Shown: positions 1 to 64,000 of the stretch, one piece after another
How the letters are laid out: each line of letters opens with the position of its first letter
How positions within the stretch are numbered: position 1 is the stretch's first letter
DNA from: Roseovarius confluentis
GTDB taxonomy: Bacteria > Pseudomonadota > Alphaproteobacteria > Rhodobacterales > Rhodobacteraceae
Assembly: GCF_002917925.1 (NCBI RefSeq)
Contig: NZ_PPFE01000008.1
Location: 1 to 64,000, forward strand
Length of the DNA: 64,000 nt
Direction of reading: 5' to 3'
Notes under the pieces: generated by a model
Databases searched by the model: none
The model's input: the letters and a program-made list of their open reading frames with translations, nothing else
What the model was told of the DNA's origin: nothing
Translations under genes and position numbers: made by a program

Positions 1-199
1 TGATGGAGACGTTCCCGTAGGTGTAATCGACATCCTTCACTTTCGAGTAAGGCTTGATCCAGTCGACGCGCTTGCCCTCCTTGCCCCAGAACGCCTCGGG
101 GTCCTTGATCGAGGCGGCGTACATCTCGTCGTACTTCGCCGCGTCGACATGGGCATTCGCCGCGAAATCGGCACTGGGCGCATAGGTTTTATCGGACAT
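1..199 (-). CDS. acs: Acetyl-CoA synthetase, N-terminal fragment
   Basis: The first 66 residues are inside the window and the rest lies beyond its left edge. Acs activates acetate with ATP and CoA in the cytoplasm. The residues AKYDEMYAASIKDPEAFW followed by GKRVDWIKPYSKVKDV match the conserved N-terminal region of Acs proteins. The ATG is preceded by an AGGGAGG ribosome site 5 to 10 bases upstream. It lies 101 bases downstream of livF on the same strand, so it could be the last gene of the transporter operon or have its own promoter. A ScfR regulator and a symporter-kinase stand about 6 kb away. The catalytic part cannot be seen. Confidence 0.9.
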   Translation of the reverse strand, partial: MSDKTYAPSADFAANAHVDAAKYDEMYAASIKDPEAFWGKEGKRVDWIKPYSKVKDVDYTYGNVSI

Positions 200-300
200 G
201 GTTCCTCCCTCGGTGGTCTTGAATGTCTTGCAGGCCCGCTCCGCCTTTGAGACGGCGGCGGGGCGGGCGTTCTCCTGGCGGCAGCCTAGGGAGGTTGGCG

Positions 301-1056
301 TCAGATGGCCAGATACTCGGCGCGGAGACTTTCGTTTTCCAGCACCTCTGACGCGGTCCCGTCGAAGGCGATGCCACCCGTATCGAGGATGATGCAGCGA
401 TCGGCGAGTTCAAGGGCACGTACCGCGTTCTGTTCGACGAGGATCGTGGTGATGCCCTGTTCCTTGATGATGCGCAGGGTCTTTTCGATCTCGTCCACGA
501 TGACGGGTGCGAGGCCCTCGTAGGGCTCATCGAGCAGCAGGACCTTGATGTCCCGGGCCAGGGCGCGGGCGACGGCGAGCATCTGTTGTTCACCGCCCGA
601 GAGCGTCACGCCTTCCTGGCGGCGGCGTTCCTTGAGGCGCGGGAAAAGCTCGTAGAGCCGGTCGAGGGACCAGCCGATGGGCGGGGCGATCTGGGCCAGT
701 TGCAGGTTTTCCTCGACGGTCAGGCCGGGGATGATGCAGCGATCCTCGGGGACGAGGCCGATGCCGGCGGCCGAGGCTTCGTGACTTTTCATATTGTGAA
801 GGGGCTGGTGGTCCAGCCAGATTTCGCCGTGGTTGACCTGCGGCGTGTCCATGCGGGCGATGGCACGCAGCGTGGTGGTCTTGCCCGCGCCGTTGCGGCC
901 CAGAAGGGCCAGGATCTCGCCCTCGTGGACGTTGAAGGAGATGTCCTGAACGATGTAGCTTTCGCCGTAATAGGCCTGCATGCCCCAGACCGACAGGAAA
1001 GCGGGCGCCGTTTCGGCGTGGTTGCGGTGCTTGGAAAAGTCGGGTTTGACGTTCAT
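301..1056 (-). CDS. livF: ABC transporter ATP-binding protein, LivF type
   Basis: This is one of two cytoplasmic ATPases of a branched-chain-amino-acid-type (HAAT) uptake system. At 251 residues it is of normal LivF size plus a short N-terminal extension. The Walker A motif GRNGAGKTT, the signature LSGGEQQ and the Walker B segment KVLLLDEPYEGLAP are all present. It is the fifth gene of livK-livH-livM-livG-livF and is separated from livG by 116 bases filled with three palindromic repeats. The HAAT family carries amino acids, amides, urea and some carboxylates, so the substrate cannot be read from this subunit. Confidence 0.9.
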   Translation of the reverse strand: MNVKPDFSKHRNHAETAPAFLSVWGMQAYYGESYIVQDISFNVHEGEILALLGRNGAGKTTTLRAIARMDTPQVNHGEIWLDHQPLHNMKSHEASAAGIGLVPEDRCIIPGLTVEENLQLAQIAPPIGWSLDRLYELFPRLKERRRQEGVTLSGGEQQMLAVARALARDIKVLLLDEPYEGLAPVIVDEIEKTLRIIKEQGITTILVEQNAVRALELADRCIILDTGGIAFDGTASEVLENESLRAEYLAI

Positions 1057-1071
1057 TTTTCGTGTCCTCCC

Positions 1072-1156
1072 GTCCCGGACCTGATCCGGGACCTCTTGCA
1101 GTGGGGGCGAGGCCCCGGATCAGGTCCGGGGCAGGCTCCCGGATCAAGTCCGGGGC
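1072..1156. repeat. Three tandem short palindromic repeats (family 1)
   Basis: Three copies of a roughly 21-base palindrome of the form GTCCCGGAyyTGATCCGGGA lie at 1072-1092, 1112-1132 and 1135-1156, between livG and livF. The same unit recurs near 18.4, 24.7, 27.6, 48.7 and 50.8 kb, always between genes. When transcribed it would fold as a small hairpin inside the liv mRNA. Confidence 0.8.
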
Positions 1157-1172
1157 GTTCGTGGCATGGCGG

Positions 1173-1928
1173 TCAGGCGCTTTCGCCCAGGTAAGCTTCG
1201 CGGACCTTGGGGTGGCCCTTGATCTTGTCCGGTGTATCCTCGACCAGCGGCGTGCCCTGGGCCAGGACGGTGATGCGCTCGGCCAAGGAGAACACCACGT
1301 GCATGTCGTGTTCGATGATGCAGATGGTGATGTCGCGCTCGTCCTTGATCTGCTTCAGCAGGTCGATGGTATTGTTGGTATCGGCCCGCGCCATCCCGGC
1401 GGTGGGTTCGTCCAGCAAGAGCAGGCGCGGGTTCTGTGCCAGGCACATGCCGATTTCCAGCCGCCGCTTGTTGCCGCGCGACATGGCGGCCGCATGGTCG
1501 TGGCGGGCGTCGGCGAGGTTCAGGCTTTCGAGCATGTGCTCGGCCTGCTCGACGATGTCCTTTTCCTTCGTGGCCTGCGCCAGCGCGTGCATGCGGAAGG
1601 CGCCGTCGCGCTTGGCGAAGATCGGGATCATCATGTTTTCCAGCACGCTCAGGTCGCCGAAGATCTCGGGCGTCTGGAACACGCGGGAAATGCCCATCTG
1701 GTTGATCTGGTAGGGCTTGCGGCCCAGTACCGACTGGCCGTCGAACATGACCGAGCCGGTATCCGGGATGAGCTTGCCGATCAGGCAGTTGAGCAGGGTC
1801 GACTTGCCCGCCCCATTGGGGCCGATGATGGCGTGGCAGGTGTTTTCCGCCACGCTGAGGTTCACGTCACCCAGGGCCTGCAGGCCACCGAAGCGCTTGT
1901 TGACGTTCTTGACTTCAAGAATACCCAT
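1173..1928 (-). CDS. livG: ABC transporter ATP-binding protein, LivG type
   Basis: Second ATPase of the HAAT system, 251 residues. It carries Walker A GPNGAGKST, the signature region MSRGNKRRLEIG and Walker B RLLLLDEPTAGM. The signature reads SRGNK instead of the usual SGGQQ, a known type of variation in LivG proteins. The C-terminus has the LivG-typical GTPLVEDTPDKIKGHPKVREAYLGE ending, shown here in two pieces: GTPLVEDTPDKI and HPKVREAYLGE. It starts 12 bases after the livM stop. Confidence 0.9.
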   Translation of the reverse strand: MGILEVKNVNKRFGGLQALGDVNLSVAENTCHAIIGPNGAGKSTLLNCLIGKLIPDTGSVMFDGQSVLGRKPYQINQMGISRVFQTPEIFGDLSVLENMMIPIFAKRDGAFRMHALAQATKEKDIVEQAEHMLESLNLADARHDHAAAMSRGNKRRLEIGMCLAQNPRLLLLDEPTAGMARADTNNTIDLLKQIKDERDITICIIEHDMHVVFSLAERITVLAQGTPLVEDTPDKIKGHPKVREAYLGESA

Positions 1929-1940
1929 TGTCGTCGCTCC

Positions 1941-3140
1941 TTATTCGGCCGGTGTGGATTGGGTGGCTTTTTCGTCGTCCGGGTTCGCTTTCTTGCCGCG
2001 AAGCAGACGCCCGATGCGTTGTCCGCCCTCGACGAGGCCGCCGGGAAGGAAGATCACCACGGCCATGAAGATGAGGCCCAGGGTCAGGTGCCAGCCCTTG
2101 CCGATGAAGGGATAGACGAGGGTGATGACGAAATCCTCGAGCCCATCGGGCATGAAGGCGAACCATTCGTGCAGGATGTCCTTGTTGATCTTGCTGAGGA
2201 TGTTTTCCATGTACTTGATCGCGCCCGAGCCCAGCACCGGGCCGATAAGCGTGCCCGCGCCGCCGAGGATCGTCATCAGGACGACCTCGCCCGAGGCCGT
2301 CCAGAACATGCGTTCGGGGCCGGCCTGCGTGTCCATCGCCACCAGAAGGCCACCCGCGAGACCGGCATACATGCCCGAGATCACGAAGGCCGCCAGCGTG
2401 TAGGGCCGCGCGTTGAGGCCGGTGTAGTACATCCGGGTCTGGTTCGACTTCACCGCGCGCAGCATGGTGCCGAAGGGCGAGCGGAAGATGCGGATCGAGA
2501 GGTAGAATGCGATGATCATGAAGACCGCCGCGATGTAGTATCCGGCGTTGATCGTAAAGAGCCAGTCACCCATGGAGATGTCGAAGCCCGCCCGCATGTC
2601 CATGCCGAACAGGTTGGCGCGGCCGATCTCGCCGTCGGCGAGATTCGACAGCAGCGGGCTGTCGGTGGACTTGATCTGAAGGCCCGTCTCGCCGCCGGTG
2701 ATCGGCGTCAGGACCGAGTAGGCCAGGGCATAGGACATCTGCGCGAAGGCCAGTGTCAGGATCGAGAAGTAGATCCCGGAACGGCGCAGCGAGATGAACC
2801 CCACCGCCAGCGCGAAGAGGCCCGCGATGATCACGCCGAGGATGATCGCCGGGATGACGTTCAGCGTGACCAGCTTCATCATCCAGATCGCCGCGTAGGA
2901 ACCGACCCCCAGAAAGGCCGCGTGGCCGAAGGAGAGGTAGCCCGTGAGGCCGAAGAGGATGTTGAACCCGATGGCGAAGATCCCGAAGATCACGAAGCGC
3001 TGCATCAGGTCGGGATAGCCCGCGTTGAACTGCGCCAGGCCGGAGCCTTCGGGAAAGGGGTTCAGGATGAAGGGCGCCAGCATGGTGATGATCAGCACGA
3101 TCAGAAGCAGGCGGAAGTCTTTCTTGTCGAGACCGAGCAT
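1941..3140 (-). CDS. livM: Branched-chain-type ABC permease, LivM
   Basis: Inner-membrane permease of 399 residues with about ten hydrophobic segments and the LivM hallmark [18 protein letters not shown] near residue 70. The cytoplasmic loop contains a long stretch ending in [18 protein letters not shown], the coupling region that contacts the ATPase. The C-terminal 40 residues are charged and cytoplasmic. It starts 3 bases after the livH stop, so the two permeases are translationally linked. Confidence 0.9.
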
Positions 3141-3143
3141 GGC

Positions 3144-4175
3144 TTAGTCCTCCATGACGCCCTTGCGGCCCATGAGGCCACGCGGACGTGTCAGTAGAAT
3201 GATGATGGCAACCAGGTAGATGATGATCTGGTTGATGCCGGGCAGGATCTCGAGCACTTCTCGCATGGAGGCAAAGCTTTCCAGGATGCCCAGGAGGAAC
3301 CCGGCCAGAACGGCGCCCGGAAGCGAGCCCATGCCGCCGACCACGACGACCACGAAGCTGAGCACGAGGAAATCCATCCCCATGTGGTAGTTCGGCGAGT
3401 TGATCGGGGTGTACATGACGCCTGCAAGGCCCGCCACCGCGGCGGCAAGGCCGAACATGATGGTAAAGCGGCGGTCGATGTTGATGCCCAGCAGCTGCAC
3501 GGTCTCGCGGTCGGCCATGCCGGCGCGGACCACCATCCCGAAGGTGGTGAATTGCAGGAAGGCGAAGACCGCGCCGATGATCACGGCGGCGAAGGCGAAG
3601 TAGATGATCCGCCAGTAGGGGTAGATCACCACGTTGGGGTCAAGACCCATCATGGCGCCGAAATCGAGCGACCCGCGGAAGGCATCGGGGGCCGGCGTGG
3701 GGATCGGGTTGGCGCCGTAGTAGAACTTGATGATTTCCTGCAGCACGATGGCGAGGCCGAAGGTCACGAGGATCTGGTCGGCATGGGGGCGGTTGTAGAA
3801 ATGCTTGATCAGCCCGCGTTCCATGATCACGCCGATCAGCATCATCACCGGAATGGCGAAGAGGATCGACAGCGGAACGGCCCAGTCGATGATGGCATCG
3901 CCCGTGGCCTGACCGAACCAATCGTAGACATACGGTACCTGGACTTCGAGCGGGTTTCCGAGGAAGTCGGTTTGCGTTTCGTCGACGACGGTGCGGGAGA
4001 GCGTGAGTATGCGGCTCAGCGTGACGGCGCAGAACGCACCGATCATGAACAACGCGCCGTGCGCAAAGTTCACGACGCCCAATGTGCCGAAGATGAGCGT
4101 CAGGCCGAGCGCGATCAGCGCATAGGCCGAGCCCTTGTCCAGCCCATTGAGAACTTGCAGGATGATGGCTTCCAT
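3144..4175 (-). CDS. livH: Branched-chain-type ABC permease, LivH
   Basis: Inner-membrane permease of 343 residues. I chose the ATG at 4175 because GAGGGG lies just upstream and the protein then begins MEAIILQVLNGLDKGSAYAL, the usual LivH start; a longer in-frame extension to 4217 is possible but has no family support. The family motif LTLIFGTLGVVNFAHGALFM is present. An insertion of about 60 residues around VVDETQTDFLGNPLEVQVPY separates the early helices and is longer than in E. coli LivH. Confidence 0.9.
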   Translation of the reverse strand: MEAIILQVLNGLDKGSAYALIALGLTLIFGTLGVVNFAHGALFMIGAFCAVTLSRILTLSRTVVDETQTDFLGNPLEVQVPYVYDWFGQATGDAIIDWAVPLSILFAIPVMMLIGVIMERGLIKHFYNRPHADQILVTFGLAIVLQEIIKFYYGANPIPTPAPDAFRGSLDFGAMMGLDPNVVIYPYWRIIYFAFAAVIIGAVFAFLQFTTFGMVVRAGMADRETVQLLGINIDRRFTIMFGLAAAVAGLAGVMYTPINSPNYHMGMDFLVLSFVVVVVGGMGSLPGAVLAGFLLGILESFASMREVLEILPGINQIIIYLVAIIILLTRPRGLMGRKGVMED

Positions 4176-4253
4176 CGGGGTGCCCCTCGGGTTTGCAGAT
4201 ATACCGGTTTTGATCACGGACGCGCGCGGGGCGCGTGGTCCGGCTTGGTGGTG

Positions 4254-4282
4254 GACGCGGGCGCGACAAGGGCGCCCGCGTC
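4254..4282 (-). terminator. Hairpin between livK and livH, possible attenuator
   Basis: An 11-base perfect inverted repeat (GACGCGGGCGC / GCGCCCGCGTC, 7-base loop) lies between the binding-protein gene and livH. There is no T tract. In ABC operons such hairpins often protect the upstream binding-protein message, giving more binding protein than permease. That role is inferred here. Confidence 0.5.
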
Positions 4283-4309
4283 GGATCTTGTCAGGTCAGA
4301 CCTGTGCGA

Positions 4310-5662
4310 TCAGGCGCCGTCGTTGCACTCGCCCAGGCTCGCCTCCGCGCCACCCATCTGCGGGTGATCGGGGGCGTAGGTCACCTGGTCGACCGGGGTC
4401 ACCTCGACGATTTCGAGCAGGTCGAATTCGCTTTCGGGGTTCTCTTTCCCTTTCACGACCAGCACGTCCTTGAAGCACTGGTGGTCGTCGGCGCGATAGA
4501 GCGTCTTGCCGTTGCCCATGCCGTCGAATTCGAAGCCTTCCAGGGCCTCGGCGACCGCGCAGGGGGCAAACGAACCGGCACGCTGCACGGCATCGGCGTA
4601 GAGCATCGCCTGGACGTAGCAGGTGTGTGCGGCCTGGCTCGGCGGGAAGCCGTACTTGGTGCCGAACGACTTGACGAATGCCTTGGAGCCTTCGTCCTGC
4701 AGCGACCAGTGCCAGTTGGTGGAGCCGAAGATGCCCTTCACGTTGGCGCCGGCACCCTTGGCCATCAGGCGGCTGTAGAGCGGAACCACGATCTGGAAGT
4801 CCTTGCCGTTCACCTGCTTGTCACGCAGGCCGAACTGCACGGCGTTGGTCAGCGAGTTGACCATGTTCCCGCCGTAGTGGTTCAGGATCAGCGTATCGGC
4901 ACCCGATTGCAGCACCGGCGCGATGTAGGACGAGAAGTCGGTCTGCGTCAGCGGCGTTTTCACGGCGGCGACGGTTTCCCAACCCATGGCCTCGGTCGAG
5001 GCGCGCACGGCTTCCTCGGTGGTGTAGCCCCAGTTGTAGTCGGCGGTCAGGTGATAGGCCTTGCGGTCTGTGCCGTAGGCGTTGGCCAGCACCGGCGCAA
5101 GCGCGGCACCCGACATGTACGAGTTGAAGAAGTGACGGAACCCGTTGGCCTTGCGGTCCTTGCCGGTGGTGTCGTTGGAGTGCGTGAGACCGGCCATGAA
5201 GATGACGCCGGCCTCCTGGCAGAGCGCCTGCACGGCCACGGCCACGCCCGAGGACGAACCGCCGGTGATCATCACCGCGCCGTCTTTCTCGATCATCGAC
5301 TTGGCCGATGCGCGGGCGGCGTCCGCCTTGGTCTGGGTGTCGCCGGTGACGTATTCGACCTTCTTGCCGAGGATGCCCGCACCTTCGAGCACCTTGGACG
5401 AGAAGGTGTTCATCATGCCGCCGTCGCCGCCACCGTTCAGGTGCTCGACCGCCAGCTCATAGGCGCGCAGTTCGTCCGCGCCTTCGTCGGCATAAGGGCC
5501 GGACTGCGGTACGTTGAAGCCCAGCGTGACGGTGTCGCCCGTGGGTTCGTTGGTGAAGGCGGCGGCGGAGCTTGCCGTGAAGATGGTCGGCAGCGCGACG
5601 CCGGCGCCGGCGATGGCGCTGGTCTTGAGCAGGCCACGACGCGTGAGGTCAGTTTTGGACAT
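4310..5662 (-). CDS. Tat-exported substrate-binding protein of the HAAT transporter
   Basis: Periplasmic binding protein of 450 residues. The ATG at 5662 follows AGGGAGGG and gives a twin-arginine leader (LTRRGLLKTSAIAGAG) with cleavage near SSAAA at about residue 34. The mature part begins GDTVTLGFNVPQSGPYADEG, the start of a LivK-type Venus-flytrap domain, and continues with TGGSSSGVAVAVQALCQEAG. The ligand is unknown. The neighbourhood (acs, a ScfR regulator) makes an acetate-yielding or carboxylate-type substrate as plausible as an amino acid. First gene of the minus-strand operon. Confidence 0.85.
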   Translation of the reverse strand: MSKTDLTRRGLLKTSAIAGAGVALPTIFTASSAAAFTNEPTGDTVTLGFNVPQSGPYADEGADELRAYELAVEHLNGGGDGGMMNTFSSKVLEGAGILGKKVEYVTGDTQTKADAARASAKSMIEKDGAVMITGGSSSGVAVAVQALCQEAGVIFMAGLTHSNDTTGKDRKANGFRHFFNSYMSGAALAPVLANAYGTDRKAYHLTADYNWGYTTEEAVRASTEAMGWETVAAVKTPLTQTDFSSYIAPVLQSGADTLILNHYGGNMVNSLTNAVQFGLRDKQVNGKDFQIVVPLYSRLMAKGAGANVKGIFGSTNWHWSLQDEGSKAFVKSFGTKYGFPPSQAAHTCYVQAMLYADAVQRAGSFAPCAVAEALEGFEFDGMGNGKTLYRADDHQCFKDVLVVKGKENPESEFDLLEIVEVTPVDQVTYAPDHPQMGGAEASLGECNDGA

Positions 5663-5789
5663 TGAATCCCTCCCTAGAGTTTCTTCCTGGACGGGCCTCC
5701 TCAAGCCCGGCCGGATGCACATGTGTGCTATCGGCATTATTGGAGGGGGTCGAAAACCGTTCAACAAGCGCCTTGGGGCAAACGCTTTT

Positions 5790-5832
5790 TTTGTAAATAA
5801 AATCTTCAACGCAGTGCAGAAATCTGTAAATT
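5790..5832. promoter_or_regulatory. Paired AT-rich direct repeats in the divergent promoter region
   Basis: The 217 bases between the binding-protein gene and the regulator are AT-rich. They contain TTTGTAAAT at 5790-5798 and TCTGTAAAT at 5823-5831. ScfR-family regulators such as PccR are reported to bind paired TTTGCAAA boxes, so these may be a diverged operator. This is a guess from resemblance; the spacing does not match the published site. Confidence 0.3.
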
Positions 5833-5879
5833 AGTTTTCAGGCAGAAACGAAGACGATTGATTCAAAGGGCAAGTGCCA

Positions 5880-7187
5880 ATGGCAGAGACCGGTATGGCA
5901 GGCACGCGCATCCGCCAACGGCGGCTGGTGGCCGGGTTGAAGCAGGCCGAACTGGCCGAGGCGGCGGGAATCTCGGCCAGCTACCTCAACCTTATCGAGC
6001 ATAACCGGCGTCGAATCGGCGGGCGCACGCTGTTGCAGATCGCCGAAGCCCTGAATGTCGAGCCCGCAACACTGACCGAAGGCGTGCAATCGCACCTTCT
6101 GGCGGCTTTGCAGGAGGCGGCGGGCGAGGCCAAGACCGGCGGCGATTTCTCCGTGACTGCGCCTGAACTGGACAGGGTCGAGGAGTTCGTCGGACGCTTT
6201 CCCGGCTGGGCGGGGCGGCTGGCGGATCTTGGCCAGCAGCGCGACGCGCTTGAACGGACAGTCAAGGCGTTGAGCGAGCGTCTGGCGCATGACCCGGAAC
6301 TGTCGGCAACGCTGCACGAGGTGATTTCCACGGTGACGTCGATCCGGTCGACCGCCTCGATCCTGGCCGAGACGCGGGAACTGGAGCCCGAATGGCAGAT
6401 GCGGTTTCACCGCAATATCAATGAAGACGGCGCGCGGCTGGCCGAGGGGGCCGAGGCGCTGATGCGTTACCTGGAGGCCGCACCCGAGGCCGGCGCGGAG
6501 GTGACATCGCCGCAGGACGAAATGCACGCGTTCCTGGAACGCCACGACTTTCACTTTCCCCAGCTGGAGGGCTGGGGCGCGGAAGCGCGGATCGAGGCGA
6601 TTGTTTCGGAGGTCGAGAACGAAGCGGCGCGGGCGCTGGCCCGGGTGGCGCTGACGCAAGTGCTTGAGGATGCCCGCGCGCTGCCGCGTGACGAGATGGA
6701 GGCGCAGCTGGCGGCCCATGGCCCGGCGCCCGACGCTATCGCGCGCGCCACCGGCAGGTCGCTGGCGCAGGTGTTCCGGCGCCTGGCCTTGCTGCCCGAA
6801 GAAATGGTGGGGCCGGTGGGATTGATCGTGGTGGATGGCGCGGGGGCGCTAATTCTGCGTAAGACGGTCATGGGGTTCGCCACGCCGCGCAGCGGGGCGG
6901 GGTGTGCCATGTGGCCGCTTTACGAGGTACTGGGTCAGCCCGCCCGCCCGGTGCAGGCGGTGCTGTTGCAGGGCGATTTGCGGGTGAGGGCCTTGGCGGT
7001 GGCCGAAGAGACGGTGCCGGCAGGGTTCGATAACCCGCCGCTGACGCGGGCCTACATGCTTTTGCTGCCCGAGCGGCGCGGGCCTGATCGGGCTGAGGCA
7101 CGGCCCGTGGGGGTGACCTGCCGGATCTGTCCGATCGAAGGCTGCCTGGCGCGGCGAGAGCGATCGGTTCTGAAGAACGCGTTCTAG
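5880..7187 (+). CDS. ScfR-family transcriptional regulator (RamB/PccR type)
   Basis: Cytoplasmic regulator of 435 residues. An XRE-type helix-turn-helix fills residues 6-65 (IRQRRLVAGLKQAELAEAAG, then SYLNLIEHNRRRIGGRTL). The C-terminus carries the Cys-containing ScfR (short-chain fatty acyl regulator) region with CRICPIEGCLARRE, likely a metal or acyl-CoA sensing site. Relatives RamB, PccR and MccR control acetate, propionate and methylmalonate metabolism. I chose the ATG at 5880 because AAAGGG ends 9 bases before it; GTG at 5874 is the alternative. It is divergent to the liv-acs operon, whose control by this protein is the obvious inference. Confidence 0.85.
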   Translation: MAETGMAGTRIRQRRLVAGLKQAELAEAAGISASYLNLIEHNRRRIGGRTLLQIAEALNVEPATLTEGVQSHLLAALQEAAGEAKTGGDFSVTAPELDRVEEFVGRFPGWAGRLADLGQQRDALERTVKALSERLAHDPELSATLHEVISTVTSIRSTASILAETRELEPEWQMRFHRNINEDGARLAEGAEALMRYLEAAPEAGAEVTSPQDEMHAFLERHDFHFPQLEGWGAEARIEAIVSEVENEAARALARVALTQVLEDARALPRDEMEAQLAAHGPAPDAIARATGRSLAQVFRRLALLPEEMVGPVGLIVVDGAGALILRKTVMGFATPRSGAGCAMWPLYEVLGQPARPVQAVLLQGDLRVRALAVAEETVPAGFDNPPLTRAYMLLLPERRGPDRAEARPVGVTCRICPIEGCLARRERSVLKNAF

Positions 7188-7270
7188 GATATGTTCTTTT
7201 GACAGAGCCAAAGAGTTTCGCAATAGTCGGCGGACGGGAGAGGATATTGATCGGAGGGGAGGCCGGTTGG

Positions 7271-7639
7271 ATGGGCAAGACCGTGCTTCTGATCGAGGAC
7301 GAACAGAATATCATCGAGGCCGTGAGCTTTATCCTGTCCCGTGACGGATGGGAGGTGAAGACCCACGCCAACGGGCAGAACGCGATGGAGGCTGTCCGCG
7401 CGCGCGAGCCGGACGTGGTGATCCTGGACGTGATGCTGCCGGGCAAGAGCGGTTTCGACATCCTGTCCGAGATCCGGGCCGAGGCGCAGTTTGCAAGCCT
7501 GCCTGTGCTGATGCTGTCGGCGCGGGGCCAGGCCAAGGACCTCGAGATGGCCGAGCGGGCCGGAGCCAACCGGTACATGACCAAGCCGTTTTCCAATGCC
7601 GAGGTGCTGGACGCCGTGCGTGCGCTGGTGCCGACATGA
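7271..7639 (+). CDS. Single-domain response regulator
   Basis: A CheY-like receiver of 122 residues with no output domain. The acidic pocket (IEDE, residues 9-11), phospho-acceptor Asp53 (VVILDVMLPG), Ser83 and Lys105 (MTKPF) are all present. The ATG at 7271 follows GGAGGGGAGG. Its stop overlaps the next ATG (ATGA), and the symporter-kinase lies one gene further on, so it is probably the phosphorylation partner of that kinase. Without a DNA-binding domain it must act through a protein partner or a phosphorelay. Confidence 0.9.
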   Translation: MGKTVLLIEDEQNIIEAVSFILSRDGWEVKTHANGQNAMEAVRAREPDVVILDVMLPGKSGFDILSEIRAEAQFASLPVLMLSARGQAKDLEMAERAGANRYMTKPFSNAEVLDAVRALVPT

Positions 7640-7935
7640 GCCCCAAGCGCGGATCGGTTTTCCTAGCGCGGCGGGCCTACTTTCAACGCCGTGCCATGGA
7701 TGCCGCCCGGCTGTTGCCCGTGCTGGGCGCGGGAATCTTCGTGTTGCCGCTTCTGTGGAAATCGGGCGACGGCGCGCGCACGGTGATGGTGATGTTCTAC
7801 ATATTCCTGTGCTGGACAGCGCTGATCGGGCTGGGCTGGATCGTGTCGCGGCGGTTGTCGGGGCCCGATGCGGACGTAAATCGAGATCCCGCCGGCGACG
7901 CGAACGAGCAGGTGCATGTGTCCCGGGAGGGATGA
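7636..7935 (+). CDS. Small two-helix membrane protein
   Basis: A 99-residue protein with a basic N-terminus and two hydrophobic segments (about residues 26-42 and 50-70), starting within an ATGA overlap with the response regulator. One base-pair step separates its stop from the ATG of the symporter-kinase. Size and topology resemble the small DUF485/DUF4212 partners encoded beside ActP-like solute/sodium symporters. I suggest it is a subunit for the symporter half of the kinase, which is inference from position and topology only. Confidence 0.75.
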   Translation: MSPKRGSVFLARRAYFQRRAMDAARLLPVLGAGIFVLPLLWKSGDGARTVMVMFYIFLCWTALIGLGWIVSRRLSGPDADVNRDPAGDANEQVHVSREG

Positions 7936-10629
7936 ATGGGTGCTCTGAACGTCATTGTCCTTGTCAGCCTTGTATATGTGGCGATGTTATTCTGCGTGGC
8001 GTTCGCCGCGGACCGGGCGGCGGCACGGGGGCGAGGCACCTGGCTGCGCTCTCCCATCGTTTACACGCTTTCGCTATCAATCTACTGCACCGCCTGGACA
8101 TTCTATGGCGCGGTGGGCTTTGCGGCGCGGTCGGGGCTTGAATACCTGACGATCTATCTTGGCCCGACGTTGGTGATGGTGGGCTGGTGGTGGACCCTGC
8201 GCAAGATGGTGCGGGTCGGCCGCAGTCAGCGGATCACCTCGATTGCCGACCTGATTTCCAGCCGCTTCGGCAAGTCCAACGCGCTGGCGGTGTTCGTGAC
8301 CGTGCTCGCCGTCATCGCGTCGACGCCCTATATCGCCCTGCAATTGCAGTCGGTGACGATATCCTTTGCCGCCTTTGCCGCTGTTGATCCGACCCATACC
8401 GGGGAGATCAGCGAAACCGGCGTGGCCCTGTGGGTGGCCATCGGCCTGATGGTGTTCACGATCCTGTTCGGCACCCGGAACCTTGACGCCAACGAGCGGC
8501 ATCACGGCTTGGTCATGGCCATCGCGCTCGAGGCGGTGGTGAAGCTGTGTGCCCTTCTGGCGGTCGGTATCTTCGTGGTCTGGGGGCTCGCGGGCGGTGT
8601 CGAGCAGACGCTGGCCCGGATCGACCAGAGCGCCATCGCACGGTGGGAGGTTCCAGGTAGCCGCTGGGTGGGCCTGACGCTGTTGTCGGCGGCGGCCTTC
8701 ATGTGCTTGCCGCGGATGTTCCAGGTGATGGTGGTGGAGAACGAAGAGGAGGGGCATCTGCGCACCGCCTCATGGGCTTTCCCGACCTACGTGATGCTGA
8801 TGAGCCTGTTCGTCGTGCCGATCGCGGCGGTGGGCCTCGACCTCAGCCCGGCGGGCGCGAACCCGGACCTTTTCGTGCTGACGCTGCCGCTGGAGAACGG
8901 GCAGGAGGGTCTGGCGGTTTTGTCGTTTCTGGGCGGGTTCAGCAGCGCGACCTCGATGGTGATCGTGGCGGCCATCGCCCTGTCGACGATGGTGTCGAAC
9001 CACGTGGTCATGCCCGTGTGGCTGCATATGACGGGGGGCAGCGCCGTCGTCTCGGGCGACGTGCGGGCGGTGGCGATCCGGGCGCGCCGGCTTTCGATCA
9101 TGGTGATCCTCTTCCTGGGGTATCTCTATTTCCGGGTGTCGGGCGGCGGCGCAGCGCTGGCGGCGATCGGGCTGATTTCCTTTGTCGGCGTGGCGCAGTT
9201 CCTGCCGGCGCTTCTGGGCGGCCTGTTCTGGCGCGGGGCCAACCGGCGCGGGGCGCTGGCAGGGCTGGCGGTCGGCTTTGCGGTCTGGATGTACAGCCTG
9301 TTTCTGCCCAGCTTCGGCGCCTCGGCGGTGATGCCGCAGGGGGTGCTCGAGAACGGGTTGTTGGGCCTGGCGTGGCTGCGCCCGCAAGCTCTGTTCGGTG
9401 CCGCGGGGATGGATCCGGTGGTGCATGCCTTCATGTGGAGCCTGTCATTGAACATCGTGGTGTTCGTCTTTGTCTCGCTGATCAGTTTCCCGCAGCCGGT
9501 GGAGCGGTTGCAGGGCGCGCAGTTCGTCAACGTGTTCGACCATTCGGCGCCGTCGGGTGGCTGGACCGGGGGCCTGGTCCAGAGCGAGGACCTGATGATC
9601 ATGGCGCAGCGGATCATGGGCGCCCAGGAGGCGCAGGCGCTGTTCGGCGAGGTGGCGCGCGAACAGGGCATGAGTGGCTACCTGCCGGAACCCACGCCCG
9701 ATTTCCTGAGCCGGCTGGAGCGGTCGCTGGCCGGCTCGGTGGGCGCCGCGACGGCCCACGCGATGATCAGCCAGATCGTGGGCGGCGCCAGCGTGTCGGT
9801 GCAGGACCTGATGGCGGTGGCCGACGAGACCGCGCAGATCATGGAATATTCCAGCCAGCTGGAGATGAAGACCGAAGAACAGGCCCGCACCGCCCGGCAA
9901 CTGCGGCAGGTCAACGAGAAGCTGACCCAGATCTCGGTGCAGAAGGACGCGTTTCTCAGCCAGATCAGCCACGAGTTGCGCACGCCCATGACGTCGATCC
10001 GGGCGTTTTCCGAGATCCTGCGCGACGGGGGCGAGATGCCGCCCGAAGGACAGCGCCGCTATGCCTCGATCATTCACGACGAGGCCATCCGGTTGACGCG
10101 GCTCCTGGACGACCTGCTGGACCTGAGTGTGCTGGAGAACGCACAGATCGTGCTGAACCTCGAGGAGGGGAACCTCGGTGCACTGCTGGACCGGGCCGAG
10201 ACGGCTGCCGGGCTTTCGGACAACAGCATGACGGTCGGCCGCGACGCGGGCGCGGACCAGGTGAGGCTGTACACCGACACCAACCGGTTGGCGCAGGTGT
10301 TCATCAACCTGATGTCGAATGCACGGAAATACTGCGATGCCGACGCGCCGCGGCTGGATATCCGCGTGGCCGAGCGTGACGGTATGCTGCTGGTGGACTT
10401 CATCGACAATGGCAGCGGTATCCCGGCGGGTCAGCAGGGGACGATCTTCGAGAAATTCTCGCGCGTGAGCGAGAACAAGGCCGGTGGGGCCGGGCTGGGG
10501 CTGGCGATCTGCCGCGAAATCATGGCCCGGTTGGGCGGCGGAGTGGAGTACCTGCCGGGGCAGACGGGCGGGGCATTCCGCGTTTACCTTCCGGTGGCCG
10601 AAGCGGGCGCGGCGGAGGCGGCGCAGTAG
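7936..10629 (+). CDS. Sensor histidine kinase with N-terminal sodium/solute symporter domain (CrbS/CbrA-like)
   Basis: An 897-residue inner-membrane protein. Residues 1 to about 540 form a multi-helix SSS (SLC5) symporter-like domain, for example PIVYTLSLSIYCTAWTFYGA and FGTRNLDANERHHG. A helical linker follows, then the kinase: H-box ISHELRTPMTSIRAF with His679, N-box INLMSNARKY near 792, G1 DNGSGIP near 824 and G2 GGAGLGLAI near 851. There is no receiver domain. CrbS in Vibrio and Pseudomonas has this layout and controls acs. Here the partner is a separate receiver encoded two genes upstream. Acetate as signal is inferred from the nearby acs. Confidence 0.88.
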   Translation: MGALNVIVLVSLVYVAMLFCVAFAADRAAARGRGTWLRSPIVYTLSLSIYCTAWTFYGAVGFAARSGLEYLTIYLGPTLVMVGWWWTLRKMVRVGRSQRITSIADLISSRFGKSNALAVFVTVLAVIASTPYIALQLQSVTISFAAFAAVDPTHTGEISETGVALWVAIGLMVFTILFGTRNLDANERHHGLVMAIALEAVVKLCALLAVGIFVVWGLAGGVEQTLARIDQSAIARWEVPGSRWVGLTLLSAAAFMCLPRMFQVMVVENEEEGHLRTASWAFPTYVMLMSLFVVPIAAVGLDLSPAGANPDLFVLTLPLENGQEGLAVLSFLGGFSSATSMVIVAAIALSTMVSNHVVMPVWLHMTGGSAVVSGDVRAVAIRARRLSIMVILFLGYLYFRVSGGGAALAAIGLISFVGVAQFLPALLGGLFWRGANRRGALAGLAVGFAVWMYSLFLPSFGASAVMPQGVLENGLLGLAWLRPQALFGAAGMDPVVHAFMWSLSLNIVVFVFVSLISFPQPVERLQGAQFVNVFDHSAPSGGWTGGLVQSEDLMIMAQRIMGAQEAQALFGEVAREQGMSGYLPEPTPDFLSRLERSLAGSVGAATAHAMISQIVGGASVSVQDLMAVADETAQIMEYSSQLEMKTEEQARTARQLRQVNEKLTQISVQKDAFLSQISHELRTPMTSIRAFSEILRDGGEMPPEGQRRYASIIHDEAIRLTRLLDDLLDLSVLENAQIVLNLEEGNLGALLDRAETAAGLSDNSMTVGRDAGADQVRLYTDTNRLAQVFINLMSNARKYCDADAPRLDIRVAERDGMLLVDFIDNGSGIPAGQQGTIFEKFSRVSENKAGGAGLGLAICREIMARLGGGVEYLPGQTGGAFRVYLPVAEAGAAEAAQ

Positions 10630-10766
10630 CGCGGCCATAAATCCAATCGTAACCTTCTTGCAGTTAACTGCCGCAAATCGTCCGGACCTGGCCGGGGCGA
10701 AACATGGCGCGCGGCCGCGTTTCCCGCGTGGGTGCCGGGCGCAAGAGAAGGGGGCAAAAACAGGTC

Positions 10767-12005
10767 ATGAGCGCAGAGCCCGCCAGCAGCGCATCGGTCA
10801 TTCATCGCAAGGCCAAGGTGGCCCGTGACGAATTCGACGCGCGCGAGATGTCGCCGACGAAGGCGCTGCGCCTGGCACTCGCCAAGGAAGCGGCGGCGCA
10901 GTTCGAACTGCCGCTGGTCGTGCGCATGGTCGAACATGAAAGCGTGGCCCTGACGGGGATCGAGGCACTGGCGGGCGACGACGGACTGCTGATCCTGCTG
11001 GACGGGCTGGAGGGACCGCCCGGCGCGATCAAATTGAACCTGCAGTTCGTCATGGCCCTGATCGAGGTACAGCTGATGGGGGAGGTCCGGCAGGGTGAGG
11101 CGAAACCCCGCTCCTTCACCCCCACCGACGCGGCCATCGTGCAACCGCTGATGGATGCGGTGCTGGACAGCTATGCCGAGCAGGTGAATGCCTGTGACAG
11201 GATGCCGGATGCGGCCCGCTTCCGGTTTGGCGACCGGGTGGAGAACGGGCGCGCGCTGGCGTTGGCGCTGTGGGCCCCGGACTATGACCTGTACCGCCTC
11301 AGCGTGGATTTCGGACCTGGTGCAAAGACCGGGATGATGGAACTGATCCTGCCTGAACCCCCACCCGTGCCGGAGGTCGAGGAGCCGGGTGGCAACACGT
11401 TGGCGCGAAAGTTGGAAGAAAACGCGATGAACGCACCGGTTATGCTGGATGCGGTGCTTGCGCCGATCCGCCTGCCGCTGAGTGACATCTGCCGCTGGAC
11501 TCCGGGCACGGTGCTGAAACTCTCACCTGATACGGTGACCGGCGCGCGCGTGATCGGCGCGAAAGGTCACAAGGTGGCCGCGGCCAAGCTGGGCCAGCTC
11601 AACGGGTTTCGCGCGGTGCGACTGGTGCTGAAAAGCGATGCGGAGGAAGGCGCGATCAATGGCGCGCGAGGCTCTGCGCCCGAGACAGGCGGCCCGGCCA
11701 CGCTGTCCGCGCCCTTGGAGGGTGGTATGACGGGGTTTGATGGTTCGGACGGGGCACTGCCCGATTTGCCGGGTGGGGGGATGGACTTGCCGGATCTGCC
11801 CGGCATCGAGGGACCGGACCATATGAGCGGTCTTCCCCACCTGCCGGAAATGGGTGGTCTGCCTGATCTGCCCTCGCCGGACGGCGACGATAATGTTGGT
11901 CTCGATACGTTGGTGGAGGAGGAGCTTGCCCGCGCCGCCGCCCGGTTCGAGGCTGACGGCGGGGATGAAGACTTGCCGATGCCCGGCGGCCCGAGCCTTG
12001 GATGA
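10767..12005 (+). CDS. FliM/FliN-like protein with SpoA domain and LPDLP-rich tail
   Basis: A 412-residue protein whose first two thirds resemble a divergent FliM (RKAKVARDEFDAREMSPTKA at the start). A SpoA-type motor C-terminal domain lies near residues 225-300, including LDAVLAPIRLPLSDICRWTP. The tail, residues 331-371, is a degenerate repeat built on LPDLP and GLPHLP, rich in Gly, Asp and Met, followed by an acidic end. I chose the ATG at 10767 with GAAGGGGG upstream. No other flagellar gene is nearby. Its place behind a two-component kinase suggests a link between nutrient sensing and motility, or a non-flagellar use of the SpoA fold. Confidence 0.7.
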   Translation: MSAEPASSASVIHRKAKVARDEFDAREMSPTKALRLALAKEAAAQFELPLVVRMVEHESVALTGIEALAGDDGLLILLDGLEGPPGAIKLNLQFVMALIEVQLMGEVRQGEAKPRSFTPTDAAIVQPLMDAVLDSYAEQVNACDRMPDAARFRFGDRVENGRALALALWAPDYDLYRLSVDFGPGAKTGMMELILPEPPPVPEVEEPGGNTLARKLEENAMNAPVMLDAVLAPIRLPLSDICRWTPGTVLKLSPDTVTGARVIGAKGHKVAAAKLGQLNGFRAVRLVLKSDAEEGAINGARGSAPETGGPATLSAPLEGGMTGFDGSDGALPDLPGGGMDLPDLPGIEGPDHMSGLPHLPEMGGLPDLPSPDGDDNVGLDTLVEEELARAAARFEADGGDEDLPMPGGPSLG

Positions 12006-12330
12006 ACCCATTGGGCGCCCGCGCCGTGGGACCCGTTTAGCCATCGCTCGGCCGCGGCGTCGACGTTGTCTCGTGACCAATCGCAGGCGTTACCTTCGCG
12101 AACGGGCAGGGGGAAAACCTGCCGTTGCGGCGCTGCTCTGACGTCCACAATCTGACACCCGTTCCGGCGCATTTGCCCAAATACTGCCCAAGACGCGCGG
12201 AAAGCTGCAAATACCGTCGATATCGGGTCCGCGATGCTTCTATTGCGAGCCCGCTTCATGTTATGGTTGTGGAGCAAGGCCTGCGGTTACATGGACCGGA
12301 TGCGGCGGGCTGCACTTGGGAGGAGACGCC
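12006..12330. other. Non-coding stretch
   Basis: About 325 bases between the FliM-like gene and the small protein that follows. No open frame here has a ribosome site or a recognisable product, and I see no strong hairpin. It probably carries the promoter of the small gene at 12331. Confidence 0.5.
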
Positions 12331-12540
12331 ATGACCAGTTTGACACAGGAAATCAAGCAGTTGCACCGACAAATCCTGGACCTGAGCGAGTGCGAGCGCT
12401 ATCGGCTTCAGCCGCGGCTGGCGGGGCTTCTGGGCCAGATGCGCGAGGCCGGTGAGCAGGTGCCTTCGGAGATGCGGCGTTTGAACGAGACGCTTCTGGA
12501 TGAGGCGATTGAGGCACAGTTCGAGAATATGCCGGTCTGA
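12331..12540 (+). CDS. Small hypothetical protein
   Basis: A 69-residue, charged, probably all-helical protein (SLTQEIKQLHRQILDLSECE onwards). A strong GGGAGGAGA ribosome site precedes the ATG at 12331, which supports translation. It has no signal peptide and no membrane segment. The repeated Leu and Glu pattern suggests a short coiled coil. I do not recognise a family. It stands alone, 94 bases before the crotonase fusion. Confidence 0.7.
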   Translation: MTSLTQEIKQLHRQILDLSECERYRLQPRLAGLLGQMREAGEQVPSEMRRLNETLLDEAIEAQFENMPV

Positions 12541-12634
12541 ACGCTGCCGCTTCGGATCAAAACAATTGCGCAGCCCCCCGCCGAGAGGGTCTAATCCGCG
12601 CATGGTTTGAGGCGCACCGGGGCGCAAAAGAGCA

Positions 12635-14683
12635 GTGTCCGAAGTCATTTACGAGCTGGCCGATGGGGTGGCCGTCCTGCGCTTGTCGCGGGGCGAGGCG
12701 AACGCTTTGTCACCTGGCATGCGGCGCGACCTGGCCGCGGCCCTGGACCGCGCCGCCGAAGACTCCGGTGCGCGCGCGGTGGTTTTGACCGGGGCCGGAG
12801 ACACGTTCTGTTCCGGCGTCGACCTCTCGGAATACGATGGCCCGCTGGCCACCCCCTGGATCGATGCGTTGACGCGCAAAATCGAAACCCACCCCAAGCC
12901 TGTTGTCGCGGCGCTGGAGGGAATGGCCCTTGGCGCGGGATTCGAGCTGGCGCTGGCGGCACATGCGCGGGTCGCGCGCAACACGTGCCGACTGGCCCTG
13001 CCCGAGGCCAGCCTGGGCCTCATGCCGAGCGGCGGCAGCACGCAGCGCCTGCCGCGGTTGCTGGGAGCGCAAGTGGCGCTGGAGTTCCTGTTGTCGGGAC
13101 GGTCAATCGAAGCGGGGGAGCCGCGCCTGGCCAAACTGTTCGCCGAAGTGACGCAGGAGGCGCCGATGGCAGCCGCGCTGGCCACGGCGCGGCGTTTTGC
13201 GCAGGCGCCGGATTTTGCCCGGGCCAGCCAGATCGACCGGGGATTTTCCGACCCGGCCGCTTATCGCGGCGCGGTCGCGGACGTCTCTGCCCGACTGCGG
13301 AAGGGTGACACCGCCGAGGCCGACATCCTGCGCTGTGTCGAGGCGGCGCAGCTTTTGCCCTATGAACAAGGATTGCAGTTCGAGACCGCGGCCTTTGAAG
13401 CGTGTCTGGCGCGTCCGGATGCGCGCGCGTCCCGGCATCTATACACTGCCGAGCGGCGCGCCCGAGCCTGGCCCGAGGCGCAGGAGGGCAGGGCAAGTGA
13501 AATCGGCACCGTTGTGCTGGCCGGATCGGACCCGGTGCTGGCCGAACTGGCGGTGCATTGCCTTGATCGCGGTCAGCGCGTGGCGGTGCTGGCACCCGGC
13601 CCGGCGAGCGCGGCGGTCGCGGCGCGTGTGCGGGCCGTTTACGAAGGCGCGGTGGCGCGAAAGCGGATGGCGCCGGACGAGCGCGATGCGCGGCTGGCCC
13701 GGCTGAGTCATGGAAGCAATCCGGTCGTGTTGATGGCCGCCGACCTTGTGCTGGACGATGGTGGCGGCGATCCCGGCGCGGCGGCCGTGCGCAAGGGAGC
13801 GGTATGGTGCCTGATATCGGGGCGCGACGGCGCGTCGAAGCGACGCGCGCAACTGGGCGCGGCGGTCGAGGTGCTGGCGCTGCGGGCCTATCGCCCGGCC
13901 TATGCGCTGCCGCTGGTCGAACTGGCGGTGCCCGACGGCGCGGCGCCGGATGCGGTCATGACCGTCATGCGGTATTTCGCGGGGTCCGGGCGCGTCGTGC
14001 TGCGCAGCGCGGACCGTCCCGGCATGATTGGGCACCGCCTGATGGGGGCGGTGCAGCGGGCGGCGTTGGCGTTGATGCGGGCCGGGGCCGATCCGCATGC
14101 GGTCGAGGAAGCGGCGCGGCAGTTGGGCTTTGCCCGCGGGCCGCTGGAGCTGATCGAGACGGATGGGATCGGTGTGACGGTTGCGCGTCTGCGTCGGGTT
14201 TTCGGCAGCGTGCCGGAGTTGGCCCTGCTGGACGCGCGCGCCGACGCGGTGGCTGCTGGCAAGACACCTGGACAGGGGTTCCATGCCGCCCAAGGCCAGG
14301 CGCTGGCCCCTGATCCGGGGCTGGCGAGGTGGCTGGAGGCCTGGCGCGAGGGCCAACGCGACCTGCCCGAGCTGCCGGATGTTGCCTTGGATCGGGCGCT
14401 GCACGCGGCGTTGGTGGCCGAAGCCGCACGGATGATCGCCGACGGCACCGTGGCGCGGGCCTCGGACGTGGACCTGTGCATGGTCAAGGGTTATGGCTTT
14501 GACATCGCGCGGGGCGGGCCGCTGCTCTGGGCCGATATCGGGCCGGAAACGGGCGGGCCGCTGGGCCTTGTGCGGACGATGAAGGCGCTGGCACCGCTGG
14601 GGCCGGAGCTGTGGACGCCGCCCGCGATGCTGGAAGACATGGTCAAGTTCGGCCGGCGCTTTTTCGGCGGCGCAGTCAGCTGA
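12635..14683 (+). CDS. Enoyl-CoA hydratase/3-hydroxyacyl-CoA dehydrogenase fusion with degenerate dehydrogenase half
   Basis: A 682-residue FadB/FadJ-like fusion starting at GTG. Residues 1-190 are a crotonase with both catalytic Glu conserved (Glu104 in GMALGAGFE, Glu124 in LPEASLGLMP, 20 residues apart as in FadB). In the dehydrogenase half the NAD-binding GxGxxG reads GSDPVL (297-302), and the catalytic His of HFFNP is Arg417 (LRAYRPAYALPLVEL). The two C-terminal helical domains remain. I infer an active hydratase or isomerase and an inactive dehydrogenase. The 8-base tail overlap with the next minus-strand gene shows tight packing. Confidence 0.8.
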   Translation: MSEVIYELADGVAVLRLSRGEANALSPGMRRDLAAALDRAAEDSGARAVVLTGAGDTFCSGVDLSEYDGPLATPWIDALTRKIETHPKPVVAALEGMALGAGFELALAAHARVARNTCRLALPEASLGLMPSGGSTQRLPRLLGAQVALEFLLSGRSIEAGEPRLAKLFAEVTQEAPMAAALATARRFAQAPDFARASQIDRGFSDPAAYRGAVADVSARLRKGDTAEADILRCVEAAQLLPYEQGLQFETAAFEACLARPDARASRHLYTAERRARAWPEAQEGRASEIGTVVLAGSDPVLAELAVHCLDRGQRVAVLAPGPASAAVAARVRAVYEGAVARKRMAPDERDARLARLSHGSNPVVLMAADLVLDDGGGDPGAAAVRKGAVWCLISGRDGASKRRAQLGAAVEVLALRAYRPAYALPLVELAVPDGAAPDAVMTVMRYFAGSGRVVLRSADRPGMIGHRLMGAVQRAALALMRAGADPHAVEEAARQLGFARGPLELIETDGIGVTVARLRRVFGSVPELALLDARADAVAAGKTPGQGFHAAQGQALAPDPGLARWLEAWREGQRDLPELPDVALDRALHAALVAEAARMIADGTVARASDVDLCMVKGYGFDIARGGPLLWADIGPETGGPLGLVRTMKALAPLGPELWTPPAMLEDMVKFGRRFFGGAVS

Positions 14684-14891
14684 GCACGATCCCGAGCACC
14701 ACCAGCATCAGCCCGATCACGGACAGGAAGAGCGCCCCGGTATTGACGGGCAGGATCTTTTGCAGCGTGGCGCGCAAATCGTCGTCGGACAACCCGGCGC
14801 GACGGGCGCGGATCACGCGCAGGATGCACCAGACAAGCAGGGCCAGACCGGCCAGCGTGACCGCCGCCCCGAGCCAGATAAGCATTTCCAT
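14676..14891 (-). CDS. Small two-helix membrane protein
   Basis: A 71-residue protein with hydrophobic segments at about residues 3-23 and 50-70, joined by a basic cytoplasmic loop (RVIRARRAGLSDDDLRATLQ). I chose the ATG at 14891 because GGAGG lies 7 bases upstream. It converges on the crotonase fusion and overlaps its end by 8 bases. The function is unknown. Confidence 0.75.
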   Translation of the reverse strand: MEMLIWLGAAVTLAGLALLVWCILRVIRARRAGLSDDDLRATLQKILPVNTGALFLSVIGLMLVVLGIVLS

Positions 14892-15039
14892 CAGGTGCCT
14901 CCGCGATAGACCTTCATGGGTGCGACCGCGGGTAGCGCATCGGGCGTGGCATCGCAAGCGACAGAGCGCGAAAACGGGCTTGCGGGACGACTGACGCGCT
15001 TGTAGTCAAGAGGCCCAGCCCAGACCTTGGAGAGCCTTC

Positions 15040-15309
15040 ATGGACGACCAGAACCCCCAACCCGGCCCCGACAGCAGCTACCGTGTAACCGCCGACGAGC
15101 TGCGCCAGTTCATCGAACGGTTCGAGCGTCTGGAGCAGGAAAAGAAGGACATTGCCGAGCAGCAGAAAGAGGTGATGGCCGAGGCCAAGGCGCGCGGATA
15201 CGACACCAAGGTCATGCGCAAGGTGGTCGCGCTGCGCAAACGGGACAAGGACGACATCGCCGAGGAAGAGGCGGTTCTGGAGATGTACAAGGAAGCGCTG
15301 GGGATGTGA
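15040..15309 (+). CDS. gapR: GapR family DNA-binding protein (DUF2312)
   Basis: An 89-residue protein of the DUF2312 family, typical of alphaproteobacteria. Caulobacter GapR binds overtwisted, AT-rich DNA ahead of replication and transcription and helps topoisomerases. The core ADELRQFIERFERLEQEKKD, then EAKARGYDTKVMRKVVALRK, matches the family, and the length is normal. It is encoded alone, convergent with the minus-strand gene that ends at 15377. Confidence 0.9.
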   Translation: MDDQNPQPGPDSSYRVTADELRQFIERFERLEQEKKDIAEQQKEVMAEAKARGYDTKVMRKVVALRKRDKDDIAEEEAVLEMYKEALGM

Positions 15310-15331
15310 GTGTTCGGGCCGGCGTGTCGGC

Positions 15332-15355
15332 GGGTGGGTTTCCACCCATCCTACG
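15332..15355. repeat. Short palindromic repeat (family 2)
   Basis: One copy of a GTAGGATGGGTGgaaACCCACC palindrome in reverse orientation, just after gapR. Related copies lie at 41177-41200 and 62296-62320. It may act as a weak bidirectional terminator between the two convergent genes. Confidence 0.6.
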
Positions 15356-15376
15356 ATAGCGACACGCGAGACGGCC

Positions 15377-16252
15377 TCAGGGCGCGATGAAGTTCACGCC
15401 CTGGATGCGTTCGATCTCGTAGGCGTCTTCGTCATAGGCCTCGGACAAGGTATCGACCAGTTCCTCGGTCCAGCCGGGAAGGTCCAGTTCCTCCTCGATT
15501 TCCTCGTCCTTGACGAATTTGTCGAGGAAGGCCGAGATCACGCGGCGCTTCTGGGTTTCCGTCATGCCGGGATGCGAGGCAAGATAGGCCTCGAAGCGTT
15601 TCATGCCGGCGGTCGTCATGATCTCCTGCAACAGTGCGAATTCACCTTCGAACCCGGCATGCGGGTCAAGCCCGGCCATCTCGCGCAGGACCTGCGCCCA
15701 GACCAGAGGGCTGTCCTCGTTGCACCAGACAGTGATCGGCATGTCGGGAAAGTTCCGGCGGAAGCGGGCGATCGTCTCGGACCAGCGGAACTGTGCCGGG
15801 TCGACGCCATTCAGGAAGTCGGCCATCGTGTCGTGCGGTGTCTTTGCAAAGAGCGCAGGCAGGTGCGTGGCCGGGTCGCGCAGGCCAAGGAACAGTTCCA
15901 GCCCGTCATTGGCAAAGATCTGGCGGAACGCCTCGATCCGCATTTCGGCCGCAGGATAGAACATACCCTGACCCACGGCCATCTTGGGCGTGCCGAAAAA
16001 GGCCTGGTTGGACAGGACCAGCCGGTCGTTGCCCGCCTCATGGTTGATGGCCGAGAGCACGTCATCGCGGGTTTCCGGGCTGATCCCGCTTTCGGTCACG
16101 TCGTTTAGGATGTCGCGCAACAGCTTGCGATAGGATTTCGGTTCGGGCACGTCGGTGCCGATTTCGGACAGCAGATCGTGGTTCGCCAGCAGGGTATTTA
16201 TCAGACGATCCTCGTCCGTCATGTGCGCGCCGGCGTGGATAACGACCTGCAT
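15377..16252 (-). CDS. Hypothetical protein, possibly a degenerate sulfotransferase-like fold
   Basis: A 291-residue soluble protein. I chose the ATG at 16252 because GGGGAG precedes it; the frame stays open further upstream only by running through the tRNA gene, which is not coding. The start MQVVIHAGAHMTDEDRL resembles the VVIHxGxxKTGT start of bacterial sulfotransferases, but the PAPS-binding Lys-Thr-Gly is missing. LVLSNQAFFGT and RFRRNFPDMPITVWC would fit later strands of that fold. The C-terminus is strongly acidic. Function unknown. Confidence 0.65.
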   Translation of the reverse strand: MQVVIHAGAHMTDEDRLINTLLANHDLLSEIGTDVPEPKSYRKLLRDILNDVTESGISPETRDDVLSAINHEAGNDRLVLSNQAFFGTPKMAVGQGMFYPAAEMRIEAFRQIFANDGLELFLGLRDPATHLPALFAKTPHDTMADFLNGVDPAQFRWSETIARFRRNFPDMPITVWCNEDSPLVWAQVLREMAGLDPHAGFEGEFALLQEIMTTAGMKRFEAYLASHPGMTETQKRRVISAFLDKFVKDEEIEEELDLPGWTEELVDTLSEAYDEDAYEIERIQGVNFIAP

Positions 16253-16390
16253 CCTGAACACTCCCCTTGTTGCGTTCGCGGGCGCAATATAGAGGCTTTC
16301 TCCGGCAGTTAAACCGCTTTCGGTTACGCAGGGTCGAGTCCAGATTTCATCTTGCGGATCGTGCCGGGGATGCGTAATCAAGCGGTCAGT

Positions 16391-16466
16391 GCCCCTATAG
16401 CTCAGCTGGTAGAGCAACTGATTTGTAATCAGTAGGTCCGCGGTTCGAGTCCGTGTGGGGGCACCA
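16391..16466 (+). tRNA. tRNA-Thr (anticodon UGU)
   Basis: A 76-base cloverleaf with the CCA encoded in the DNA. Acceptor arms are GCCCCTA and TGGGGGC, the D-arm contains AGCTCAGCTGGTAGAGC, and the T-arm contains GGTTCGAGTCC. The anticodon arm is ACTGA-TTTGTAA-TCAGT with TGT in the centre, reading ACA and probably other Thr codons by wobble. No integrase or direct repeat is seen at its 3-prime end. Confidence 0.97.
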
Positions 16467-16703
16467 TTTTCGACGGGCCTTTCGTTCTCGGCGATTTCAG
16501 GCCGGTTTGGCACGAATTTGATACTTCCACCTGCAACGTTCTGCATTGGCAATTCTCGGCAAGAGTCTCGAAGCATGCGTGTGGCAGGCCCGGCCGCCGC
16601 CGCATTTCACGCTGTCCCAAAAAAACGTGATTGGACCTGTGATCGGCGCTCGGGGCTTAATCGCGGCATCGGATAAGAAAGTCATTTTGCAAAGGATCAA
16701 GGG

Positions 16704-17156
16704 ATGGGACGAATTTCACGACTTGCGGCGCTGGCCGGCCTGTTGCCGGGCGTCGGGCTGGCGGCCGAGGGCGAACGGATCGAGGTCAGGGGCGAGATCA
16801 TCGACACCTGGTGCTATTACTCGGGTGTCATGGGCGGGCCCGACGCGGTGGTGGGCACTGCACACCACACCTGTGCGTTATGGTGTTCGGCGGGGGGCAT
16901 CCCGGTGGGCCTGTTGGGCGAGGATGGCGAGGTCTACATGGTGCTGAAGATCGAAGGTGACGACCAGTCGGCCAGCGGGGACACGCAGCTGCGGTTGGCC
17001 AGCCACGAGGTGACGGCGGACGGAATGCTGTATCGGCGCGACGGGCTGAATTACCTGGTGGTCGAGGAGGTGGTGACGGATCACGGGATCACCAACCTGA
17101 GCCACGACATCTATGGCCCGGTGCCGGGCTTTGCCATCCCCGAACCTGCGGAATGA
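16704..17156 (+). CDS. Secreted Cys/His protein A of a SCO operon
   Basis: A 150-residue exported protein with a signal peptide (cut near GLAAEG, residue 21). The mature part has DTWC (Asp34-Cys37), then HHTCALWC (His54, His55, Cys57, Cys61) followed by GIPVGLL. The spacing Cys-x3-Cys equals the copper motif of SCO proteins, and a SCO gene follows in the same operon. The next gene encodes a diverged relative with the same DxxC...CxxxC...GLL order. A small beta-barrel that binds copper or heme, or exchanges thiols, is likely but unproven. Confidence 0.75.
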   Translation: MGRISRLAALAGLLPGVGLAAEGERIEVRGEIIDTWCYYSGVMGGPDAVVGTAHHTCALWCSAGGIPVGLLGEDGEVYMVLKIEGDDQSASGDTQLRLASHEVTADGMLYRRDGLNYLVVEEVVTDHGITNLSHDIYGPVPGFAIPEPAE

Positions 17157-17167
17157 GGAATGTGACC

Positions 17168-17737
17168 ATGAAACGGATTGCCATGACAACGGCCGCACTC
17201 TGCCTCTGCCTGCCGGCGGCGGCGCAGGACTTCTCGGAAGGCTCCGAGGCCAAAAGCTGGAACCTGGCCGCCGAGAAACCGGCGCGGTTCGAGGCGACGG
17301 TGGTGGACATGCTGTGCGAGTTGACCGGCGACTGCGCCGAGGATTGCGGCGGGGGCAAGCGGCAGCTGGGGCTCTTGCGCGCGGCTGACGGCGTGCTGGT
17401 CTATCCCAACAAGAACAGCCAGCCCGCCTTTACCGGCGCGGCGCTGGAACTGGCGCCCTATTGCGGGGCAGAGGTCGAAGTGGACGGGCTGATGATCGAG
17501 GACCTGGAGCTGGGCGCCACGAATATCTACCTTGTGCAGAAGATCCGCGAGGTGGGCGAGAGCGAGTGGGTTACGGCCAACAGCTGGACCAAGAAATGGG
17601 CTGAAGCTAACCCGAATGCGGATGGCAAGGGCCCTTGGTTCCGACGCGATCCGCGGGTGAACGGCATGATCGAGGAGAGCGGGTACCTGGGCCTCGGGCT
17701 CGAGGCGGACGCGGCCTTTATCGAGGAGTGGTTCTGA
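17168..17737 (+). CDS. Secreted Cys-rich protein B of a SCO operon
   Basis: A 189-residue exported protein; the ATG at 17168 follows GAGG and gives a signal peptide ending near PAAAQ. The mature part has DMLC (Cys50), CAEDC (Cys56, Cys60) and QLGLL, the same order as in the preceding gene, plus Cys99 (APYCGAEVEVDG). A C-terminal part of about 65 residues is extra (TANSWTKKWAEANPNADGKG, then a Trp/Arg/Glu-rich end). Its stop overlaps the SCO start (TGATG), so the two are translated together. Role probably in metal or thiol handling outside the membrane. Confidence 0.75.
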   Translation: MKRIAMTTAALCLCLPAAAQDFSEGSEAKSWNLAAEKPARFEATVVDMLCELTGDCAEDCGGGKRQLGLLRAADGVLVYPNKNSQPAFTGAALELAPYCGAEVEVDGLMIEDLELGATNIYLVQKIREVGESEWVTANSWTKKWAEANPNADGKGPWFRRDPRVNGMIEESGYLGLGLEADAAFIEEWF

Positions 17738-18366
17738 TGCGGGGAAAGCTGGCAGCCGCGGTGTGCCTGCTGGCCGGAGCGGCGCTGGCCCATGACGGAG
17801 AGGATCATGGGCAGGACGCGAAGCCTGTTTCCGATGACAGACTTGCGGCCGCGCTGAAAGACGCGCCGACCGCTCTGCCGTGGGAGGTTGGCGGGCCGTT
17901 CGAATTGACCGATCACATGGGCCGAACGCGGACGCAGGCGGACCCGCAGGGCCGGCATCAGTTGCTCTTTTTCGGCTATGCCAACTGTCCCGGCATTTGC
18001 AGCGCGGCGTTGCCGCTGATGGCCGATGCTGTGGCGCAGTTGGAGGCGGACGGCGTGGAGATGTCGGCGCTGGTGGTGACGATCGACCCCAAGCTGGACA
18101 CTGTCGAGACGATGGGGCCGTCGCTGGCAGAGGTGTCGGATGATCTCTTGGGGCTGACCGGCACGCCCGAGGCGCTGGACGTGGCCTATGACGCGTTCCA
18201 GGTGGAGTTCGAGCACCTGTTCGACGACCCCGAACACGGGCCGATCTACAGCCATGGCAGCTTCATCTACGTGCTGGACCCGGAGGGCGAGGTGCTGACG
18301 CAGGTGCCGCCCGTCCTGCCGCCCGGGCAGGTGAGTGCGATCGTGCGGAAATACGTGGGGGGCTAG
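17737..18366 (+). CDS. SCO1/SenC family copper chaperone
   Basis: A 209-residue secreted thioredoxin-fold protein. A signal peptide ends near ALAHD (residue 19) and a His/Asp-rich stretch follows. The copper ligands are complete: CPGIC (Cys84, Cys88) and His173 (IYSHGSFIYVL). SCO proteins deliver copper to the CuA site of cytochrome oxidase or act as thiol reductases in that process. The two secreted Cys proteins upstream and translationally coupled to it are probable partners. The cytochrome oxidase genes are not in this window. Confidence 0.88.
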   Translation: MRGKLAAAVCLLAGAALAHDGEDHGQDAKPVSDDRLAAALKDAPTALPWEVGGPFELTDHMGRTRTQADPQGRHQLLFFGYANCPGICSAALPLMADAVAQLEADGVEMSALVVTIDPKLDTVETMGPSLAEVSDDLLGLTGTPEALDVAYDAFQVEFEHLFDDPEHGPIYSHGSFIYVLDPEGEVLTQVPPVLPPGQVSAIVRKYVGG

Positions 18367-18369
18367 GAG

Positions 18370-18479
18370 GTCCCGGATCGAGCCCGGGACGGGTGGTGCA
18401 AGGTGGCGGGGAGGTCCCGGGATCGAGTCCGGAACGGATGGTGCTGGGTTGCCAGGAGGTCCCGGGTCAAGCCCGGGAC
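18370..18479. repeat. Three tandem short palindromic repeats (family 1)
   Basis: Copies of GTCCCGGGTCAAGCCCGGGA or close variants at 18370-18390, 18414-18435 and 18459-18479. They are regularly spaced by about 44 bases with related linkers (GGTGGTGC and GGATGGTGC). The set starts 3 bases after the SCO stop, so it may shape the 3-prime end of that message. Confidence 0.8.
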
Positions 18480-18510
18480 GGAGTCTTGGCGCGGATGCGC
18501 CAAGACTCCG
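18479..18510. other. 14-base perfect hairpin
   Basis: The arms CGGAGTCTTGGCGC and GCGCCAAGACTCCG are separated by GGAT, directly after the third family-1 repeat. No T run follows, so it is not a classic terminator. It could be a protein-binding site or an mRNA end stabiliser. Confidence 0.6.
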
Positions 18511-18558
18511 CTTGCACGCCCCAGCCTCCATCAATAGATAGCCGGAGTGATTTTGACC

Positions 18559-18584
18559 GCCGCGGACGCCTCCGCGGCCTTTTT
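18559..18584 (+). terminator. Terminator-like hairpin upstream of tig
   Basis: Eight-base stem GCCGCGGA/TCCGCGGC with a 4-base loop, followed by CTTTTT, 18 bases before the trigger-factor start. It ends the SCO operon, or attenuates tig if the promoter lies further upstream. Confidence 0.75.
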
Positions 18585-18601
18585 GCAATGGAAGGACGAA
18601 C

Positions 18602-19930
18602 ATGCAGGTCACAGAGACGCTCAATGAAGGGCTGAAACGCGGCTACACGATGAAACTGTCGGCCCAGGAGCTGGACGACAAGGTCATGGACAAGCTGAAG
18701 GAAGCGCAACCCGATGTCGAGATGAAGGGGTTCCGCAAGGGCAAGGTGCCGCTGCCGCTGCTGAAAAAGCAGTTCGGCGAGCGTGTCATGGGCGAGGCCA
18801 TGCAGGAAGCCGTCGACGGCGCCATGAGCCAGCACTTTGAAGACAAGGGCGAGCGCCCTGCCGCAGAGCCCGCCGTGAAGATGGTCAACGAGGACTGGAA
18901 ACCGGGCGACGATGTCGAGGTCGAGATGACCTACGAGGCGCTGCCGGACATCCCTGATGTGGACCTGTCCAAGGTGAAGGCCGAGAAACTGGTCGTGAAG
19001 GCCGGTGACGCGGAAGTCGACGAGGCGCTGCAGAACCTGGCGTCCAGCGCGCAGGACTTCAAGGACCGCAAGAAAGGCACCAAGGCCAAGGATGGCGATC
19101 AGGTCACGATCGATTTCGTGGGCCGTGTCGACGGCGAGGCGTTCGAGGGCGGCAGCGCGGAGGATTATCCGCTGACGCTCGGTTCGAACAGCTTCATCCC
19201 CGGGTTCGAGGAACAGCTGGTCGGCGTGAAGGTGGACGAGGAGAAGGTGGTCAAGGTCAGCTTCCCCGAGGAATACCAGGCGCCGCACCTGGCGGGCAAG
19301 GACGCCGAGTTCACCTGCACCGTGAAGGCGGTGAAGGAGCCCGTGGCGGCCGAGGTCGACGATGCGCTGGCCGAGAAGTTCGGGGCCGAAAGCCTTGACG
19401 CGCTGAAGGAACAGATCGCCGAGCGTCTGGAAGCCGAGTACGCCGGTGCGGCCCGCGCGGTGATGAAGCGCGGCATCCTCGACCAACTGGACGGGCTGGT
19501 CAGTTTCGAGCTGCCGCCGAGCATGGTCGAGGCCGAAGCGGGCCAGATCGCGCACCAGCTGTGGCACGAGGAAAACCCCGACGTCGAGGGCCACGACCAC
19601 CCCGAGATCGAGCCGACCGACGAGCACAAGACGCTGGCCGAGCGCCGCGTGCGTCTTGGCCTGCTGCTGGCCGACCTGGGCCAGAAGGCCGAGGTCGAGG
19701 TGACCGACCAGGAAATGACGCAAGCCGTCATGGAGCAGGCGCGGCAATACCCGGGGCAGGAGCGTGAATTCTTCGAGTTCGTGCAGAAGAACCCGCAGAT
19801 GCGCCAGCAACTGCGCGCGCCGATTTTCGAGGACAAGGTCATCGACCATATCGCCGATCAGGCCGAGATCACCGAGAAAGAGGTGTCCAAGGACGAGCTT
19901 GAGAAAGAGGTCGAGAAGCTGGAAGACTGA
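18602..19930 (+). CDS. tig: Trigger factor
   Basis: Ribosome-bound chaperone and peptidyl-prolyl isomerase of 442 residues, normal length. The N-terminal ribosome-binding domain has the signature GFRKGKVP (residues 40-47). The FKBP-like domain follows at about 150-245 ([20 protein letters not shown]), then a helical C-terminal chaperone domain that contains a short His-rich insert ([15 protein letters not shown]). AAGGACGAAC precedes the ATG. It is transcribed alone with its own downstream terminator; clpP and clpX do not follow. Confidence 0.95.
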
Positions 19931-19957
19931 TGTCTGCCGGTTTTCGCTTTAGGGAAG

Positions 19958-19985
19958 GGGCCGTCCGGTGGGGCGGCCCTTTTTT
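19958..19985 (+). terminator. Rho-independent terminator of tig
   Basis: Stem GGGCCG/CGGCCC with a 10-base loop and a run of six T, 27 bases after the tig stop. Confidence 0.85.
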
Positions 19986-20247
19986 CTGGGGCAGGCGACG
20001 GGTCTGATAGCGATGGCCGCTTCGAGCCCAACTCGGTCGTTGCTTCAGGTTGCAGCATCCGTCGCGAAGGGCGGGAATCTGATATTCTCTGCACGTGCGG
20101 AATCACAGGGTGACTTCTGTGGAAGCCGTCATTCAACTCGATCAAACCATAGTTTGAACCCAGTTCGATTGGGAGGAAGGGAAGCGTGGCCTACGCGGTG
20201 TAAGCAAAAACCGAATATGGGACTGCCTCACTTTCCTTTCTGAGTGG

Positions 20248-20418
20248 GGTTGGCATGGATACCCGAACCGTCGCCGTTCGGACGCAAGCTCCTTCATCCT
20301 GGCGCGCAACGAGGTGCGCCAAGCCTATGCGCGTGGCGCGTTCTGAGATGAACGGGTGGAGATGGCCCAAAGGTGGGCTGACTTGCTTGATGACTTGCAA
20401 TGGGGTGCAAGTAGATGA
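20248..20418 (+). pseudogene. Possible remnant of a tyrosine integrase C-terminus
   Basis: Translated in one frame, this gives ARNEVRQAYARGAF, a stop, then DERVEMAQRWADLLDDLQ. This resembles the C-terminal end of P4-type integrases (KVEAAYxRxDLFEKRRxLMxAWAxYL), in which the helix after the catalytic Tyr carries this pattern. An internal TGA and no upstream start mark it as decayed. It lies at the left edge of the AT-richer stretch. The match is short and judged by eye. Confidence 0.4.
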
Positions 20419-20708
20419 ACCCCAGTCTTTCGACCGAAGATGACGTCAATTCATCGGCTTGACGCCAATGTTCAAACTTAGGTTGCGCCTTGAATTTATG
20501 AGTAATTTTTCAACAGCGGCTCCAGTTTTCTAAGCCTGTTGAATAGACCAACGCGCCCGCATATCGCGCGGTCCTTCGAGTATGCGTCGGCTGCACAATC
20601 CCCAAAAAACATTGCCGAGAGGCGTTCGCGTCTGCATGATGCGGTCCATCTAACTCAACCTCGGAGAAAATACCTGTATCGAAACACATCCCGCTGGGAG
20701 GACCAGAA
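20419..20708. other. AT-richer non-coding stretch
   Basis: No gene seen. It contains the inverted repeat TTCAACAG/CTGTTGAA (about 20509-20543), which is reminiscent of transposon end sequences but not assignable. The 723 bases from the tig terminator to the next gene are clearly lower in GC than the flanks. Confidence 0.5.
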
Positions 20709-21635
20709 ATGACCTACACTATAGATTGGAGTTTAAAACAGGATTTTGGTGGCGGTGAAAGCAGCTTGACTGCAATAGCGCCTGACGGAACTGAATTTTT
20801 AATCGAGGACCCTGATGGCGTCCTGCCGCCGGGTTTTCTGCGCGTTATGTTTGAACTGGTGATATCCGGCTACACCGATGGATTTTCCATCGAGGTCGAC
20901 GAAAACGGCGACTACATGACCTTCGAGTTGGAGCAGGTAATTATCGCGTCTTATGATACCAGCGGCGGCAGCACCGAAGGCGACACCACCGTTGGAATAA
21001 ATGTAAACTACGGGTTCGATATTGTTCCGGTCGGCGATTACGACGTCGACGAAGCCGGTGCATCGGGCTTTGCCGCAGCTTTAGACCAACTTGACGCGCT
21101 GCTCGCAGACATAGCCAACGAGCCCGACGGTTCAGACGATGGCACCACGGACAAAACCCCGTCCACTGGGCCAGAAATCGAGATACTCAGCTGGAGTTGG
21201 GGCGCCACCAGTGGCAGTACGCCGGGCGGCTTTGACGTGGATCTGACGGCTGAGACCGATGGCGGCACAAAGGTTGTTATGGACTACGACGAGGTAGACG
21301 GTGCTGGCATACCGCTATCGCACCTTGTCGCGCTCGACGCTCTGATTGATCTAGACACGCTGGCCTTTCATCCGAGCATTCATGGAGGCTTGGACCCGGT
21401 GGACGTGGAGACGATCGAGATCAGCCGTCAGCCGTTTTCCGCTAACCTCGACGAGTACATCTGGTCTATCGAAATGGCCGCGGCGCCGACGGCGGACGGC
21501 TCCGTAGTGAGTTCTGGCTTAAGTTTTTCTGAAAGCCTTGCCAGTGGTACGGGACCTATCGTTCCGCAGGACCTTGCCGAGATATTGCTTGCTGAGACCG
21601 GGGCTGGCGCTGATCTCGAGGCGAGCTTCTTATAA
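20709..21635 (+). CDS. Acidic hypothetical protein with an Hcp-like motif
   Basis: A 308-residue, strongly acidic protein without signal peptide or membrane segment; GGGAGG lies 8 bases upstream of the ATG. Residues 157-168 read EIEILSWSWGAT, the form of the conserved IExLSxSWG strand of Hcp, the type VI secretion tube protein. The flanking segments (a beta-rich pattern and EYIWSIEMAAAP) could belong to a jelly-like or Hcp-like fold. The first half shows a faint echo of the same pattern around ELEQVIIASYDTSGGS. Codon use is AT-richer than in the neighbours, suggesting transfer. No other type VI gene is present. Confidence 0.6.
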   Translation: MTYTIDWSLKQDFGGGESSLTAIAPDGTEFLIEDPDGVLPPGFLRVMFELVISGYTDGFSIEVDENGDYMTFELEQVIIASYDTSGGSTEGDTTVGINVNYGFDIVPVGDYDVDEAGASGFAAALDQLDALLADIANEPDGSDDGTTDKTPSTGPEIEILSWSWGATSGSTPGGFDVDLTAETDGGTKVVMDYDEVDGAGIPLSHLVALDALIDLDTLAFHPSIHGGLDPVDVETIEISRQPFSANLDEYIWSIEMAAAPTADGSVVSSGLSFSESLASGTGPIVPQDLAEILLAETGAGADLEASFL

Positions 21636-22293
21636 CACCCCCGCCGACAGGCGCGACTAAAGTTGACGAAATACGGCGTTTGAACGCGGCGTTATGAGGT
21701 CGTGAGTGATCGGTTTAAATAACTGAGTCTCCCCGGCGATGTCATCCTTCTGGCTTGCAAACGAGGTAACAGCGCGGCGGACGTGTTGTCAGCGGCGCAT
21801 CAAAGCGCTGAAGAAAAAGCCCGACGTGACGCAATAAGCTGTCTAACGTCAGCACATACCGGACAGATTTAGGTTTTTGAGTAATGGAGGGTTTCTGGTT
21901 GCTTGCACCATTTGAATAAATCTTCTGCGCGACCGCTTTGTCCTGCCTTGCGGACCTTCGTGCATCTTGCGGCGAAGGTCCGGACTGAGCCCATGGCCGA
22001 AGTGCTGCGGCGCACAGGTTCGGTGGAGTAAGAAACCGAAAAAACCTAAGAATTGTGAACGCCATCACAGCGAGTCACCTGTTTTTCATTAATACTAGAA
22101 AATAGAACGATGGTGTCTTTCTCTTGGTTCTCTTGTTTGGGCTCTAAGATTTATGGCGGCCTCGAACCAAACCAAATAGGCAATAATGACCATCGTTCAC
22201 GCGTACTGTTTTCCCAGTTTGGCGTGAAGACTCTCTATCGTACGCCCGTTTAAGACAATTTTTTCAAAACTCAATTCTAGGAGGAGACGTACA
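21636..22293. other. Non-coding stretch in the accessory region
   Basis: About 660 AT-rich bases without a credible gene. The last 30 bases carry GGAGGAGA, the ribosome site of the repeat protein. An open minus-strand frame at 21742-22068 has no ribosome site and no recognisable product. Confidence 0.5.
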
Positions 22294-22830
22294 ATGCACA
22301 CGTTAAGTATTTTAAGATTCATCGGAACAACTTTCATTGCCGCTTTCGTTTTCTTTGGCCCCACCCAGTTGCTGGCCGAGCGCGATTCTGGAGTGGAAGC
22401 CCTGCGCTCGGGGTCAACCGCCGGACATCACAAAGGCGAAATCTGTGACGTAGACATCAAGCGTCCGCCGCTGAAAACAAAGACCGAGCGCGATAAAGGG
22501 GACCTCTGTGATAACGTCCAAAATTTTCCGAGGCTTAATGCGGAGCGCGACCCCGGCGATAATGCGGGCCCCGAAAACCCTCAGCCTTGGATGACAACCG
22601 AACGCGACCCCGGCGATAATGCGGGCCCCGAAAACCCTCAGCCTTGGATGACAACCGAACGCGACCCCGGCGATAATGCGGGTCCCGACAACCCTCAGCC
22701 TTGGATGACAACCGAACGCGACCCCGGCGATAATGCGGGTCCCGACAACCCCCAGCCGTGGCTGACAACCGAGCGCGACCCCGGTGATAATGCGGGTCCA
22801 GACACCCGCCAGCCGTGGCTGAACGCATAA
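22294..22830 (+). CDS. Secreted protein with C-terminal 19-residue tandem repeats
   Basis: A 178-residue protein with a signal peptide (residues 1-28, cut before AERDSG). Residues 84-178 are five units of 19 residues, typified by ERDPGDNAGPENPQPWMTT, nearly identical in DNA and protein. Two diverged units precede them: ERDKGDLCDNVQNFPRLNA (65-83) and one around KGEICDVDIKRP, each with one Cys. The mature protein is acidic, rich in Pro, Asp, Asn and Gly, and probably extended. The strong GGAGGAGA site supports translation. I know no family with this repeat. It lies in the AT-richer island with no operon partner. Confidence 0.8.
   Translation: MHTLSILRFIGTTFIAAFVFFGPTQLLAERDSGVEALRSGSTAGHHKGEICDVDIKRPPLKTKTERDKGDLCDNVQNFPRLNAERDPGDNAGPENPQPWMTTERDPGDNAGPENPQPWMTTERDPGDNAGPDNPQPWMTTERDPGDNAGPDNPQPWLTTERDPGDNAGPDTRQPWLNA
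22543..22827 (+). repeat. Five tandem 57-base coding repeats
   Basis: Units at 22543-22599, 22600-22656, 22657-22713, 22714-22770 and 22771-22827. The first three differ by only a few bases and the last two diverge slightly more. Each is in frame and encodes one 19-residue unit. The near identity at synonymous positions indicates recent expansion, so copy number probably varies among strains. Confidence 0.95.
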
Positions 22831-23076
22831 TATTAGACCCGTGCATACGACTCAAAGAGACTGAAAGATGCGGCGCCGTGTCAGGCGCCGCGTTTTTCTT
22901 TCGGGCTGGTATTCTTCTCTCTTCTGGGCGGACAATCTTGACCAAAGGTTTTGATGTTTGGGCTCCGCATGTCGGCCGCTAGCTGCCGTCACAACATCGC
23001 GAACCCAAGCTTTGAAACGAAGCAAACTCGGTAATCTGCAAGACCTTCTCTTTAGAACAAGACCTTTACCGTCTTC

Positions 23077-24195
23077 CTATGTTGTTTCATTTTCTGAGCC
23101 AGTTTCGTCAGAACTCTCTATTTTCCGATGCCCTTCGAGGAACCTGCCGATATTTGCGGTTCCAGGATTGGCGTCCAGCAACCGCTTGACGACAATAAGT
23201 ATCGGGATGGCGACGATCATGCCAATGAATGACCAGATCCAAGCAAAGAACGCGACCGCGATGAAGACGACAGGCGCATTCAGCCGAAGGCGGCTTGCAA
23301 TCACATAGGGGGTTATGAATTGCCCTTCGAGAGCGGTGGCTCCGTAGTACGTCGCAGCTACCCCGAGAGCGGGCCAGATGTCGTAGAAGGTGCCGTAGCC
23401 ATGAAGTCCGGCAATCGCTGCCCCTGCGATTGCACCGAGATAGGGGATGAAGTTCAGCGCGAAGCCGAGGAAACCGAGCACGAGATATTCCGGGATACCC
23501 CATAAGTACATCAAGACCGCGATAGTGGCACCGAGGCAAATGTTAATTAGTGTGATTGCGCCTAAGTAGTTGCCAAGATCGTCTTGGGCTTCATTCAAGA
23601 GCTTAAGCGAGCGTTTTTTGTCCTCGAAGCGGTCGAAACTCTCGACGATCTTTCGCGAGAAAAGGTCGCCGGACGCGAGCAGAAAGAAAAGCAGGGCCAG
23701 CGAAAGCACTACCTGCCCAAGCAGGGACGGTCCAATGCTTACCAACTGCTCGACCGTCCTATCCTTTTCAACGACTTCCACCTTTAAAGCCTTACTTTCC
23801 TCCGTTTCATCTGCGTTGCCTTCCTCGACCGCTTCACGTGTTTCCTCGGCCGCCTCAGCAATCTCAGAAAAGATGCCGGGCGATCCGCTGCGCATGACCG
23901 ACTGCGCATCGCGGATGGCCGTCGGAAGAAGTCGCACGCTTTCAGACACAGGCCTCGACAGCCACGCGGCCCCCACAAAAAGAAGGACTGAGACGCCGAC
24001 GATTACGAAGGCAGCAAATATTCCTCCGCCCACGCCGCGACGGGCGAGCCACTTTTGCGGCGGTCGAAGAGTGAGATAGGAAAGGAGTGAAGCGACGACG
24101 GGAATTAGAAAGTCGTTAGCTGCGATCAGCATGTGAACGAGCAGTATCAGGAATATCCCGACGACCGCTCTTCGAACGACCTTTTCTGCGATCAT
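23077..24195 (-). CDS. AI-2E family transporter (TqsA/PerM-like)
   Basis: An inner-membrane protein of 372 residues with about eight hydrophobic segments. I chose the ATG at 24195 (MIAEKVVRRAVVGIFLILLV). Family features are the early helix pair, a large charged central insert (AAEETREAVEEGNADETEES) and the motif NFIPYLGAIAGAAIAGL followed by EGQFITPYVIASRLRLNAPV. Relatives export autoinducer-2 or sodium/protons; the substrate cannot be assigned. Base use is AT-richer than in the core genes around it, consistent with its place in the accessory stretch. Confidence 0.85.
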   Translation of the reverse strand: MIAEKVVRRAVVGIFLILLVHMLIAANDFLIPVVASLLSYLTLRPPQKWLARRGVGGGIFAAFVIVGVSVLLFVGAAWLSRPVSESVRLLPTAIRDAQSVMRSGSPGIFSEIAEAAEETREAVEEGNADETEESKALKVEVVEKDRTVEQLVSIGPSLLGQVVLSLALLFFLLASGDLFSRKIVESFDRFEDKKRSLKLLNEAQDDLGNYLGAITLINICLGATIAVLMYLWGIPEYLVLGFLGFALNFIPYLGAIAGAAIAGLHGYGTFYDIWPALGVAATYYGATALEGQFITPYVIASRLRLNAPVVFIAVAFFAWIWSFIGMIVAIPILIVVKRLLDANPGTANIGRFLEGHRKIESSDETGSENETT

Positions 24196-24589
24196 ATCCT
24201 TACCCCGACCTTGTCGACACAAAGACCTCGTATCTAAAACGGTTCACCTTGGACCAAGCCAAGACGAAGAACGACGCGATACATTGCGTGATGCGATGCA
24301 ATACAACACTTCACGACGTTTGAAACTTGAGAATGATAAGACCAGATCGGATTTTCTCATACGCAGCGCTCGGTTTCTTCAAACGCCGAGGGGCCGATGG
24401 AAGGCAGCGAACGGCAACTTCGTCCCGCCGAGCCGACCTTGCGAACGAAGCACCCGCGCGGAACCAAGGTGCAGCTTGCTGCACCGCCGCGCATCGACGG
24501 GCCGCCCCACCGGCACGTCGATTTGGTGAGGCCGGGAGCGCCGCTCGGAGGTTTTGCGGAGTTGGCGGGAATAAAGTGCTGTGGAACCG

Positions 24590-24637
24590 TCGTTGAATCG
24601 CCGCGCCACGGCCCGTCGATGCGCGGCGATTCAACGA
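24590..24637. repeat. 17-base inverted repeat
   Basis: Left arm TCGTTGAATCGCCGCGC, right arm its perfect reverse complement, 14-base loop. No T run follows on either side. Confidence 0.85.
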
Positions 24638-24670
24638 ACCACCATCAACTTCTTCCCTCACTGCCGACCC

Positions 24671-24690
24671 GTCCCGGACCTGATCCGGGA
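24671..24690. repeat. Short palindromic repeat (family 1)
   Basis: Single copy, GTCCCGGACCTGATCCGGGA, nearly identical to the first copy at 1072. Confidence 0.75.
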
Positions 24691-24740
24691 TGACGCCCGG
24701 CTTTCGCCTCAGGGTCCGCGCAGAACCCGACCATCGACGC

Positions 24741-24769
24741 AAAAGGCCGCCCACACGCGGTGGGCGGCC
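24741..24769 (-). terminator. Terminator of the rpsF-rpsR-rplI operon
   Basis: Perfect 10-base stem GGCCGCCCAC/GTGGGCGGCC with a 5-base loop and TTTT on the minus strand, 26 bases after the rplI stop. Confidence 0.9.
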
Positions 24770-24794
24770 CTGGGTCGCGGCGATGTGCCTGCGA

Positions 24795-25439
24795 TTACTT
24801 GTCTTCGCTCTCGTCGTTCGAACCGGCGTCGTCCGACGCGGTCTCTTCCTCGACGGCCTCGGCGAGATCGTCGTCTTCCGAAGCGGCGGCGCCGATGTCG
24901 TCGAAAAGCTCGGCGATCTCGAAATCGGCGGCTTCTTCTTCCTCGGCGGCCACGTCCTGGATGGTGCGGCCCGACGCCTGAAGCTCGGCCTCTTCGGGCG
25001 AGCGGGCGACGTTGAGGACGATATGCGCCTCGACCTCGGGGTGCAGGTGCACCTCGACGTCATGCAGGCCCAGCGTCTTGATCGGCTGACGGATCAGGAC
25101 CTGTTTGCGGTCGACCGAGTAGCCTTCCTCGGTGGCGACGGCGGCGGCGTCACGGGTCGAGACCGAGCCGTAGAGGTTGCCGCCATCGGAGGCTTGGCGA
25201 ATCACGATGAACTTCTGTCCGTCGAGACGGGCCGCTAGGGATTCGGCTTCTTTCTTGGATTCGAGATTGCGCGCTTCGAGCTGGGCCTTCTGGTCTTCGA
25301 AAGAGGCGATATTCTCTTTCGAGGCGGTCAGCGCCTTGCCTTGCAGCAGCAGGTAGTTGCGGGCGAAGCCGGGCTTCACCTCGACCACATCGCCCATCTG
25401 GCCCAGCTTGGCCACGCGTTCGAGAAGGATGACTTGCAT
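24795..25439 (-). CDS. rplI: 50S ribosomal protein L9
   Basis: A protein of 214 residues. The N-terminal rRNA-binding domain ([31 protein letters not shown]) and the connecting helix and C-terminal domain are standard. After about residue 155 there is an acidic extension of some 60 residues ([16 protein letters not shown]), seen in Rhodobacterales L9 but absent in E. coli (149 residues). Third gene of the operon, 12 bases after rpsR. Confidence 0.97.
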
Positions 25440-25451
25440 GGGTCTTTCTCC

Positions 25452-25679
25452 TTATTTGACGGCGTAGGGCAGCAGGGCGAGGAAGCGGGCGCGCTTGATG
25501 GCGCGGGCCAGTTCACGCTGCTTCTTGGCCGAAACGGCGGTGATACGGGAAGGCACGATCTTGCCACGCTCGGAAATGTAGCGTTGCAGGAGCTTGGTGT
25601 CCTTGTAGTCGATCTTGGGTGCATCGTCGCCCGAGAAGGGGCAGACCTTGCGACGACGGAAAAACGGTTTCGCAGCCAT
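25452..25679 (-). CDS. rpsR: 30S ribosomal protein S18
   Basis: 75 residues, normal length. The core [20 protein letters not shown] and the [20 protein letters not shown] helix are diagnostic. It binds S6 on the small-subunit platform. The N-terminus [12 protein letters not shown] keeps one Cys of the ancestral zinc ribbon. Gene order rpsF-rpsR-rplI is the common bacterial one. Confidence 0.97.
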
Positions 25680-25704
25680 GGTTTAGTGTCCTTTCTTCAA
25701 GCGA

Positions 25705-26061
25705 TCAGGGGCGACGTTCGCGGCGGTCGCCACGCTCGTCACGTTTCTGCATCTGGACCGAGGGGCCTTCCGCGTGCTCGTCGACCCGGACGGTCAGAAC
25801 GCGCATCACGTCCTCGTGCAGGCGCATCAGGCGTTCCATTTCCTGCACGGCTTCCGACGGGGCGTCGGTGCGCAGGAAGGCATAGTGGCCCTTGCGGTTC
25901 TTGTTGATCTTGTAGGCCATCGTCTTGACACCCCAGTACTCGGATTCGACGATCGTGCCGCCGTTATCCGTGATCACGGTGCTGAAATGTTCGACAAGGC
26001 CTTCGGCTTGCGTGTTGGACAAGTCCTGACGCGAGATAAAAACATGCTCGTAGAGCGGCAT
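25705..26061 (-). CDS. rpsF: 30S ribosomal protein S6
   Basis: 118 residues from the ATG at 26061 (MPLYEHVFISRQDLSNTQAE). The ferredoxin-like fold is recognisable through YWGVKTMAYKINKNRKGHY. The C-terminus ends in a charged Arg/Asp-rich tail (RDERGDRRERRP). First gene of the operon; a longer in-frame start upstream lacks support. Confidence 0.97.
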   Translation of the reverse strand: MPLYEHVFISRQDLSNTQAEGLVEHFSTVITDNGGTIVESEYWGVKTMAYKINKNRKGHYAFLRTDAPSEAVQEMERLMRLHEDVMRVLTVRVDEHAEGPSVQMQKRDERGDRRERRP

Positions 26062-26317
26062 GTGAGTTCCACTTCTGTCTGGGCGCATTTCAAAGGCGGG
26101 CCTTGGATCCTTTCGCGGCCCGTCCACGAGAGACTGCGCGGTTCGATATACGTGCGAAAGGAAGTGGGCGTATACGACGCATCCCCATGTTTGGCAAGGG
26201 GTGTCGGGGGCCGTGAAATTGCCCGCGCGCCGCCCCGGTGCAGTCCCCGGTCCGCCGCATTTTGGTCTCGATCGCTGCGCAGTCTGGGCACAACCGAAAT
26301 CGGGCGAGGAACTAGCA

Positions 26318-26803
26318 ATGGCACATGCATTCGATGGGCGTTTTCAGAACACCAAGCTGACCGACGACACCGTGGCGGTTGATGCCCCTCAAAGCGCGCC
26401 CCGCCGGGCGCTGATCGCCTGCGCCGGGGCGGCGCTTTGCATGTCGGCGGGCGGGCTGTGGCTGGTGCCGTCCGAGGATGCGGCAATGCAGTTGATCAAG
26501 CTCTTCGCGTCGGTCGTTCTGCTGCTGGGCGGGCTGATCCTGTTCAACGGACTGAACCGCGACGCGCCCGCGCCAGAAGTGCAGATCGACCCGGTAAAGC
26601 GCCAACTGCGGGTCTACGAATATGACACGAAGGGCCGCTCGACCTTGAAAGCCTGCCATGACATCGACGCGTTGCAGGAGCTTTCGGTGAACAAACGCCA
26701 GCTGCGCGCCAAGGATGCGTCCGGCGTGCTGGTGCTGGAAATGCCGCTGGGGTCGGACGAAGAGGCCAGTGCCATCCGCAGCGCGATGCCCCGGACCAGC
26801 TAA
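26318..26803 (+). CDS. Hypothetical two-helix membrane protein
   Basis: 161 residues. Two hydrophobic segments (about residues 30-50 and 57-78) are followed by a soluble domain of about 80 residues that looks like a small beta-rich or PH-like module (VQIDPVKRQLRVYEYDTKGR). I chose the ATG at 26318, preceded by GCGAGGA. It is transcribed divergently from rpsF. Family not recognised. Confidence 0.75.
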   Translation: MAHAFDGRFQNTKLTDDTVAVDAPQSAPRRALIACAGAALCMSAGGLWLVPSEDAAMQLIKLFASVVLLLGGLILFNGLNRDAPAPEVQIDPVKRQLRVYEYDTKGRSTLKACHDIDALQELSVNKRQLRAKDASGVLVLEMPLGSDEEASAIRSAMPRTS

Positions 26804-26936
26804 GCCGGTGTCAGCCCGCGCAGGGTGGGCTGTTCATCGCTCAACACGATCTGTTCAATTCTTGCAACTTGCTCGATGCGAGAAATGCATCATCTTCCGT
26901 CGGGAGCGATTAACGCACCACGGAAGGATTACATTC

Positions 26937-27515
26937 ATGAAAACCATCGCATTCGCCACCTCGATGGCCCTTGCCGGCTTGTCGACCGCCGCACTGGCCG
27001 CGCCGGAGCAGTACAACCTCGACCCCAGCCACAGCCAGGTCGTATTCACCTATGAGCACCTGGGCTTCTCAACCACCTACAACGTCTTTACCGGGTTCGA
27101 AGGTGAAATCATGTTCGACCAGGAAGAGCCGGCGAACTCCAGCGTGTCGGTGTCTATCCCGGTCATGTCGATGTACACGGGCTGGGAAAAGCGGTTCGAG
27201 CACTTCATGAGCGAGGACATGTTCGGCGCGGCAGAGGGCGACATGATCACCTTCACCTCGACCGGCATCGAAGTTACCGGCGATACGACCGCCGAGATAA
27301 CCGGCGATCTGACGATCAACGGCACGACCAAGTCGGTGGTTCTGGATGCCGAACTGAACAAGGCGGACGCGCACCCGATGCAGGAAAAGCAGTGGGTTGG
27401 CTTCGACGCGACGACGACACTGCTGCGCTCGGATTACGGTCTGGACTACGCCGCGCCGGCGGTAAGCGATGAGCTTCAGGTGATGATCTCGATCGAGGCT
27501 GAGAAGGCCGAATAA
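26937..27515 (+). CDS. YceI family periplasmic protein
   Basis: 192 residues with a signal peptide (cut after AALAA, residue 22). The lipocalin-like YceI domain follows, beginning EQYNLDPSHSQVVFTYEHLG and including the late motif GDLTINGTTKSVVLDAEL. YceI proteins bind isoprenoid or other amphipathic lipids in the periplasm. The neighbouring minus-strand gene carries another YceI domain fused to cytochrome b561, and the two converge on a shared terminator region. CGGAAGG precedes the start. Confidence 0.9.
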   Translation: MKTIAFATSMALAGLSTAALAAPEQYNLDPSHSQVVFTYEHLGFSTTYNVFTGFEGEIMFDQEEPANSSVSVSIPVMSMYTGWEKRFEHFMSEDMFGAAEGDMITFTSTGIEVTGDTTAEITGDLTINGTTKSVVLDAELNKADAHPMQEKQWVGFDATTTLLRSDYGLDYAAPAVSDELQVMISIEAEKAE

Positions 27516-27540
27516 GCCTGAGCGACGTTCGTCGAATTCA

Positions 27541-27568
27541 AAGGCCCGCATTCCGAGATGCGGGCCTT
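27541..27568 (+). terminator. Terminator after the YceI gene
   Basis: Eleven-base stem AAGGCCCGCAT/ATGCGGGCCTT with a short loop, followed by ATTTG; it could act on both strands between the convergent YceI genes. Confidence 0.8.
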
Positions 27569-27598
27569 ATTTGTGCGTGGCGCTTTTGACGGTCGGAG

Positions 27599-27619
27599 GT
27601 CCCGGGTCAAGCCCGGGAC
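27599..27619. repeat. Short palindromic repeat (family 1)
   Basis: Single copy identical in its core to the third copy near 18.46 kb, between the two convergent YceI genes. Confidence 0.75.
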
Positions 27620-27641
27620 GAGTGAACCGACCCGTCCGGCC

Positions 27642-28901
27642 CTAGCGCTCTGCCGTCAGGTCGAAGCGGATATCTACCGAGGCGCCGACATTGCCTTCGC
27701 TTTGTCCGCCCACACCGAAATCGCGCCGGTCCACCGTCAGCCCGCCCGATGCGGTGGCGGTGTCGCCGTCGATGTTCAGGTCAAAAGGCATCTCGACAGG
27801 GACCGAGTTGTCCTTGATCGTCAGCGTGCCGGTGGCGACATGGCCGCCGTCGCGCGACACGATGTCGGCGGAGAAGGTGGCCGTGGGGTGGGTCTCGGCG
27901 GCGAGATAGTCCGATCCCTTGGCGTCCTTGGTGACCGATCCCAGCGTCAGCGAGGCGATGGTGACGGTCACGTCGACGCTGCCGTGTTTGCCGGCGCTGT
28001 CGGCGGCTTCGTCATAGATGATATCTGCGGTCCAGTCCTCGAACTGGCCTTCGACCTCCGACCCCATCTGGATAACGGTCAGGCCAAGCGTCCCGTCCGT
28101 GACGGTCCAGGCGTTCTCGGTCGGGGCGGTGGTTTCCGCGGCGGCCGTTTCCGTGGCCGGTTCGGCGATTTCGGCATCTGCTGTCGGCGCGCCTTGGGTT
28201 TCGTGCGAGAAATAGCCCAATGCGCTTCCGGTGCCGAGGGCCGCGGCCCAGATCACCAGCGCCGCAACGGCGGGGAGGACATGTCCGGGCTGACGCGCCG
28301 AGGGTTCCGCTGACGTTCGGCCGGGCAGCATACGCCGCAGGGTGGCGTCGCGGTCGATGACGTGATGCTTGAGCGCCCCGGCGACATGTGCCGCAAGGCT
28401 GAGCCACAACACCCAGTTCAGAATGTAGTGTAGAGAGGCGAAGGTGTGCGCGAGCCCCTCATCCTTGGGAACGAAGGGCAGGGATTGGCCGAACGGCCAC
28501 CAGATCGGGGCAAAGCCGGTGGTGGCGGCATGATGGATCCAGCCGGTCAGGGGCACCAACAGCAGTGAGCCGTAGAGAAGCCAGTGCACGGTTTCGGCGG
28601 CCCGCGCCTCGAGCGGCTTGTCGCCGTTCAACAAGCCCGGCTTGGACTGGCCCATGGCCCACAGAATGCGCAGCAGTGCCACGAAGAACACGGTCACGCC
28701 GATGGTCTTGTGCAGGGAGAACAGGAAGGCCGCACGCGAGACGTCGGCCTCGGTCGTGACGATGTCCGGGTTGCGGACCGCGTGGGCGATGTCATTGGCG
28801 AAGAGACCGAGCGGAATGGCTGAGAGAATCAGCAGCGCGGTCAGCCAGTGAAAGCTTTTGGTGACGGTGCCGTAACGGTCGTGGGCGTTGGCGAGGGGCA
28901 T
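27642..28901 (-). CDS. Cytochrome b561-YceI fusion protein
   Basis: 419 residues from the ATG at 28901. Residues 1 to about 185 are a cytochrome b561 with four membrane helices and the expected His positions (KSFHWLTALLI, FSLHKTIGVTVFF, WIHHAATTG, LAAHVAGALKHH). A fifth helix near 220-240 and an Ala/Thr/Glu-rich linker lead to a periplasmic YceI domain (about 275-419) that ends VDRRDFGVGGQSEGN. It could pass electrons between quinol and a lipid-like ligand held by YceI; that is inference. A free secreted YceI is encoded next to it. Confidence 0.88.
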   Translation of the reverse strand: MPLANAHDRYGTVTKSFHWLTALLILSAIPLGLFANDIAHAVRNPDIVTTEADVSRAAFLFSLHKTIGVTVFFVALLRILWAMGQSKPGLLNGDKPLEARAAETVHWLLYGSLLLVPLTGWIHHAATTGFAPIWWPFGQSLPFVPKDEGLAHTFASLHYILNWVLWLSLAAHVAGALKHHVIDRDATLRRMLPGRTSAEPSARQPGHVLPAVAALVIWAAALGTGSALGYFSHETQGAPTADAEIAEPATETAAAETTAPTENAWTVTDGTLGLTVIQMGSEVEGQFEDWTADIIYDEAADSAGKHGSVDVTVTIASLTLGSVTKDAKGSDYLAAETHPTATFSADIVSRDGGHVATGTLTIKDNSVPVEMPFDLNIDGDTATASGGLTVDRRDFGVGGQSEGNVGASVDIRFDLTAER

Positions 28902-29076
28902 TGTGCAGGCTCTGATGTGGCGAAAACTTGCGCTGCAATTTAGCCGAGCGCGTGGCCGGGGCAATATCCGCCTGCGCACAGGGGGCGTGCGGCAAGGGCG
29001 GTTTTTCGGCCCCCGACATTGCACCGCCCGTCGCGTCACGCTATCCGAGGGCATTGAATGGGAGGGGCAAGGCACC

Positions 29077-30021
29077 ATGAGCAAGGCATTCGTATTTCCC
29101 GGGCAAGGGGCCCAGACGATCGGGATGGGCAAGGCGTTGGCCGATGCCTATCCGGCAGCGAAGGCGGTCTTCGACGAGGTCGACGAGTCGCTGGGCGAGA
29201 AGTTGAGCGACCTGATCTGGGAGGGCGATCAGGAAACACTGACGCTGACGCAGAATGCGCAGCCCGCGCTGATGGCCACGTCACTCGCCACGATGCGGGC
29301 TCTGGAGGCCGAAGGCGTGAGCATCGAGGCGGCGTCGCTGGTGGCCGGGCATTCGCTGGGCGAATACTCCGCGCTGGCCGCGGCCGGGGCTCTGAGCGTC
29401 AGTGACTGTGCGCGCCTGTTGCGCACGAGGGGTCAGGCGATGCAGGCTGCCGTGCCGGTGGGCGAAGGCGCAATGGCTGCGATCCTGGGACTTGATTTTG
29501 CCACTGTGACCGAGGTAGCCCTGGCCGCCGCAGCGGATGGCGGCGTGGTGCAGGCCGCCAATGACAACGACCCGGCGCAGGTGGTGGTCTCGGGCAATGC
29601 CGCCGCCGTGGAAAAGGCGGTGGAACTGGCCAAGGAGAAGGGGGCCAAGCGCGCGATGCTGCTGCCGGTCAGTGCGCCGTTTCATTCTGCCTTGATGGCG
29701 CCCGCCGCCGATGTGATGGCGTCCGCATTGTCGGAGGTTACGATCACGGCGCCGCGCGTGCCGGTGGTCGCCAACGTGACCGCCAGCGGGGTGCAGGACC
29801 CGGCGGAGATCCGCGCGTTGTTGGTCAAGCAGGTGACCGGGTCCGTGCGCTGGCGCGAGTCGGTGGAATACATGGGCGCGCAGGGCGTGGACGACGTGTG
29901 GGAAATCGGCGCAGGCAAGGCGCTGATCGGCATGGTTCGCCGCATCAACCGCGACATCGCCACCCGCGCAATCGGCACGCCCGAGGATGTGAAAGCGGCC
30001 GCCGAGTCGATGGCCGGCTGA
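29077..30021 (+). CDS. fabD: Malonyl-CoA:ACP transacylase
   Basis: 314 residues, normal length. It transfers malonyl from CoA to the acyl carrier protein. Motifs: FVFPGQGAQ at the start, the catalytic Ser in GHSLGEYSAL, a conserved QNAQPALMATS and the catalytic His in SAPFHSALM. I chose the ATG at 29077 (GGAGGGG 8 bases upstream). First gene of the fab cluster fabD-fabG-acpP-hisA-like-fabF-mltG. Confidence 0.96.
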   Translation: MSKAFVFPGQGAQTIGMGKALADAYPAAKAVFDEVDESLGEKLSDLIWEGDQETLTLTQNAQPALMATSLATMRALEAEGVSIEAASLVAGHSLGEYSALAAAGALSVSDCARLLRTRGQAMQAAVPVGEGAMAAILGLDFATVTEVALAAAADGGVVQAANDNDPAQVVVSGNAAAVEKAVELAKEKGAKRAMLLPVSAPFHSALMAPAADVMASALSEVTITAPRVPVVANVTASGVQDPAEIRALLVKQVTGSVRWRESVEYMGAQGVDDVWEIGAGKALIGMVRRINRDIATRAIGTPEDVKAAAESMAG

Positions 30022-30051
30022 GACGGGGCCAGGAAAATGGGATTTTCTTGT

Positions 30052-30075
30052 CAAATTTCTTCGCAAAGAAATTTG
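30052..30075. other. AT-rich hairpin between fabD and fabG
   Basis: Ten-base perfect arms CAAATTTCTT and AAGAAATTTG with a CGCA loop, unusually AT-rich for this genome. No T run follows. It may be an mRNA processing or stability element, or a protein-binding site. Confidence 0.6.
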
Positions 30076-30101
30076 GCGCCAGACGAGAAGGATCAAGATA
30101 C

Positions 30102-30839
30102 ATGTTCGACCTGACGGGAAAGATGGCGCTGGTGACCGGCGCATCCGGAGGCATCGGCGGAGAGATTGCCAAGGCGTTGCATGGCGCGGGCGCGACGGTG
30201 GGCCTGTCGGGCACACGGGTCGAGCCGCTGGAGGCGCTGGCCGGGGAGCTGGGCGAGCGGGCGCATGTACTGCCCTGCAACCTGAGCGATCCGGAGGCCG
30301 TCGACGCACTGCCGAAACAGGCCGCCGAGGCGATGGGCGGGGTCGATATCCTTGTCAACAACGCCGGGATCACCCGCGACCAGATCTTCATGCGTATGTC
30401 CGACGAGGAATGGCAGAGCGTGATTGACGTGAACCTGACTGCCACCATGCGCTTGTGCCGGGGCGTGATGCGCCCGATGATGAAGGCGCGCTGGGGGCGG
30501 ATCATCAACATCAGCTCGATCGTGGGCGCGACGGGCAACCCCGGACAGGTGAACTATGCCGCCTCCAAGGCCGGGATGGTGGGCATGACCAAGTCGATCG
30601 CCTATGAGGTCGCCAGCCGCGGGATCACCGCCAATGCTGTGGCACCCGGCTTCATCGCCACGGCGATGACCGACAAGCTGACGGACGACCAGAAGGACAA
30701 GATCAACGCGCAGATTCCCGCAGCCCGCATGGGCACGCCGGAGGAAATCGCGGCAGCGGTCCTATACCTCGCAAGCCCCGAGGCGGGCTATGTCACGGGG
30801 GCGACGCTTCATGTCAACGGCGGCATGGCGATGCTTTGA
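30102..30839 (+). CDS. fabG: 3-oxoacyl-ACP reductase
   Basis: 245 residues, a classical short-chain dehydrogenase that reduces 3-oxoacyl-ACP with NADPH. Nucleotide motif [20 protein letters not shown], the catalytic Ser in [10 protein letters not shown] and YxxxK in NYAASKAG are all present. It lies 80 bases after fabD with the AT hairpin between them. Confidence 0.96.
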
Positions 30840-30925
30840 GGCATCGCGCCGCGTTGAAGAAACAAGGGCAGGGGAATCCATTTGCCAATCGCGTCGCATA
30901 TGCTATAGGCGGCGCAGTTTACGCG

Positions 30926-30966
30926 GGGGTGATACTGTATTACCCCGTAAATGCCCGTTATACGGG
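30926..30966. promoter_or_regulatory. Two palindromes upstream of acpP
   Basis: Arms GGGGTGATAC and GTATTACCCC (one mismatch, one central base) span 30926-30946, and CCCGT-tat-ACGGG follows at 30954-30966. A weak promoter-like pair TTGCCA (30882) and CTATAG (30903) lies just upstream, with short spacing. The position suits an operator or leader element of acpP; the binding protein is unknown. Confidence 0.4.
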
Positions 30967-31068
30967 TCATGCAAGCCGCCCGGTCAAGGGGCACATTTAG
31001 CCGCTAGTCCAAACGGGCGAGGGCACAGAAAACGGGCGAATGACCCGGCTGAAGATGAGGAACGAAAC

Positions 31069-31302
31069 ATGAGCGATATCGCAGACCGCGTAAAAAAGAT
31101 CGTGGTGGAACACCTGGGCGTCGAGGAAGACAAAGTAACCGAGAACGCCTCTTTCATTGACGACCTGGGCGCGGACAGCCTGGACACGGTCGAACTGGTC
31201 ATGGCGTTCGAAGAAGAATTCGGCATCGAGATCCCCGATGACGCCGCCGAGAACATCCAGACCTTCGGCGACGCGGTGAAGTTCATCAAGGAAGCGTCGT
31301 AA
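31069..31302 (+). CDS. acpP: Acyl carrier protein
   Basis: 77 residues, acidic, normal length. The phosphopantetheine Ser lies in [20 protein letters not shown]. It carries growing fatty acyl chains. Codon use is strongly biased, as expected for an abundant protein. It has its own long 5-prime region of 229 bases and a terminator downstream, so a separate short transcript is likely. Confidence 0.98.
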
Positions 31303-31328
31303 CCACGACGACGCACAAGAGATTTTCG

Positions 31329-31358
31329 AAAGACCCTGCCGGCGCGGCGGGGTCTTTT
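31329..31358 (+). terminator. Terminator of acpP
   Basis: AAAGACCC/GGGTCTTT outer stem with a GC-rich inner stem, ending in TTTT, 27 bases after the acpP stop. Confidence 0.85.
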
Positions 31359-31493
31359 CATTTGCGCGGTCGAAAATTTCGGGAACAGACTGTATCATGC
31401 CGATTTGAGACCATCGTCAACGAAGCAGGGGTCTAAGAAGGGCAGACCCCGCAAACAAGGCGGAACCAGCCCGAATCAGAAGGTGACTGTCGC

Positions 31494-32237
31494 ATGATCA
31501 TCTACCCCACTCTCGAACTGCGTAACGGCAAATGCGTGTCCCTGACGCGCGGTCGGCTCGAAGAGCCCGTCATCTGGCATGTCGACCCTGTCGAGACAGC
31601 GAAATCCTTTGCCGCCGCCGGCGCATCGTGGATGCATCTGACCGACATCGACGCGCTGGCCGGTGACGGCGACAACAGTAGCCTGATGGAAGAGATCATT
31701 CGCACTGTCGGGATCCCGGTCCAGCTGGGCGGCGGTTTCCGGTCGCGTGACAGCGTTGCAAAATGGATCGACAAGGGCGCGGGCCGGATCGTGGTTGGCA
31801 CCATGGCCGCCTACGACCCCGATACCCTGCGCGAACTGGCCAAGTTCTATCCCGACCAGATCGTGCTGGCCGTCGATATCTTCCAGGGTTCGGTGATGAC
31901 CGAGGGCTGGCGCACGAAAAGCGCGTTCTCGCCTGAAAGCTATATCGCCGCTTTCGATGATGCGCCGCTGGCTGGCATCATCCTGACCGATATCGACGCC
32001 GATATCGAAGACAGCGACGGGACGCTGGGCGTGATCAGCGGGCTGGCCGGTCTGACCCGGCATCCGGTCATCGCACGCGGTACCGTGCGCAGCGTCGATG
32101 ACGTGTCGCGTCTGAAATACGTACCCAACATTTCCGGCACGATTATCGGCCGGGCGCTGTTGTCCCGCGACGTGTCGCTGCAAGAGGCGCTGGAAGTGGC
32201 ACAGGGCGACCGCGAACCGATCGCCGAGTTCCAATAA
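31494..32237 (+). CDS. HisA-like (beta/alpha)8 barrel protein in the fab cluster
   Basis: 247 residues resembling phosphoribosyl-formimino-AICAR isomerase HisA: MIIYPTLELRNGKCVSL at the start, LGGGFRSRDSVAKW, VDIFQGSVMTEGWR and TDIDADIEDSDGTLG. The catalytic Asp8 of HisA is Glu here, and the loop after TDI is longer. The late phosphate-binding segment reads ARGTVRSVDD instead of ASGGV. It stands between acpP and fabF and not in a his operon, so it may be a paralogue with another sugar-phosphate substrate. The real hisA is not in the window. Confidence 0.75.
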   Translation: MIIYPTLELRNGKCVSLTRGRLEEPVIWHVDPVETAKSFAAAGASWMHLTDIDALAGDGDNSSLMEEIIRTVGIPVQLGGGFRSRDSVAKWIDKGAGRIVVGTMAAYDPDTLRELAKFYPDQIVLAVDIFQGSVMTEGWRTKSAFSPESYIAAFDDAPLAGIILTDIDADIEDSDGTLGVISGLAGLTRHPVIARGTVRSVDDVSRLKYVPNISGTIIGRALLSRDVSLQEALEVAQGDREPIAEFQ

Positions 32238-32260
32238 GCTGAATGACAGGCTTGAAAAAA

Positions 32261-32285
32261 GGGGCGCGGAAGACCGCGCCCCTTT
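32261..32285 (+). terminator. Terminator after the HisA-like gene
   Basis: Nine-base stem GGGGCGCGG/CCGCGCCCC with a 4-base loop and TTT, 23 bases past the stop. It separates the HisA-like gene from fabF. Confidence 0.8.
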
Positions 32286-32357
32286 GCCGTTGGCCTTGCC
32301 CCCGATAGGCAAGGCGCGGTATGGAAGCCGACGAAGGTAGGACAAGAGGGCAACATC

Positions 32358-33617
32358 ATGCGTCGAGTGGTTGTGACGGGTCTGGGTCTTGTGACCCCGC
32401 TGGCATCTGGCGTGGAGGAGAGCTGGAGCCGCATTCTGGAAGGGAAGTCAGGAGCGGGCACCATCACGCGGTTCGATCCCACGAACGTGGCCACGAAATA
32501 CGCCTGCGAAGTGCCCTTGGGCGACGGCAGCGACGGCACCTTCAACTCCGAAGATTACATGGAGCCCAAGGAGCGCCGGAAAGTGGATGATTTCATCCTC
32601 TATGGCGTTGCGGCGGCCGAACAGGCCGTGCGGGACGCCGATTGGCTGCCCGAGGACGAGGAAAGCCGCCTGCGCACTGGTGTTATGATCGGGTCCGGCA
32701 TCGGCGGGCTGCGCTCGATCGAGGAGACGACGCTGCTTATTCGCGACCGTGGCGTGCGGCGGGTGTCACCCTTCTTTATTCCCGGCGCGCTTATCAACCT
32801 GATCAGCGGGCAGGTCAGCATTCGCTACGGCTTCAAGGGGCCGAACCACGCGGTTGTGACCGCCTGTTCGACGGGGGCGCATGCCATAGGCGATGCGGCG
32901 CGGTTGATCCAGCACGGGGACGCGGACGTGATGATCGCGGGTGGTGCCGAAGCGGCGATCTGCGAGATCGGTATTGCCGGCTTCAACGCCTGCAAGGCAC
33001 TGTCCACAAAACGCGCCGACGACCCGCAAGGCGCCAGCCGCCCCTACGACGCCGACCGCGACGGCTTCGTGATGGGCGAGGGGGCTGGCATGGTCGTGCT
33101 GGAGGAGTACGAGCACGCCAAGGCGCGCGGTGCCAAGATCTATGCCGAAGTCCTTGGCTATGGCCTGTCGGGTGACGCCTATCACATCACCGCACCCGCA
33201 GAGGATGGCGATGGCGGGTTCCGCGCCATGCAGGGTGCGCTGCGCAATGCCGGGATCGAGCCTGCCGACGTGGATTACATCAACGCCCACGGCACCAGCA
33301 CCATGGCCGACACTATCGAACTGAAGGCGGTTGAGAAACTGCTGGGTGATGCGGCCTCGAAAGCGACCATGAGTTCGACCAAATCCTCGACCGGGCACCT
33401 GTTGGGTGCGGCCGGGGCGATCGAGGGCATCTTCTCGATCCTGGCCATTCGTGACCAGGTGGCGCCGCCGACGATCAATCTGGACAATCCGGCAGTGGAA
33501 ACGCCGATGAACCTGGCCGCCAACGCCAAGCATGAACGCGAGATCAAGGTGGCACTGTCCAACAGCTTCGGTTTCGGCGGCACCAATGCCTGTCTCTGCA
33601 TCGGGGCCGTACGCTGA
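32358..33617 (+). CDS. fabF: 3-oxoacyl-ACP synthase II
   Basis: 419 residues, a condensing enzyme that elongates acyl-ACP with malonyl-ACP. The catalytic triad is complete: Cys in VVTACSTGAHAIGD, His in NAHGTSTMADTIE and His in SSTGHLLGAAGA. The N-terminus RRVVVTGLGLVTPLASGV is typical. Its stop overlaps the mltG start (TGATG). Confidence 0.97.
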   Translation: MRRVVVTGLGLVTPLASGVEESWSRILEGKSGAGTITRFDPTNVATKYACEVPLGDGSDGTFNSEDYMEPKERRKVDDFILYGVAAAEQAVRDADWLPEDEESRLRTGVMIGSGIGGLRSIEETTLLIRDRGVRRVSPFFIPGALINLISGQVSIRYGFKGPNHAVVTACSTGAHAIGDAARLIQHGDADVMIAGGAEAAICEIGIAGFNACKALSTKRADDPQGASRPYDADRDGFVMGEGAGMVVLEEYEHAKARGAKIYAEVLGYGLSGDAYHITAPAEDGDGGFRAMQGALRNAGIEPADVDYINAHGTSTMADTIELKAVEKLLGDAASKATMSSTKSSTGHLLGAAGAIEGIFSILAIRDQVAPPTINLDNPAVETPMNLAANAKHEREIKVALSNSFGFGGTNACLCIGAVR

Positions 33618-34786
33618 TGTGGCGGCACATCGCGTCGAATTTCCTGACGTTTCTTGTTGTCGTGGTCTTCCTGTTGGGCGGGGTAATCCTTTGGGGCCAG
33701 AACGAATACCAGGCCACGGGTCCGCTGGAAGAGCCGATCTGCCTTCAGGTACCGCGCGGCAGTTCGATGCGCGGTATCTCGGCCGATCTGGCCGAGCAGG
33801 GCGCGATCACCAGCGAGCGGATCTTCCGCATCGGTGCGGACTACACCGACAAGACGCAGCTTCTAAAGGCTGGTAGCTGGCTGATCCCCGAAGGCTCCAC
33901 CATGGGCGAGATCACCGATATCGTGACCCGAGGCGGGGCCAGCACCTGTGGCACCGAGGTGGTGTACCGCATCGGCGTCAATGCGAGCGAGGTCGAGGTG
34001 CGCGAACTGGACCCGGCCACCAATCGCTTTGTCGAGGTTGCGGCCTTCGATCCGCAGGCCGAGGAGGTCACTCCTCCCGCCGAATTCACCGAGGTGCGTG
34101 ATCAGGCCGACACCCGCTACCGCGTGGCCGTCGCCGAAGGCGTGACCAGCTGGCAGGTGGTGAACGCGCTTGGTGCGTTCGACGCGCTGGATGGTGAGGT
34201 GGCGGCGGTGCCGCCCGAGGGCAGCCTTGCGCCGAACAGTTACGAGTTCAGCGTGGGCGACACCCGCGAAAGCATTCTGACCCGGATGCGCGAGGCGCAG
34301 GAATTGATCCTGACCGAGGCCTGGCAGAACCGCGCGTCGGACATTGCCGTCGAGACGCCCGAAGAGGCGCTGATCCTCGCCTCGATCATCGAGAAGGAAA
34401 CCGGCGTGCCCACCGAACGCGGGCAGGTTGCGAGCGTCTTTACCAACCGGCTGCAAGAAGGGATGCGGCTGCAGACCGACCCCACCGTGATCTATGGCAT
34501 CACGAATGGCGAGGGCGTGCTGGGCCGCGGCCTGCGCCAGAGCGAGCTGCGTGCCGAGACGCCCTACAATACCTACGTCATCGACGGGTTGCCGCCGACG
34601 CCCATCGCCAATCCCGGCCGCGCCAGCATCGAGGCGGCGGTAAACCCCGAGGATACTGACTATGTGTTCTTCGTGGCTCGCACGCTGGACCCGCGCGACG
34701 GGCACCTCTTCGCTGAAACGCTCGAAGAGCATAACCGCAACGTCGCGGCCTACCGCGCGCTGGAGGCCGAACGCGCCAACCAGTAG
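33617..34786 (+). CDS. mltG: Endolytic murein transglycosylase MltG
   Basis: 389 residues, anchored by one N-terminal helix (LTFLVVVVFLLGGVILWG), with the catalytic domain in the periplasm. It cuts nascent glycan strands and sets their length. The catalytic Glu lies in LILASIIEKETGVPTERGQV and the substrate motif DPTVIYGIT is present. Translationally coupled to fabF, the usual pairing in alphaproteobacteria. The C-terminal YNTYVIDGLPPTPIANPG is the family signature. Confidence 0.95.
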   Translation: MWRHIASNFLTFLVVVVFLLGGVILWGQNEYQATGPLEEPICLQVPRGSSMRGISADLAEQGAITSERIFRIGADYTDKTQLLKAGSWLIPEGSTMGEITDIVTRGGASTCGTEVVYRIGVNASEVEVRELDPATNRFVEVAAFDPQAEEVTPPAEFTEVRDQADTRYRVAVAEGVTSWQVVNALGAFDALDGEVAAVPPEGSLAPNSYEFSVGDTRESILTRMREAQELILTEAWQNRASDIAVETPEEALILASIIEKETGVPTERGQVASVFTNRLQEGMRLQTDPTVIYGITNGEGVLGRGLRQSELRAETPYNTYVIDGLPPTPIANPGRASIEAAVNPEDTDYVFFVARTLDPRDGHLFAETLEEHNRNVAAYRALEAERANQ

Positions 34787-34944
34787 GCGCACGAGGCAAG
34801 CTGCCACGGCACCGCACGATGCCGCGACGAATGCTTAACCGAGATCTCTGAAACTGCAGGCGACCCGTGGGATGACCACCGGTCGCCTGTTTGCTTTCTG
34901 AGATGAATCTTCCGCGATGCAAGAACTTCGAGGTGTTGGCCCGC

Positions 34945-35295
34945 ATGCCATTGATCACGCAAGATCGGACCCCTTCCCAGGTCACGCTGTCGATAGACGC
35001 GCTCGAGAAGCAGCTGTCGGCCATGCGCGCCGATCTGGAGGCGGTCTACGCCCAGATCAGGCGTGGGCAATTCGGTGACCTGAAAGACGCCAGGCGCGCC
35101 ACGTCGGAAATACGGCAATGGCTGAAGATCGCGATAGATGCGGAGACACAACTTGCAAAAAGAAGAGAAAAAGAGCTTGGCGTCGCGGATGGATACGCCC
35201 TCGACCTCGAAGAAGCCCGGGAAAGTATCGGATGTCGACTGGCTCGTCTCCGCAGGGCCCGAGACGCAGAAAGAGTTTCTGGACAGCCTGAGTGA
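34945..35295 (+). CDS. GTA gp1-like small terminase
   Basis: 116 residues, mostly helical and charged. The region QIRRGQFGDLKDARRATSEI and IRQWLKIAIDAETQLAKRRE resembles the first gene (g1, TerS) of Rhodobacter-type gene transfer agent clusters, and it lies directly before a large-terminase reading frame, as g1 does. I chose ATG 34945 over an upstream ATG at 34903 because the family starts near here and GAGG is upstream. Its last 158 bases overlap the next gene in another frame. In a working agent it would help feed DNA to the packaging motor. Confidence 0.65.
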   Translation: MPLITQDRTPSQVTLSIDALEKQLSAMRADLEAVYAQIRRGQFGDLKDARRATSEIRQWLKIAIDAETQLAKRREKELGVADGYALDLEEARESIGCRLARLRRARDAERVSGQPE

Positions 35296-37660
35296 CGGCG
35301 AAATCCTGTCGCTGCCGTACCTGTTCGATTTCTGGGCGATGGAGCACCAGCGCCCGCCCGAAGGCGACTGGCGCACATGGGTCATCCTGGGCGGGCGGGG
35401 CGCGGGCAAGACACGCGCAGGGGCCGAATGGGTGCGCGGCCAGGTCGAGGGGGCCAGGCCGCTTGACGCGGGCCGGTGTCATCGCCTGGCCCTGGTGGGC
35501 GAGACCATCGACCAGGTGCGCGACGTGATGATCTTCGGTGAAAGCGGTATCATGGCCTGCTCGCCGCCCGATCGTCGCCCTGTCTGGCAGGCGACGCGCA
35601 AGCGGCTTCAATGGCCCAACGGCGCAGTCGCGCAGGTTTTCTCGGCACATGACCCGGAGAGCCTGCGCGGGCCGCAATTCGACGGCGCCTGGGTGGACGA
35701 GTATGGCTGCGCAGCCGTGGACAAGGGCACCAACCAGCCCAACAAGTTCCTCGATCCGAAATCCTCGGAATCCACCCTGCCGCATTTCTCGGACGGGCGC
35801 CGCGACGAGCTGATACAACAGCAATACCTGCGCGCTTTTCTTGGCTATTGGAACGATCCCGCCAACAACCCGCAATCGGACGTCTACGACGGCGCGATGC
35901 TGGACATGGATCACGCATATGCCTGGGCCTGGGACATGCGGCCCTATCCGAATTTCCCAAACAATCGCGACTTATGGAGCGATGGCGCCAATTACACACG
36001 AGGTCACTGGCTCAACGGGCGCATCTCGTCCCGCACGCTGGCCTCGGTCATCGAGGAAATTTGCCTGAGGTCAGGCCTGAACGCCTGTGACACGTCCGGG
36101 GCCCACGGGTTGGTGCGCGGCTACACGGTCGACCAGGTATCCGAAGCCCGCAGCGCCCTGCAACCGCTGATGCTGCGCTATGGCGTCGACGCGGTGGAAC
36201 GGGACGGGCGTCTGCGTTTCATCATGCGCGACGGCGGGACCGATCGCGTGATCGACCTTGATACGCTGGTGCGTGACCCCGAGATGGACAGCGTCCTGGA
36301 GGAGACGCGCGGCAGCACCGTGGAACTGGCGGGCCGCGTCCGCCTGCGCTTTATCGAGGCTGACGGGGATTTCGAGGTCATCGCCGAAGAGGCGATCCTG
36401 CCCGACAACGCCACCAATGGTGTTTCGATTTCGGAATTTCCGCTGGCCATGACCCGCGCCGAGGGCCGCCAGACCGTTGAACGCTGGCTGTCCGAGGCGC
36501 GCCTCGCCACGGACACCCTGCGCCTGACCCTGCCGCCCTCGCAACTCGAGACCGGCGCGGGTGATGTCATCGCGATTCCCGAAGGACAGGGCAGGGGACT
36601 TTTCCGCATCGACCGGGCCGACCAGATGGCCGGGGCGCAAAAGCTCGAAGCGGTGCGGACTGAACCCGAAAGCTATCGCCCGGCCGAATTCGAGGACGAG
36701 GCCGTGACCCTGCGTCCCTTCGTGGCGCCGTCGCCGGTGGCACCGTTCTTTCTCGACCTGCCGCTTTTGACCGGCGACGAGGTGCCTCACGCACCATATC
36801 TCGCGGTCACCGCCAACCCCTGGCCCGGCTCTGTCGCACTGTATGCCTCGGACGAGGATTCGAACTATGCCCTCAACAGCCTTGTGACGGCCCGCACCCC
36901 CGTGGGTGTGCTGGAAACGCCGCTCTTTCCGGCCCACGCGGGCCGCATCGACCGCGGACCCGCCGTGCAGGTGCGGATGCTGGGCGGCAGTTTGGAAAGC
37001 ATCAGCGACCTGGCGCTCTTTAATGGCGGCAACCTTTGCGCCATCGGCGACGGCACCCCCGACGCGTGGGAGCTCATCCAGTTCCGTGATGCAGACCTCG
37101 TCGACATCGACACGTACCTGCTCAGCCACCGCCTGCGCGGACAGGTCGGCACCGAGCGTGCCGAGGCCTGGCCACAAGGCAGCTATCTGGTGCGCCTCAA
37201 TGGCACCGCCAAGCAGATTGAGCTGTCCAAGGCCAAGCGCGGGCTGGCGCGCTACTACCGGATCGGCCCCGCCGGGCGCCCGGTGGACGACCCCAGCTTC
37301 AGCGCGGTGCGGCTGGCTTTCGACGGGCTGGGCCTGAGGCCGCTGTCGCCGGTGCATCTGAGGCTTTCGGCGGGCGCGGGCGGCGCCCTGTCGATCAGCT
37401 GGATCCGGCGCACCCGGATTGACGGTGACCGCTGGGACACCGCCGATGTGCCGCTGGGCGAGGACCGCGAGGAATACCTCGTGCGCGTGGTGCAGCAGGA
37501 CGCGGTGATCCGCCAGACCAGCACGACGTCGCCGGTCTGGACCTACAGCGCGGCGGATCAGGCCGCCGACGCACTGTCAGGTCTTTACGAGATTCAGGTC
37601 GCGCAGGTTTCCGCGCGCTTCGGGCCGGGCCGCTTTGCGCGGATCGAGGTGACCGCATGA
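35138..37660 (+). CDS. In-frame chimera: GTA large terminase N-terminus joined to gp15 C-terminal half
   Basis: 840 residues. Residues 1-188 match the GTA large terminase ATPase: FLDSLSDGEILSLPYLFDFW, Walker A GGRGAGKTRAGAEW (85-98), SAHDPESLRGPQFDGAW and Walker B Asp187-Glu188. From Tyr189 (YGCAAVDKGTNQPNKFLDP) to the end it matches the part of gp15, the host-specificity tail protein, that follows its TIM-barrel domain (KSSESTLPHFSDG, WAWDMRPYPNFP, RGHWLNGRISS). The terminase nuclease and genes g3-g14 are missing. ATG 35189 is an alternative start. The frame is intact, so deletion at short homology such as GACGAG is likely. It may or may not be expressed. Confidence 0.8.
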   Translation: MRRHNLQKEEKKSLASRMDTPSTSKKPGKVSDVDWLVSAGPETQKEFLDSLSDGEILSLPYLFDFWAMEHQRPPEGDWRTWVILGGRGAGKTRAGAEWVRGQVEGARPLDAGRCHRLALVGETIDQVRDVMIFGESGIMACSPPDRRPVWQATRKRLQWPNGAVAQVFSAHDPESLRGPQFDGAWVDEYGCAAVDKGTNQPNKFLDPKSSESTLPHFSDGRRDELIQQQYLRAFLGYWNDPANNPQSDVYDGAMLDMDHAYAWAWDMRPYPNFPNNRDLWSDGANYTRGHWLNGRISSRTLASVIEEICLRSGLNACDTSGAHGLVRGYTVDQVSEARSALQPLMLRYGVDAVERDGRLRFIMRDGGTDRVIDLDTLVRDPEMDSVLEETRGSTVELAGRVRLRFIEADGDFEVIAEEAILPDNATNGVSISEFPLAMTRAEGRQTVERWLSEARLATDTLRLTLPPSQLETGAGDVIAIPEGQGRGLFRIDRADQMAGAQKLEAVRTEPESYRPAEFEDEAVTLRPFVAPSPVAPFFLDLPLLTGDEVPHAPYLAVTANPWPGSVALYASDEDSNYALNSLVTARTPVGVLETPLFPAHAGRIDRGPAVQVRMLGGSLESISDLALFNGGNLCAIGDGTPDAWELIQFRDADLVDIDTYLLSHRLRGQVGTERAEAWPQGSYLVRLNGTAKQIELSKAKRGLARYYRIGPAGRPVDDPSFSAVRLAFDGLGLRPLSPVHLRLSAGAGGALSISWIRRTRIDGDRWDTADVPLGEDREEYLVRVVQQDAVIRQTSTTSPVWTYSAADQAADALSGLYEIQVAQVSARFGPGRFARIEVTA

Positions 37661-37684
37661 TCCGTCCCGCCTGAACGCGAAGCC

Positions 37685-38023
37685 TCAGCCGCGCGCGCAC
37701 TCCACGCAGCGCGTCGCGGCCGGGTCCAGTTTCAGGCGGCCAAGGACAATCTCCTCGCCGCAATCCTCGCAATAGCCGAACTCGCCCTCGTCCATCCGGG
37801 CAAGGGCGGAGGTCAGCCGCGCCCGCTCCCCGGCGCGGCGCGCATCCGTGGCCCTGGCCATCGCCTGGTTCTGCAACGCGTCCATCCGGCTCAGACGACC
37901 GACCGATTGCTGGTCCAGCTCCACCGTGGCCTTGCCCGCCGCGCCACGGACGTCTTCGTCGTCGAGTTCCGCCAGACGCGTCTCGATCAGTGCGCGAAAA
38001 TCCCTGATATCTGCTTCATTCAT
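37685..38023 (-). CDS. DksA/TraR-type zinc finger protein
   Basis: 112 residues from the ATG at 38023. An N-terminal coiled-coil region (RLSRMDALQNQAMARATDAR) is followed by a four-Cys zinc finger with CEDCGEE and CVECARG. It is shorter than DksA (151 residues) and belongs to the short DksA/TraR-like proteins that may bind the RNA polymerase secondary channel. It converges with the terminase chimera and is divergent to cysE. Confidence 0.85.
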   Translation of the reverse strand: MNEADIRDFRALIETRLAELDDEDVRGAAGKATVELDQQSVGRLSRMDALQNQAMARATDARRAGERARLTSALARMDEGEFGYCEDCGEEIVLGRLKLDPAATRCVECARG

Positions 38024-38066
38024 TTTCGTGAACCCACCCATGACGCCTTTGCATTTTACGGATCGA

Positions 38067-38083
38067 GCTTATCTGGTATAAGC
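38067..38083. promoter_or_regulatory. Palindrome in the dksA-like/cysE divergent promoter region
   Basis: GCTTAT and ATAAGC arms separated by 5 bases, in an AT-rich patch of an 85-base divergent intergenic region. It could overlap the -10 region for either gene. Confidence 0.35.
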
Positions 38084-38108
38084 GATACTCGCACCAAGGA
38101 GCATGCAC

Positions 38109-38915
38109 ATGGCGAACACACATGCAAAGCTGGCCGAGCTTGACCCGGTCTGGGCCCGGATCAACACCGAGGCGGAGACCGCGATAAAGGACGAGCCGCT
38201 GCTTGGCGGGCTCATCCATTCGTCGATCCTGCACCACAAGACCATCGAATCCGCGTTGGCCTACCGCACGTCGATGAAACTGGGCTCGCACGAGATGCCC
38301 GAGCAGCTTCTGCGCGAAATCTGCGACATGGCCTATGCCGACGACCCCGAACTGGGGCAGGCCGCGCGCGCCGATATCGTCGCCGTCTATGACCGTGACC
38401 CGGCCTGCGACCGCTTTATCCTGCCGATGCTGTTCTTCAAGGGCTTCCAGGCGGTCCAGGCCTACCGCGTGGCGAACTGGCTGTGGCGCACCGATCGCCG
38501 CGACATGGCGCGTTTCTTCCAGATGCGCTGCTCCGAGGTGTTCGGCGTCGATATCCACCCCGCCGCCCGCATCGGCAAGGGCATCATGATCGACCACGCC
38601 CACTCCATCGTGATCGGCGAAACCGCCGTGGTGGGCGACAACGTTTCGATGCTGCACTCCGTGACCCTCGGCGGCACCGGCAAGGAAGAGGAAGACCGCC
38701 ACCCCAAGATCGGCGACGGCGTCCTGATTGGCGCTGGTGCCAAGGTCCTTGGCAACATCAAGGTCGGCCATTGCAGCCGCATCGCCGCCGGTTCGGTGGT
38801 GCTGCAGGAGGTGCCGCCCTGCAAGACGGTCGCGGGCGTGCCGGCCAAGATCGTCGGAGAGGCGGGCTGTGATCAGCCCTCCGTCGCGATGGATCAGCTT
38901 CTGGGCGTTCGCTGA
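38109..38915 (+). CDS. cysE: Serine O-acetyltransferase
   Basis: 268 residues from the ATG at 38109, chosen because AAGGAG then has 7-base spacing; ATG 38103 lies too close to it. It makes O-acetylserine for cysteine synthesis. The N-terminal helical domain and the left-handed beta-helix are clear (GIMIDHAHSIVIGETAVVGD, then VTLGGTGKEEEDRHPKIGDG). The catalytic His in DHAH is present. CysE commonly flanks GTA clusters in Rhodobacterales as I recall, which fits the remnant upstream. Confidence 0.95.
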   Translation: MANTHAKLAELDPVWARINTEAETAIKDEPLLGGLIHSSILHHKTIESALAYRTSMKLGSHEMPEQLLREICDMAYADDPELGQAARADIVAVYDRDPACDRFILPMLFFKGFQAVQAYRVANWLWRTDRRDMARFFQMRCSEVFGVDIHPAARIGKGIMIDHAHSIVIGETAVVGDNVSMLHSVTLGGTGKEEEDRHPKIGDGVLIGAGAKVLGNIKVGHCSRIAAGSVVLQEVPPCKTVAGVPAKIVGEAGCDQPSVAMDQLLGVR

Positions 38916-38948
38916 ACGTCCCCGCCTCGGCAGTCGAACCCTGGATTC

Positions 38949-38982
38949 GCCCGGTCCGCACGTCGGTCCGGGCTTTTCTTTG
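38949..38982 (+). terminator. Terminator of cysE
   Basis: GCCCGG-T-CCG stem with its complement CGG-T-CCGGGC, then TTTTCTTT, 34 bases after the stop. Confidence 0.8.
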
Positions 38983-39127
38983 CCCGGATTGGTGCAAAAA
39001 TGCTGCAACCGACAGCCATAGCCGCGCGTTACTCCGCTTGTTCAGGTCGACAACCCGAAAGGGCAGGTCTAGATACGCCTGACAAGTTAGAACAATTCGC
39101 GACTGTCTGCCCGGGGGGCCACGCTCC

Positions 39128-39871
39128 ATGCGATCACAACTGCTGAAACTTCTTCCGTGCCTTGCTCTTGCCGCCCTCACAGGTTGCACGGAGGTTTCCG
39201 ATGACGGCAGCTCGCAGTCCTTCGCGTCTTCGCGGAACGCAACCGCCAACATCAGCCTGCCGCCCGGTGCCCTGGCCGAGGCCATTTCCATGCCCGACGC
39301 CGTCTGGCAACGCTCGGCGCAGCTGGCCCGCTATGGCCACCGCTTCGACAAGGCGTTCTACCAGGCCGCGGCACAACGCGAGGCGGCCAACATCGCCGCG
39401 CTGAAACAGGCTTTCCTCGACCTCGGCCCCGGCGTCGACCCCGAGGAAGCTGGACGCGCCGCCTACGTCGCCTATACCTACGTCGCGCAACTGGTTGTAG
39501 AGTACGAGATCGACAGCGGCCCGCTGGCGCATAACACCGCCGTCAACTTTGGCAACAAGCCGCGTGGCCTGTGCTGGCACTGGGCGCATGACATGGACGC
39601 CCGCCTGCAACGCGAGAACTTCAAGACGCTGCAAATTCACCGCGCCATCGCCAATTATGACAGTATCCGGCTGGAACACAGCACAACCATTCTCGGCCGC
39701 CGGGGTGACTCGATGGAAGACAGCCTCGTCTTGGACCCGTGGCGCGACGCCGGCGACCTCTACTGGAGCCTCGTGCGCGAGGACGGCCGCTACGACTGGA
39801 CCGAACGCAGCAAGGTTTTCGCGTGGAAAAAGGCGCAGAAGGCCAAGCAGACCGGCACGCCATCGTTCTGA
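39128..39871 (+). CDS. Lipoprotein with a possible Cys-His-Asp catalytic triad
   Basis: 247 residues with a lipoprotein signal (LAALTGC, Cys20). The C-terminal half has GLCWHWAHDMDARL (Cys149), LEHSTTIL (His184) and SLVLDPWRDAGDLYW (Asp203). The order Cys, His, Asp with a Trp after Cys, and strands around His and Asp, is the pattern of papain-fold enzymes such as transglutaminase-like and CHAP peptidases. I infer an envelope cysteine hydrolase or amidase. No close family is recognised. It stands between cysE and a permease. Confidence 0.7.
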   Translation: MRSQLLKLLPCLALAALTGCTEVSDDGSSQSFASSRNATANISLPPGALAEAISMPDAVWQRSAQLARYGHRFDKAFYQAAAQREAANIAALKQAFLDLGPGVDPEEAGRAAYVAYTYVAQLVVEYEIDSGPLAHNTAVNFGNKPRGLCWHWAHDMDARLQRENFKTLQIHRAIANYDSIRLEHSTTILGRRGDSMEDSLVLDPWRDAGDLYWSLVREDGRYDWTERSKVFAWKKAQKAKQTGTPSF

Positions 39872-39936
39872 TCTGATCGCGCGCCGGAACAGGCGGCAAA
39901 CCCGTCGCGTTGACCACGCAAGTGGGAACCGACGCG

Positions 39937-41139
<1,203 letters not shown>

Positions 41140-41176
41140 GTGCGGGGCGCTGCGCGACGAGACGTTCGAACGGACC

Positions 41177-41200
41177 CGTAGGGTGGGTGACAACCCACCC
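41177..41200. repeat. Short palindromic repeat (family 2)
   Basis: CGTAGGGTGGGTGacaACCC followed by ACCC, after the permease gene and before the pdh terminator. Confidence 0.6.
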
Positions 41201-41208
41201 CTCGCAAC

Positions 41209-41234
41209 GAAAAAGGCCGGGGAAATCCCCGGCC
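41209..41234 (-). terminator. Terminator of the pdh operon
   Basis: Eight-base stem GGCCGGGG/CCCCGGCC with TTTTT on the minus strand, 25 bases after the pdhC stop. Confidence 0.9.
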
Positions 41235-41258
41235 CTAACTATCGCAACGCCAAAACCC

Positions 41259-42611
41259 TCAGGCCAGCATCACCATCGGGTTCTCCAGGTTTTCCCGGAT
41301 CTTGTCCAACAGCTCCGCCCCAAGCGCCCCGTCGATCACCCGGTGATCCACGCTCAGCGTCACCGACATCACAGTGGCCACGGTCAACTCGCCATCGTCA
41401 CCCACGACAGGCTTCTTCACGCCCGCGCCCACGGCCAGGATCGCGCCATGCGGCGGGTTGATAACCGCGTCGAAATTGTCGATCCCGAACATCCCGAGGT
41501 TGGAAATGGCGAATGTCCCGCCCTGGTATTCCTCGGGCGACAGCTTGCGCTCCCGTGCGCGGGTGGCAAGGTCCTTCATCTCCGCCGACAGGGCCGACAG
41601 CGACTTCATTTCGGCATCCTTCAAAACAGGCGTGAACAGCCCGCCTTCGATCGCCACGGCCACCGCCACGTCCGACGGTTTCAGCTTCAGCACCCGGTCC
41701 CCGGCCCAGACCGCGTTGCAATCGGGCACCGCCTGCAAGGCCAGCGCGCAGGCCTTGATGATGAAGTCGTTCACCGACAGCTTCACGCCGCGCCCTTCAA
41801 GTTGCTTGTTCAGCTGTCCGCGGAATTTCAGCAACGAGTCCAGCTGGATATCCCGCCGCAGGTAGAAATGCGGAATGGTCTGCTTGGCCTCGGTCAGGCG
41901 GGCGGCGATGGTCTTGCGCATCCCGTCGAGCTTCACTTCCTCGAACTCGCGGTTCTGGTACATCGCCACGACCGCGTCGGTGCTGGGGCCCGCCGGGGCA
42001 GGGGCCGCCTGTCCCGCACTCGATGCGGGACCTCCCGCCGCGGTCTCCTCGGCAGGCTTCGCCGCTCCGGCCTTGGCACTCTCCACGTCCGCCTTCACGA
42101 TCCGCCCATGCGGGCCCGAGCCCTTCAGCTCGGTCAGGTCGATGCCCTTCTGCTTGGCGATCCGCCGCGCCAGCGGCGAGGCGAAGATGCGCTCGCCGTC
42201 CTTCACAGGCGCCGCCGGGGCAGGGGGCACGTCGCCGCTCTCGGGCTTGCTGGCTTCGGCCTCTTTCTTCGGGGCCGCATCCTGCTTGTCTTCCTTGGCT
42301 TCGGCCTTGTCGCCTCCACCGCCGGAGCCGCCGGACGCGCTCACGTCACCGATATCGTCGGCGCTCTCGCCTTCCTCCAGAAGGACGGCAATCGCGGTGT
42401 TCACCTTCACGCCTTCGGTGCCTTCCTCGATCAGGATCTTGCCGATCGTGCCTTCGTCGACCGCCTCGAACTCCATCGTCGCCTTGTCGGTCTCGATCTC
42501 GGCCAGAAGGTCGCCGGAATTCACCGTGTCGCCTTCCTTGACCAGCCATTTCGCCAGGGTGCCTTCCTCCATTGTCGGGGAAAGGGCGGGCATGAGTATT
42601 TCCGTGGGCAT
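41259..42611 (-). CDS. pdhC: Pyruvate dehydrogenase E2, dihydrolipoamide acetyltransferase
   Basis: 450 residues. Lipoyl domain with the modified Lys in [17 protein letters not shown] (residue 43 region), an Ala/Glu/Lys-rich linker, the E3-binding domain ([20 protein letters not shown]) and the acetyltransferase core ending [20 protein letters not shown], where the catalytic His lies. Only one lipoyl domain is present. The linker codes a run of low-complexity residues with Pro, Ala and Glu. It transfers acetyl to CoA in the complex core. Confidence 0.97.
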
Positions 42612-42623
42612 CGCGCTCTCTCC

Positions 42624-44024
42624 TTACCGGTAGGTCACTTTGTTGACGGCCTCGATCACTTCCTTGGTCGAGGTCAGCGCCAGTTTTTCAAGGTTCGCGG
42701 CATAGGGCATCGGCACATCCTTGCCCGTGCAGTTGATCACCGGCGCATCGAGATAGTCGAATGCCCGCTCCATGATCACCGCGCTGAGATGGTTGCCCAT
42801 GCTCGCCACGGGGAAGCCTTCCTCGACCGTGACGCAGCGGTTGGTCTTCATGACGCTCGCGAGCACCGTGTCATAATCCAGCGGCCTCAGCGTGCGCAGG
42901 TCGATCACCTCGGCGCTGACGCCCTCTTCGGCCAGCTTGTCGGCGGCCTCCAAAGCATAGGTCATGCCGATTCCGAAGCTGACGATGGTCACGTCGTCGC
43001 CGGGCCGGGCAATCCGCGCCTTGCCAAAGGGAATGGTGAAATCATCCAGCACCGGCACCTCGAAGCTGCGCCCGTAAAGGATCTCGTTTTCGAGGAAAAT
43101 CACCGGGTTCGGGTCGCGGATCGCGCTCTTGAGCAGGCCCTTGGCATCGGCCGCCGAATAGGGCTGCACCACTTTCAACCCGGGCACGTGGGAATACCAC
43201 GCCGCGTAATCCTGGCTGTGCTGCGCGGCCACCCGCGCGGCGGCGCCGTTCGGGCCGCGGAACACGATGGAACAGCCCAGCTGTCCGCCGGACATGTAAT
43301 TCGTCTTGGCGGCCGAGTTGATGATCTGGTCGATCGCCTGCATCGCGAAGTTCCAGGTCATGAACTCCACGATCGGCTTCAACCCGCCCCAGGCCGCGCC
43401 CACGCCGATCCCGGCAAAGCCGTGCTCGGTGATGGGCGTGTCGATCACCCGCTTGGCGCCGAACTCGTCCAGCATGTTTTGCGTTATCTTGTAGGCGCCT
43501 TGGTACTCGGCCACCTCCTCGCCCATGATGAACACGTTCTCGTCGTTGCGCATCTCTTCGATCATGGCGATGTTGATCGCCTCGCGCACGGTCATATTCT
43601 GCATCTCGGTGCCCTCGGGCCAGTCGGGGCTGGCGTCGGGCTGCGGCACGGGCGCGGCGGGCGAGGCGGCAACCGGCTCGGCCTTGCCGCGGCTCTCGTC
43701 CCCATCGCTGTTATCATCGTCTTCCTTGGCAGAAGTGGCACCGCCGCCCGACGAGCTTTCGCCGATATCGTCCGCGCTTTCGCCCTCTTCCAGCAGCACC
43801 GCGATGGGCGTGTTCACCTTCACCCCCTCGGTGCCTTCCTCGATCAGGATCTTGCCGATCGTGCCCTCGTCGACGGCTTCGAATTCCATCGTGGCCTTGT
43901 CGGTCTCGATCTCGGCCATGATGTCGCCCGAGTTGACGGTGTCCCCTTCCTTGACCAGCCACTTGGCCAAAGTGCCTTCTTCCATCGTTGGCGACAGGGC
44001 AGGCATCAGAATTTCAGTTGGCAT
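42624..44024 (-). CDS. pdhB: Pyruvate dehydrogenase E1 beta with N-terminal lipoyl domain
   Basis: 466 residues from the ATG at 44024. Residues 1-80 are a lipoyl domain almost identical to that of pdhC ([17 protein letters not shown]), a layout known from alphaproteobacteria. A linker (about 80-135) precedes the E1-beta domain ([55 protein letters not shown]). The near identity of the two lipoyl segments at DNA level suggests recent duplication or gene conversion. Confidence 0.97.
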
Positions 44025-44038
44025 TGTCGGCTTTCTCC

Positions 44039-44623
44039 CTACTGGCTCGTGCCCTGGCACAGTGCCGCCAGGTTGCGGAACGCGTCAGTGGCCTGTTTGG
44101 CCTCGGACGCGGTCATGATGTCTGTGACTAAAAGTCGAAAAAAAGGTTGGTCCTCGTCATCGCGGACCAGTCGTGTCATTTCGCAGCCCTGCGCGGTGCA
44201 CGTGGCAGGCATCAGCGGGCCGAAGGTTTCCGGGTTGGACACCAGTTGGTCGTAAAGCGCATTGCCCGCCGCGATCCGGGTCGTGGCCTGCCAGTTCGGC
44301 ACAGGCGGCGTCAGGTCGAACCGTATCGCGACGGCCTCGCTTTGCGTCTCCAGCGAGATATCCCCTGGCGCCACGCTGCGAAGGTCGCCAGACATGACAA
44401 CGCGTGCATTGACGCCCTGCATCGTGCCCTCAGCATTCTGGGCAAAGGTACAGTCGGGGCGGATATCAAGGCTTGTTTGCGTCAGCCCAGCCGCGGTCGG
44501 CGGACCGTCATAGCGCACGAGCGCGCGCAGCGCCGCCGCCTGATCGGTGAAATCCGTCGCGGCCACGGACGGCGCACCGAGGGCGGCCAAAAACGCGCCA
44601 ATCAGCATCGGTCGCTTGCGCAT
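44039..44623 (-). CDS. Secreted hypothetical protein inside the pdh operon
   Basis: 194 residues with a signal peptide (cut near SVAATD, residue 23). Three Cys are present, at about residues 58, 142 and 146 ([19 protein letters not shown]), plus one near the end. It overlaps the pdhA stop by one base (ATGA) and ends 14 bases before pdhB, so it is translated with the operon although its product leaves the cytoplasm. Family not recognised. Confidence 0.75.
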
Positions 44624-45633
44624 CAGGCGTCCTCACGCGTGTCTTCGACGTAAATGTCTGTCCAAAGCTCGGACACGTCCGGCTCTGCGCTTTCCTTGGC
44701 GAAATCGGCGGACTTGTTCACCACGTCCTTGATTTCCTTGTCGATCGCCTTGAGGTCCTCTTCGCTGGCGTGCTTGCCCTCCAGAAGCAGCTCGCGCACG
44801 TGCTCGATACAGTCCTTCTCGTCGCGCATCTTCTGCACTTCCTCGCGCGTGCGGTACTTGGCCGGGTCGGACATCGAGTGCCCGCGATACCGATAGGTCT
44901 TCACTTCCAGGATATACGGCCCGTCGCCCTTGCGGCAGTGCGCCACCGCCTTCGCACCGGCCTCCTTCACGGCCAGCACGTCCATCCCGTCGACGGCCTC
45001 GCCGGGGATGCCGAAAGCCTCGCCGCGGGTGTAGATGTCGGGGGTCGAGGTCGAGCGTTTTTGCGAGGTGCCCATGGCGTACTGGTTGTTCTCGATGACG
45101 AACACGACCGGCAGTTTCCACAAAGCGGCCATGTTGAACGTCTCGTAGACCTGGCCCTGGTTCGCCGCGCCGTCCCCGAAGTAGGTGAAGGTCACGCGGT
45201 CATTGCCCTTGTACTGATCGGCCAGCGCCAGCCCCGCACCCAGCGGCACGTTCGCGCCCACGATCCCGTGCCCGCCATAGAAATCCTTCTCGCGGCTGAA
45301 CATGTGCATCGAGCCGCCCTTGCCCTTGGAATAACCGCCCTCGCGGCCCGTCAACTCGGCCATCACGCCGTCGGGGTCCATGCCACAGGCCAGCATGTGC
45401 CCGTGGTCGCGATAGGTGGTGATGCGCTTGTCACCCTCTTCGGCAGTGGCTTCCAGCCCCACGACAACCGCTTCCTGTCCGATGTAGAGGTGACAGAACC
45501 CGCCGATCAGGCCCATCCCGTACAGCTGGCCGGCCTTCTCCTCGAATCGACGCACCAGCAACATGTCGCGGTAGTACTTTTTCAATTCATCGGCGGAAAC
45601 GTTTGGTTTCTTTGTGGTTTTTCTGGCAGCCAT
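44623..45633 (-). CDS. pdhA: Pyruvate dehydrogenase E1 alpha
   Basis: 336 residues, normal length. The thiamine diphosphate site is GDGAANQGQVYETFNMAALW (Gly-Asp-Gly to Asn) and the phosphorylation-loop region YRYRGHSMSDPAKYRTREEV is present. It decarboxylates pyruvate together with E1 beta. First gene of the operon, with a long AT-rich leader and a palindrome upstream. Confidence 0.97.
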   Translation of the reverse strand: MAARKTTKKPNVSADELKKYYRDMLLVRRFEEKAGQLYGMGLIGGFCHLYIGQEAVVVGLEATAEEGDKRITTYRDHGHMLACGMDPDGVMAELTGREGGYSKGKGGSMHMFSREKDFYGGHGIVGANVPLGAGLALADQYKGNDRVTFTYFGDGAANQGQVYETFNMAALWKLPVVFVIENNQYAMGTSQKRSTSTPDIYTRGEAFGIPGEAVDGMDVLAVKEAGAKAVAHCRKGDGPYILEVKTYRYRGHSMSDPAKYRTREEVQKMRDEKDCIEHVRELLLEGKHASEEDLKAIDKEIKDVVNKSADFAKESAEPDVSELWTDIYVEDTREDA

Positions 45634-45660
45634 GCGGGCGGGCTCCTGTGCTGAAAAAGG

Positions 45661-45678
45661 TAGTTTAGCCTTAAACTA
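45661..45678. promoter_or_regulatory. Operator-like palindrome upstream of pdhA
   Basis: TAGTTTA and TAAACTA arms with a GCCT centre lie 28 bases upstream of the pdhA ATG. On the minus strand TATAAGAT, a good -10 box, immediately precedes it, so a bound protein would cover the start site. A second perfect palindrome, TGACGCAGCGTCA, lies at 45718-45730. The regulator is unknown. Confidence 0.45.
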
Positions 45679-45775
45679 TCTTATACAGGACTCGCCCGGA
45701 TTTTTCGAGGGGGATTTTGACGCAGCGTCAGATCACGCCGGCTGACCAGGTCAACGCTGCTGTTCGGGGGAACCG

Positions 45776-46021
45776 CTAGGCGCGGTCGTCCTCCTTGATA
45801 TCCGGATCGTTGTAGTTGCTGGGATCGAACTCTTCGGGATCATAGGCTGTTTCGTCTTCGCCGATGCCGGTCACGTGGGTCGTGCCGCTCTCCTCGTCAT
45901 AGGCCAATCCATAGGTCGCCCGGCCCTCGGACTTGTAGCGCGAATACTCGTGATATCCCGCATAGACGAAGGCCAGCGCGAAGGGCGACACGATAAGGGC
46001 TGCCACCAGTTGCGCACTCAT
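45776..46021 (-). CDS. Small membrane protein with acidic tail
   Basis: 81 residues from the ATG at 46021. One N-terminal helix (LVAALIVSPFALAFVYAGYH) is followed by a Glu/Asp-rich soluble tail of about 55 residues (DETAYDPEEFDPSNYNDPDI). AGGAGTGCAATC precedes the start. The function is unknown. It lies between pdhA and ftsB regions on the same strand as both. Confidence 0.75.
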   Translation of the reverse strand: MSAQLVAALIVSPFALAFVYAGYHEYSRYKSEGRATYGLAYDEESGTTHVTGIGEDETAYDPEEFDPSNYNDPDIKEDDRA

Positions 46022-46176
46022 GATTGCACTCCTCTCCTTGCCGTTCTTGCGCACGGGCCGGTCGGACCGGCCCGACATGCGCTCTTGCTCGTACCAAAAC
46101 ACCTAGCCTAGGTTTGCGGCACGTCCAACAATCGGCCGGGTCCGCACACCGCTCAAGCCACACCGAAGGTGACATC

Positions 46177-46581
46177 ATGTGCCCATCCTCCGCAAGCCCC
46201 GACGGCGCAGAGGCGCCCTGCGGTCCGGACGAACATGTCGTTTTCCTTGGCCGGCTTGCCGAAACCGGGGAAACGCTCTGCGTCTCCCTGCAACCGGGTC
46301 TCTTCTACGGCTTTCACCTCGGCGCGCCGGATCAAGTGCCGCGTGTCGCGTTCAGCGTTGACGCAATGCAGGTTACCGGCGATTTCGACTGGGTGCGGAG
46401 CGATGGCACCGCGTCGGCGTCCCTCTCGCTTTGGCATGCAGGTGTGACCTACCGCATGGGCGTCAGTCGTGCCGAGCCCGGAGCGGCGCCGCCAATGGGC
46501 GTGCTGGAAATCGAGGGCGCCAGCCGGGAAACCCTTGCGCTCGTGCCCGCCTCGATCATCCATGATCTGCCGCTCGCGTGA
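46177..46581 (+). CDS. Hypothetical protein
   Basis: 134 residues, soluble, without signal peptide. GAAGGTGA precedes the ATG at 46177. It contains a beta-rich pattern (HVVFLGRLAETGETLCVSLQ, VTYRMGVSRAEPG) and a single Cys pair near the start (MCPSS, APCGPDEH). Family not recognised. It is divergent to the small membrane protein before it and convergent with ftsB. Confidence 0.6.
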   Translation: MCPSSASPDGAEAPCGPDEHVVFLGRLAETGETLCVSLQPGLFYGFHLGAPDQVPRVAFSVDAMQVTGDFDWVRSDGTASASLSLWHAGVTYRMGVSRAEPGAAPPMGVLEIEGASRETLALVPASIIHDLPLA

Positions 46582-46620
46582 AGCCCTCGCCAAGATTGCC
46601 CGGACCCGGGGGAGGGGGGC

Positions 46621-46920
46621 TCAGCGGATGACGATCTCATCGGCGCGCAGCATCCCCAGAACCTCGCGCGCCTGCTGGTCCAACAGGTCGAGGTCCAGGT
46701 AGGTGTCCGACAGACGCCGGGTCAGGTTCTCCATCCGGTCCACCTGTCCGTCCAGCACCGCCAGTTGCTTGCGAAGTTCGGCCTCGCCCGATTCGATCTC
46801 GGCGCGGCGGAACAGGCCATAGTCGCCCTGCACCGCGGCAAAGGTGAAATACGCCCCCAGCCCAAAGGCTATGGCGAAATAGATCAACACACCGAATGCG
46901 GGGCGCTTGCGCGATTTCAT
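46621..46920 (-). CDS. ftsB: FtsB/DivIC-type septum formation protein
   Basis: 99 residues: one N-terminal membrane helix (VLIYFAIAFGLGAYFTFAAV), then a coiled coil (EIESGEAELRKQLAVLDGQV) and the conserved end LDQQAREVLGMLRADEIVI. It is a bitopic division protein that joins FtsL and FtsQ. In related bacteria it commonly lies near eno and pdhA, and pdhA is 1 kb away here. Confidence 0.88.
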   Translation of the reverse strand: MKSRKRPAFGVLIYFAIAFGLGAYFTFAAVQGDYGLFRRAEIESGEAELRKQLAVLDGQVDRMENLTRRLSDTYLDLDLLDQQAREVLGMLRADEIVIR

Positions 46921-47057
46921 GACTGCTCTTTCTGCCTCTGCCGCCCGCCTCTTTTCGGGCGGTGCCCGCTCACAATGACACAGGCGATTCGCTTTGTGAA
47001 TCCCCTTTCACATCAAACCTCTTAAAGGCTACTACTCGTCCTCAAGGAGAGTCATTC

Positions 47058-48674
47058 ATGCCACAACTGCCCCCCGACGCCGCGCTGCTCACCCATGACG
47101 TGACCAATCAGCCCGACGCCCGTGGCGATGTGGACCTTTATGCCACCGATCCGGCGCTGGCCGACCATGCCGGCGCGGCGGGTGCGGACACCGCGCATCT
47201 TGCGGCCTACGGCGAAACCATTGGCACCGCCGCCATGGCCGAGGCGGGCCGCGCGGCCAACCGCAACCCGCCTGAATTGCTGCTCTTCGATGCCGGTGGC
47301 CGCAGGCTCGACGAGCTGCGCTTTCACCCCGCCTATCACGACCTCATGCGCAGCGGCATCGGCGCGGGCTATGCCGCCATCGCGTGGGAAGGGGCGGCGG
47401 GCGGCCACGCCACCCACGCCGCGATGGTCTATCTGACATCGCAGGTCGAGCCGGGCGTATGCTGCCCCATGACCATGACCTACGCCGCTGTCCCCGCGCT
47501 ACAGGCCGACACCGCGCTCTTCGACACGTGGGCGCCCAAACTGCTCAGCCGCGCCTACGACCCGTCGCCGAAACCGCTGGCGCGCAAGCCCGGCGCGACG
47601 CTTGGCATGGCCATGACCGAGAAACAGGGCGGCTCGGATGTGCGCGCCAATACCACCCGTGCCGCGCCCGATGGCGACACCTATGTGCTGCGCGGTCACA
47701 AGTGGTTCTGCTCGGCGCCCATGTCCGACGGCTTCCTGACGCTGGCGCAAGCGCCCGGAGGCCTGACCTGTTTCCTCGTGCCCCGGTGGCTGGAGGGATG
47801 GCGCAACACGATCCACATCCAGCGCCTCAAGGACAAGTTGGGCAACCGCGCCAACGCGTCCGCGGAAATCGAATATGCCGACGCGGTGGCCTATCGGCTG
47901 GGCGACGAAGGCGAGGGCGTGAAGACCATCGTCGAGATGGTGCACCACACGCGCCTCGACACCGCCATGGCCCCCGCGGGCCTGATGCGCGCCGCCCTGG
48001 GCCACGCCGCCCATTGGGCCCGCCGTCGCACGGCCTTTCAGAAGACACTGATCGACCAGCCATTGATGCGGTCGGTGCTCTCGGACCTGGCACTCGACTG
48101 GGAAGGCACGCTGGCGCTGGGGATGTTCGTCGCCGGGCAGTTCGACCGCGACACAGACGAGGCCCGCGCCTTTTCCCGCGTCGCCGTCGCGCTGGCCAAG
48201 TACATCGGCAACAAGCTTTGCCCGAACGTGGTCTACGAGGCGATGGAGGCGATGGGCGGCATGGGCTATGTCGAGGACACGCCCCTGCCGCTCCTCTACC
48301 GCGAGGCGCCGCTCAATTCGATCTGGGAAGGCTCGGGGAACGTGATCTGCCTCGACATCCTGCGCACCCTGCGGAAAGTGCCTCTGTCGGGCGAGGTGCT
48401 CAGCCGCGAGTTGGGCGCCGTGGCCGGGCAATACCGGCACTACGACGCGGCGCTCAATGCCCACATCACCCGTTTTCCGCGCCTGCCGGACGAGGCGCAG
48501 GCCCGCTGGTATGTCGAAAGCCTCGCCACGCTGCTGACCGCCTCGGTGCTCATCCGTCACGCGCCGCCTGATGTGGCCGAAGCCTACGTGGCCACGCGAC
48601 TGGCGGGCGAACGGGGCCGCACCACCGGTGCCATCGGCGCTGTCGACACCGACGCGATCCTGTCGCGGTTATAG
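47058..48674 (+). CDS. Acyl-CoA dehydrogenase, AidB-like
   Basis: 538 residues, longer than standard acyl-CoA dehydrogenases (about 380) and typical of the AidB/ACAD11-like branch. FAD-binding segments include GMAMTEKQGGSDVRANTTRA and WFCSAPMSDGFLTLAQ. The late motif LYREAPLNSIWEGSGNVICL is the AidB signature. I chose the ATG at 47058 (AAGGAGA upstream). AidB itself is linked to alkylation damage, but many relatives are catabolic; which applies here is unclear. Confidence 0.88.
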   Translation: MPQLPPDAALLTHDVTNQPDARGDVDLYATDPALADHAGAAGADTAHLAAYGETIGTAAMAEAGRAANRNPPELLLFDAGGRRLDELRFHPAYHDLMRSGIGAGYAAIAWEGAAGGHATHAAMVYLTSQVEPGVCCPMTMTYAAVPALQADTALFDTWAPKLLSRAYDPSPKPLARKPGATLGMAMTEKQGGSDVRANTTRAAPDGDTYVLRGHKWFCSAPMSDGFLTLAQAPGGLTCFLVPRWLEGWRNTIHIQRLKDKLGNRANASAEIEYADAVAYRLGDEGEGVKTIVEMVHHTRLDTAMAPAGLMRAALGHAAHWARRRTAFQKTLIDQPLMRSVLSDLALDWEGTLALGMFVAGQFDRDTDEARAFSRVAVALAKYIGNKLCPNVVYEAMEAMGGMGYVEDTPLPLLYREAPLNSIWEGSGNVICLDILRTLRKVPLSGEVLSRELGAVAGQYRHYDAALNAHITRFPRLPDEAQARWYVESLATLLTASVLIRHAPPDVAEAYVATRLAGERGRTTGAIGAVDTDAILSRL

Positions 48675-48701
48675 AACGTCGCGCGGCCCAGCATGCCGCC
48701 C

Positions 48702-48722
48702 GTCCCGGGCCTGACCCGCGAC
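48702..48722. repeat. Short palindromic repeat (family 1)
   Basis: Single copy GTCCCGGGCCTGACCCGCGA, one arm imperfect, between two convergent genes. Confidence 0.65.
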
Positions 48723-48724
48723 CT

Positions 48725-50263
48725 CTACGCCTTCAGATGAATCGCGAACTTCCGCCGTATCTCCGCATCCAGCATCGGGTTCAACCGGGCCGCCGACGCC
48801 TGAGCCAAAATTTCTTCTTTCCGCGCCACGGCCTTCTCCACAAGGTCCGGCTTGCCCAACTCCACCCATTCCTTGGGCGACGACCTGTCCCCCAGCGTGG
48901 GGTAACAATGATCCCGCTGCATCCGCGCCAGCGTCGCTTCGGTCCCCAGGTAATGCCCCGGCCCGCCGATACAGACCGCTTCCATCTGGTCCAGCGCCAG
49001 CGTCTCGTCATCCACCTCGATCCCGCGCACGCAGCGCAGCGCCTGACCAATGAGGTCATCGCTCAGGATCAGGCTCTCGTGACAGAACCCCAAGAGCGAG
49101 GCGTGCATCCCCGCTGCCTCGTAGATCATGTTCACGCCCGCAAGCCCGGCCATTACGTTCGAGCACATCTGCTCCCACCCGGCCTGCATATCTGGCAGCT
49201 TGGCATCCGACGCACCGCCCGCCGCCCCGCCGGGCAACCCATAGAACTGGTGCATCTGCGCGCAGCCCGCGCTTAGCAATGCCTGCTCGCCCGACCCGAT
49301 CGACATCGCGCCGGTCCGCAGATCCAGCCCGAAGGGCCAGGTGCCAAAGATCGCCGGATGCCCGGGCTTCACCGCGTTCACGTAAACCAGTCCCGCCAGG
49401 CATTCCGCCGTGGCCTGCATGATCGCCCCCGCGATGGTCGACGGCGCGGTGGCCCCGGCCATTCCGGCCGACAGCAGCAGCACGGGCATCCCGCCTTCGA
49501 TGCACCGCTCCATTACCTCGCAGGACTCGGTCGCGAACCGCATCGGCGGCACCACGAAGCAGTTTGAGTTGCTGACGAACGGCCGCGTGCGGAATTTATC
49601 CTCGCCGCCCGCGATCATGTAGAGCATCTCCAGCGCCGGACCGACATGATGCGGCTCGGTAAAGGATGTGCCCACATGCTTCGTCGTGCCGGTGCAGCAA
49701 GCATAGACGGTGTTCAGCTCCATCTCCATGTTGTCGGGAATGTCCCGCGCCACCATGGGCCGCTGACAGAAATGCACGTTGTCCAGGACGTCGACAATGC
49801 GGGCGGCATCATGCAAATCCTGCAGCGTGCTTTCGCGGTAATTCCGCCCGTTCACATCCACCATGTTCACGGCGGCTCCGGCCGTGCCGTAATGCACCCG
49901 GGCGCCGCCAAGACGCAGGTCGTTGACCCCGTCGCGGCTATACAGGGTGATCTCCCGGTTGGCCCGCGCGATGGTCTCCTCCACCAGCGCACGGGGAAAG
50001 CGCAGGCGCCCGTCTTCGCCGAGCTCGGCCCCCGCGTCGGTCAAGTAAGCGATCCCGCTCGGCGGCGCGCCCGACAACCCGATGCGTTCCAGCGCATCGA
50101 GCGCCGCGTCGTGGATGCGCCCGATCTGCGCGTCCGTCAGCACCTTCAGCGTGCCGCCCTCCATACCGGCGCGGACCGGGCGGATCGTGGCATCGAGCGG
50201 GGCCGCCCGGTTGGCGCGACGCGCGGCGCGGCCTCCGGTACGGCGAGGGGAAAGATTGTTCAT
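48725..50263 (-). CDS. Trimethylamine methyltransferase (MttB) family protein, non-pyrrolysine type
   Basis: 512 residues, an MttB-superfamily barrel (ALDALERIGLSGAPPSGIAY near the start, CCTGTTKHVGTSFTEPHHVG, GGPGHYLGTEATLARMQRDH near the end). There is no in-frame TAG, so it lacks the pyrrolysine of archaeal MttB. Bacterial relatives (MtgB, MtpB, MtyB) demethylate glycine betaine, proline betaine or similar compounds and pass the methyl to a corrinoid protein. No corrinoid protein is encoded beside it. Betaine use is plausible in a marine bacterium. Confidence 0.85.
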   Translation of the reverse strand: MNNLSPRRTGGRAARRANRAAPLDATIRPVRAGMEGGTLKVLTDAQIGRIHDAALDALERIGLSGAPPSGIAYLTDAGAELGEDGRLRFPRALVEETIARANREITLYSRDGVNDLRLGGARVHYGTAGAAVNMVDVNGRNYRESTLQDLHDAARIVDVLDNVHFCQRPMVARDIPDNMEMELNTVYACCTGTTKHVGTSFTEPHHVGPALEMLYMIAGGEDKFRTRPFVSNSNCFVVPPMRFATESCEVMERCIEGGMPVLLLSAGMAGATAPSTIAGAIMQATAECLAGLVYVNAVKPGHPAIFGTWPFGLDLRTGAMSIGSGEQALLSAGCAQMHQFYGLPGGAAGGASDAKLPDMQAGWEQMCSNVMAGLAGVNMIYEAAGMHASLLGFCHESLILSDDLIGQALRCVRGIEVDDETLALDQMEAVCIGGPGHYLGTEATLARMQRDHCYPTLGDRSSPKEWVELGKPDLVEKAVARKEEILAQASAARLNPMLDAEIRRKFAIHLKA

Positions 50264-50546
50264 GTCGGGGTCCTTGGATAAAGGGAAAGGGCAGGGGGGA
50301 GCGGTGTCTCAGCCCCGTCCCGGCCGCCCCCGCGCGGCCCGCCCTCGGTCAGCCCCGATCGTGCGGACCACCCGTGTTATCTTGCAGCGCTGCGCCATGC
50401 GCGGCCCTCCATCGCCAGCCCGCATGCGCTTGACCGCATCGCTGGGCCCAATGGTCGATTTAAGGCCGCGCGCCGGCGTCCGATCTGTCCCGAAAGCGAC
50501 GCATTGTCCAGAAACGACAAAATCTTACGCCGCAGGGCAGCGAACG

Positions 50547-50577
50547 TAAAAAGGCCCGCGTGCGTGTCGCGGGCCTT
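50547..50577 (-). terminator. Terminator of the 27-residue gene
   Basis: Ten-base stem AAGGCCCGCG/CGCGGGCCTT with a 7-base loop, TTTTT on the minus strand, 20 bases after the stop of the small gene. Confidence 0.9.
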
Positions 50578-50597
50578 TATATCGTGTGTCTGGTCTC

Positions 50598-50681
50598 TTA
50601 CAGCGCCGCCAGGATCGTGGCCGGCAGACCGACCATGCCTCCAAGGATAAGCGCCATGGACAGTCCCAGTCCCTTGAACAT
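50598..50681 (-). CDS. 27-residue single-helix membrane peptide
   Basis: A very short gene: MFKGLGLSMALILGGMVG then LPATILAAL. AGGAGGAAAGAG directly upstream of the ATG is a near-perfect ribosome site, and a strong terminator follows 20 bases after the stop. The peptide is one hydrophobic helix with a Lys at the N-terminus and Gly spacing like GxxxG packing motifs. These three signs together support a real, separately transcribed gene. Function unknown; small subunits of membrane complexes and toxin-like peptides look similar. Confidence 0.75.
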   Translation of the reverse strand: MFKGLGLSMALILGGMVGLPATILAAL

Positions 50682-50824
50682 CTCTTTCCTCCTGTTTGCT
50701 TTTGTTGCAGGCAGGAAATGTGTTGCATTGTAAGGGCTTCGACGCGACCGGCGGTCGCAGAGGCGCGTTGGTCAGAGCGACGCGCGCCGTCCGGCCCGAC
50801 CGCGCGGCAGTTCAATAGCCACCC

Positions 50825-50845
50825 GTCCCGGGCCTGACCCGGAAC
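50825..50845. repeat. Short palindromic repeat (family 1)
   Basis: Single copy GTCCCGGGCCTGACCCGGAA, 14 bases after the end of the aminotransferase gene. Confidence 0.7.
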
Positions 50846-50859
50846 CTCTCACCCCTCCG

Positions 50860-52044
50860 TCAGGCCGCCACGCCCGCCAGCTCCGCGGCCATCTCCACCA
50901 GCCGCGCCAGCGCCTCGCTCAGCCGGTCGTCCGGCACGGTCAACGCGACGCGCACATGCCCCGCCGCGGCTTTCCCGAAACTCTCGCCCGGCATCACCGC
51001 CACCTTGTGCCGGTCCAGCAGGCGCAGGGCAAACTCTTCGCCCGACAGCCCCGTCGCCCGCACGTCCAGCATCACGAACATCGCCCCCTGCGCCGGGATC
51101 GGGCGCACAACGTCCTGGCCGTCCAGAAGCCCCAGCACCAGGTCACGTCGCCGCCGGAAAGGGGCCGCGACCTCTTCCTCGAAATCCGCGCCTTTCCCAA
51201 GCGCGTAACAGGCCGCCTCCTGCACGAAGCCCGCCACGCCATAGGTCGTATGGGTCGACAGGTTGCCCATGTGCAGAATCGCCTCTTCCGGCCCCACGAC
51301 CCAGCCGATCCGGCTGCCGGTCATCGCGTGGCTCTTGGACAGCGAACCGATCACCATCGTGCGCTCGGCCATACTGTCCAGCATCCGGGGGCTGACATGG
51401 TCGCCCTCCCAAAGCTGCGTGTCATAAACCTCGTCCGAGATCAGCCACATATCGTGATCCCGGCAGACCCGCGCGATCCCCTCCAGCGTCTCACGGCCAT
51501 AGACCGCGCCGGTCGGGTTGTTCGGCGTGTTGATCAGCAGGCTTTTCGCGCCCTGCGTCGCCGCCGCCGCGATATCCGCGGGGTCGGGCTGGAACATCCG
51601 TTCGGGCCGCGCGGCCACCGCCACGTCCCGCGCGCCCACGGCCCGGATCGTGCCGGGGTAGGTGGCATAGAACGGGTCGATATAAAGCGCCCGGTCGCCC
51701 TCGTCACAGGCGGCATGATGCGCCGCAAAAAGCCCCGCCTGTCCGCCCGGCACCACCAGCACGTTGTCCGGCGTCGTCGTGATACCTGTTCGCGCCGTCA
51801 CCCGCTCGGCGACCGTCTCGCGCAGGTTCAGGTTGCCGTTGAACATGGAATAGCCCACGTGCCCCGCCTTCGTGGCGGCGTGCATCGCATCGAGGATGCT
51901 GTCATCGGTGCCGACATCATGCTCGCCGATCGTCAGCATGGCGACATCCTCGCCCGCCTCGATCATGTCCTTGGCCTTGTAATAGACGTCCCAGCCGTCC
52001 GACCCGCCGCCCGTCAGCCCCGTGATCCGCTTCGACAATGCCAT
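50860..52044 (-). CDS. Pyridoxal-phosphate aminotransferase, class I/II
   Basis: 394 residues. The PLP Lys lies in SLSKSHAMTGSRIGWVVG, with NTPNNPTGAVY and SDEVYDTQLW before it, as in aspartate-type aminotransferases. I chose the ATG at 52044 with GGGAGC upstream; a longer start at 52056 is possible. The amino-acid substrate cannot be told from the sequence, and no biosynthetic partner is adjacent. Confidence 0.88.
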   Translation of the reverse strand: MALSKRITGLTGGGSDGWDVYYKAKDMIEAGEDVAMLTIGEHDVGTDDSILDAMHAATKAGHVGYSMFNGNLNLRETVAERVTARTGITTTPDNVLVVPGGQAGLFAAHHAACDEGDRALYIDPFYATYPGTIRAVGARDVAVAARPERMFQPDPADIAAAATQGAKSLLINTPNNPTGAVYGRETLEGIARVCRDHDMWLISDEVYDTQLWEGDHVSPRMLDSMAERTMVIGSLSKSHAMTGSRIGWVVGPEEAILHMGNLSTHTTYGVAGFVQEAACYALGKGADFEEEVAAPFRRRRDLVLGLLDGQDVVRPIPAQGAMFVMLDVRATGLSGEEFALRLLDRHKVAVMPGESFGKAAAGHVRVALTVPDDRLSEALARLVEMAAELAGVAA

Positions 52045-52165
52045 GCCTGCTCCCATTACCAGTCTGGGCCACTTGGCCGAGAGGGCAGGGGACTGTCAAG
52101 CGGACCGGCGTCAGAACACGCGCACGCTGTGACACGAGAAAGAGAAAACTTCTATGCGTCGTAGG

Positions 52166-53542
52166 TCAGCCCGCGTCGTTGCTCGTGGGGCGCGCTGCAT
52201 TTGTGTTGATCACGATCGGGTCCGAATGCCCGATCCCGAGGGCCGTGCGCAGGTTGATATGGGCAAGCGCAAGGTCGCGCAAATCCGCCGCAAGCGTCGC
52301 CCGCGCAGCGGAGAGCGAGCGTTCCCGGTCGATAACGTCCAGAACAGTAGCGTTTCCCCCCTGAGTGAGAAGTTCCCGCGAGACGGACAATGCTTCCTGG
52401 TTCAGCGCAACCAGTTGACGCGAGGCGGCCACCGCCTGGCGGGCGGCCCGCAGCGCGGCAAGCTCATTTTCCACCTGCTCCACGGCCTCCAACACCGTGC
52501 GGAGCCATTGCAGATAGGCTTGCCGTGCCCGCGATTCCGCGGAATCGGCCGCAGCGGCCAGCCCCGGCTGGTCAAAGACGGGCAGGACCAGCCCGGCGGC
52601 CAGGCTTTCGGTCGAGGACCCACCACTCAATGGAGCCGTGATGGCACCCGACAGCGACAGGCTGGGATAGCGCGAGGCCTCGGCCACACCCAGGTCGGAG
52701 ACGGCGGCGGCATATCGACGTTCGGCGATGCGGATATCCGGCCGCGCTCGCAGCAAATCCGCAGGCACACCGGGTTGCGTTGCTCCGATAGGGCGCGGTT
52801 GCGAGCCTGTATGGCTTAAATCAATTCCCAGGCTGCCGACCGGTACGCCCAGCAAGGTCGAGATCCTGTTGCGCTGCTGCACGATACGCGCGCCGACCTG
52901 CGGGATATCGGCCTGTGTCTCTAGAATCAGTGCTTCTGCGCGCAACGTATCCAAACGTGTTCCCTCGCCAACTTCCAACTTGGTGTTGAGATCGCGCAGC
53001 GTTCTTCGGCGAGATGCCATGTCCTGGTTCCGGTATGTCAGGCTTTCCTGCAGGAACCGTAGCTCGATATATGCTGATCCCAGCTCCGCCAAAAGCAGGC
53101 GCCGGGCCTCTTCCACGCCGATTTCGGCCGCGTTGAGACGCTGGCTTGCAGCGCGACCCGCCCAACCAGCTCTGCCGGCCAGGTTATATTCCGCCGACAG
53201 TCCGGCAGAAGCCGTGTCTGATCCACGGCTGTTGTCGCGGATTGTCGCCGTGGCGTCCCCCGACAGAGGGACACCGGCGCGTCGCGCCTCCGCCTGTGCT
53301 TCCGCCACCCGTTCACGGGCCTCGGCAATGCTGATGTTGTCGACCATCGCGCGCGCGATCAGCCGATCCAGAACCGGATCGTTGAAGTCACGCCACCACT
53401 CAAGGTCGCTGGTGCCGGCCTTCGTAACCGGCGCAAGAAGGGAATAGCGATCTGGAAGATCGGTCGAAGGAGGTCGATAGTCAGGTCCGACCGAGCAGGC
53501 GGTCAAAAAAAAGCCCGCTAAAATAGAAGACGTTACCCGCAT
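52166..53542 (-). CDS. Outer-membrane efflux lipoprotein (NodT/OprM type)
   Basis: 458 residues with a lipoprotein signal (FFLTACSVGPDYRPP, Cys16). The TolC-like architecture is visible as two repeated halves with long helical hairpins (RARVAEAQAEARRAG-like heptads and LAALRAARQAVAASRQLVAL). ARPDIRIAERRYAAAVSDLG is the family signature. OprM-type channels work with an RND pump and a periplasmic adaptor, but neither is encoded here, so it is an orphan. Base use is somewhat AT-richer than in its neighbours. Confidence 0.88.
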   Translation of the reverse strand: MRVTSSILAGFFLTACSVGPDYRPPSTDLPDRYSLLAPVTKAGTSDLEWWRDFNDPVLDRLIARAMVDNISIAEARERVAEAQAEARRAGVPLSGDATATIRDNSRGSDTASAGLSAEYNLAGRAGWAGRAASQRLNAAEIGVEEARRLLLAELGSAYIELRFLQESLTYRNQDMASRRRTLRDLNTKLEVGEGTRLDTLRAEALILETQADIPQVGARIVQQRNRISTLLGVPVGSLGIDLSHTGSQPRPIGATQPGVPADLLRARPDIRIAERRYAAAVSDLGVAEASRYPSLSLSGAITAPLSGGSSTESLAAGLVLPVFDQPGLAAAADSAESRARQAYLQWLRTVLEAVEQVENELAALRAARQAVAASRQLVALNQEALSVSRELLTQGGNATVLDVIDRERSLSAARATLAADLRDLALAHINLRTALGIGHSDPIVINTNAARPTSNDAG

Positions 53543-53941
53543 AATAAGGTTTCGCTCGCTGCCTCTTGGACCGTTTATTATTCGCGCTCTTCGGCGCTTT
53601 CGGCCCGTCGAGACGAAGTATTACCAGAAAAATGATGAATTTTCTCGATCTACCTAACTTCCGGTACGTCAACAGGCAGCACTGTGGCGCATGGGTATCA
53701 GTGCGCAGTGCATCCGATGTTTCGGCAAAAGCCACGTTTTGCTCCGTCCGCAATGGTTCGCCGGCTTATCCCATCGCGCTTGACCATGCCGGGGGCCGTG
53801 GGTAATGCTCAGCGGCATGACGACGACCTGCACCATCATTTGCTGCATTACCCGCTGACATCTTCAGGCGGGCCGGTCTTCTATTCCATCCTTGAATGTT
53901 AGTTGCTAAGCCCGCCGCGGGACCACGCGCGCGAGGACGCC
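53543..53941. other. Intergenic region
   Basis: About 400 bases, AT-richer than the surroundings, with no credible gene. It holds the divergent promoters of the efflux lipoprotein and cysS. GAGGACGCC before 53942 is the cysS ribosome site. Confidence 0.5.
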
Positions 53942-55312
53942 ATGACGACTATAAAACTGCACAACACCCGTACCCGGAAGAAGGAGGATTTCGAGCCTCT
54001 GAAAAAAGACGATGTGCGCATGTATGTCTGCGGCCCCACCGTCTATGACCGCGCCCACCTGGGCAACGCGCGTCCCGTGGTGGTCTTCGACGTGCTTTAC
54101 CGGCTCTTGCAGTATGTGTATGGGCCCGACCACGTCACCTACGTCCGCAACTTCACCGACGTCGATGACAAGATCAACACCCGCGCCGCCGAGACCGGGC
54201 GCGATATCTCGGACATCACCGCCGAAACCACCCAGTGGTTTCTCGACGACATGGGCAGCCTCGGCGCACTGGAACCCGATCAGATGCCCCGCGCCACGCA
54301 ATTCATCCCGCAAATGGTGACGATGATCGAAAAGCTCATCGCCGATGGTCACGCCTACGCGGTCGAGGGCCACGTCCTCTTCCGCGTCCGCTCCTACCAG
54401 GACTACGGCAAGCTTTCCGGTCGCTCCGTCGACGACATGGTCGCCGGTGCCCGTGTCGAGGTCGCGCCCTACAAGGAAGACCCGATGGACTTCGTCCTCT
54501 GGAAGCCGTCGGACGAGACGCAACCGGGCTGGGACAGCCCGTGGGGCCGGGGCCGGCCCGGCTGGCACATCGAATGCTCGGCCATGAGCTATGAACTACT
54601 GGGCGACAGCTTCGACATCCACGGCGGCGGGAACGACCTGATGTTCCCGCACCACGAGAACGAGATCGCCCAAAGCTGCTGCGCCCATCCCGAGGGAAAC
54701 TTTGCGCAGGTCTGGATGCACAACGAGATGCTCCAGGTCGAGGGCAAGAAGATGTCCAAGTCGCTCGGCAATTTCTTCACGGTGAAGGATCTGCTCGATC
54801 AGGGCATTCCCGGCGAGGTGATCCGCTTCGTGTTCCTCAGCACGCATTACCGCAAGCCGATGGACTGGACGGCGGAAAAGGCGCGGGAGGCAGAGAAAAC
54901 CCTGCGCAAGTGGTACGCACAGGCGGCGCAAGGCACCGGAACCGGAAAGCCTTATGAGGCTGTCGTAACCGCGCTTGCGGACGACTTGAACACGGCACGC
55001 GCAATTTCCGAATGCCACCAGTTGTCGCTTGCCGACGACATCGCCAAACTGCGGTACACGCTTCAATTTCTGGGCTTGATGAAAGACACCGTCCCGGATT
55101 GGGTTTCATCCTCACAGGTGGACCTCTCCGGCATCGAAGAGAAATTGATGTCAGCGCGTGAAACCGCGATGCAGACAAAAGACTTCTCTGAAGTTGACCG
55201 CATGAAATCGCACCTGAGCGATGCCGGGGTGGAGGTTCGCATGAGCAAGACGGCTGTGGAACTCGTGCCGACCGTCGACTTCGATCCTTCCAAACTGGAG
55301 GCTCTCAAATGA
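53942..55312 (+). CDS. cysS: Cysteinyl-tRNA synthetase
   Basis: 456 residues from the ATG at 53942, normal length. Class I signatures: [20 protein letters not shown] (HIGH-type HLGN) and [11 protein letters not shown] (KMSKS). Zinc ligands are in the CGPT Cys, the Cys of HIECSAMS, and HHENEIAQ. It loads tRNA-Cys. The last 120 residues (from about 54950) are AT-richer than the rest. Confidence 0.97.
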
Positions 55313-55332
55313 TCCTCCTCTCCTTCTGTTTC

Positions 55333-55351
55333 GCCCGGCCTCAGGCCGGGC
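55333..55351. repeat. GC-rich palindrome after cysS
   Basis: Nine-base arms GCCCGGCCT/AGGCCGGGC around one central base, 21 bases past the cysS stop; a second GC palindrome (CCTCCC.CCC.GGGAGG) follows near 55361. No T run. Confidence 0.6.
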
Positions 55352-55499
55352 CGCGCCCGACCCTCCCCCCGGGAGGGCGCTTTGCCGACGTCACGCGCCG
55401 AACCCGTGTGCGACTTGATTGCGCCGCCTCGCACCGCTCGAGCCAGGCACATGCCCTCCCAGGGTCCGGCGCGGCCCTTCCCTCCAAGGGAAAGAACCA

Positions 55500-57119
55500 A
55501 TGACCAAGACCCGCCTCAGCCTCTACGACACCACGCTGCGCGACGGCCAGCAAACCCAGGGCGTCCAATTCTCCACCGCCGAGAAACAGGCCATCGCCAC
55601 CACGCTCGACCAACTCGGCATCGATTACATCGAGGGCGGTTGGCCCGGCGCCAACCCCACTGACAGCGCCTTTTTCGACGCCGCCCCCGAAACCCGCGCC
55701 CGCCTCACCGCCTTCGGCATGACCAAGCGGGCCGGGCGAAGCGCGGAAAACGACGACGTTCTGGCGGCGGTGATGAACGCCGGCACTTCCTCGATTTGCC
55801 TCGTCGGCAAGACCAACATCTTCCATGTCGAAACCGCGCTGGGCATTACGGCGCAGGAAAACCTCGAAAACATCTCCGCCTCCATCGCCCATATTGTCAA
55901 ACAGGGCCGCGAGGCGCTTTTCGACGCCGAGCATTTCTTCGACGGCTACGCCCGCGACCCCGCCTATACGCTCGACTGCCTGAAGGCGGCGCATGACGCC
56001 GGCGCCCGATGGATCGTGCTGTGTGACACAAATGGCGGCACGCTTCCCCATCGCATCGCCGAAGTTATTTCGGACGTCATCGCCGCGGGCATTCCCGGTG
56101 AGCGCCTCGGCATCCACACCCATAACGACACCGAGAACGCTGTCGCGGGCAGCCTCGCCGCCGTGGATGCAGGTGCGCGCCAGATCCAGGGCACCCTCAA
56201 CGGCCTCGGCGAACGCTGCGGCAACGCCAATCTTACGTCTCTCATCCCCACGCTGCTGCTCAAGGAGCCTTACGCCAGCCGCTACGCCACCGGCGTCACG
56301 GCGCAGGCGCTGGAAGGCATCACCATGGCGTCGCGCCAGCTGGACGAAATCCTCAACCGTGTCCCGATGAAGCAATCCGCCTATGTCGGCGCCTCCGCCT
56401 TTGCCCACAAGGCCGGTCTGCACGCCAGCGCGATCGTCAAGGACCCGACGACCTACGAGCATATCGACCCCGCCAAGGTCGGCAACGCCCGCATCATCCC
56501 CATGTCAAACCAGGCGGGCCAGTCCAACCTGCGCAACCGCCTTGCCGAGGCCGGGCTGGAGATCGAAAAGGACAACCCGGCGCTGCCCCGCATCCTCGAA
56601 GAGGTCAAGACCCGCGAAAACCGCGGCTACACCTATGACATGGCGCAGGCCAGTTTCGAACTGGTCGCCCGCCGCGAACTGGGCCTTCTGCCCGAGTTCT
56701 TCGAGGTCAAGCGTTACAAGGTCACGGTCGAGCGCCGCAAGAACAAGTACAACAAGATGGTCTCCCTGTCCGAGGCCGTCGTGGTGGTCAAGGTCGACGG
56801 CGAGAAGAAACTGTCGGTCAGCGAGTCGATGGACGAGACCGGCACCGACCGTGGCCCCGTGAACGCCCTGGCCCAGGCGCTGGCCAAGGACCTCGGCCGC
56901 TATCAGGATGCCATCGCCGACATGCGGCTGGTGGACTTCAAGGTGCGCATCACGCAAGGCGGCACCGAGGCCGTCACCCGCGTCATCATCGATAGCGAGG
57001 ACGGGCAGGGGCGGCGCTGGTCCACGGTGGGCGTGTCGGCCAACATAGTCGACGCGTCGTTCGAGGCGCTGCTCGACGCCATAAACTGGAAGCTTTTGTG
57101 CGACGGCGGAGAGGTCTGA
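55500..57119 (+). CDS. cimA: Citramalate synthase
   Basis: 539 residues. It condenses pyruvate and acetyl-CoA to citramalate, an isoleucine precursor route. The N-terminal barrel starts LYDTTLRDGQQTQGVQFSTA, the HMGL-type signature, with GIHTHNDTENAVAGSLAAVD and QGTLNGLGERCGNANLTSLI, whose His residues bind metal. The C-terminal regulatory domain is present. The length and the DGQQ variant favour CimA over LeuA. AAGGGAAAG precedes the ATG. Confidence 0.93.
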   Translation: MTKTRLSLYDTTLRDGQQTQGVQFSTAEKQAIATTLDQLGIDYIEGGWPGANPTDSAFFDAAPETRARLTAFGMTKRAGRSAENDDVLAAVMNAGTSSICLVGKTNIFHVETALGITAQENLENISASIAHIVKQGREALFDAEHFFDGYARDPAYTLDCLKAAHDAGARWIVLCDTNGGTLPHRIAEVISDVIAAGIPGERLGIHTHNDTENAVAGSLAAVDAGARQIQGTLNGLGERCGNANLTSLIPTLLLKEPYASRYATGVTAQALEGITMASRQLDEILNRVPMKQSAYVGASAFAHKAGLHASAIVKDPTTYEHIDPAKVGNARIIPMSNQAGQSNLRNRLAEAGLEIEKDNPALPRILEEVKTRENRGYTYDMAQASFELVARRELGLLPEFFEVKRYKVTVERRKNKYNKMVSLSEAVVVVKVDGEKKLSVSESMDETGTDRGPVNALAQALAKDLGRYQDAIADMRLVDFKVRITQGGTEAVTRVIIDSEDGQGRRWSTVGVSANIVDASFEALLDAINWKLLCDGGEV

Positions 57120-57122
57120 GCG

Positions 57123-57842
57123 GTGGACGAGGCTTTCCTGACGCTCCACCGCGAGATGACCCGGCAGGGCCCCGGCACATCCGAGGATGTCCGCTGGGCC
57201 CTCAGCCAGCTTGACATGCCCGACGCGCCCCATGTGATCGACGCCGCCTGTGGGCCGGGCGCCGACCTTGTGACGTTGGCCGAGTGCCTGCCCCGGGCGC
57301 GGATCGAAGGCATCGACCAGTTGCCCCACCTCGTCGAGGAAGCCCGCACGGCCACCGCCCACTTTACCAATGTCACCGTCTCCACCGGCGACATGGCGCA
57401 GATCAGTGGCTTTTACGACCTCATCTGGTGCGCCGGTGCGCTCTATTTCCTTGGCGTGACCGAAGGGCTGACGCTCTGGAAACGCGCCCTCACGACCGAT
57501 GGCGCGGTCGCCTTTTCCGAACCCGTGCTGCCCCCCGACGCCCCGCAGGCCGCCGGCGATTTCTGGGCCGATTACCCGGCGATTTCCGACCTCGACGGCA
57601 TCACCGCGCGGGTCGAGGCGGCCGGCTACGTCGTGCAGGATCACCGCCTCATCACCGGCATGGCCTGGGCGGATTATTATGCCGAACTCGGCGGCCGCAT
57701 CGCCAACCTGCGCCCCGGCGCGGACGACGCCCTGGCCCAAGTGCTCGACGACGCCGCCCGGGAAATCGCCCTCTGGCGGCAAGCCCCGGGTGATATCGCC
57801 TACGCGCTCATCCTTGCGCGCCCCGGTTTTGGGCCTACCTGA
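57123..57842 (+). CDS. SAM-dependent methyltransferase
   Basis: 239 residues starting at GTG, 3 bases after the cimA stop. SAM motif I is VIDAACGPGADLVTLAECLP; the acidic end of strand 2 is IEGIDQLPHLVEEAR. The acceptor is unknown. It is translationally close to cimA and 5 bases before the pseudo-phytoene synthase, forming a three-gene block, although the members share no obvious pathway. Confidence 0.88.
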   Translation: MDEAFLTLHREMTRQGPGTSEDVRWALSQLDMPDAPHVIDAACGPGADLVTLAECLPRARIEGIDQLPHLVEEARTATAHFTNVTVSTGDMAQISGFYDLIWCAGALYFLGVTEGLTLWKRALTTDGAVAFSEPVLPPDAPQAAGDFWADYPAISDLDGITARVEAAGYVVQDHRLITGMAWADYYAELGGRIANLRPGADDALAQVLDDAAREIALWRQAPGDIAYALILARPGFGPT

Positions 57843-57847
57843 CCGGC

Positions 57848-58618
57848 ATGGCGCTCGACCCCGACATCATGGCCTGCGCGGGCCTCGTGCAGCGCGGCGA
57901 CCCCGAGCGTTTCGCCGCTACCATGGCCGCCCCGGTGCCCGTGCGCGAAAAGCTCTTTCCACTTTACGCGTTCAACGTCGAGGTTTCCCGCGCCCCGTGG
58001 GTGACACAGGAATCCATGATCGCCGAGATGCGCCTGCAATGGTGGCGCGACGTGCTGGAGGAGATCCGCACGGGCACCGACGTGCGCCGCCACGAGGTTG
58101 CCACGCCGCTCGCTTTGGTGCTGGACGCAGAGATGGCAGAACGGCTCGACGCGCTGGTCGAGGCGCGCCGTTGGGACATCTACCGCGACCCGTTCGAGGA
58201 CATGAGCGCCTTCCGCACCCACCTCACCAACACCTCCGGTCTGTTGTTGCTCGCCGCCACACGTACCCTCGGCGACGCGCCCGAAGCACCGATCCTCAAG
58301 GCAGGCTACGCCCAGGGCGTGGCCAACTGGCTCCGCGCCGTGCCGGAACTGGAACGCCAGGGCCGCATCCCGCTGGTCGAAGGCACGCATGCCGCGATCC
58401 GCGCGCTGACCGACGACGCTCTGACGGCGCTGACCGAGGCCCGCCGCACGCGCCTTGCACCCAATACCCGCCCCGCGATGCTCGCCCTCTGGCAGACCGA
58501 GGCGATCCTGAAAAAGGCAAGCCGAGACCCTGCGGCCGTCTCGGAAAATCGCCTTGCGCTTCCGCCTTTCCGCTCCCGCCTCGGGCTGATGCGCCGGGCA
58601 ATAACCGGACGCTGGTAA
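57848..58618 (+). CDS. NDUFAF6-like squalene/phytoene synthase homologue
   Basis: 256 residues of the squalene/phytoene synthase fold. Both Asp-rich substrate motifs are lost: where DDxxD should be it reads AFNVEVSRAPWVTQE (residues 41-55), and the second motif reads GVANWLRAVPELERQGRIPL with no DxxxD. This is the state of mitochondrial NDUFAF6, a complex I assembly factor, and its alphaproteobacterial relatives. I infer a respiratory-chain or lipid-binding role instead of carotenoid synthesis. Confidence 0.8.
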   Translation: MALDPDIMACAGLVQRGDPERFAATMAAPVPVREKLFPLYAFNVEVSRAPWVTQESMIAEMRLQWWRDVLEEIRTGTDVRRHEVATPLALVLDAEMAERLDALVEARRWDIYRDPFEDMSAFRTHLTNTSGLLLLAATRTLGDAPEAPILKAGYAQGVANWLRAVPELERQGRIPLVEGTHAAIRALTDDALTALTEARRTRLAPNTRPAMLALWQTEAILKKASRDPAAVSENRLALPPFRSRLGLMRRAITGRW

Positions 58619-58799
58619 GCGGAGCGCCTGCGGCGCGCTCTTCAAGCGCGTTGGGGGTTTCACCCCCAAACCCCCGAGAGTATTTCCGGCAAGAAAAAGC
58701 CGCCGTCAGACCAGCTCGTTCGGCGGGCGTTCAAGCTTCCGCCGTCAGCTAGGGGCAATGCCCCTTGAACTCCCCGGAATATACCCGGCCGAAAAAACC

Positions 58800-60020
58800 T
58801 CAAGCCTCCTTCGGCCGCATCACCAGCCAGATCAGCGCTCCGCCCGCCAGCGTCAGAAGCGGCACCATGGCCAGGTTCACCGCCGTCCACCCGGCCTCCG
58901 CCGTGCCGCCCGAGCAGTTCATCAACCCGCCCGAGGCCAGCGACGCCAGCGTCACGCCGCCAAAGACCAGAAGGTCGTTCATCCCCTGCATCCGGCCGCG
59001 TTCATGCACATCATGCGCACCGGCCAGCATCGTGGTCGCCCCGATGAATCCGAAATTCCACCCCAGCCCCAACAGGATCAGCGCGATGAAGAAATTCTCG
59101 ATCTCGACCCCCTGCAGCGCCACGACCCCCGCGGCGGCTAGGATCACAAGCCCCGTGCCCACGATCTTCTCCACCCCGAACCGCGCGATCAGGTGCCCGG
59201 TAAAGAAGGACGGCGCGAACATGGCCAGCACGTGCCCGGTGACGATGTCCGCGGCGTTGCCTTCGGTAAACCCGCAGCCGACCACCGCCAGCGGGGTCGA
59301 GGTCATCACCAGGTTCATCAGCGCATAGGACACCATCGCGCAGATGACGGCCACGGCGATCCGCGGCGTGGTCAGCAGTTCCCACCGCGTGCGTCCCCTG
59401 GGGCTGTCGGGTGCCGGCGGCGGCGGCCTGGGGATGTCCAGGAAAAAGAACAGCAGCGCACCGAGCAAATTGATCGCGATAACCGCCAGGTACGTGCCCA
59501 GGAACGGGACCACCATCGCCTGGCTCGTGACCTTCACCAGTTGCGGGCCGATGATCGCGCTCGCCAGCCCGCCCGCCAGCACATAGGAAATTGCCTTGGG
59601 TCGGAAATCATCGCTGGCCGTGTCCGCGGCGGCGAAGCGATAGAATCCCTGCGCCGACATGTAGATCCCCGTCAGGAAACTGCCCGCCAGGTACACAGGA
59701 AAGGACGCAAGATAGAGGCCATAGCCCGCAATCGCCGCCCCGGCGGCGCCGCCCATCGCCCCGATCAGGAACCCGGCCTTGCGCCCGAACCGCTGCATCA
59801 CCATCGAGAGGGGATTGGCCGAGATCATCGACCCTAGCACGATCAGCGAAATCGGCAAGGTGGCGAAACACACGTTGCTGGCAAGGCTCTGCCCAGCCAG
59901 CCCGCCCACCACGAAGATCATTGCCATCTGCGCGCCCAGCACCGCTTGCGCCAGCACCAGCACGGTCACGTTCCGTTTCGCGCGGCGGTCGTTGTCATAG
60001 GGCAGGGCGGTCTCACTCAT
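58800..60020 (-). CDS. MFS transporter
   Basis: 406 residues with 12 hydrophobic segments. The cytoplasmic loop after helix 2 reads SMVMQRFGRKAGFLIGAMGG, the G-x-x-x-D/R-x-G-R-x motif A form, and the central linker is IPRPPPPAPDSPRGRTRWEL. The substrate is unknown. Base use is as in the neighbours. It is transcribed convergently with the phytoene-synthase-like gene and divergently from cobK. Confidence 0.88.
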   Translation of the reverse strand: MSETALPYDNDRRAKRNVTVLVLAQAVLGAQMAMIFVVGGLAGQSLASNVCFATLPISLIVLGSMISANPLSMVMQRFGRKAGFLIGAMGGAAGAAIAGYGLYLASFPVYLAGSFLTGIYMSAQGFYRFAAADTASDDFRPKAISYVLAGGLASAIIGPQLVKVTSQAMVVPFLGTYLAVIAINLLGALLFFFLDIPRPPPPAPDSPRGRTRWELLTTPRIAVAVICAMVSYALMNLVMTSTPLAVVGCGFTEGNAADIVTGHVLAMFAPSFFTGHLIARFGVEKIVGTGLVILAAAGVVALQGVEIENFFIALILLGLGWNFGFIGATTMLAGAHDVHERGRMQGMNDLLVFGGVTLASLASGGLMNCSGGTAEAGWTAVNLAMVPLLTLAGGALIWLVMRPKEA

Positions 60021-60252
60021 GCCGCCTTGCTAGACCCCTCTTGAGAGGCCCACAAGACCCCAAATCGCCACCACGGCATGCTTTTCCTCTGGCCATAAAT
60101 ATCCCGGGGTGCGCGAGGGGCGGCGCCCTTCGCATCGGTCGTATGGCGCAAGGCGCAATGCGAAATTGCCGATTGGCGCGAAGGGCTTGCCCGCCTATAG
60201 TCCGCCCGACCATGTCCAGACGACCTTTCCTCCTGTCTCCAAGGCCCGCCCC

Positions 60253-60981
60253 GTGACCATCCTTCTTCTTGCCGGAACGGGCGAGGCCAAGGCCATCGCC
60301 ACCCAACTGCATGAAGAGGGCATCTCGGCCACCGCGTCGCTCGCCGGCGCGTCCCGCGCGCCTTCGCCGCTGGCACTTCCCACCCGCACCGGCGGCTTCG
60401 GGGGCGAGCCCGCGTTCCGCACCTACCTTGCCGAACACGCGATCACTGCCGTGCTCGACGCCACGCATCCCTTTGCCGACAGTATTTCACAGCGCACCGC
60501 CCGGGTCTGCGCCGACCTTGGCGTTCCCTATTGCCAGCTTCTGCGCCCGCCATGGACACCGGGGCCGGGCGATAACTGGACCCTGATCGACCGCGAGGAG
60601 GAGGCCGCCGCCCACATCGCCCCCGGCTCCACGGTCTTTCTCGCCACCGGCCGCCAGACGCTCGACCGTTTCGCCAACCTCTCGGACTGCACGGTGATCA
60701 GCCGCCAGATCAATGTCCCCGACACGCCCTTTCCCTTCTCGAACGGCCGCTTTCTGCCCGGCAACCCGCCGTTCTCTGAACGCCAGGAATACGACCTTTT
60801 CAAATCGCTCGGCGTCGACTGGCTCATTGCCAAGAACGCCGGCGGCCCCACGCCCCGCACCAAGCTCGACGCCGCGCGCCGCCTCGGCGTCCGCGTGGCG
60901 CTCATCAACCGTCCGCCCCAGCCGGACGCCCCCCGCGTCGAAACCGTGGACCACGCCCTTGCATGGGTCCGCGCCCTGTGA
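60253..60981 (+). CDS. cobK: Precorrin-6A reductase
   Basis: 242 residues from GTG 60253 (TILLLAGTGEAKAIATQLHE). It reduces precorrin-6A with NADPH in aerobic cobalamin synthesis. AVLDATHPFADSISQRTARV and WLIAKNAGGPTPRTKLDAAR are diagnostic. The start is set by the preceding AAGG and by the family's usual beginning. The other cob genes are not here. Its end overlaps the glycosylase start (GTGA). Confidence 0.93.
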   Translation: MTILLLAGTGEAKAIATQLHEEGISATASLAGASRAPSPLALPTRTGGFGGEPAFRTYLAEHAITAVLDATHPFADSISQRTARVCADLGVPYCQLLRPPWTPGPGDNWTLIDREEEAAAHIAPGSTVFLATGRQTLDRFANLSDCTVISRQINVPDTPFPFSNGRFLPGNPPFSERQEYDLFKSLGVDWLIAKNAGGPTPRTKLDAARRLGVRVALINRPPQPDAPRVETVDHALAWVRAL

Positions 60982-61607
60982 CCGGGCGTATCATCGAAAC
61001 CCAAGACGACGTGGCAGAAGGCGTGGCGCATCTTACCGCCCTCTGCCCGCGCATGGCCCATGCCCACGCCCAGACCGGCCCGCTTCCCCTGCGCCGCAAG
61101 CCGGACGGATTTGCCGAGCTCCTGTCGGCCATCGTCAGCCAACAGGTCTCCACCGCCTCCGCCGCCGCCATCTGGGGCCGTATGAAAACCGCAGGCCTCA
61201 CCGGCCCGCGCAAGATCAAGTGGGCCTCGGATGACGACCTCCGCGCCGTGGGCCTCAGCCGGCAGAAGATCCGATACGCCCGCGCACTCTCGGACGCCGG
61301 GATAAACTTCACGGCCCTCCGCGGCGCGCCCACAGACGAGGTCATCGCCACCCTCACGCAGGTGCCCGGCATCGGCACCTGGACGGCCGAGATCTATGCC
61401 ATGTTCTCGCTCGGCCGCGCGGACGTCTTCGCCCCCGGCGACCTCGCCCTGCAAGAGGCCGCGCGCCTCCTCTATGACCTGCCGGAACGCCCTCGCGACC
61501 GCGCCCTGCGCGAGATGGCCACGGCCTGGAGCCCGTGGAGATCGGTTGCAGCCCGCCAGCTCTGGGCCTACTACCGTGTTGCGAAACAAAGGGAAGGCAT
61601 CAGATGA
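60978..61607 (+). CDS. DNA-3-methyladenine glycosylase, AlkA/HhH type
   Basis: 209 residues from GTG 60978, which overlaps the cobK stop. The helix-hairpin-helix LTQVPGIGTWTAEIYAMF and the catalytic Asp in FAPGDLALQEAARL are present. It removes alkylated bases in base excision repair. It lacks the AlkA N-terminal domain, so it is a short AlkA-like form. It overlaps the esterase gene by ATGA. Confidence 0.92.
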   Translation: MTGRIIETQDDVAEGVAHLTALCPRMAHAHAQTGPLPLRRKPDGFAELLSAIVSQQVSTASAAAIWGRMKTAGLTGPRKIKWASDDDLRAVGLSRQKIRYARALSDAGINFTALRGAPTDEVIATLTQVPGIGTWTAEIYAMFSLGRADVFAPGDLALQEAARLLYDLPERPRDRALREMATAWSPWRSVAARQLWAYYRVAKQREGIR

Positions 61608-62269
61608 CCCGCGTACTTCAGGCCGGCCGCAAGGAACCCATGTCGGGCACGACCCGCTCCGTCGTCGTCTTCCTGCACGGCTACGGCGCCAACGGAGCCG
61701 ACCTTCTGGGCCTCGCCGACCCGTTGGCCGAGCACTTGCCGGATACACTCTTCGTGGCTCCCGACGCGCCCGAGACGATTCCGATGATGCCCACCGGCTA
61801 CCAGTGGTTCCCGATCCCCTGGATCGACGGCTCGAGCGAGGAAGAGGCCCACCGCGGGCTCGTCGCGGCCGCCGAGGACCTCAACGCCTTTCTCGACGCG
61901 CTGATGGTGGACGAGGACGTGCTGCCCGAACAGGTCGTGCTCTTCGGCTTCTCGCAAGGCACCATGATGGCCCTTCACGTGGCCCCGCGCCGCGAGGACG
62001 AGATCGCCGGCATCGTCGGCTTCTCGGGCCGCCTGCTACAGCCCGAACTCCTCGCCGACGAGGTCGTTAGCCGTCCGCCGGTACTGCTGGTTCACGGCGA
62101 CGCCGATGACGTCGTCCCGCCGCAGTCGCTTCCCGAAGCCGCCGAGGCGCTGCAATCGGCCGGCTGGAAAGAGGTCTATGCACACGTGATGAAAGGCACC
62201 GCCCACGGCATCGCTCCCGACGGCTTGTCCGTCGCGCTCGCCTTCCTGCGCGACAAGCTTAGCCTTTGA
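61604..62269 (+). CDS. Phospholipase/carboxylesterase, alpha/beta hydrolase
   Basis: 221 residues. Oxyanion region FLHGYGANGADL, nucleophile Ser in GFSQGTMMAL, Asp in VHGDADDVVP and His in KGTAHGIAP give a full triad. It resembles YpfH/EstB and eukaryotic acyl-protein thioesterases. Translationally coupled to the glycosylase by ATGA. Natural substrate unknown. Confidence 0.92.
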   Translation: MTRVLQAGRKEPMSGTTRSVVVFLHGYGANGADLLGLADPLAEHLPDTLFVAPDAPETIPMMPTGYQWFPIPWIDGSSEEEAHRGLVAAAEDLNAFLDALMVDEDVLPEQVVLFGFSQGTMMALHVAPRREDEIAGIVGFSGRLLQPELLADEVVSRPPVLLVHGDADDVVPPQSLPEAAEALQSAGWKEVYAHVMKGTAHGIAPDGLSVALAFLRDKLSL

Positions 62270-62295
62270 ACCAAAGGTGGTTCCGCCAATTCCCG

Positions 62296-62320
62296 CGTAG
62301 GGTGGGTGAAAACCCACGCG
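62296..62320. repeat. Short palindromic repeat (family 2)
   Basis: CGTAGGGTGGGTGAAAACCC and ACGCG, third copy of family 2, in the 299-base gap between the esterase and the DKNYY-like gene, where nothing else is seen. Confidence 0.6.
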
Positions 62321-62568
62321 CCCCCCGGTCACTTCACCGGGCATGCGTTCGCCGCCCACATGCCGAGGCCCGGCCCGGTATGATGCGCCACCGGCACGGC
62401 GAAATGCCGCGGCAATACTGCGGGTGCGTCCCTACCCAGCCAATGATCCCCCTGTCGCCAGCAGGAACATAAGGTTAACGATAGGCTCCATACCTTTCCC
62501 CGTGGTCTCAAGCCCGTCACGGACGCCAGGCGGGCCGACCCATTTTGAGGCGCGATTGCGGTCAGTGC

Positions 62569-64000
62569 ATGGAAATCGACACCACGAAATTTGATATCCT
62601 GTCCCAAGGCTACGTGCGCGACGCCGACACGATCTACCTCGTCATGGCTCGCAAGCTAAAGCCCATCAAGTCCGCCGACGCCGACAGCTTTGCCGCCCTT
62701 GGCACTTCTCATGGCCGGGACGCCACCACCGGCTATTTCCGCGACAAGCGGATGCGACTGGCAAAGGGCAGGGGGCCTGCGGACCTGCGCCCACTGGGCC
62801 ATGTCTACGCCACCGACGGCACGCAGCTTTATTTCACCACCCAAAAGGTGCCGCCCCCCGACGGCATTGACTTGTCCGGGCCAGGCCTGCGCCTGCGCTG
62901 GTTCGACGAGAACGAGGTGAACATGCCCCATGTCGCGCTGACCGACGGGGCAGGGGTCTGGATGTCGCTGACGACCGGCCCTGATCGTTGGGTCCGCCTC
63001 GACGGCGCGGATTTCGACACGCTGGCACCCCTGGGCGAGGACGTGACGCTGCCCTGGTGCGCGCCCTATTTCCGCGATGTGTCACGCGTCTGGTACCGGG
63101 GCTTGCGGCTGCCCGATGCGTCCCCCGATGCGGTCCGGGTCTGCGGCGCCCCGATGCTGACCGATGGCACCCGTGCCTGGGTCGGCGCCCGGCTGTTGGA
63201 CGCGCCTGCCACCGGCCTCGCCTATATCGACCGATATCATCTGCGCGAAGACGCCGGTTCTGACGGTGTCCTTCTACATCACGGCGACCGCGTCGCTTTT
63301 CACGCCGAGGCGGACATGACCCGCACGCTCGCCACCGCACGCTCCGCGACCGAACGCGCCGACCTCACGCAGATCCTGCGCGATCTCTTCACCACCATGG
63401 CCACGCTCTTTGCGCATTACCCGCCTCTTGTCAGCCGGGTCGGCAAGGCGCTCTCGCACATGCAGGAAAACACACCCCCGGCGCCGGACCTGCCGGATTT
63501 CACCGCGAGGCTCACCACCGAGGGCCAGATCGCGCTCGATTTCGCGGACGGCACCACGCTCAGCCAGCCCGCGACCGCGTGGTACACGCTGGGCTGTCAC
63601 CTCTGGGCGCACACCACCGGGCGCCCCGCCGCCCTGCTGCCCTATCCGCCGCTCGGCACGATGCTTCCGCGCAGCACCGACGCCCAAACGCAGCTGATCA
63701 CGGCGCATAGCGCGGCTTTTCACGCCCTGATCGCCCGACTTTGGCAGGCAGGCCATACCGATGCGGCCCGCACGCTGGCGCATTTCACGCTCTGCCTCGC
63801 GCGTGATTATCGCGACCTGACCGAAGATGCCCTGCAACACCTCGCCGACCTGCCGCGCGACCTCATGTCTTCGCTGCACTACCGTCCCGCGCATTATCAC
63901 TTCGGCTCCACCACCAACCTTGCCGTCGCGCGCCTGATCGTCGCCGATGGCTGGCTCGATGCGCCGGATATACGCGACCGTATCGACGTCACCAGCACCC
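62569..64000 (+). CDS. DKNYY-like protein, C-terminus beyond the window
   Basis: The first 477 residues are visible and the frame is still open at the right edge. The ATG at 62569 starts a soluble protein. Residues 1-90 repeat a pattern like that of DKNYY domains (DADTIYLVMARKLKPIKSAD, RDATTGYFRDKRM), and later segments repeat this idea more loosely. The remaining part (from about 245) is His- and Thr-rich, with helical segments. I do not recognise a catalytic motif. Confidence 0.6.
   Translation, partial: MEIDTTKFDILSQGYVRDADTIYLVMARKLKPIKSADADSFAALGTSHGRDATTGYFRDKRMRLAKGRGPADLRPLGHVYATDGTQLYFTTQKVPPPDGIDLSGPGLRLRWFDENEVNMPHVALTDGAGVWMSLTTGPDRWVRLDGADFDTLAPLGEDVTLPWCAPYFRDVSRVWYRGLRLPDASPDAVRVCGAPMLTDGTRAWVGARLLDAPATGLAYIDRYHLREDAGSDGVLLHHGDRVAFHAEADMTRTLATARSATERADLTQILRDLFTTMATLFAHYPPLVSRVGKALSHMQENTPPAPDLPDFTARLTTEGQIALDFADGTTLSQPATAWYTLGCHLWAHTTGRPAALLPYPPLGTMLPRSTDAQTQLITAHSAAFHALIARLWQAGHTDAARTLAHFTLCLARDYRDLTEDALQHLADLPRDLMSSLHYRPAHYHFGSTTNLAVARLIVADGWLDAPDIRDRIDVTST

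Follow-up and report, generated by a model that had tools for sequence, protein, structure and literature searches.

One in-frame junction between the large terminase and the megatron of a gene transfer agent recurs in 27 genomes

The retention versus the loss of gene transfer agents (GTAs) is an open question in GTA evolution, and GTA loss, pseudogenisation and cheater lineages are discussed in the available excerpts of PMC10883770. The locus described here raises this question in the form of a single gene. In the window, i.e., the whole stretch of 64,000 nucleotides of Roseovarius confluentis DNA that was analysed, one open reading frame begins as a GTA large terminase and ends as the GTA baseplate protein megatron (gp15). 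How these two genes came to be joined, and what the joined frame represents, is considered below.

The chimera (35138..37660, + strand; 840 aa) was delimited with the open reading frame list, Pfam, NCBIfam and PHROGs, and the same chimera is present in 26 other genomes. Residues 1-188 are the start of the GTA large terminase up to the Walker B Glu, and form its N-terminal ATPase half (35138..35701, + strand), from Walker A (GGRGAGKT) to Walker B (WVDE). In Pfam, Terminase_6N (PF03237) matches residues 83-189, and this match stops at model position 105 of 215, i.e., at the Walker B Glu. No nuclease domain, and no further terminase domain beyond this part of PF03237, was found in the chimera with Pfam. 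The junction codon, Glu188 (35699..35701, + strand), is followed by the last 652 residues of megatron (residues 189-840; 35702..37660, + strand). This C-terminal half, as recognised with Pfam and NCBIfam, includes a TIM-barrel remnant (the last third only of GTA_TIM, residues 179-274), Phage-tail_3 (residues 332-494) and Rcc01698_C (residues 589-685). The NCBIfam model GTA_megatron (NF048004) aligns residues 183-837 with model positions 643-1298 of 1299 and scores 770 bits, just below its curated cut-off of 800. The original prediction was an 840-residue in-frame fusion of a GTA large terminase to gp15 at residues 187-188, and this is confirmed by Pfam, NCBIfam and PHROGs. No family in these three collections spans residues 1-188 together with residues 189-840, as one known protein family would. 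The 27 chimeras together now make a set that spans both parts.

Upstream, a putative small terminase gene (34945..35295, + strand; from the open reading frame list) overlaps the start of the chimera. It has no significant family match in Pfam, NCBIfam or PHROGs, and it is putatively named g1-like from its position and from 80% sequence identity to its counterpart in the intact cluster of the near relative G006. The locus is flanked on the left by mltG (YceG; PF02618; 33617..34786, + strand) and on the right by cysE (PF06426 and PF00132; 38103..38915, + strand), both of which are common to intact clusters as judged by synteny, and an antisense DksA/TraR-type zinc-finger gene (PF01258; 37685..38041, - strand) is located between the chimera and cysE. 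In G006, the same mltG-cysE site is occupied by an intact GTA cluster, in which the terminase has 470 aa, the megatron has 1,348 aa and a capsid gene is recognised by PF05065. Its portal and tail genes are presumed to be such from their position only. The two breakpoints are ~12.0 kb apart in G006, and this is the DNA that is missing by comparison, running from just past the terminase Glu codon to just past the megatron Glu codon. No match to the portal-place, capsid, g13-place and g14-place genes of G006, to its terminase C half or to its megatron N half was found at the window locus. An in-frame loss of at least about 10 kb, including the nuclease domain and g3-g14, had been predicted and is borne out by these ~12 kb. 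A search of the rest of the genome for g3-g14 homologues had also been proposed; for the capsid part, no match to the HK97-type capsid family PF05065 was found anywhere in the window's genome (completeness 99.96), and no intact GTA cluster was found there. PF05065 is also without a match in the chimera genomes G035, G068 and G003, i.e., in four of the eight Roseovarius chimera genomes with the window's included, and its matches in G083, G012, G034 and G016 sit elsewhere, away from the chimera locus. Comparison of the locus between relatives gave a divided outcome for the prediction: the intact cluster at the same site in G006 supports it, but the single local deletion that had been envisaged is wrong, as the identical junction is present in 26 other genomes.

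The chimera is carried by at least 27 genomes, nine from Roseovarius and 18 others. With the whole chimera as the query, it was found in 8 of 84 genomes of the genus; it is the sole match in seven of these, and the eighth, G012, also yields a distant terminase match at 42%. In the family (GTDB Rhodobacteraceae; NCBI places some of the records in Roseobacteraceae and some in Paracoccaceae), at least 17 of 394 genomes (393 genera, the window counted) carry the chimera, each as a single match, as counted among the matches listed for a 196-aa query spanning the junction, by which diverged or broken chimeras may be missed. Both counts include the window's genome, and 2 of the 16 further chimera genera are represented by one genome each in the collection. 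At the level of the class, 2 of 385 genomes carry the chimera, namely the window's genome (G000) and G162. A scan of named genomes added an uncultured Roseovarius (L052), Shimia aestuarii AMM-P-2 (L055) and the uncultured Rhodobacteraceae K_MB387 (L056), and Roseovarius sp. MMSF_3350 (L054) also carries the chimera and was counted as one with G012. Of 151 phage-collection records, one (H1) reaches 80% coverage of the query, but the gene involved encodes an ordinary long tail protein of ~1,330 codons, and none of the 14 matching plasmid records covers at least 80% of the chimera query. The exact degenerate junction pattern, which does match the chimera loci checked, has no match in IMG/VR, and the 80 loci listed from a profile scan of IMG/VR match one half only; remnants of this type may not be binned as viral there. 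No mention of the chimera was found in the GTA literature searched, in which subscription journals are scarcely covered, and nothing on 'fusion' or 'fused' was found in the text of PMC9836097.

The junction is exact to the codon. In all 27 chimeras, the same Glu is used, the terminase Asp-Glu is directly joined to the megatron xGCxA, and 70 alignment columns around the junction have no gap. Walker A and W.DE are invariant in the 24 chimeras that were aligned. The residue after the Glu differs between lineages, in chimeras (Y, L, I, M, F, T) as in intact megatrons (Y, F, I, L, V or M). Conservation is strong in the two stretches that touch the junction, LRGPQFDxAWxDE and xGCxAxDKGTNQPN. A GACGAG-like microhomology had been suggested as the cause of the deletion. 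The in-register microhomology in 27 intact genomes is 0 nt in 15 genomes, 1 nt in one, 3 nt in nine, 4 nt in one and 5 nt in one, and with such values, mostly 0 or 3, this cause is not supported. Words of 8-12 nt common to both genes are found elsewhere within 300 nt of the breakpoints. Over 30 nt, the DNA similarity of the two sites is unremarkable (30% of the grid is as good), and over 8 nt, the two sites fall within the best 2.7% of it because of the shared Glu codon. Across the Roseovarius genes compared (53 for the terminase and 34 for the megatron), no peak of synonymous-site conservation was observed at the breakpoints, which speaks against a conserved DNA site there. Repeats or an evident DNA site do not explain the exactness of the junction. 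Given microhomology of only 0-5 nt and no synonymous peak, it is therefore very unlikely that many separate random deletions are behind the 27 junctions.

The phylogeny gives a different picture for the halves and for the junction itself. In protein trees of Roseovarius (60 rows for the terminase half and 43 for the megatron half), chimeric and intact alleles interleave. The chimera state requires seven changes on each half-tree; well supported branches force six of them, and a single clade of chimeras is rejected (AU p 8e-58 and 3e-77 for the two halves). In 36 genomes with both halves, one clade is also rejected for ±60 and ±40 codons around the junction (p 3e-14 and 2e-5) but not for ±20 (p 0.09) or ±10 codons (p 0.22). 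A single vertical origin is thus rejected for each half and not rejectable within ±20 codons, and the shared tract, if any, is therefore short. The rpoB tree of 26 genomes requires six changes, three of which are forced, and it does not fix the position of the intact G006 beside the chimeras G083, G012, G000 and G035. Beside the junction, Cys TGC, Glu GAA and Asp GAC are commoner in Roseovarius chimeras, with p values of 0.008, 0.026 and 0.066 that are uncorrected and ignore kinship, and with ranks 1, 3 and 7 of 120 codons. Over the last 15 codons, identity is 0.96 among G000, G035 and G083 and 0.89 between these three and intact G006, and G012, the fourth related chimera, is without this local rise in identity (0.82-0.87). 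Both the codon signature and the rise in identity point to a common descent of a very short core, and neither is strong. Between lineages, chimeras resemble each other less than intact genes do from -10 to +5 codons (e.g., 0.867 vs. 0.910 at -5 to 0), and slightly more from +5 to +20 codons (0.811 vs. 0.769; 0.794 vs. 0.768). In L052, the sequence from the ninth codon past the junction onwards reads ATNHPNR, as in the intact G032 and G074, to which it is related.

Three facts diverge: an identical junction without homology, which points to one event or a directed one; flanks that are native almost to the junction, which point to many events or a very short transfer; and near-normal constraint within Roseovarius. 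The best guess, held tentatively, is that a single deletion allele spread by short-tract homologous recombination. A deletion would have joined the terminase Walker B Glu codon to the matching Glu codon in the TIM-barrel domain of megatron, so that one in-frame gene would remain at the mltG-cysE site with the intervening genes gone. One such allele would have arisen in the family and then reached many lineages through homologous recombination of short DNA, for which the conserved LRGPQFDxAWxDE and xGCxAxDKGTNQPN could anchor crossovers near the junction and leave native flanks. We infer a single origin, horizontal spread and cells that no longer produce particles. The change would be one-way, as an intact cluster would be too long for a GTA particle, and non-producers would gain by not lysing. 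A remnant function without particles would be allowed by the Walker motifs, hub domain, tailspike and fibre-like genes that are kept. Allele spread is preferred because the stretches flanking the junction are strongly conserved, and because, with no homology at hand, an exactly repeated junction would otherwise call for an enzyme that is not yet known. The patchy distribution of the chimera across genus, family and class and the same gapless Glu junction in 27 of 27 loci are in favour of it, as is the statement, in the available excerpts of PMC6209664, that most GTA clusters exceed the capacity of their own particles. Against it, a clear donor tract is missing, the chimeras are less alike than intact genes at -10 to +5 codons, G012 lacks the local rise, the residue after the Glu is lineage-specific and L052 follows its intact relatives from the ninth codon. 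In addition, a cell without a GTA cannot export the allele in GTA particles, so another route is required.

The constraint on what is left of the cluster also bears on this question. Of the 27 frames, 24 are complete, two are broken (a frameshift in G162 and a stop in G419) and that of G246 ends at a contig edge, which leaves 24 of 26 evaluable frames unbroken. A dN/dS analysis of both halves had been proposed, and it indicates purifying selection in each: in the four related chimeras G000, G035, G012 and G083, all with complete frames, dN/dS (NG86) ranges from 0.07 to 0.16 in the terminase half and from 0.08 to 0.14 in the megatron half. By sub-region (dS ~0.5), the values are 0.066 for the ATPase, 0.022 for the TIM remnant, 0.119 for the middle part and 0.135 for the C-terminus, compared with 0.015-0.080, 0.031-0.122, 0.048-0.098 and 0.078-0.200 in intact groups, i.e., slightly higher in the middle part of the chimeras. 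Higher dN/dS is found in the G034-G068 pair (0.34 and 0.25) and in pairs with intact G021 (0.23-0.37). At 73 sites that do not vary among 51 intact terminases of Roseovarius, the mean number of changes is 0.11 in nine chimeras vs. 0.24 in a left-out intact genome, and at 163 sites invariant in 34 Roseovarius megatrons it is 2.0 in chimeras vs. 1.41. By this measure, the N half is not relaxed and the C half is slightly so. The g1-like gene has a dN/dS of 0.26-0.43 in the four related chimeras (0.06-0.27 in intact pairs) and may be relaxed, but it overlaps the next gene. Purifying selection on both halves is near-normal within Roseovarius, which leaves either a loss that is recent in every lineage or a remnant that still functions. 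The chimera had been described as either an early fossil or a selected chimera; the constraint close to the intact level fits both a young loss and a working product, and two of the 26 evaluable frames are broken. The chimera in the window has neither relaxed dN/dS nor a broken frame, either of which would indicate a pseudogene.

Other GTA genes are also present in these genomes. tspA is a detachable tailspike gene described for RcGTA in the available excerpts of the preprint PMC13420450. In this analysis, it was recognised by its position beside lysS (G247, G484), its length and a beta-helix match, and not via the R. capsulatus sequence. The homologue in the window's genome is a 777-aa frame (C23:97805-100102). 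Homologues were found in 22 of 24 chimera genomes searched, including all eight from Roseovarius (absent from G419 and G444), and in 29 of 31 other genomes searched (absent from G027 and G174). The aligned part has no stop in 19 of 21 homologues from chimera genomes and in 22 of 25 from others; that of G324 is broken, and the remaining stops are within the first 20 aligned residues. The dN/dS of tspA is 0.05-0.08 among the four related chimeras, 0.07-0.08 when these are compared with intact G006 and 0.04-0.05 among three intact genomes, with higher values for G034-G068 (0.21) and with intact G021 (0.22-0.24). Full constraint on tspA suggests a loss too recent for the erosion of flanks, unless TspA works without particles, and this counts against allele spread. 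A DUF2793 gene, which we take to be the GTA tail fibre gene, is present in the window's genome, in 18 of the 22 chimera genomes covered by the search, among them 7 of the 8 from Roseovarius, and in 15 of 15 other Roseovarius genomes searched.

The main rival to allele spread, somewhat unlikely in our estimate, is a recurrent site-directed deletion, in which an enzyme or structure cuts and joins at these two codons, separately and recently in each lineage. This would account for flanks that are lineage-specific almost to the junction, and for constraint on the ATPase half, the TIM remnant and tspA as in intact Roseovarius clusters, as if the loss were young everywhere. The chimera is also the commonest partial loss in the genus, with eight chimeras vs. 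one other shortened cluster that keeps both ends (G069), among the matches listed. However, at most 3-5 nt are common to both sites, synonymous conservation does not mark a recognition site and the likeness of the two sites is confined to the Glu codon. A fuller version is doubtful: the GTA cluster would be excised repeatedly, codon-exactly and in frame by a site-directed process, turning producers into non-producers that keep the operon start, a motor-hub chimera and a biofilm-degrading tailspike. If true, this repeated excision would in effect be a particle-free GTA programme.

Convergent selection is quite improbable. Here, random deletions would occur and only this in-frame join, which would replace one Glu-ending beta-strand with another, would be useful and be fixed repeatedly. 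The unbroken frames, the Walker A and B motifs in all 24 aligned chimeras, the dN/dS of 0.02-0.14 by sub-region and the common presence of tspA are all compatible with this, but the absence of even one-codon variation in 27 loci is hard to reach by selection alone, and the equal invariance of the 73 terminase sites in chimeras would hardly be demanded by a new function. Structure prediction does not decide the matter: AlphaFold confidence is low after the junction in the chimera and also low in the intact control, and low confidence was therefore dropped as an argument.

A plain decaying fossil of GTA loss, in frame because it is young and without function or special mechanism, is a poor candidate. 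It is consistent with the frameshift in G162 and the stop in G419, with the lack of a tspA match in G419 and G444, and with GTA loss and pseudogenisation being known (available excerpts of PMC10883770). Family-wide, chimeras also break more of the intact-invariant sites (1.74 vs. 0.32 in the terminase half, 0.59 vs. 0.12 in the TIM remnant and 1.67 vs. 0.65 in the rest), a comparison that is biased by intact rows being mostly from Roseovarius or nearest to the Roseovarius query. Nevertheless, it leaves the identical junction in 27 genomes without explanation, which speaks against it as a full account. An assembly or database artefact is extremely improbable, and misassembly very unlikely, because the same junction, as known from assemblies, is present in 27 genomes, in several on contigs of 3.9-5.4 Mb (G003:C2, G035:C1, G162:C1, G083:C1, G016:C1), with no capsid-family match in four of the eight Roseovarius chimera genomes.

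The spread of a single allele by recombination remains the tentatively preferred reading. Being a single recognisable loss allele, the chimera can be scored in any genome and provides a marker for GTA loss, and this marker makes it possible to test the spread of non-producers, directed loss and the survival of tailspike, fibre and lysis parts beyond the particle.

Compared with the RcGTA-type cluster of the Rhodobacterales, the window locus shares the mltG-cysE site, the g1-like gene, the terminase N half and the megatron C half with G006, but shows no match to the portal-place, capsid, g13-place and g14-place genes of G006, nor to its terminase C half and megatron N half. In relation to a functional RcGTA-type GTA, the portal-to-tail genes of G006 have no match at the locus and the capsid family has none in the genome, whereas the conserved place and the ectopic tspA and DUF2793 genes are present. 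Unlike megatron (NF048004), the chimera lacks the N-terminal half, and with it most of the TIM barrel, and falls below the curated cut-off, and unlike a complete large terminase, its ATPase part (PF03237) has Walker A and Walker B without the C-terminal nuclease domain. With the pseudogenised or lost GTA clusters described in the available excerpts of PMC10883770, it has the loss of the particle gene set in common; in contrast to these, a codon-exact in-frame chimera recurs here, and its frame is mostly open.

Among four sister species of Roseovarius, the DUF2793 gene, a putative tail-fibre gene of the gene transfer agent (GTA), was compared using the copies in G035, G006, G083 and the genome of the window, G000 (loci L372, L374, L377 and L382). 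The copies of G035 and G006 are 94% identical, and the remaining five pairs share only 36-47% identity. In contrast, the detachable tailspike gene tspA is 92-97% identical across G000, G035, G012, G083 and G006. Because of this pattern of identities, the DUF2793 gene looks like one that has undergone repeated allele replacement among these sister species. In seven genomes carrying the terminase-megatron chimera (G351, G247, G324, G186, G484, G251 and G444), the coordinates place the start of a DUF2793 gene about 100 nt or less downstream of the chimera.

Additional megatron-like genes, with 35-39% identity to the whole-chimera query, are present in several Roseovarius genomes, such as G013 (contig C10), G010 (C55), G081 and G086, and are perhaps prophage baseplates; among the matches listed in this genus search, no second megatron-like gene was found in the eight Roseovarius chimera genomes. 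The search of class genomes also returned a megatron-like match in G528 (C1:1672744-1673097) inside a reported open frame of 32,612 amino acids, which is perhaps masked sequence.

In G024 (C1), G077 (C4) and G093 (C2), about 80 kb separates the terminase gene from the megatron gene and the two are encoded on opposite strands, so that the GTA cluster itself seems to be split. Shortened GTA clusters are also present in G110 (L164) and G069 (L157); their breakpoints are unlike that of the chimera and they lack the chimera-type join, and they are useful controls for ordinary decay.
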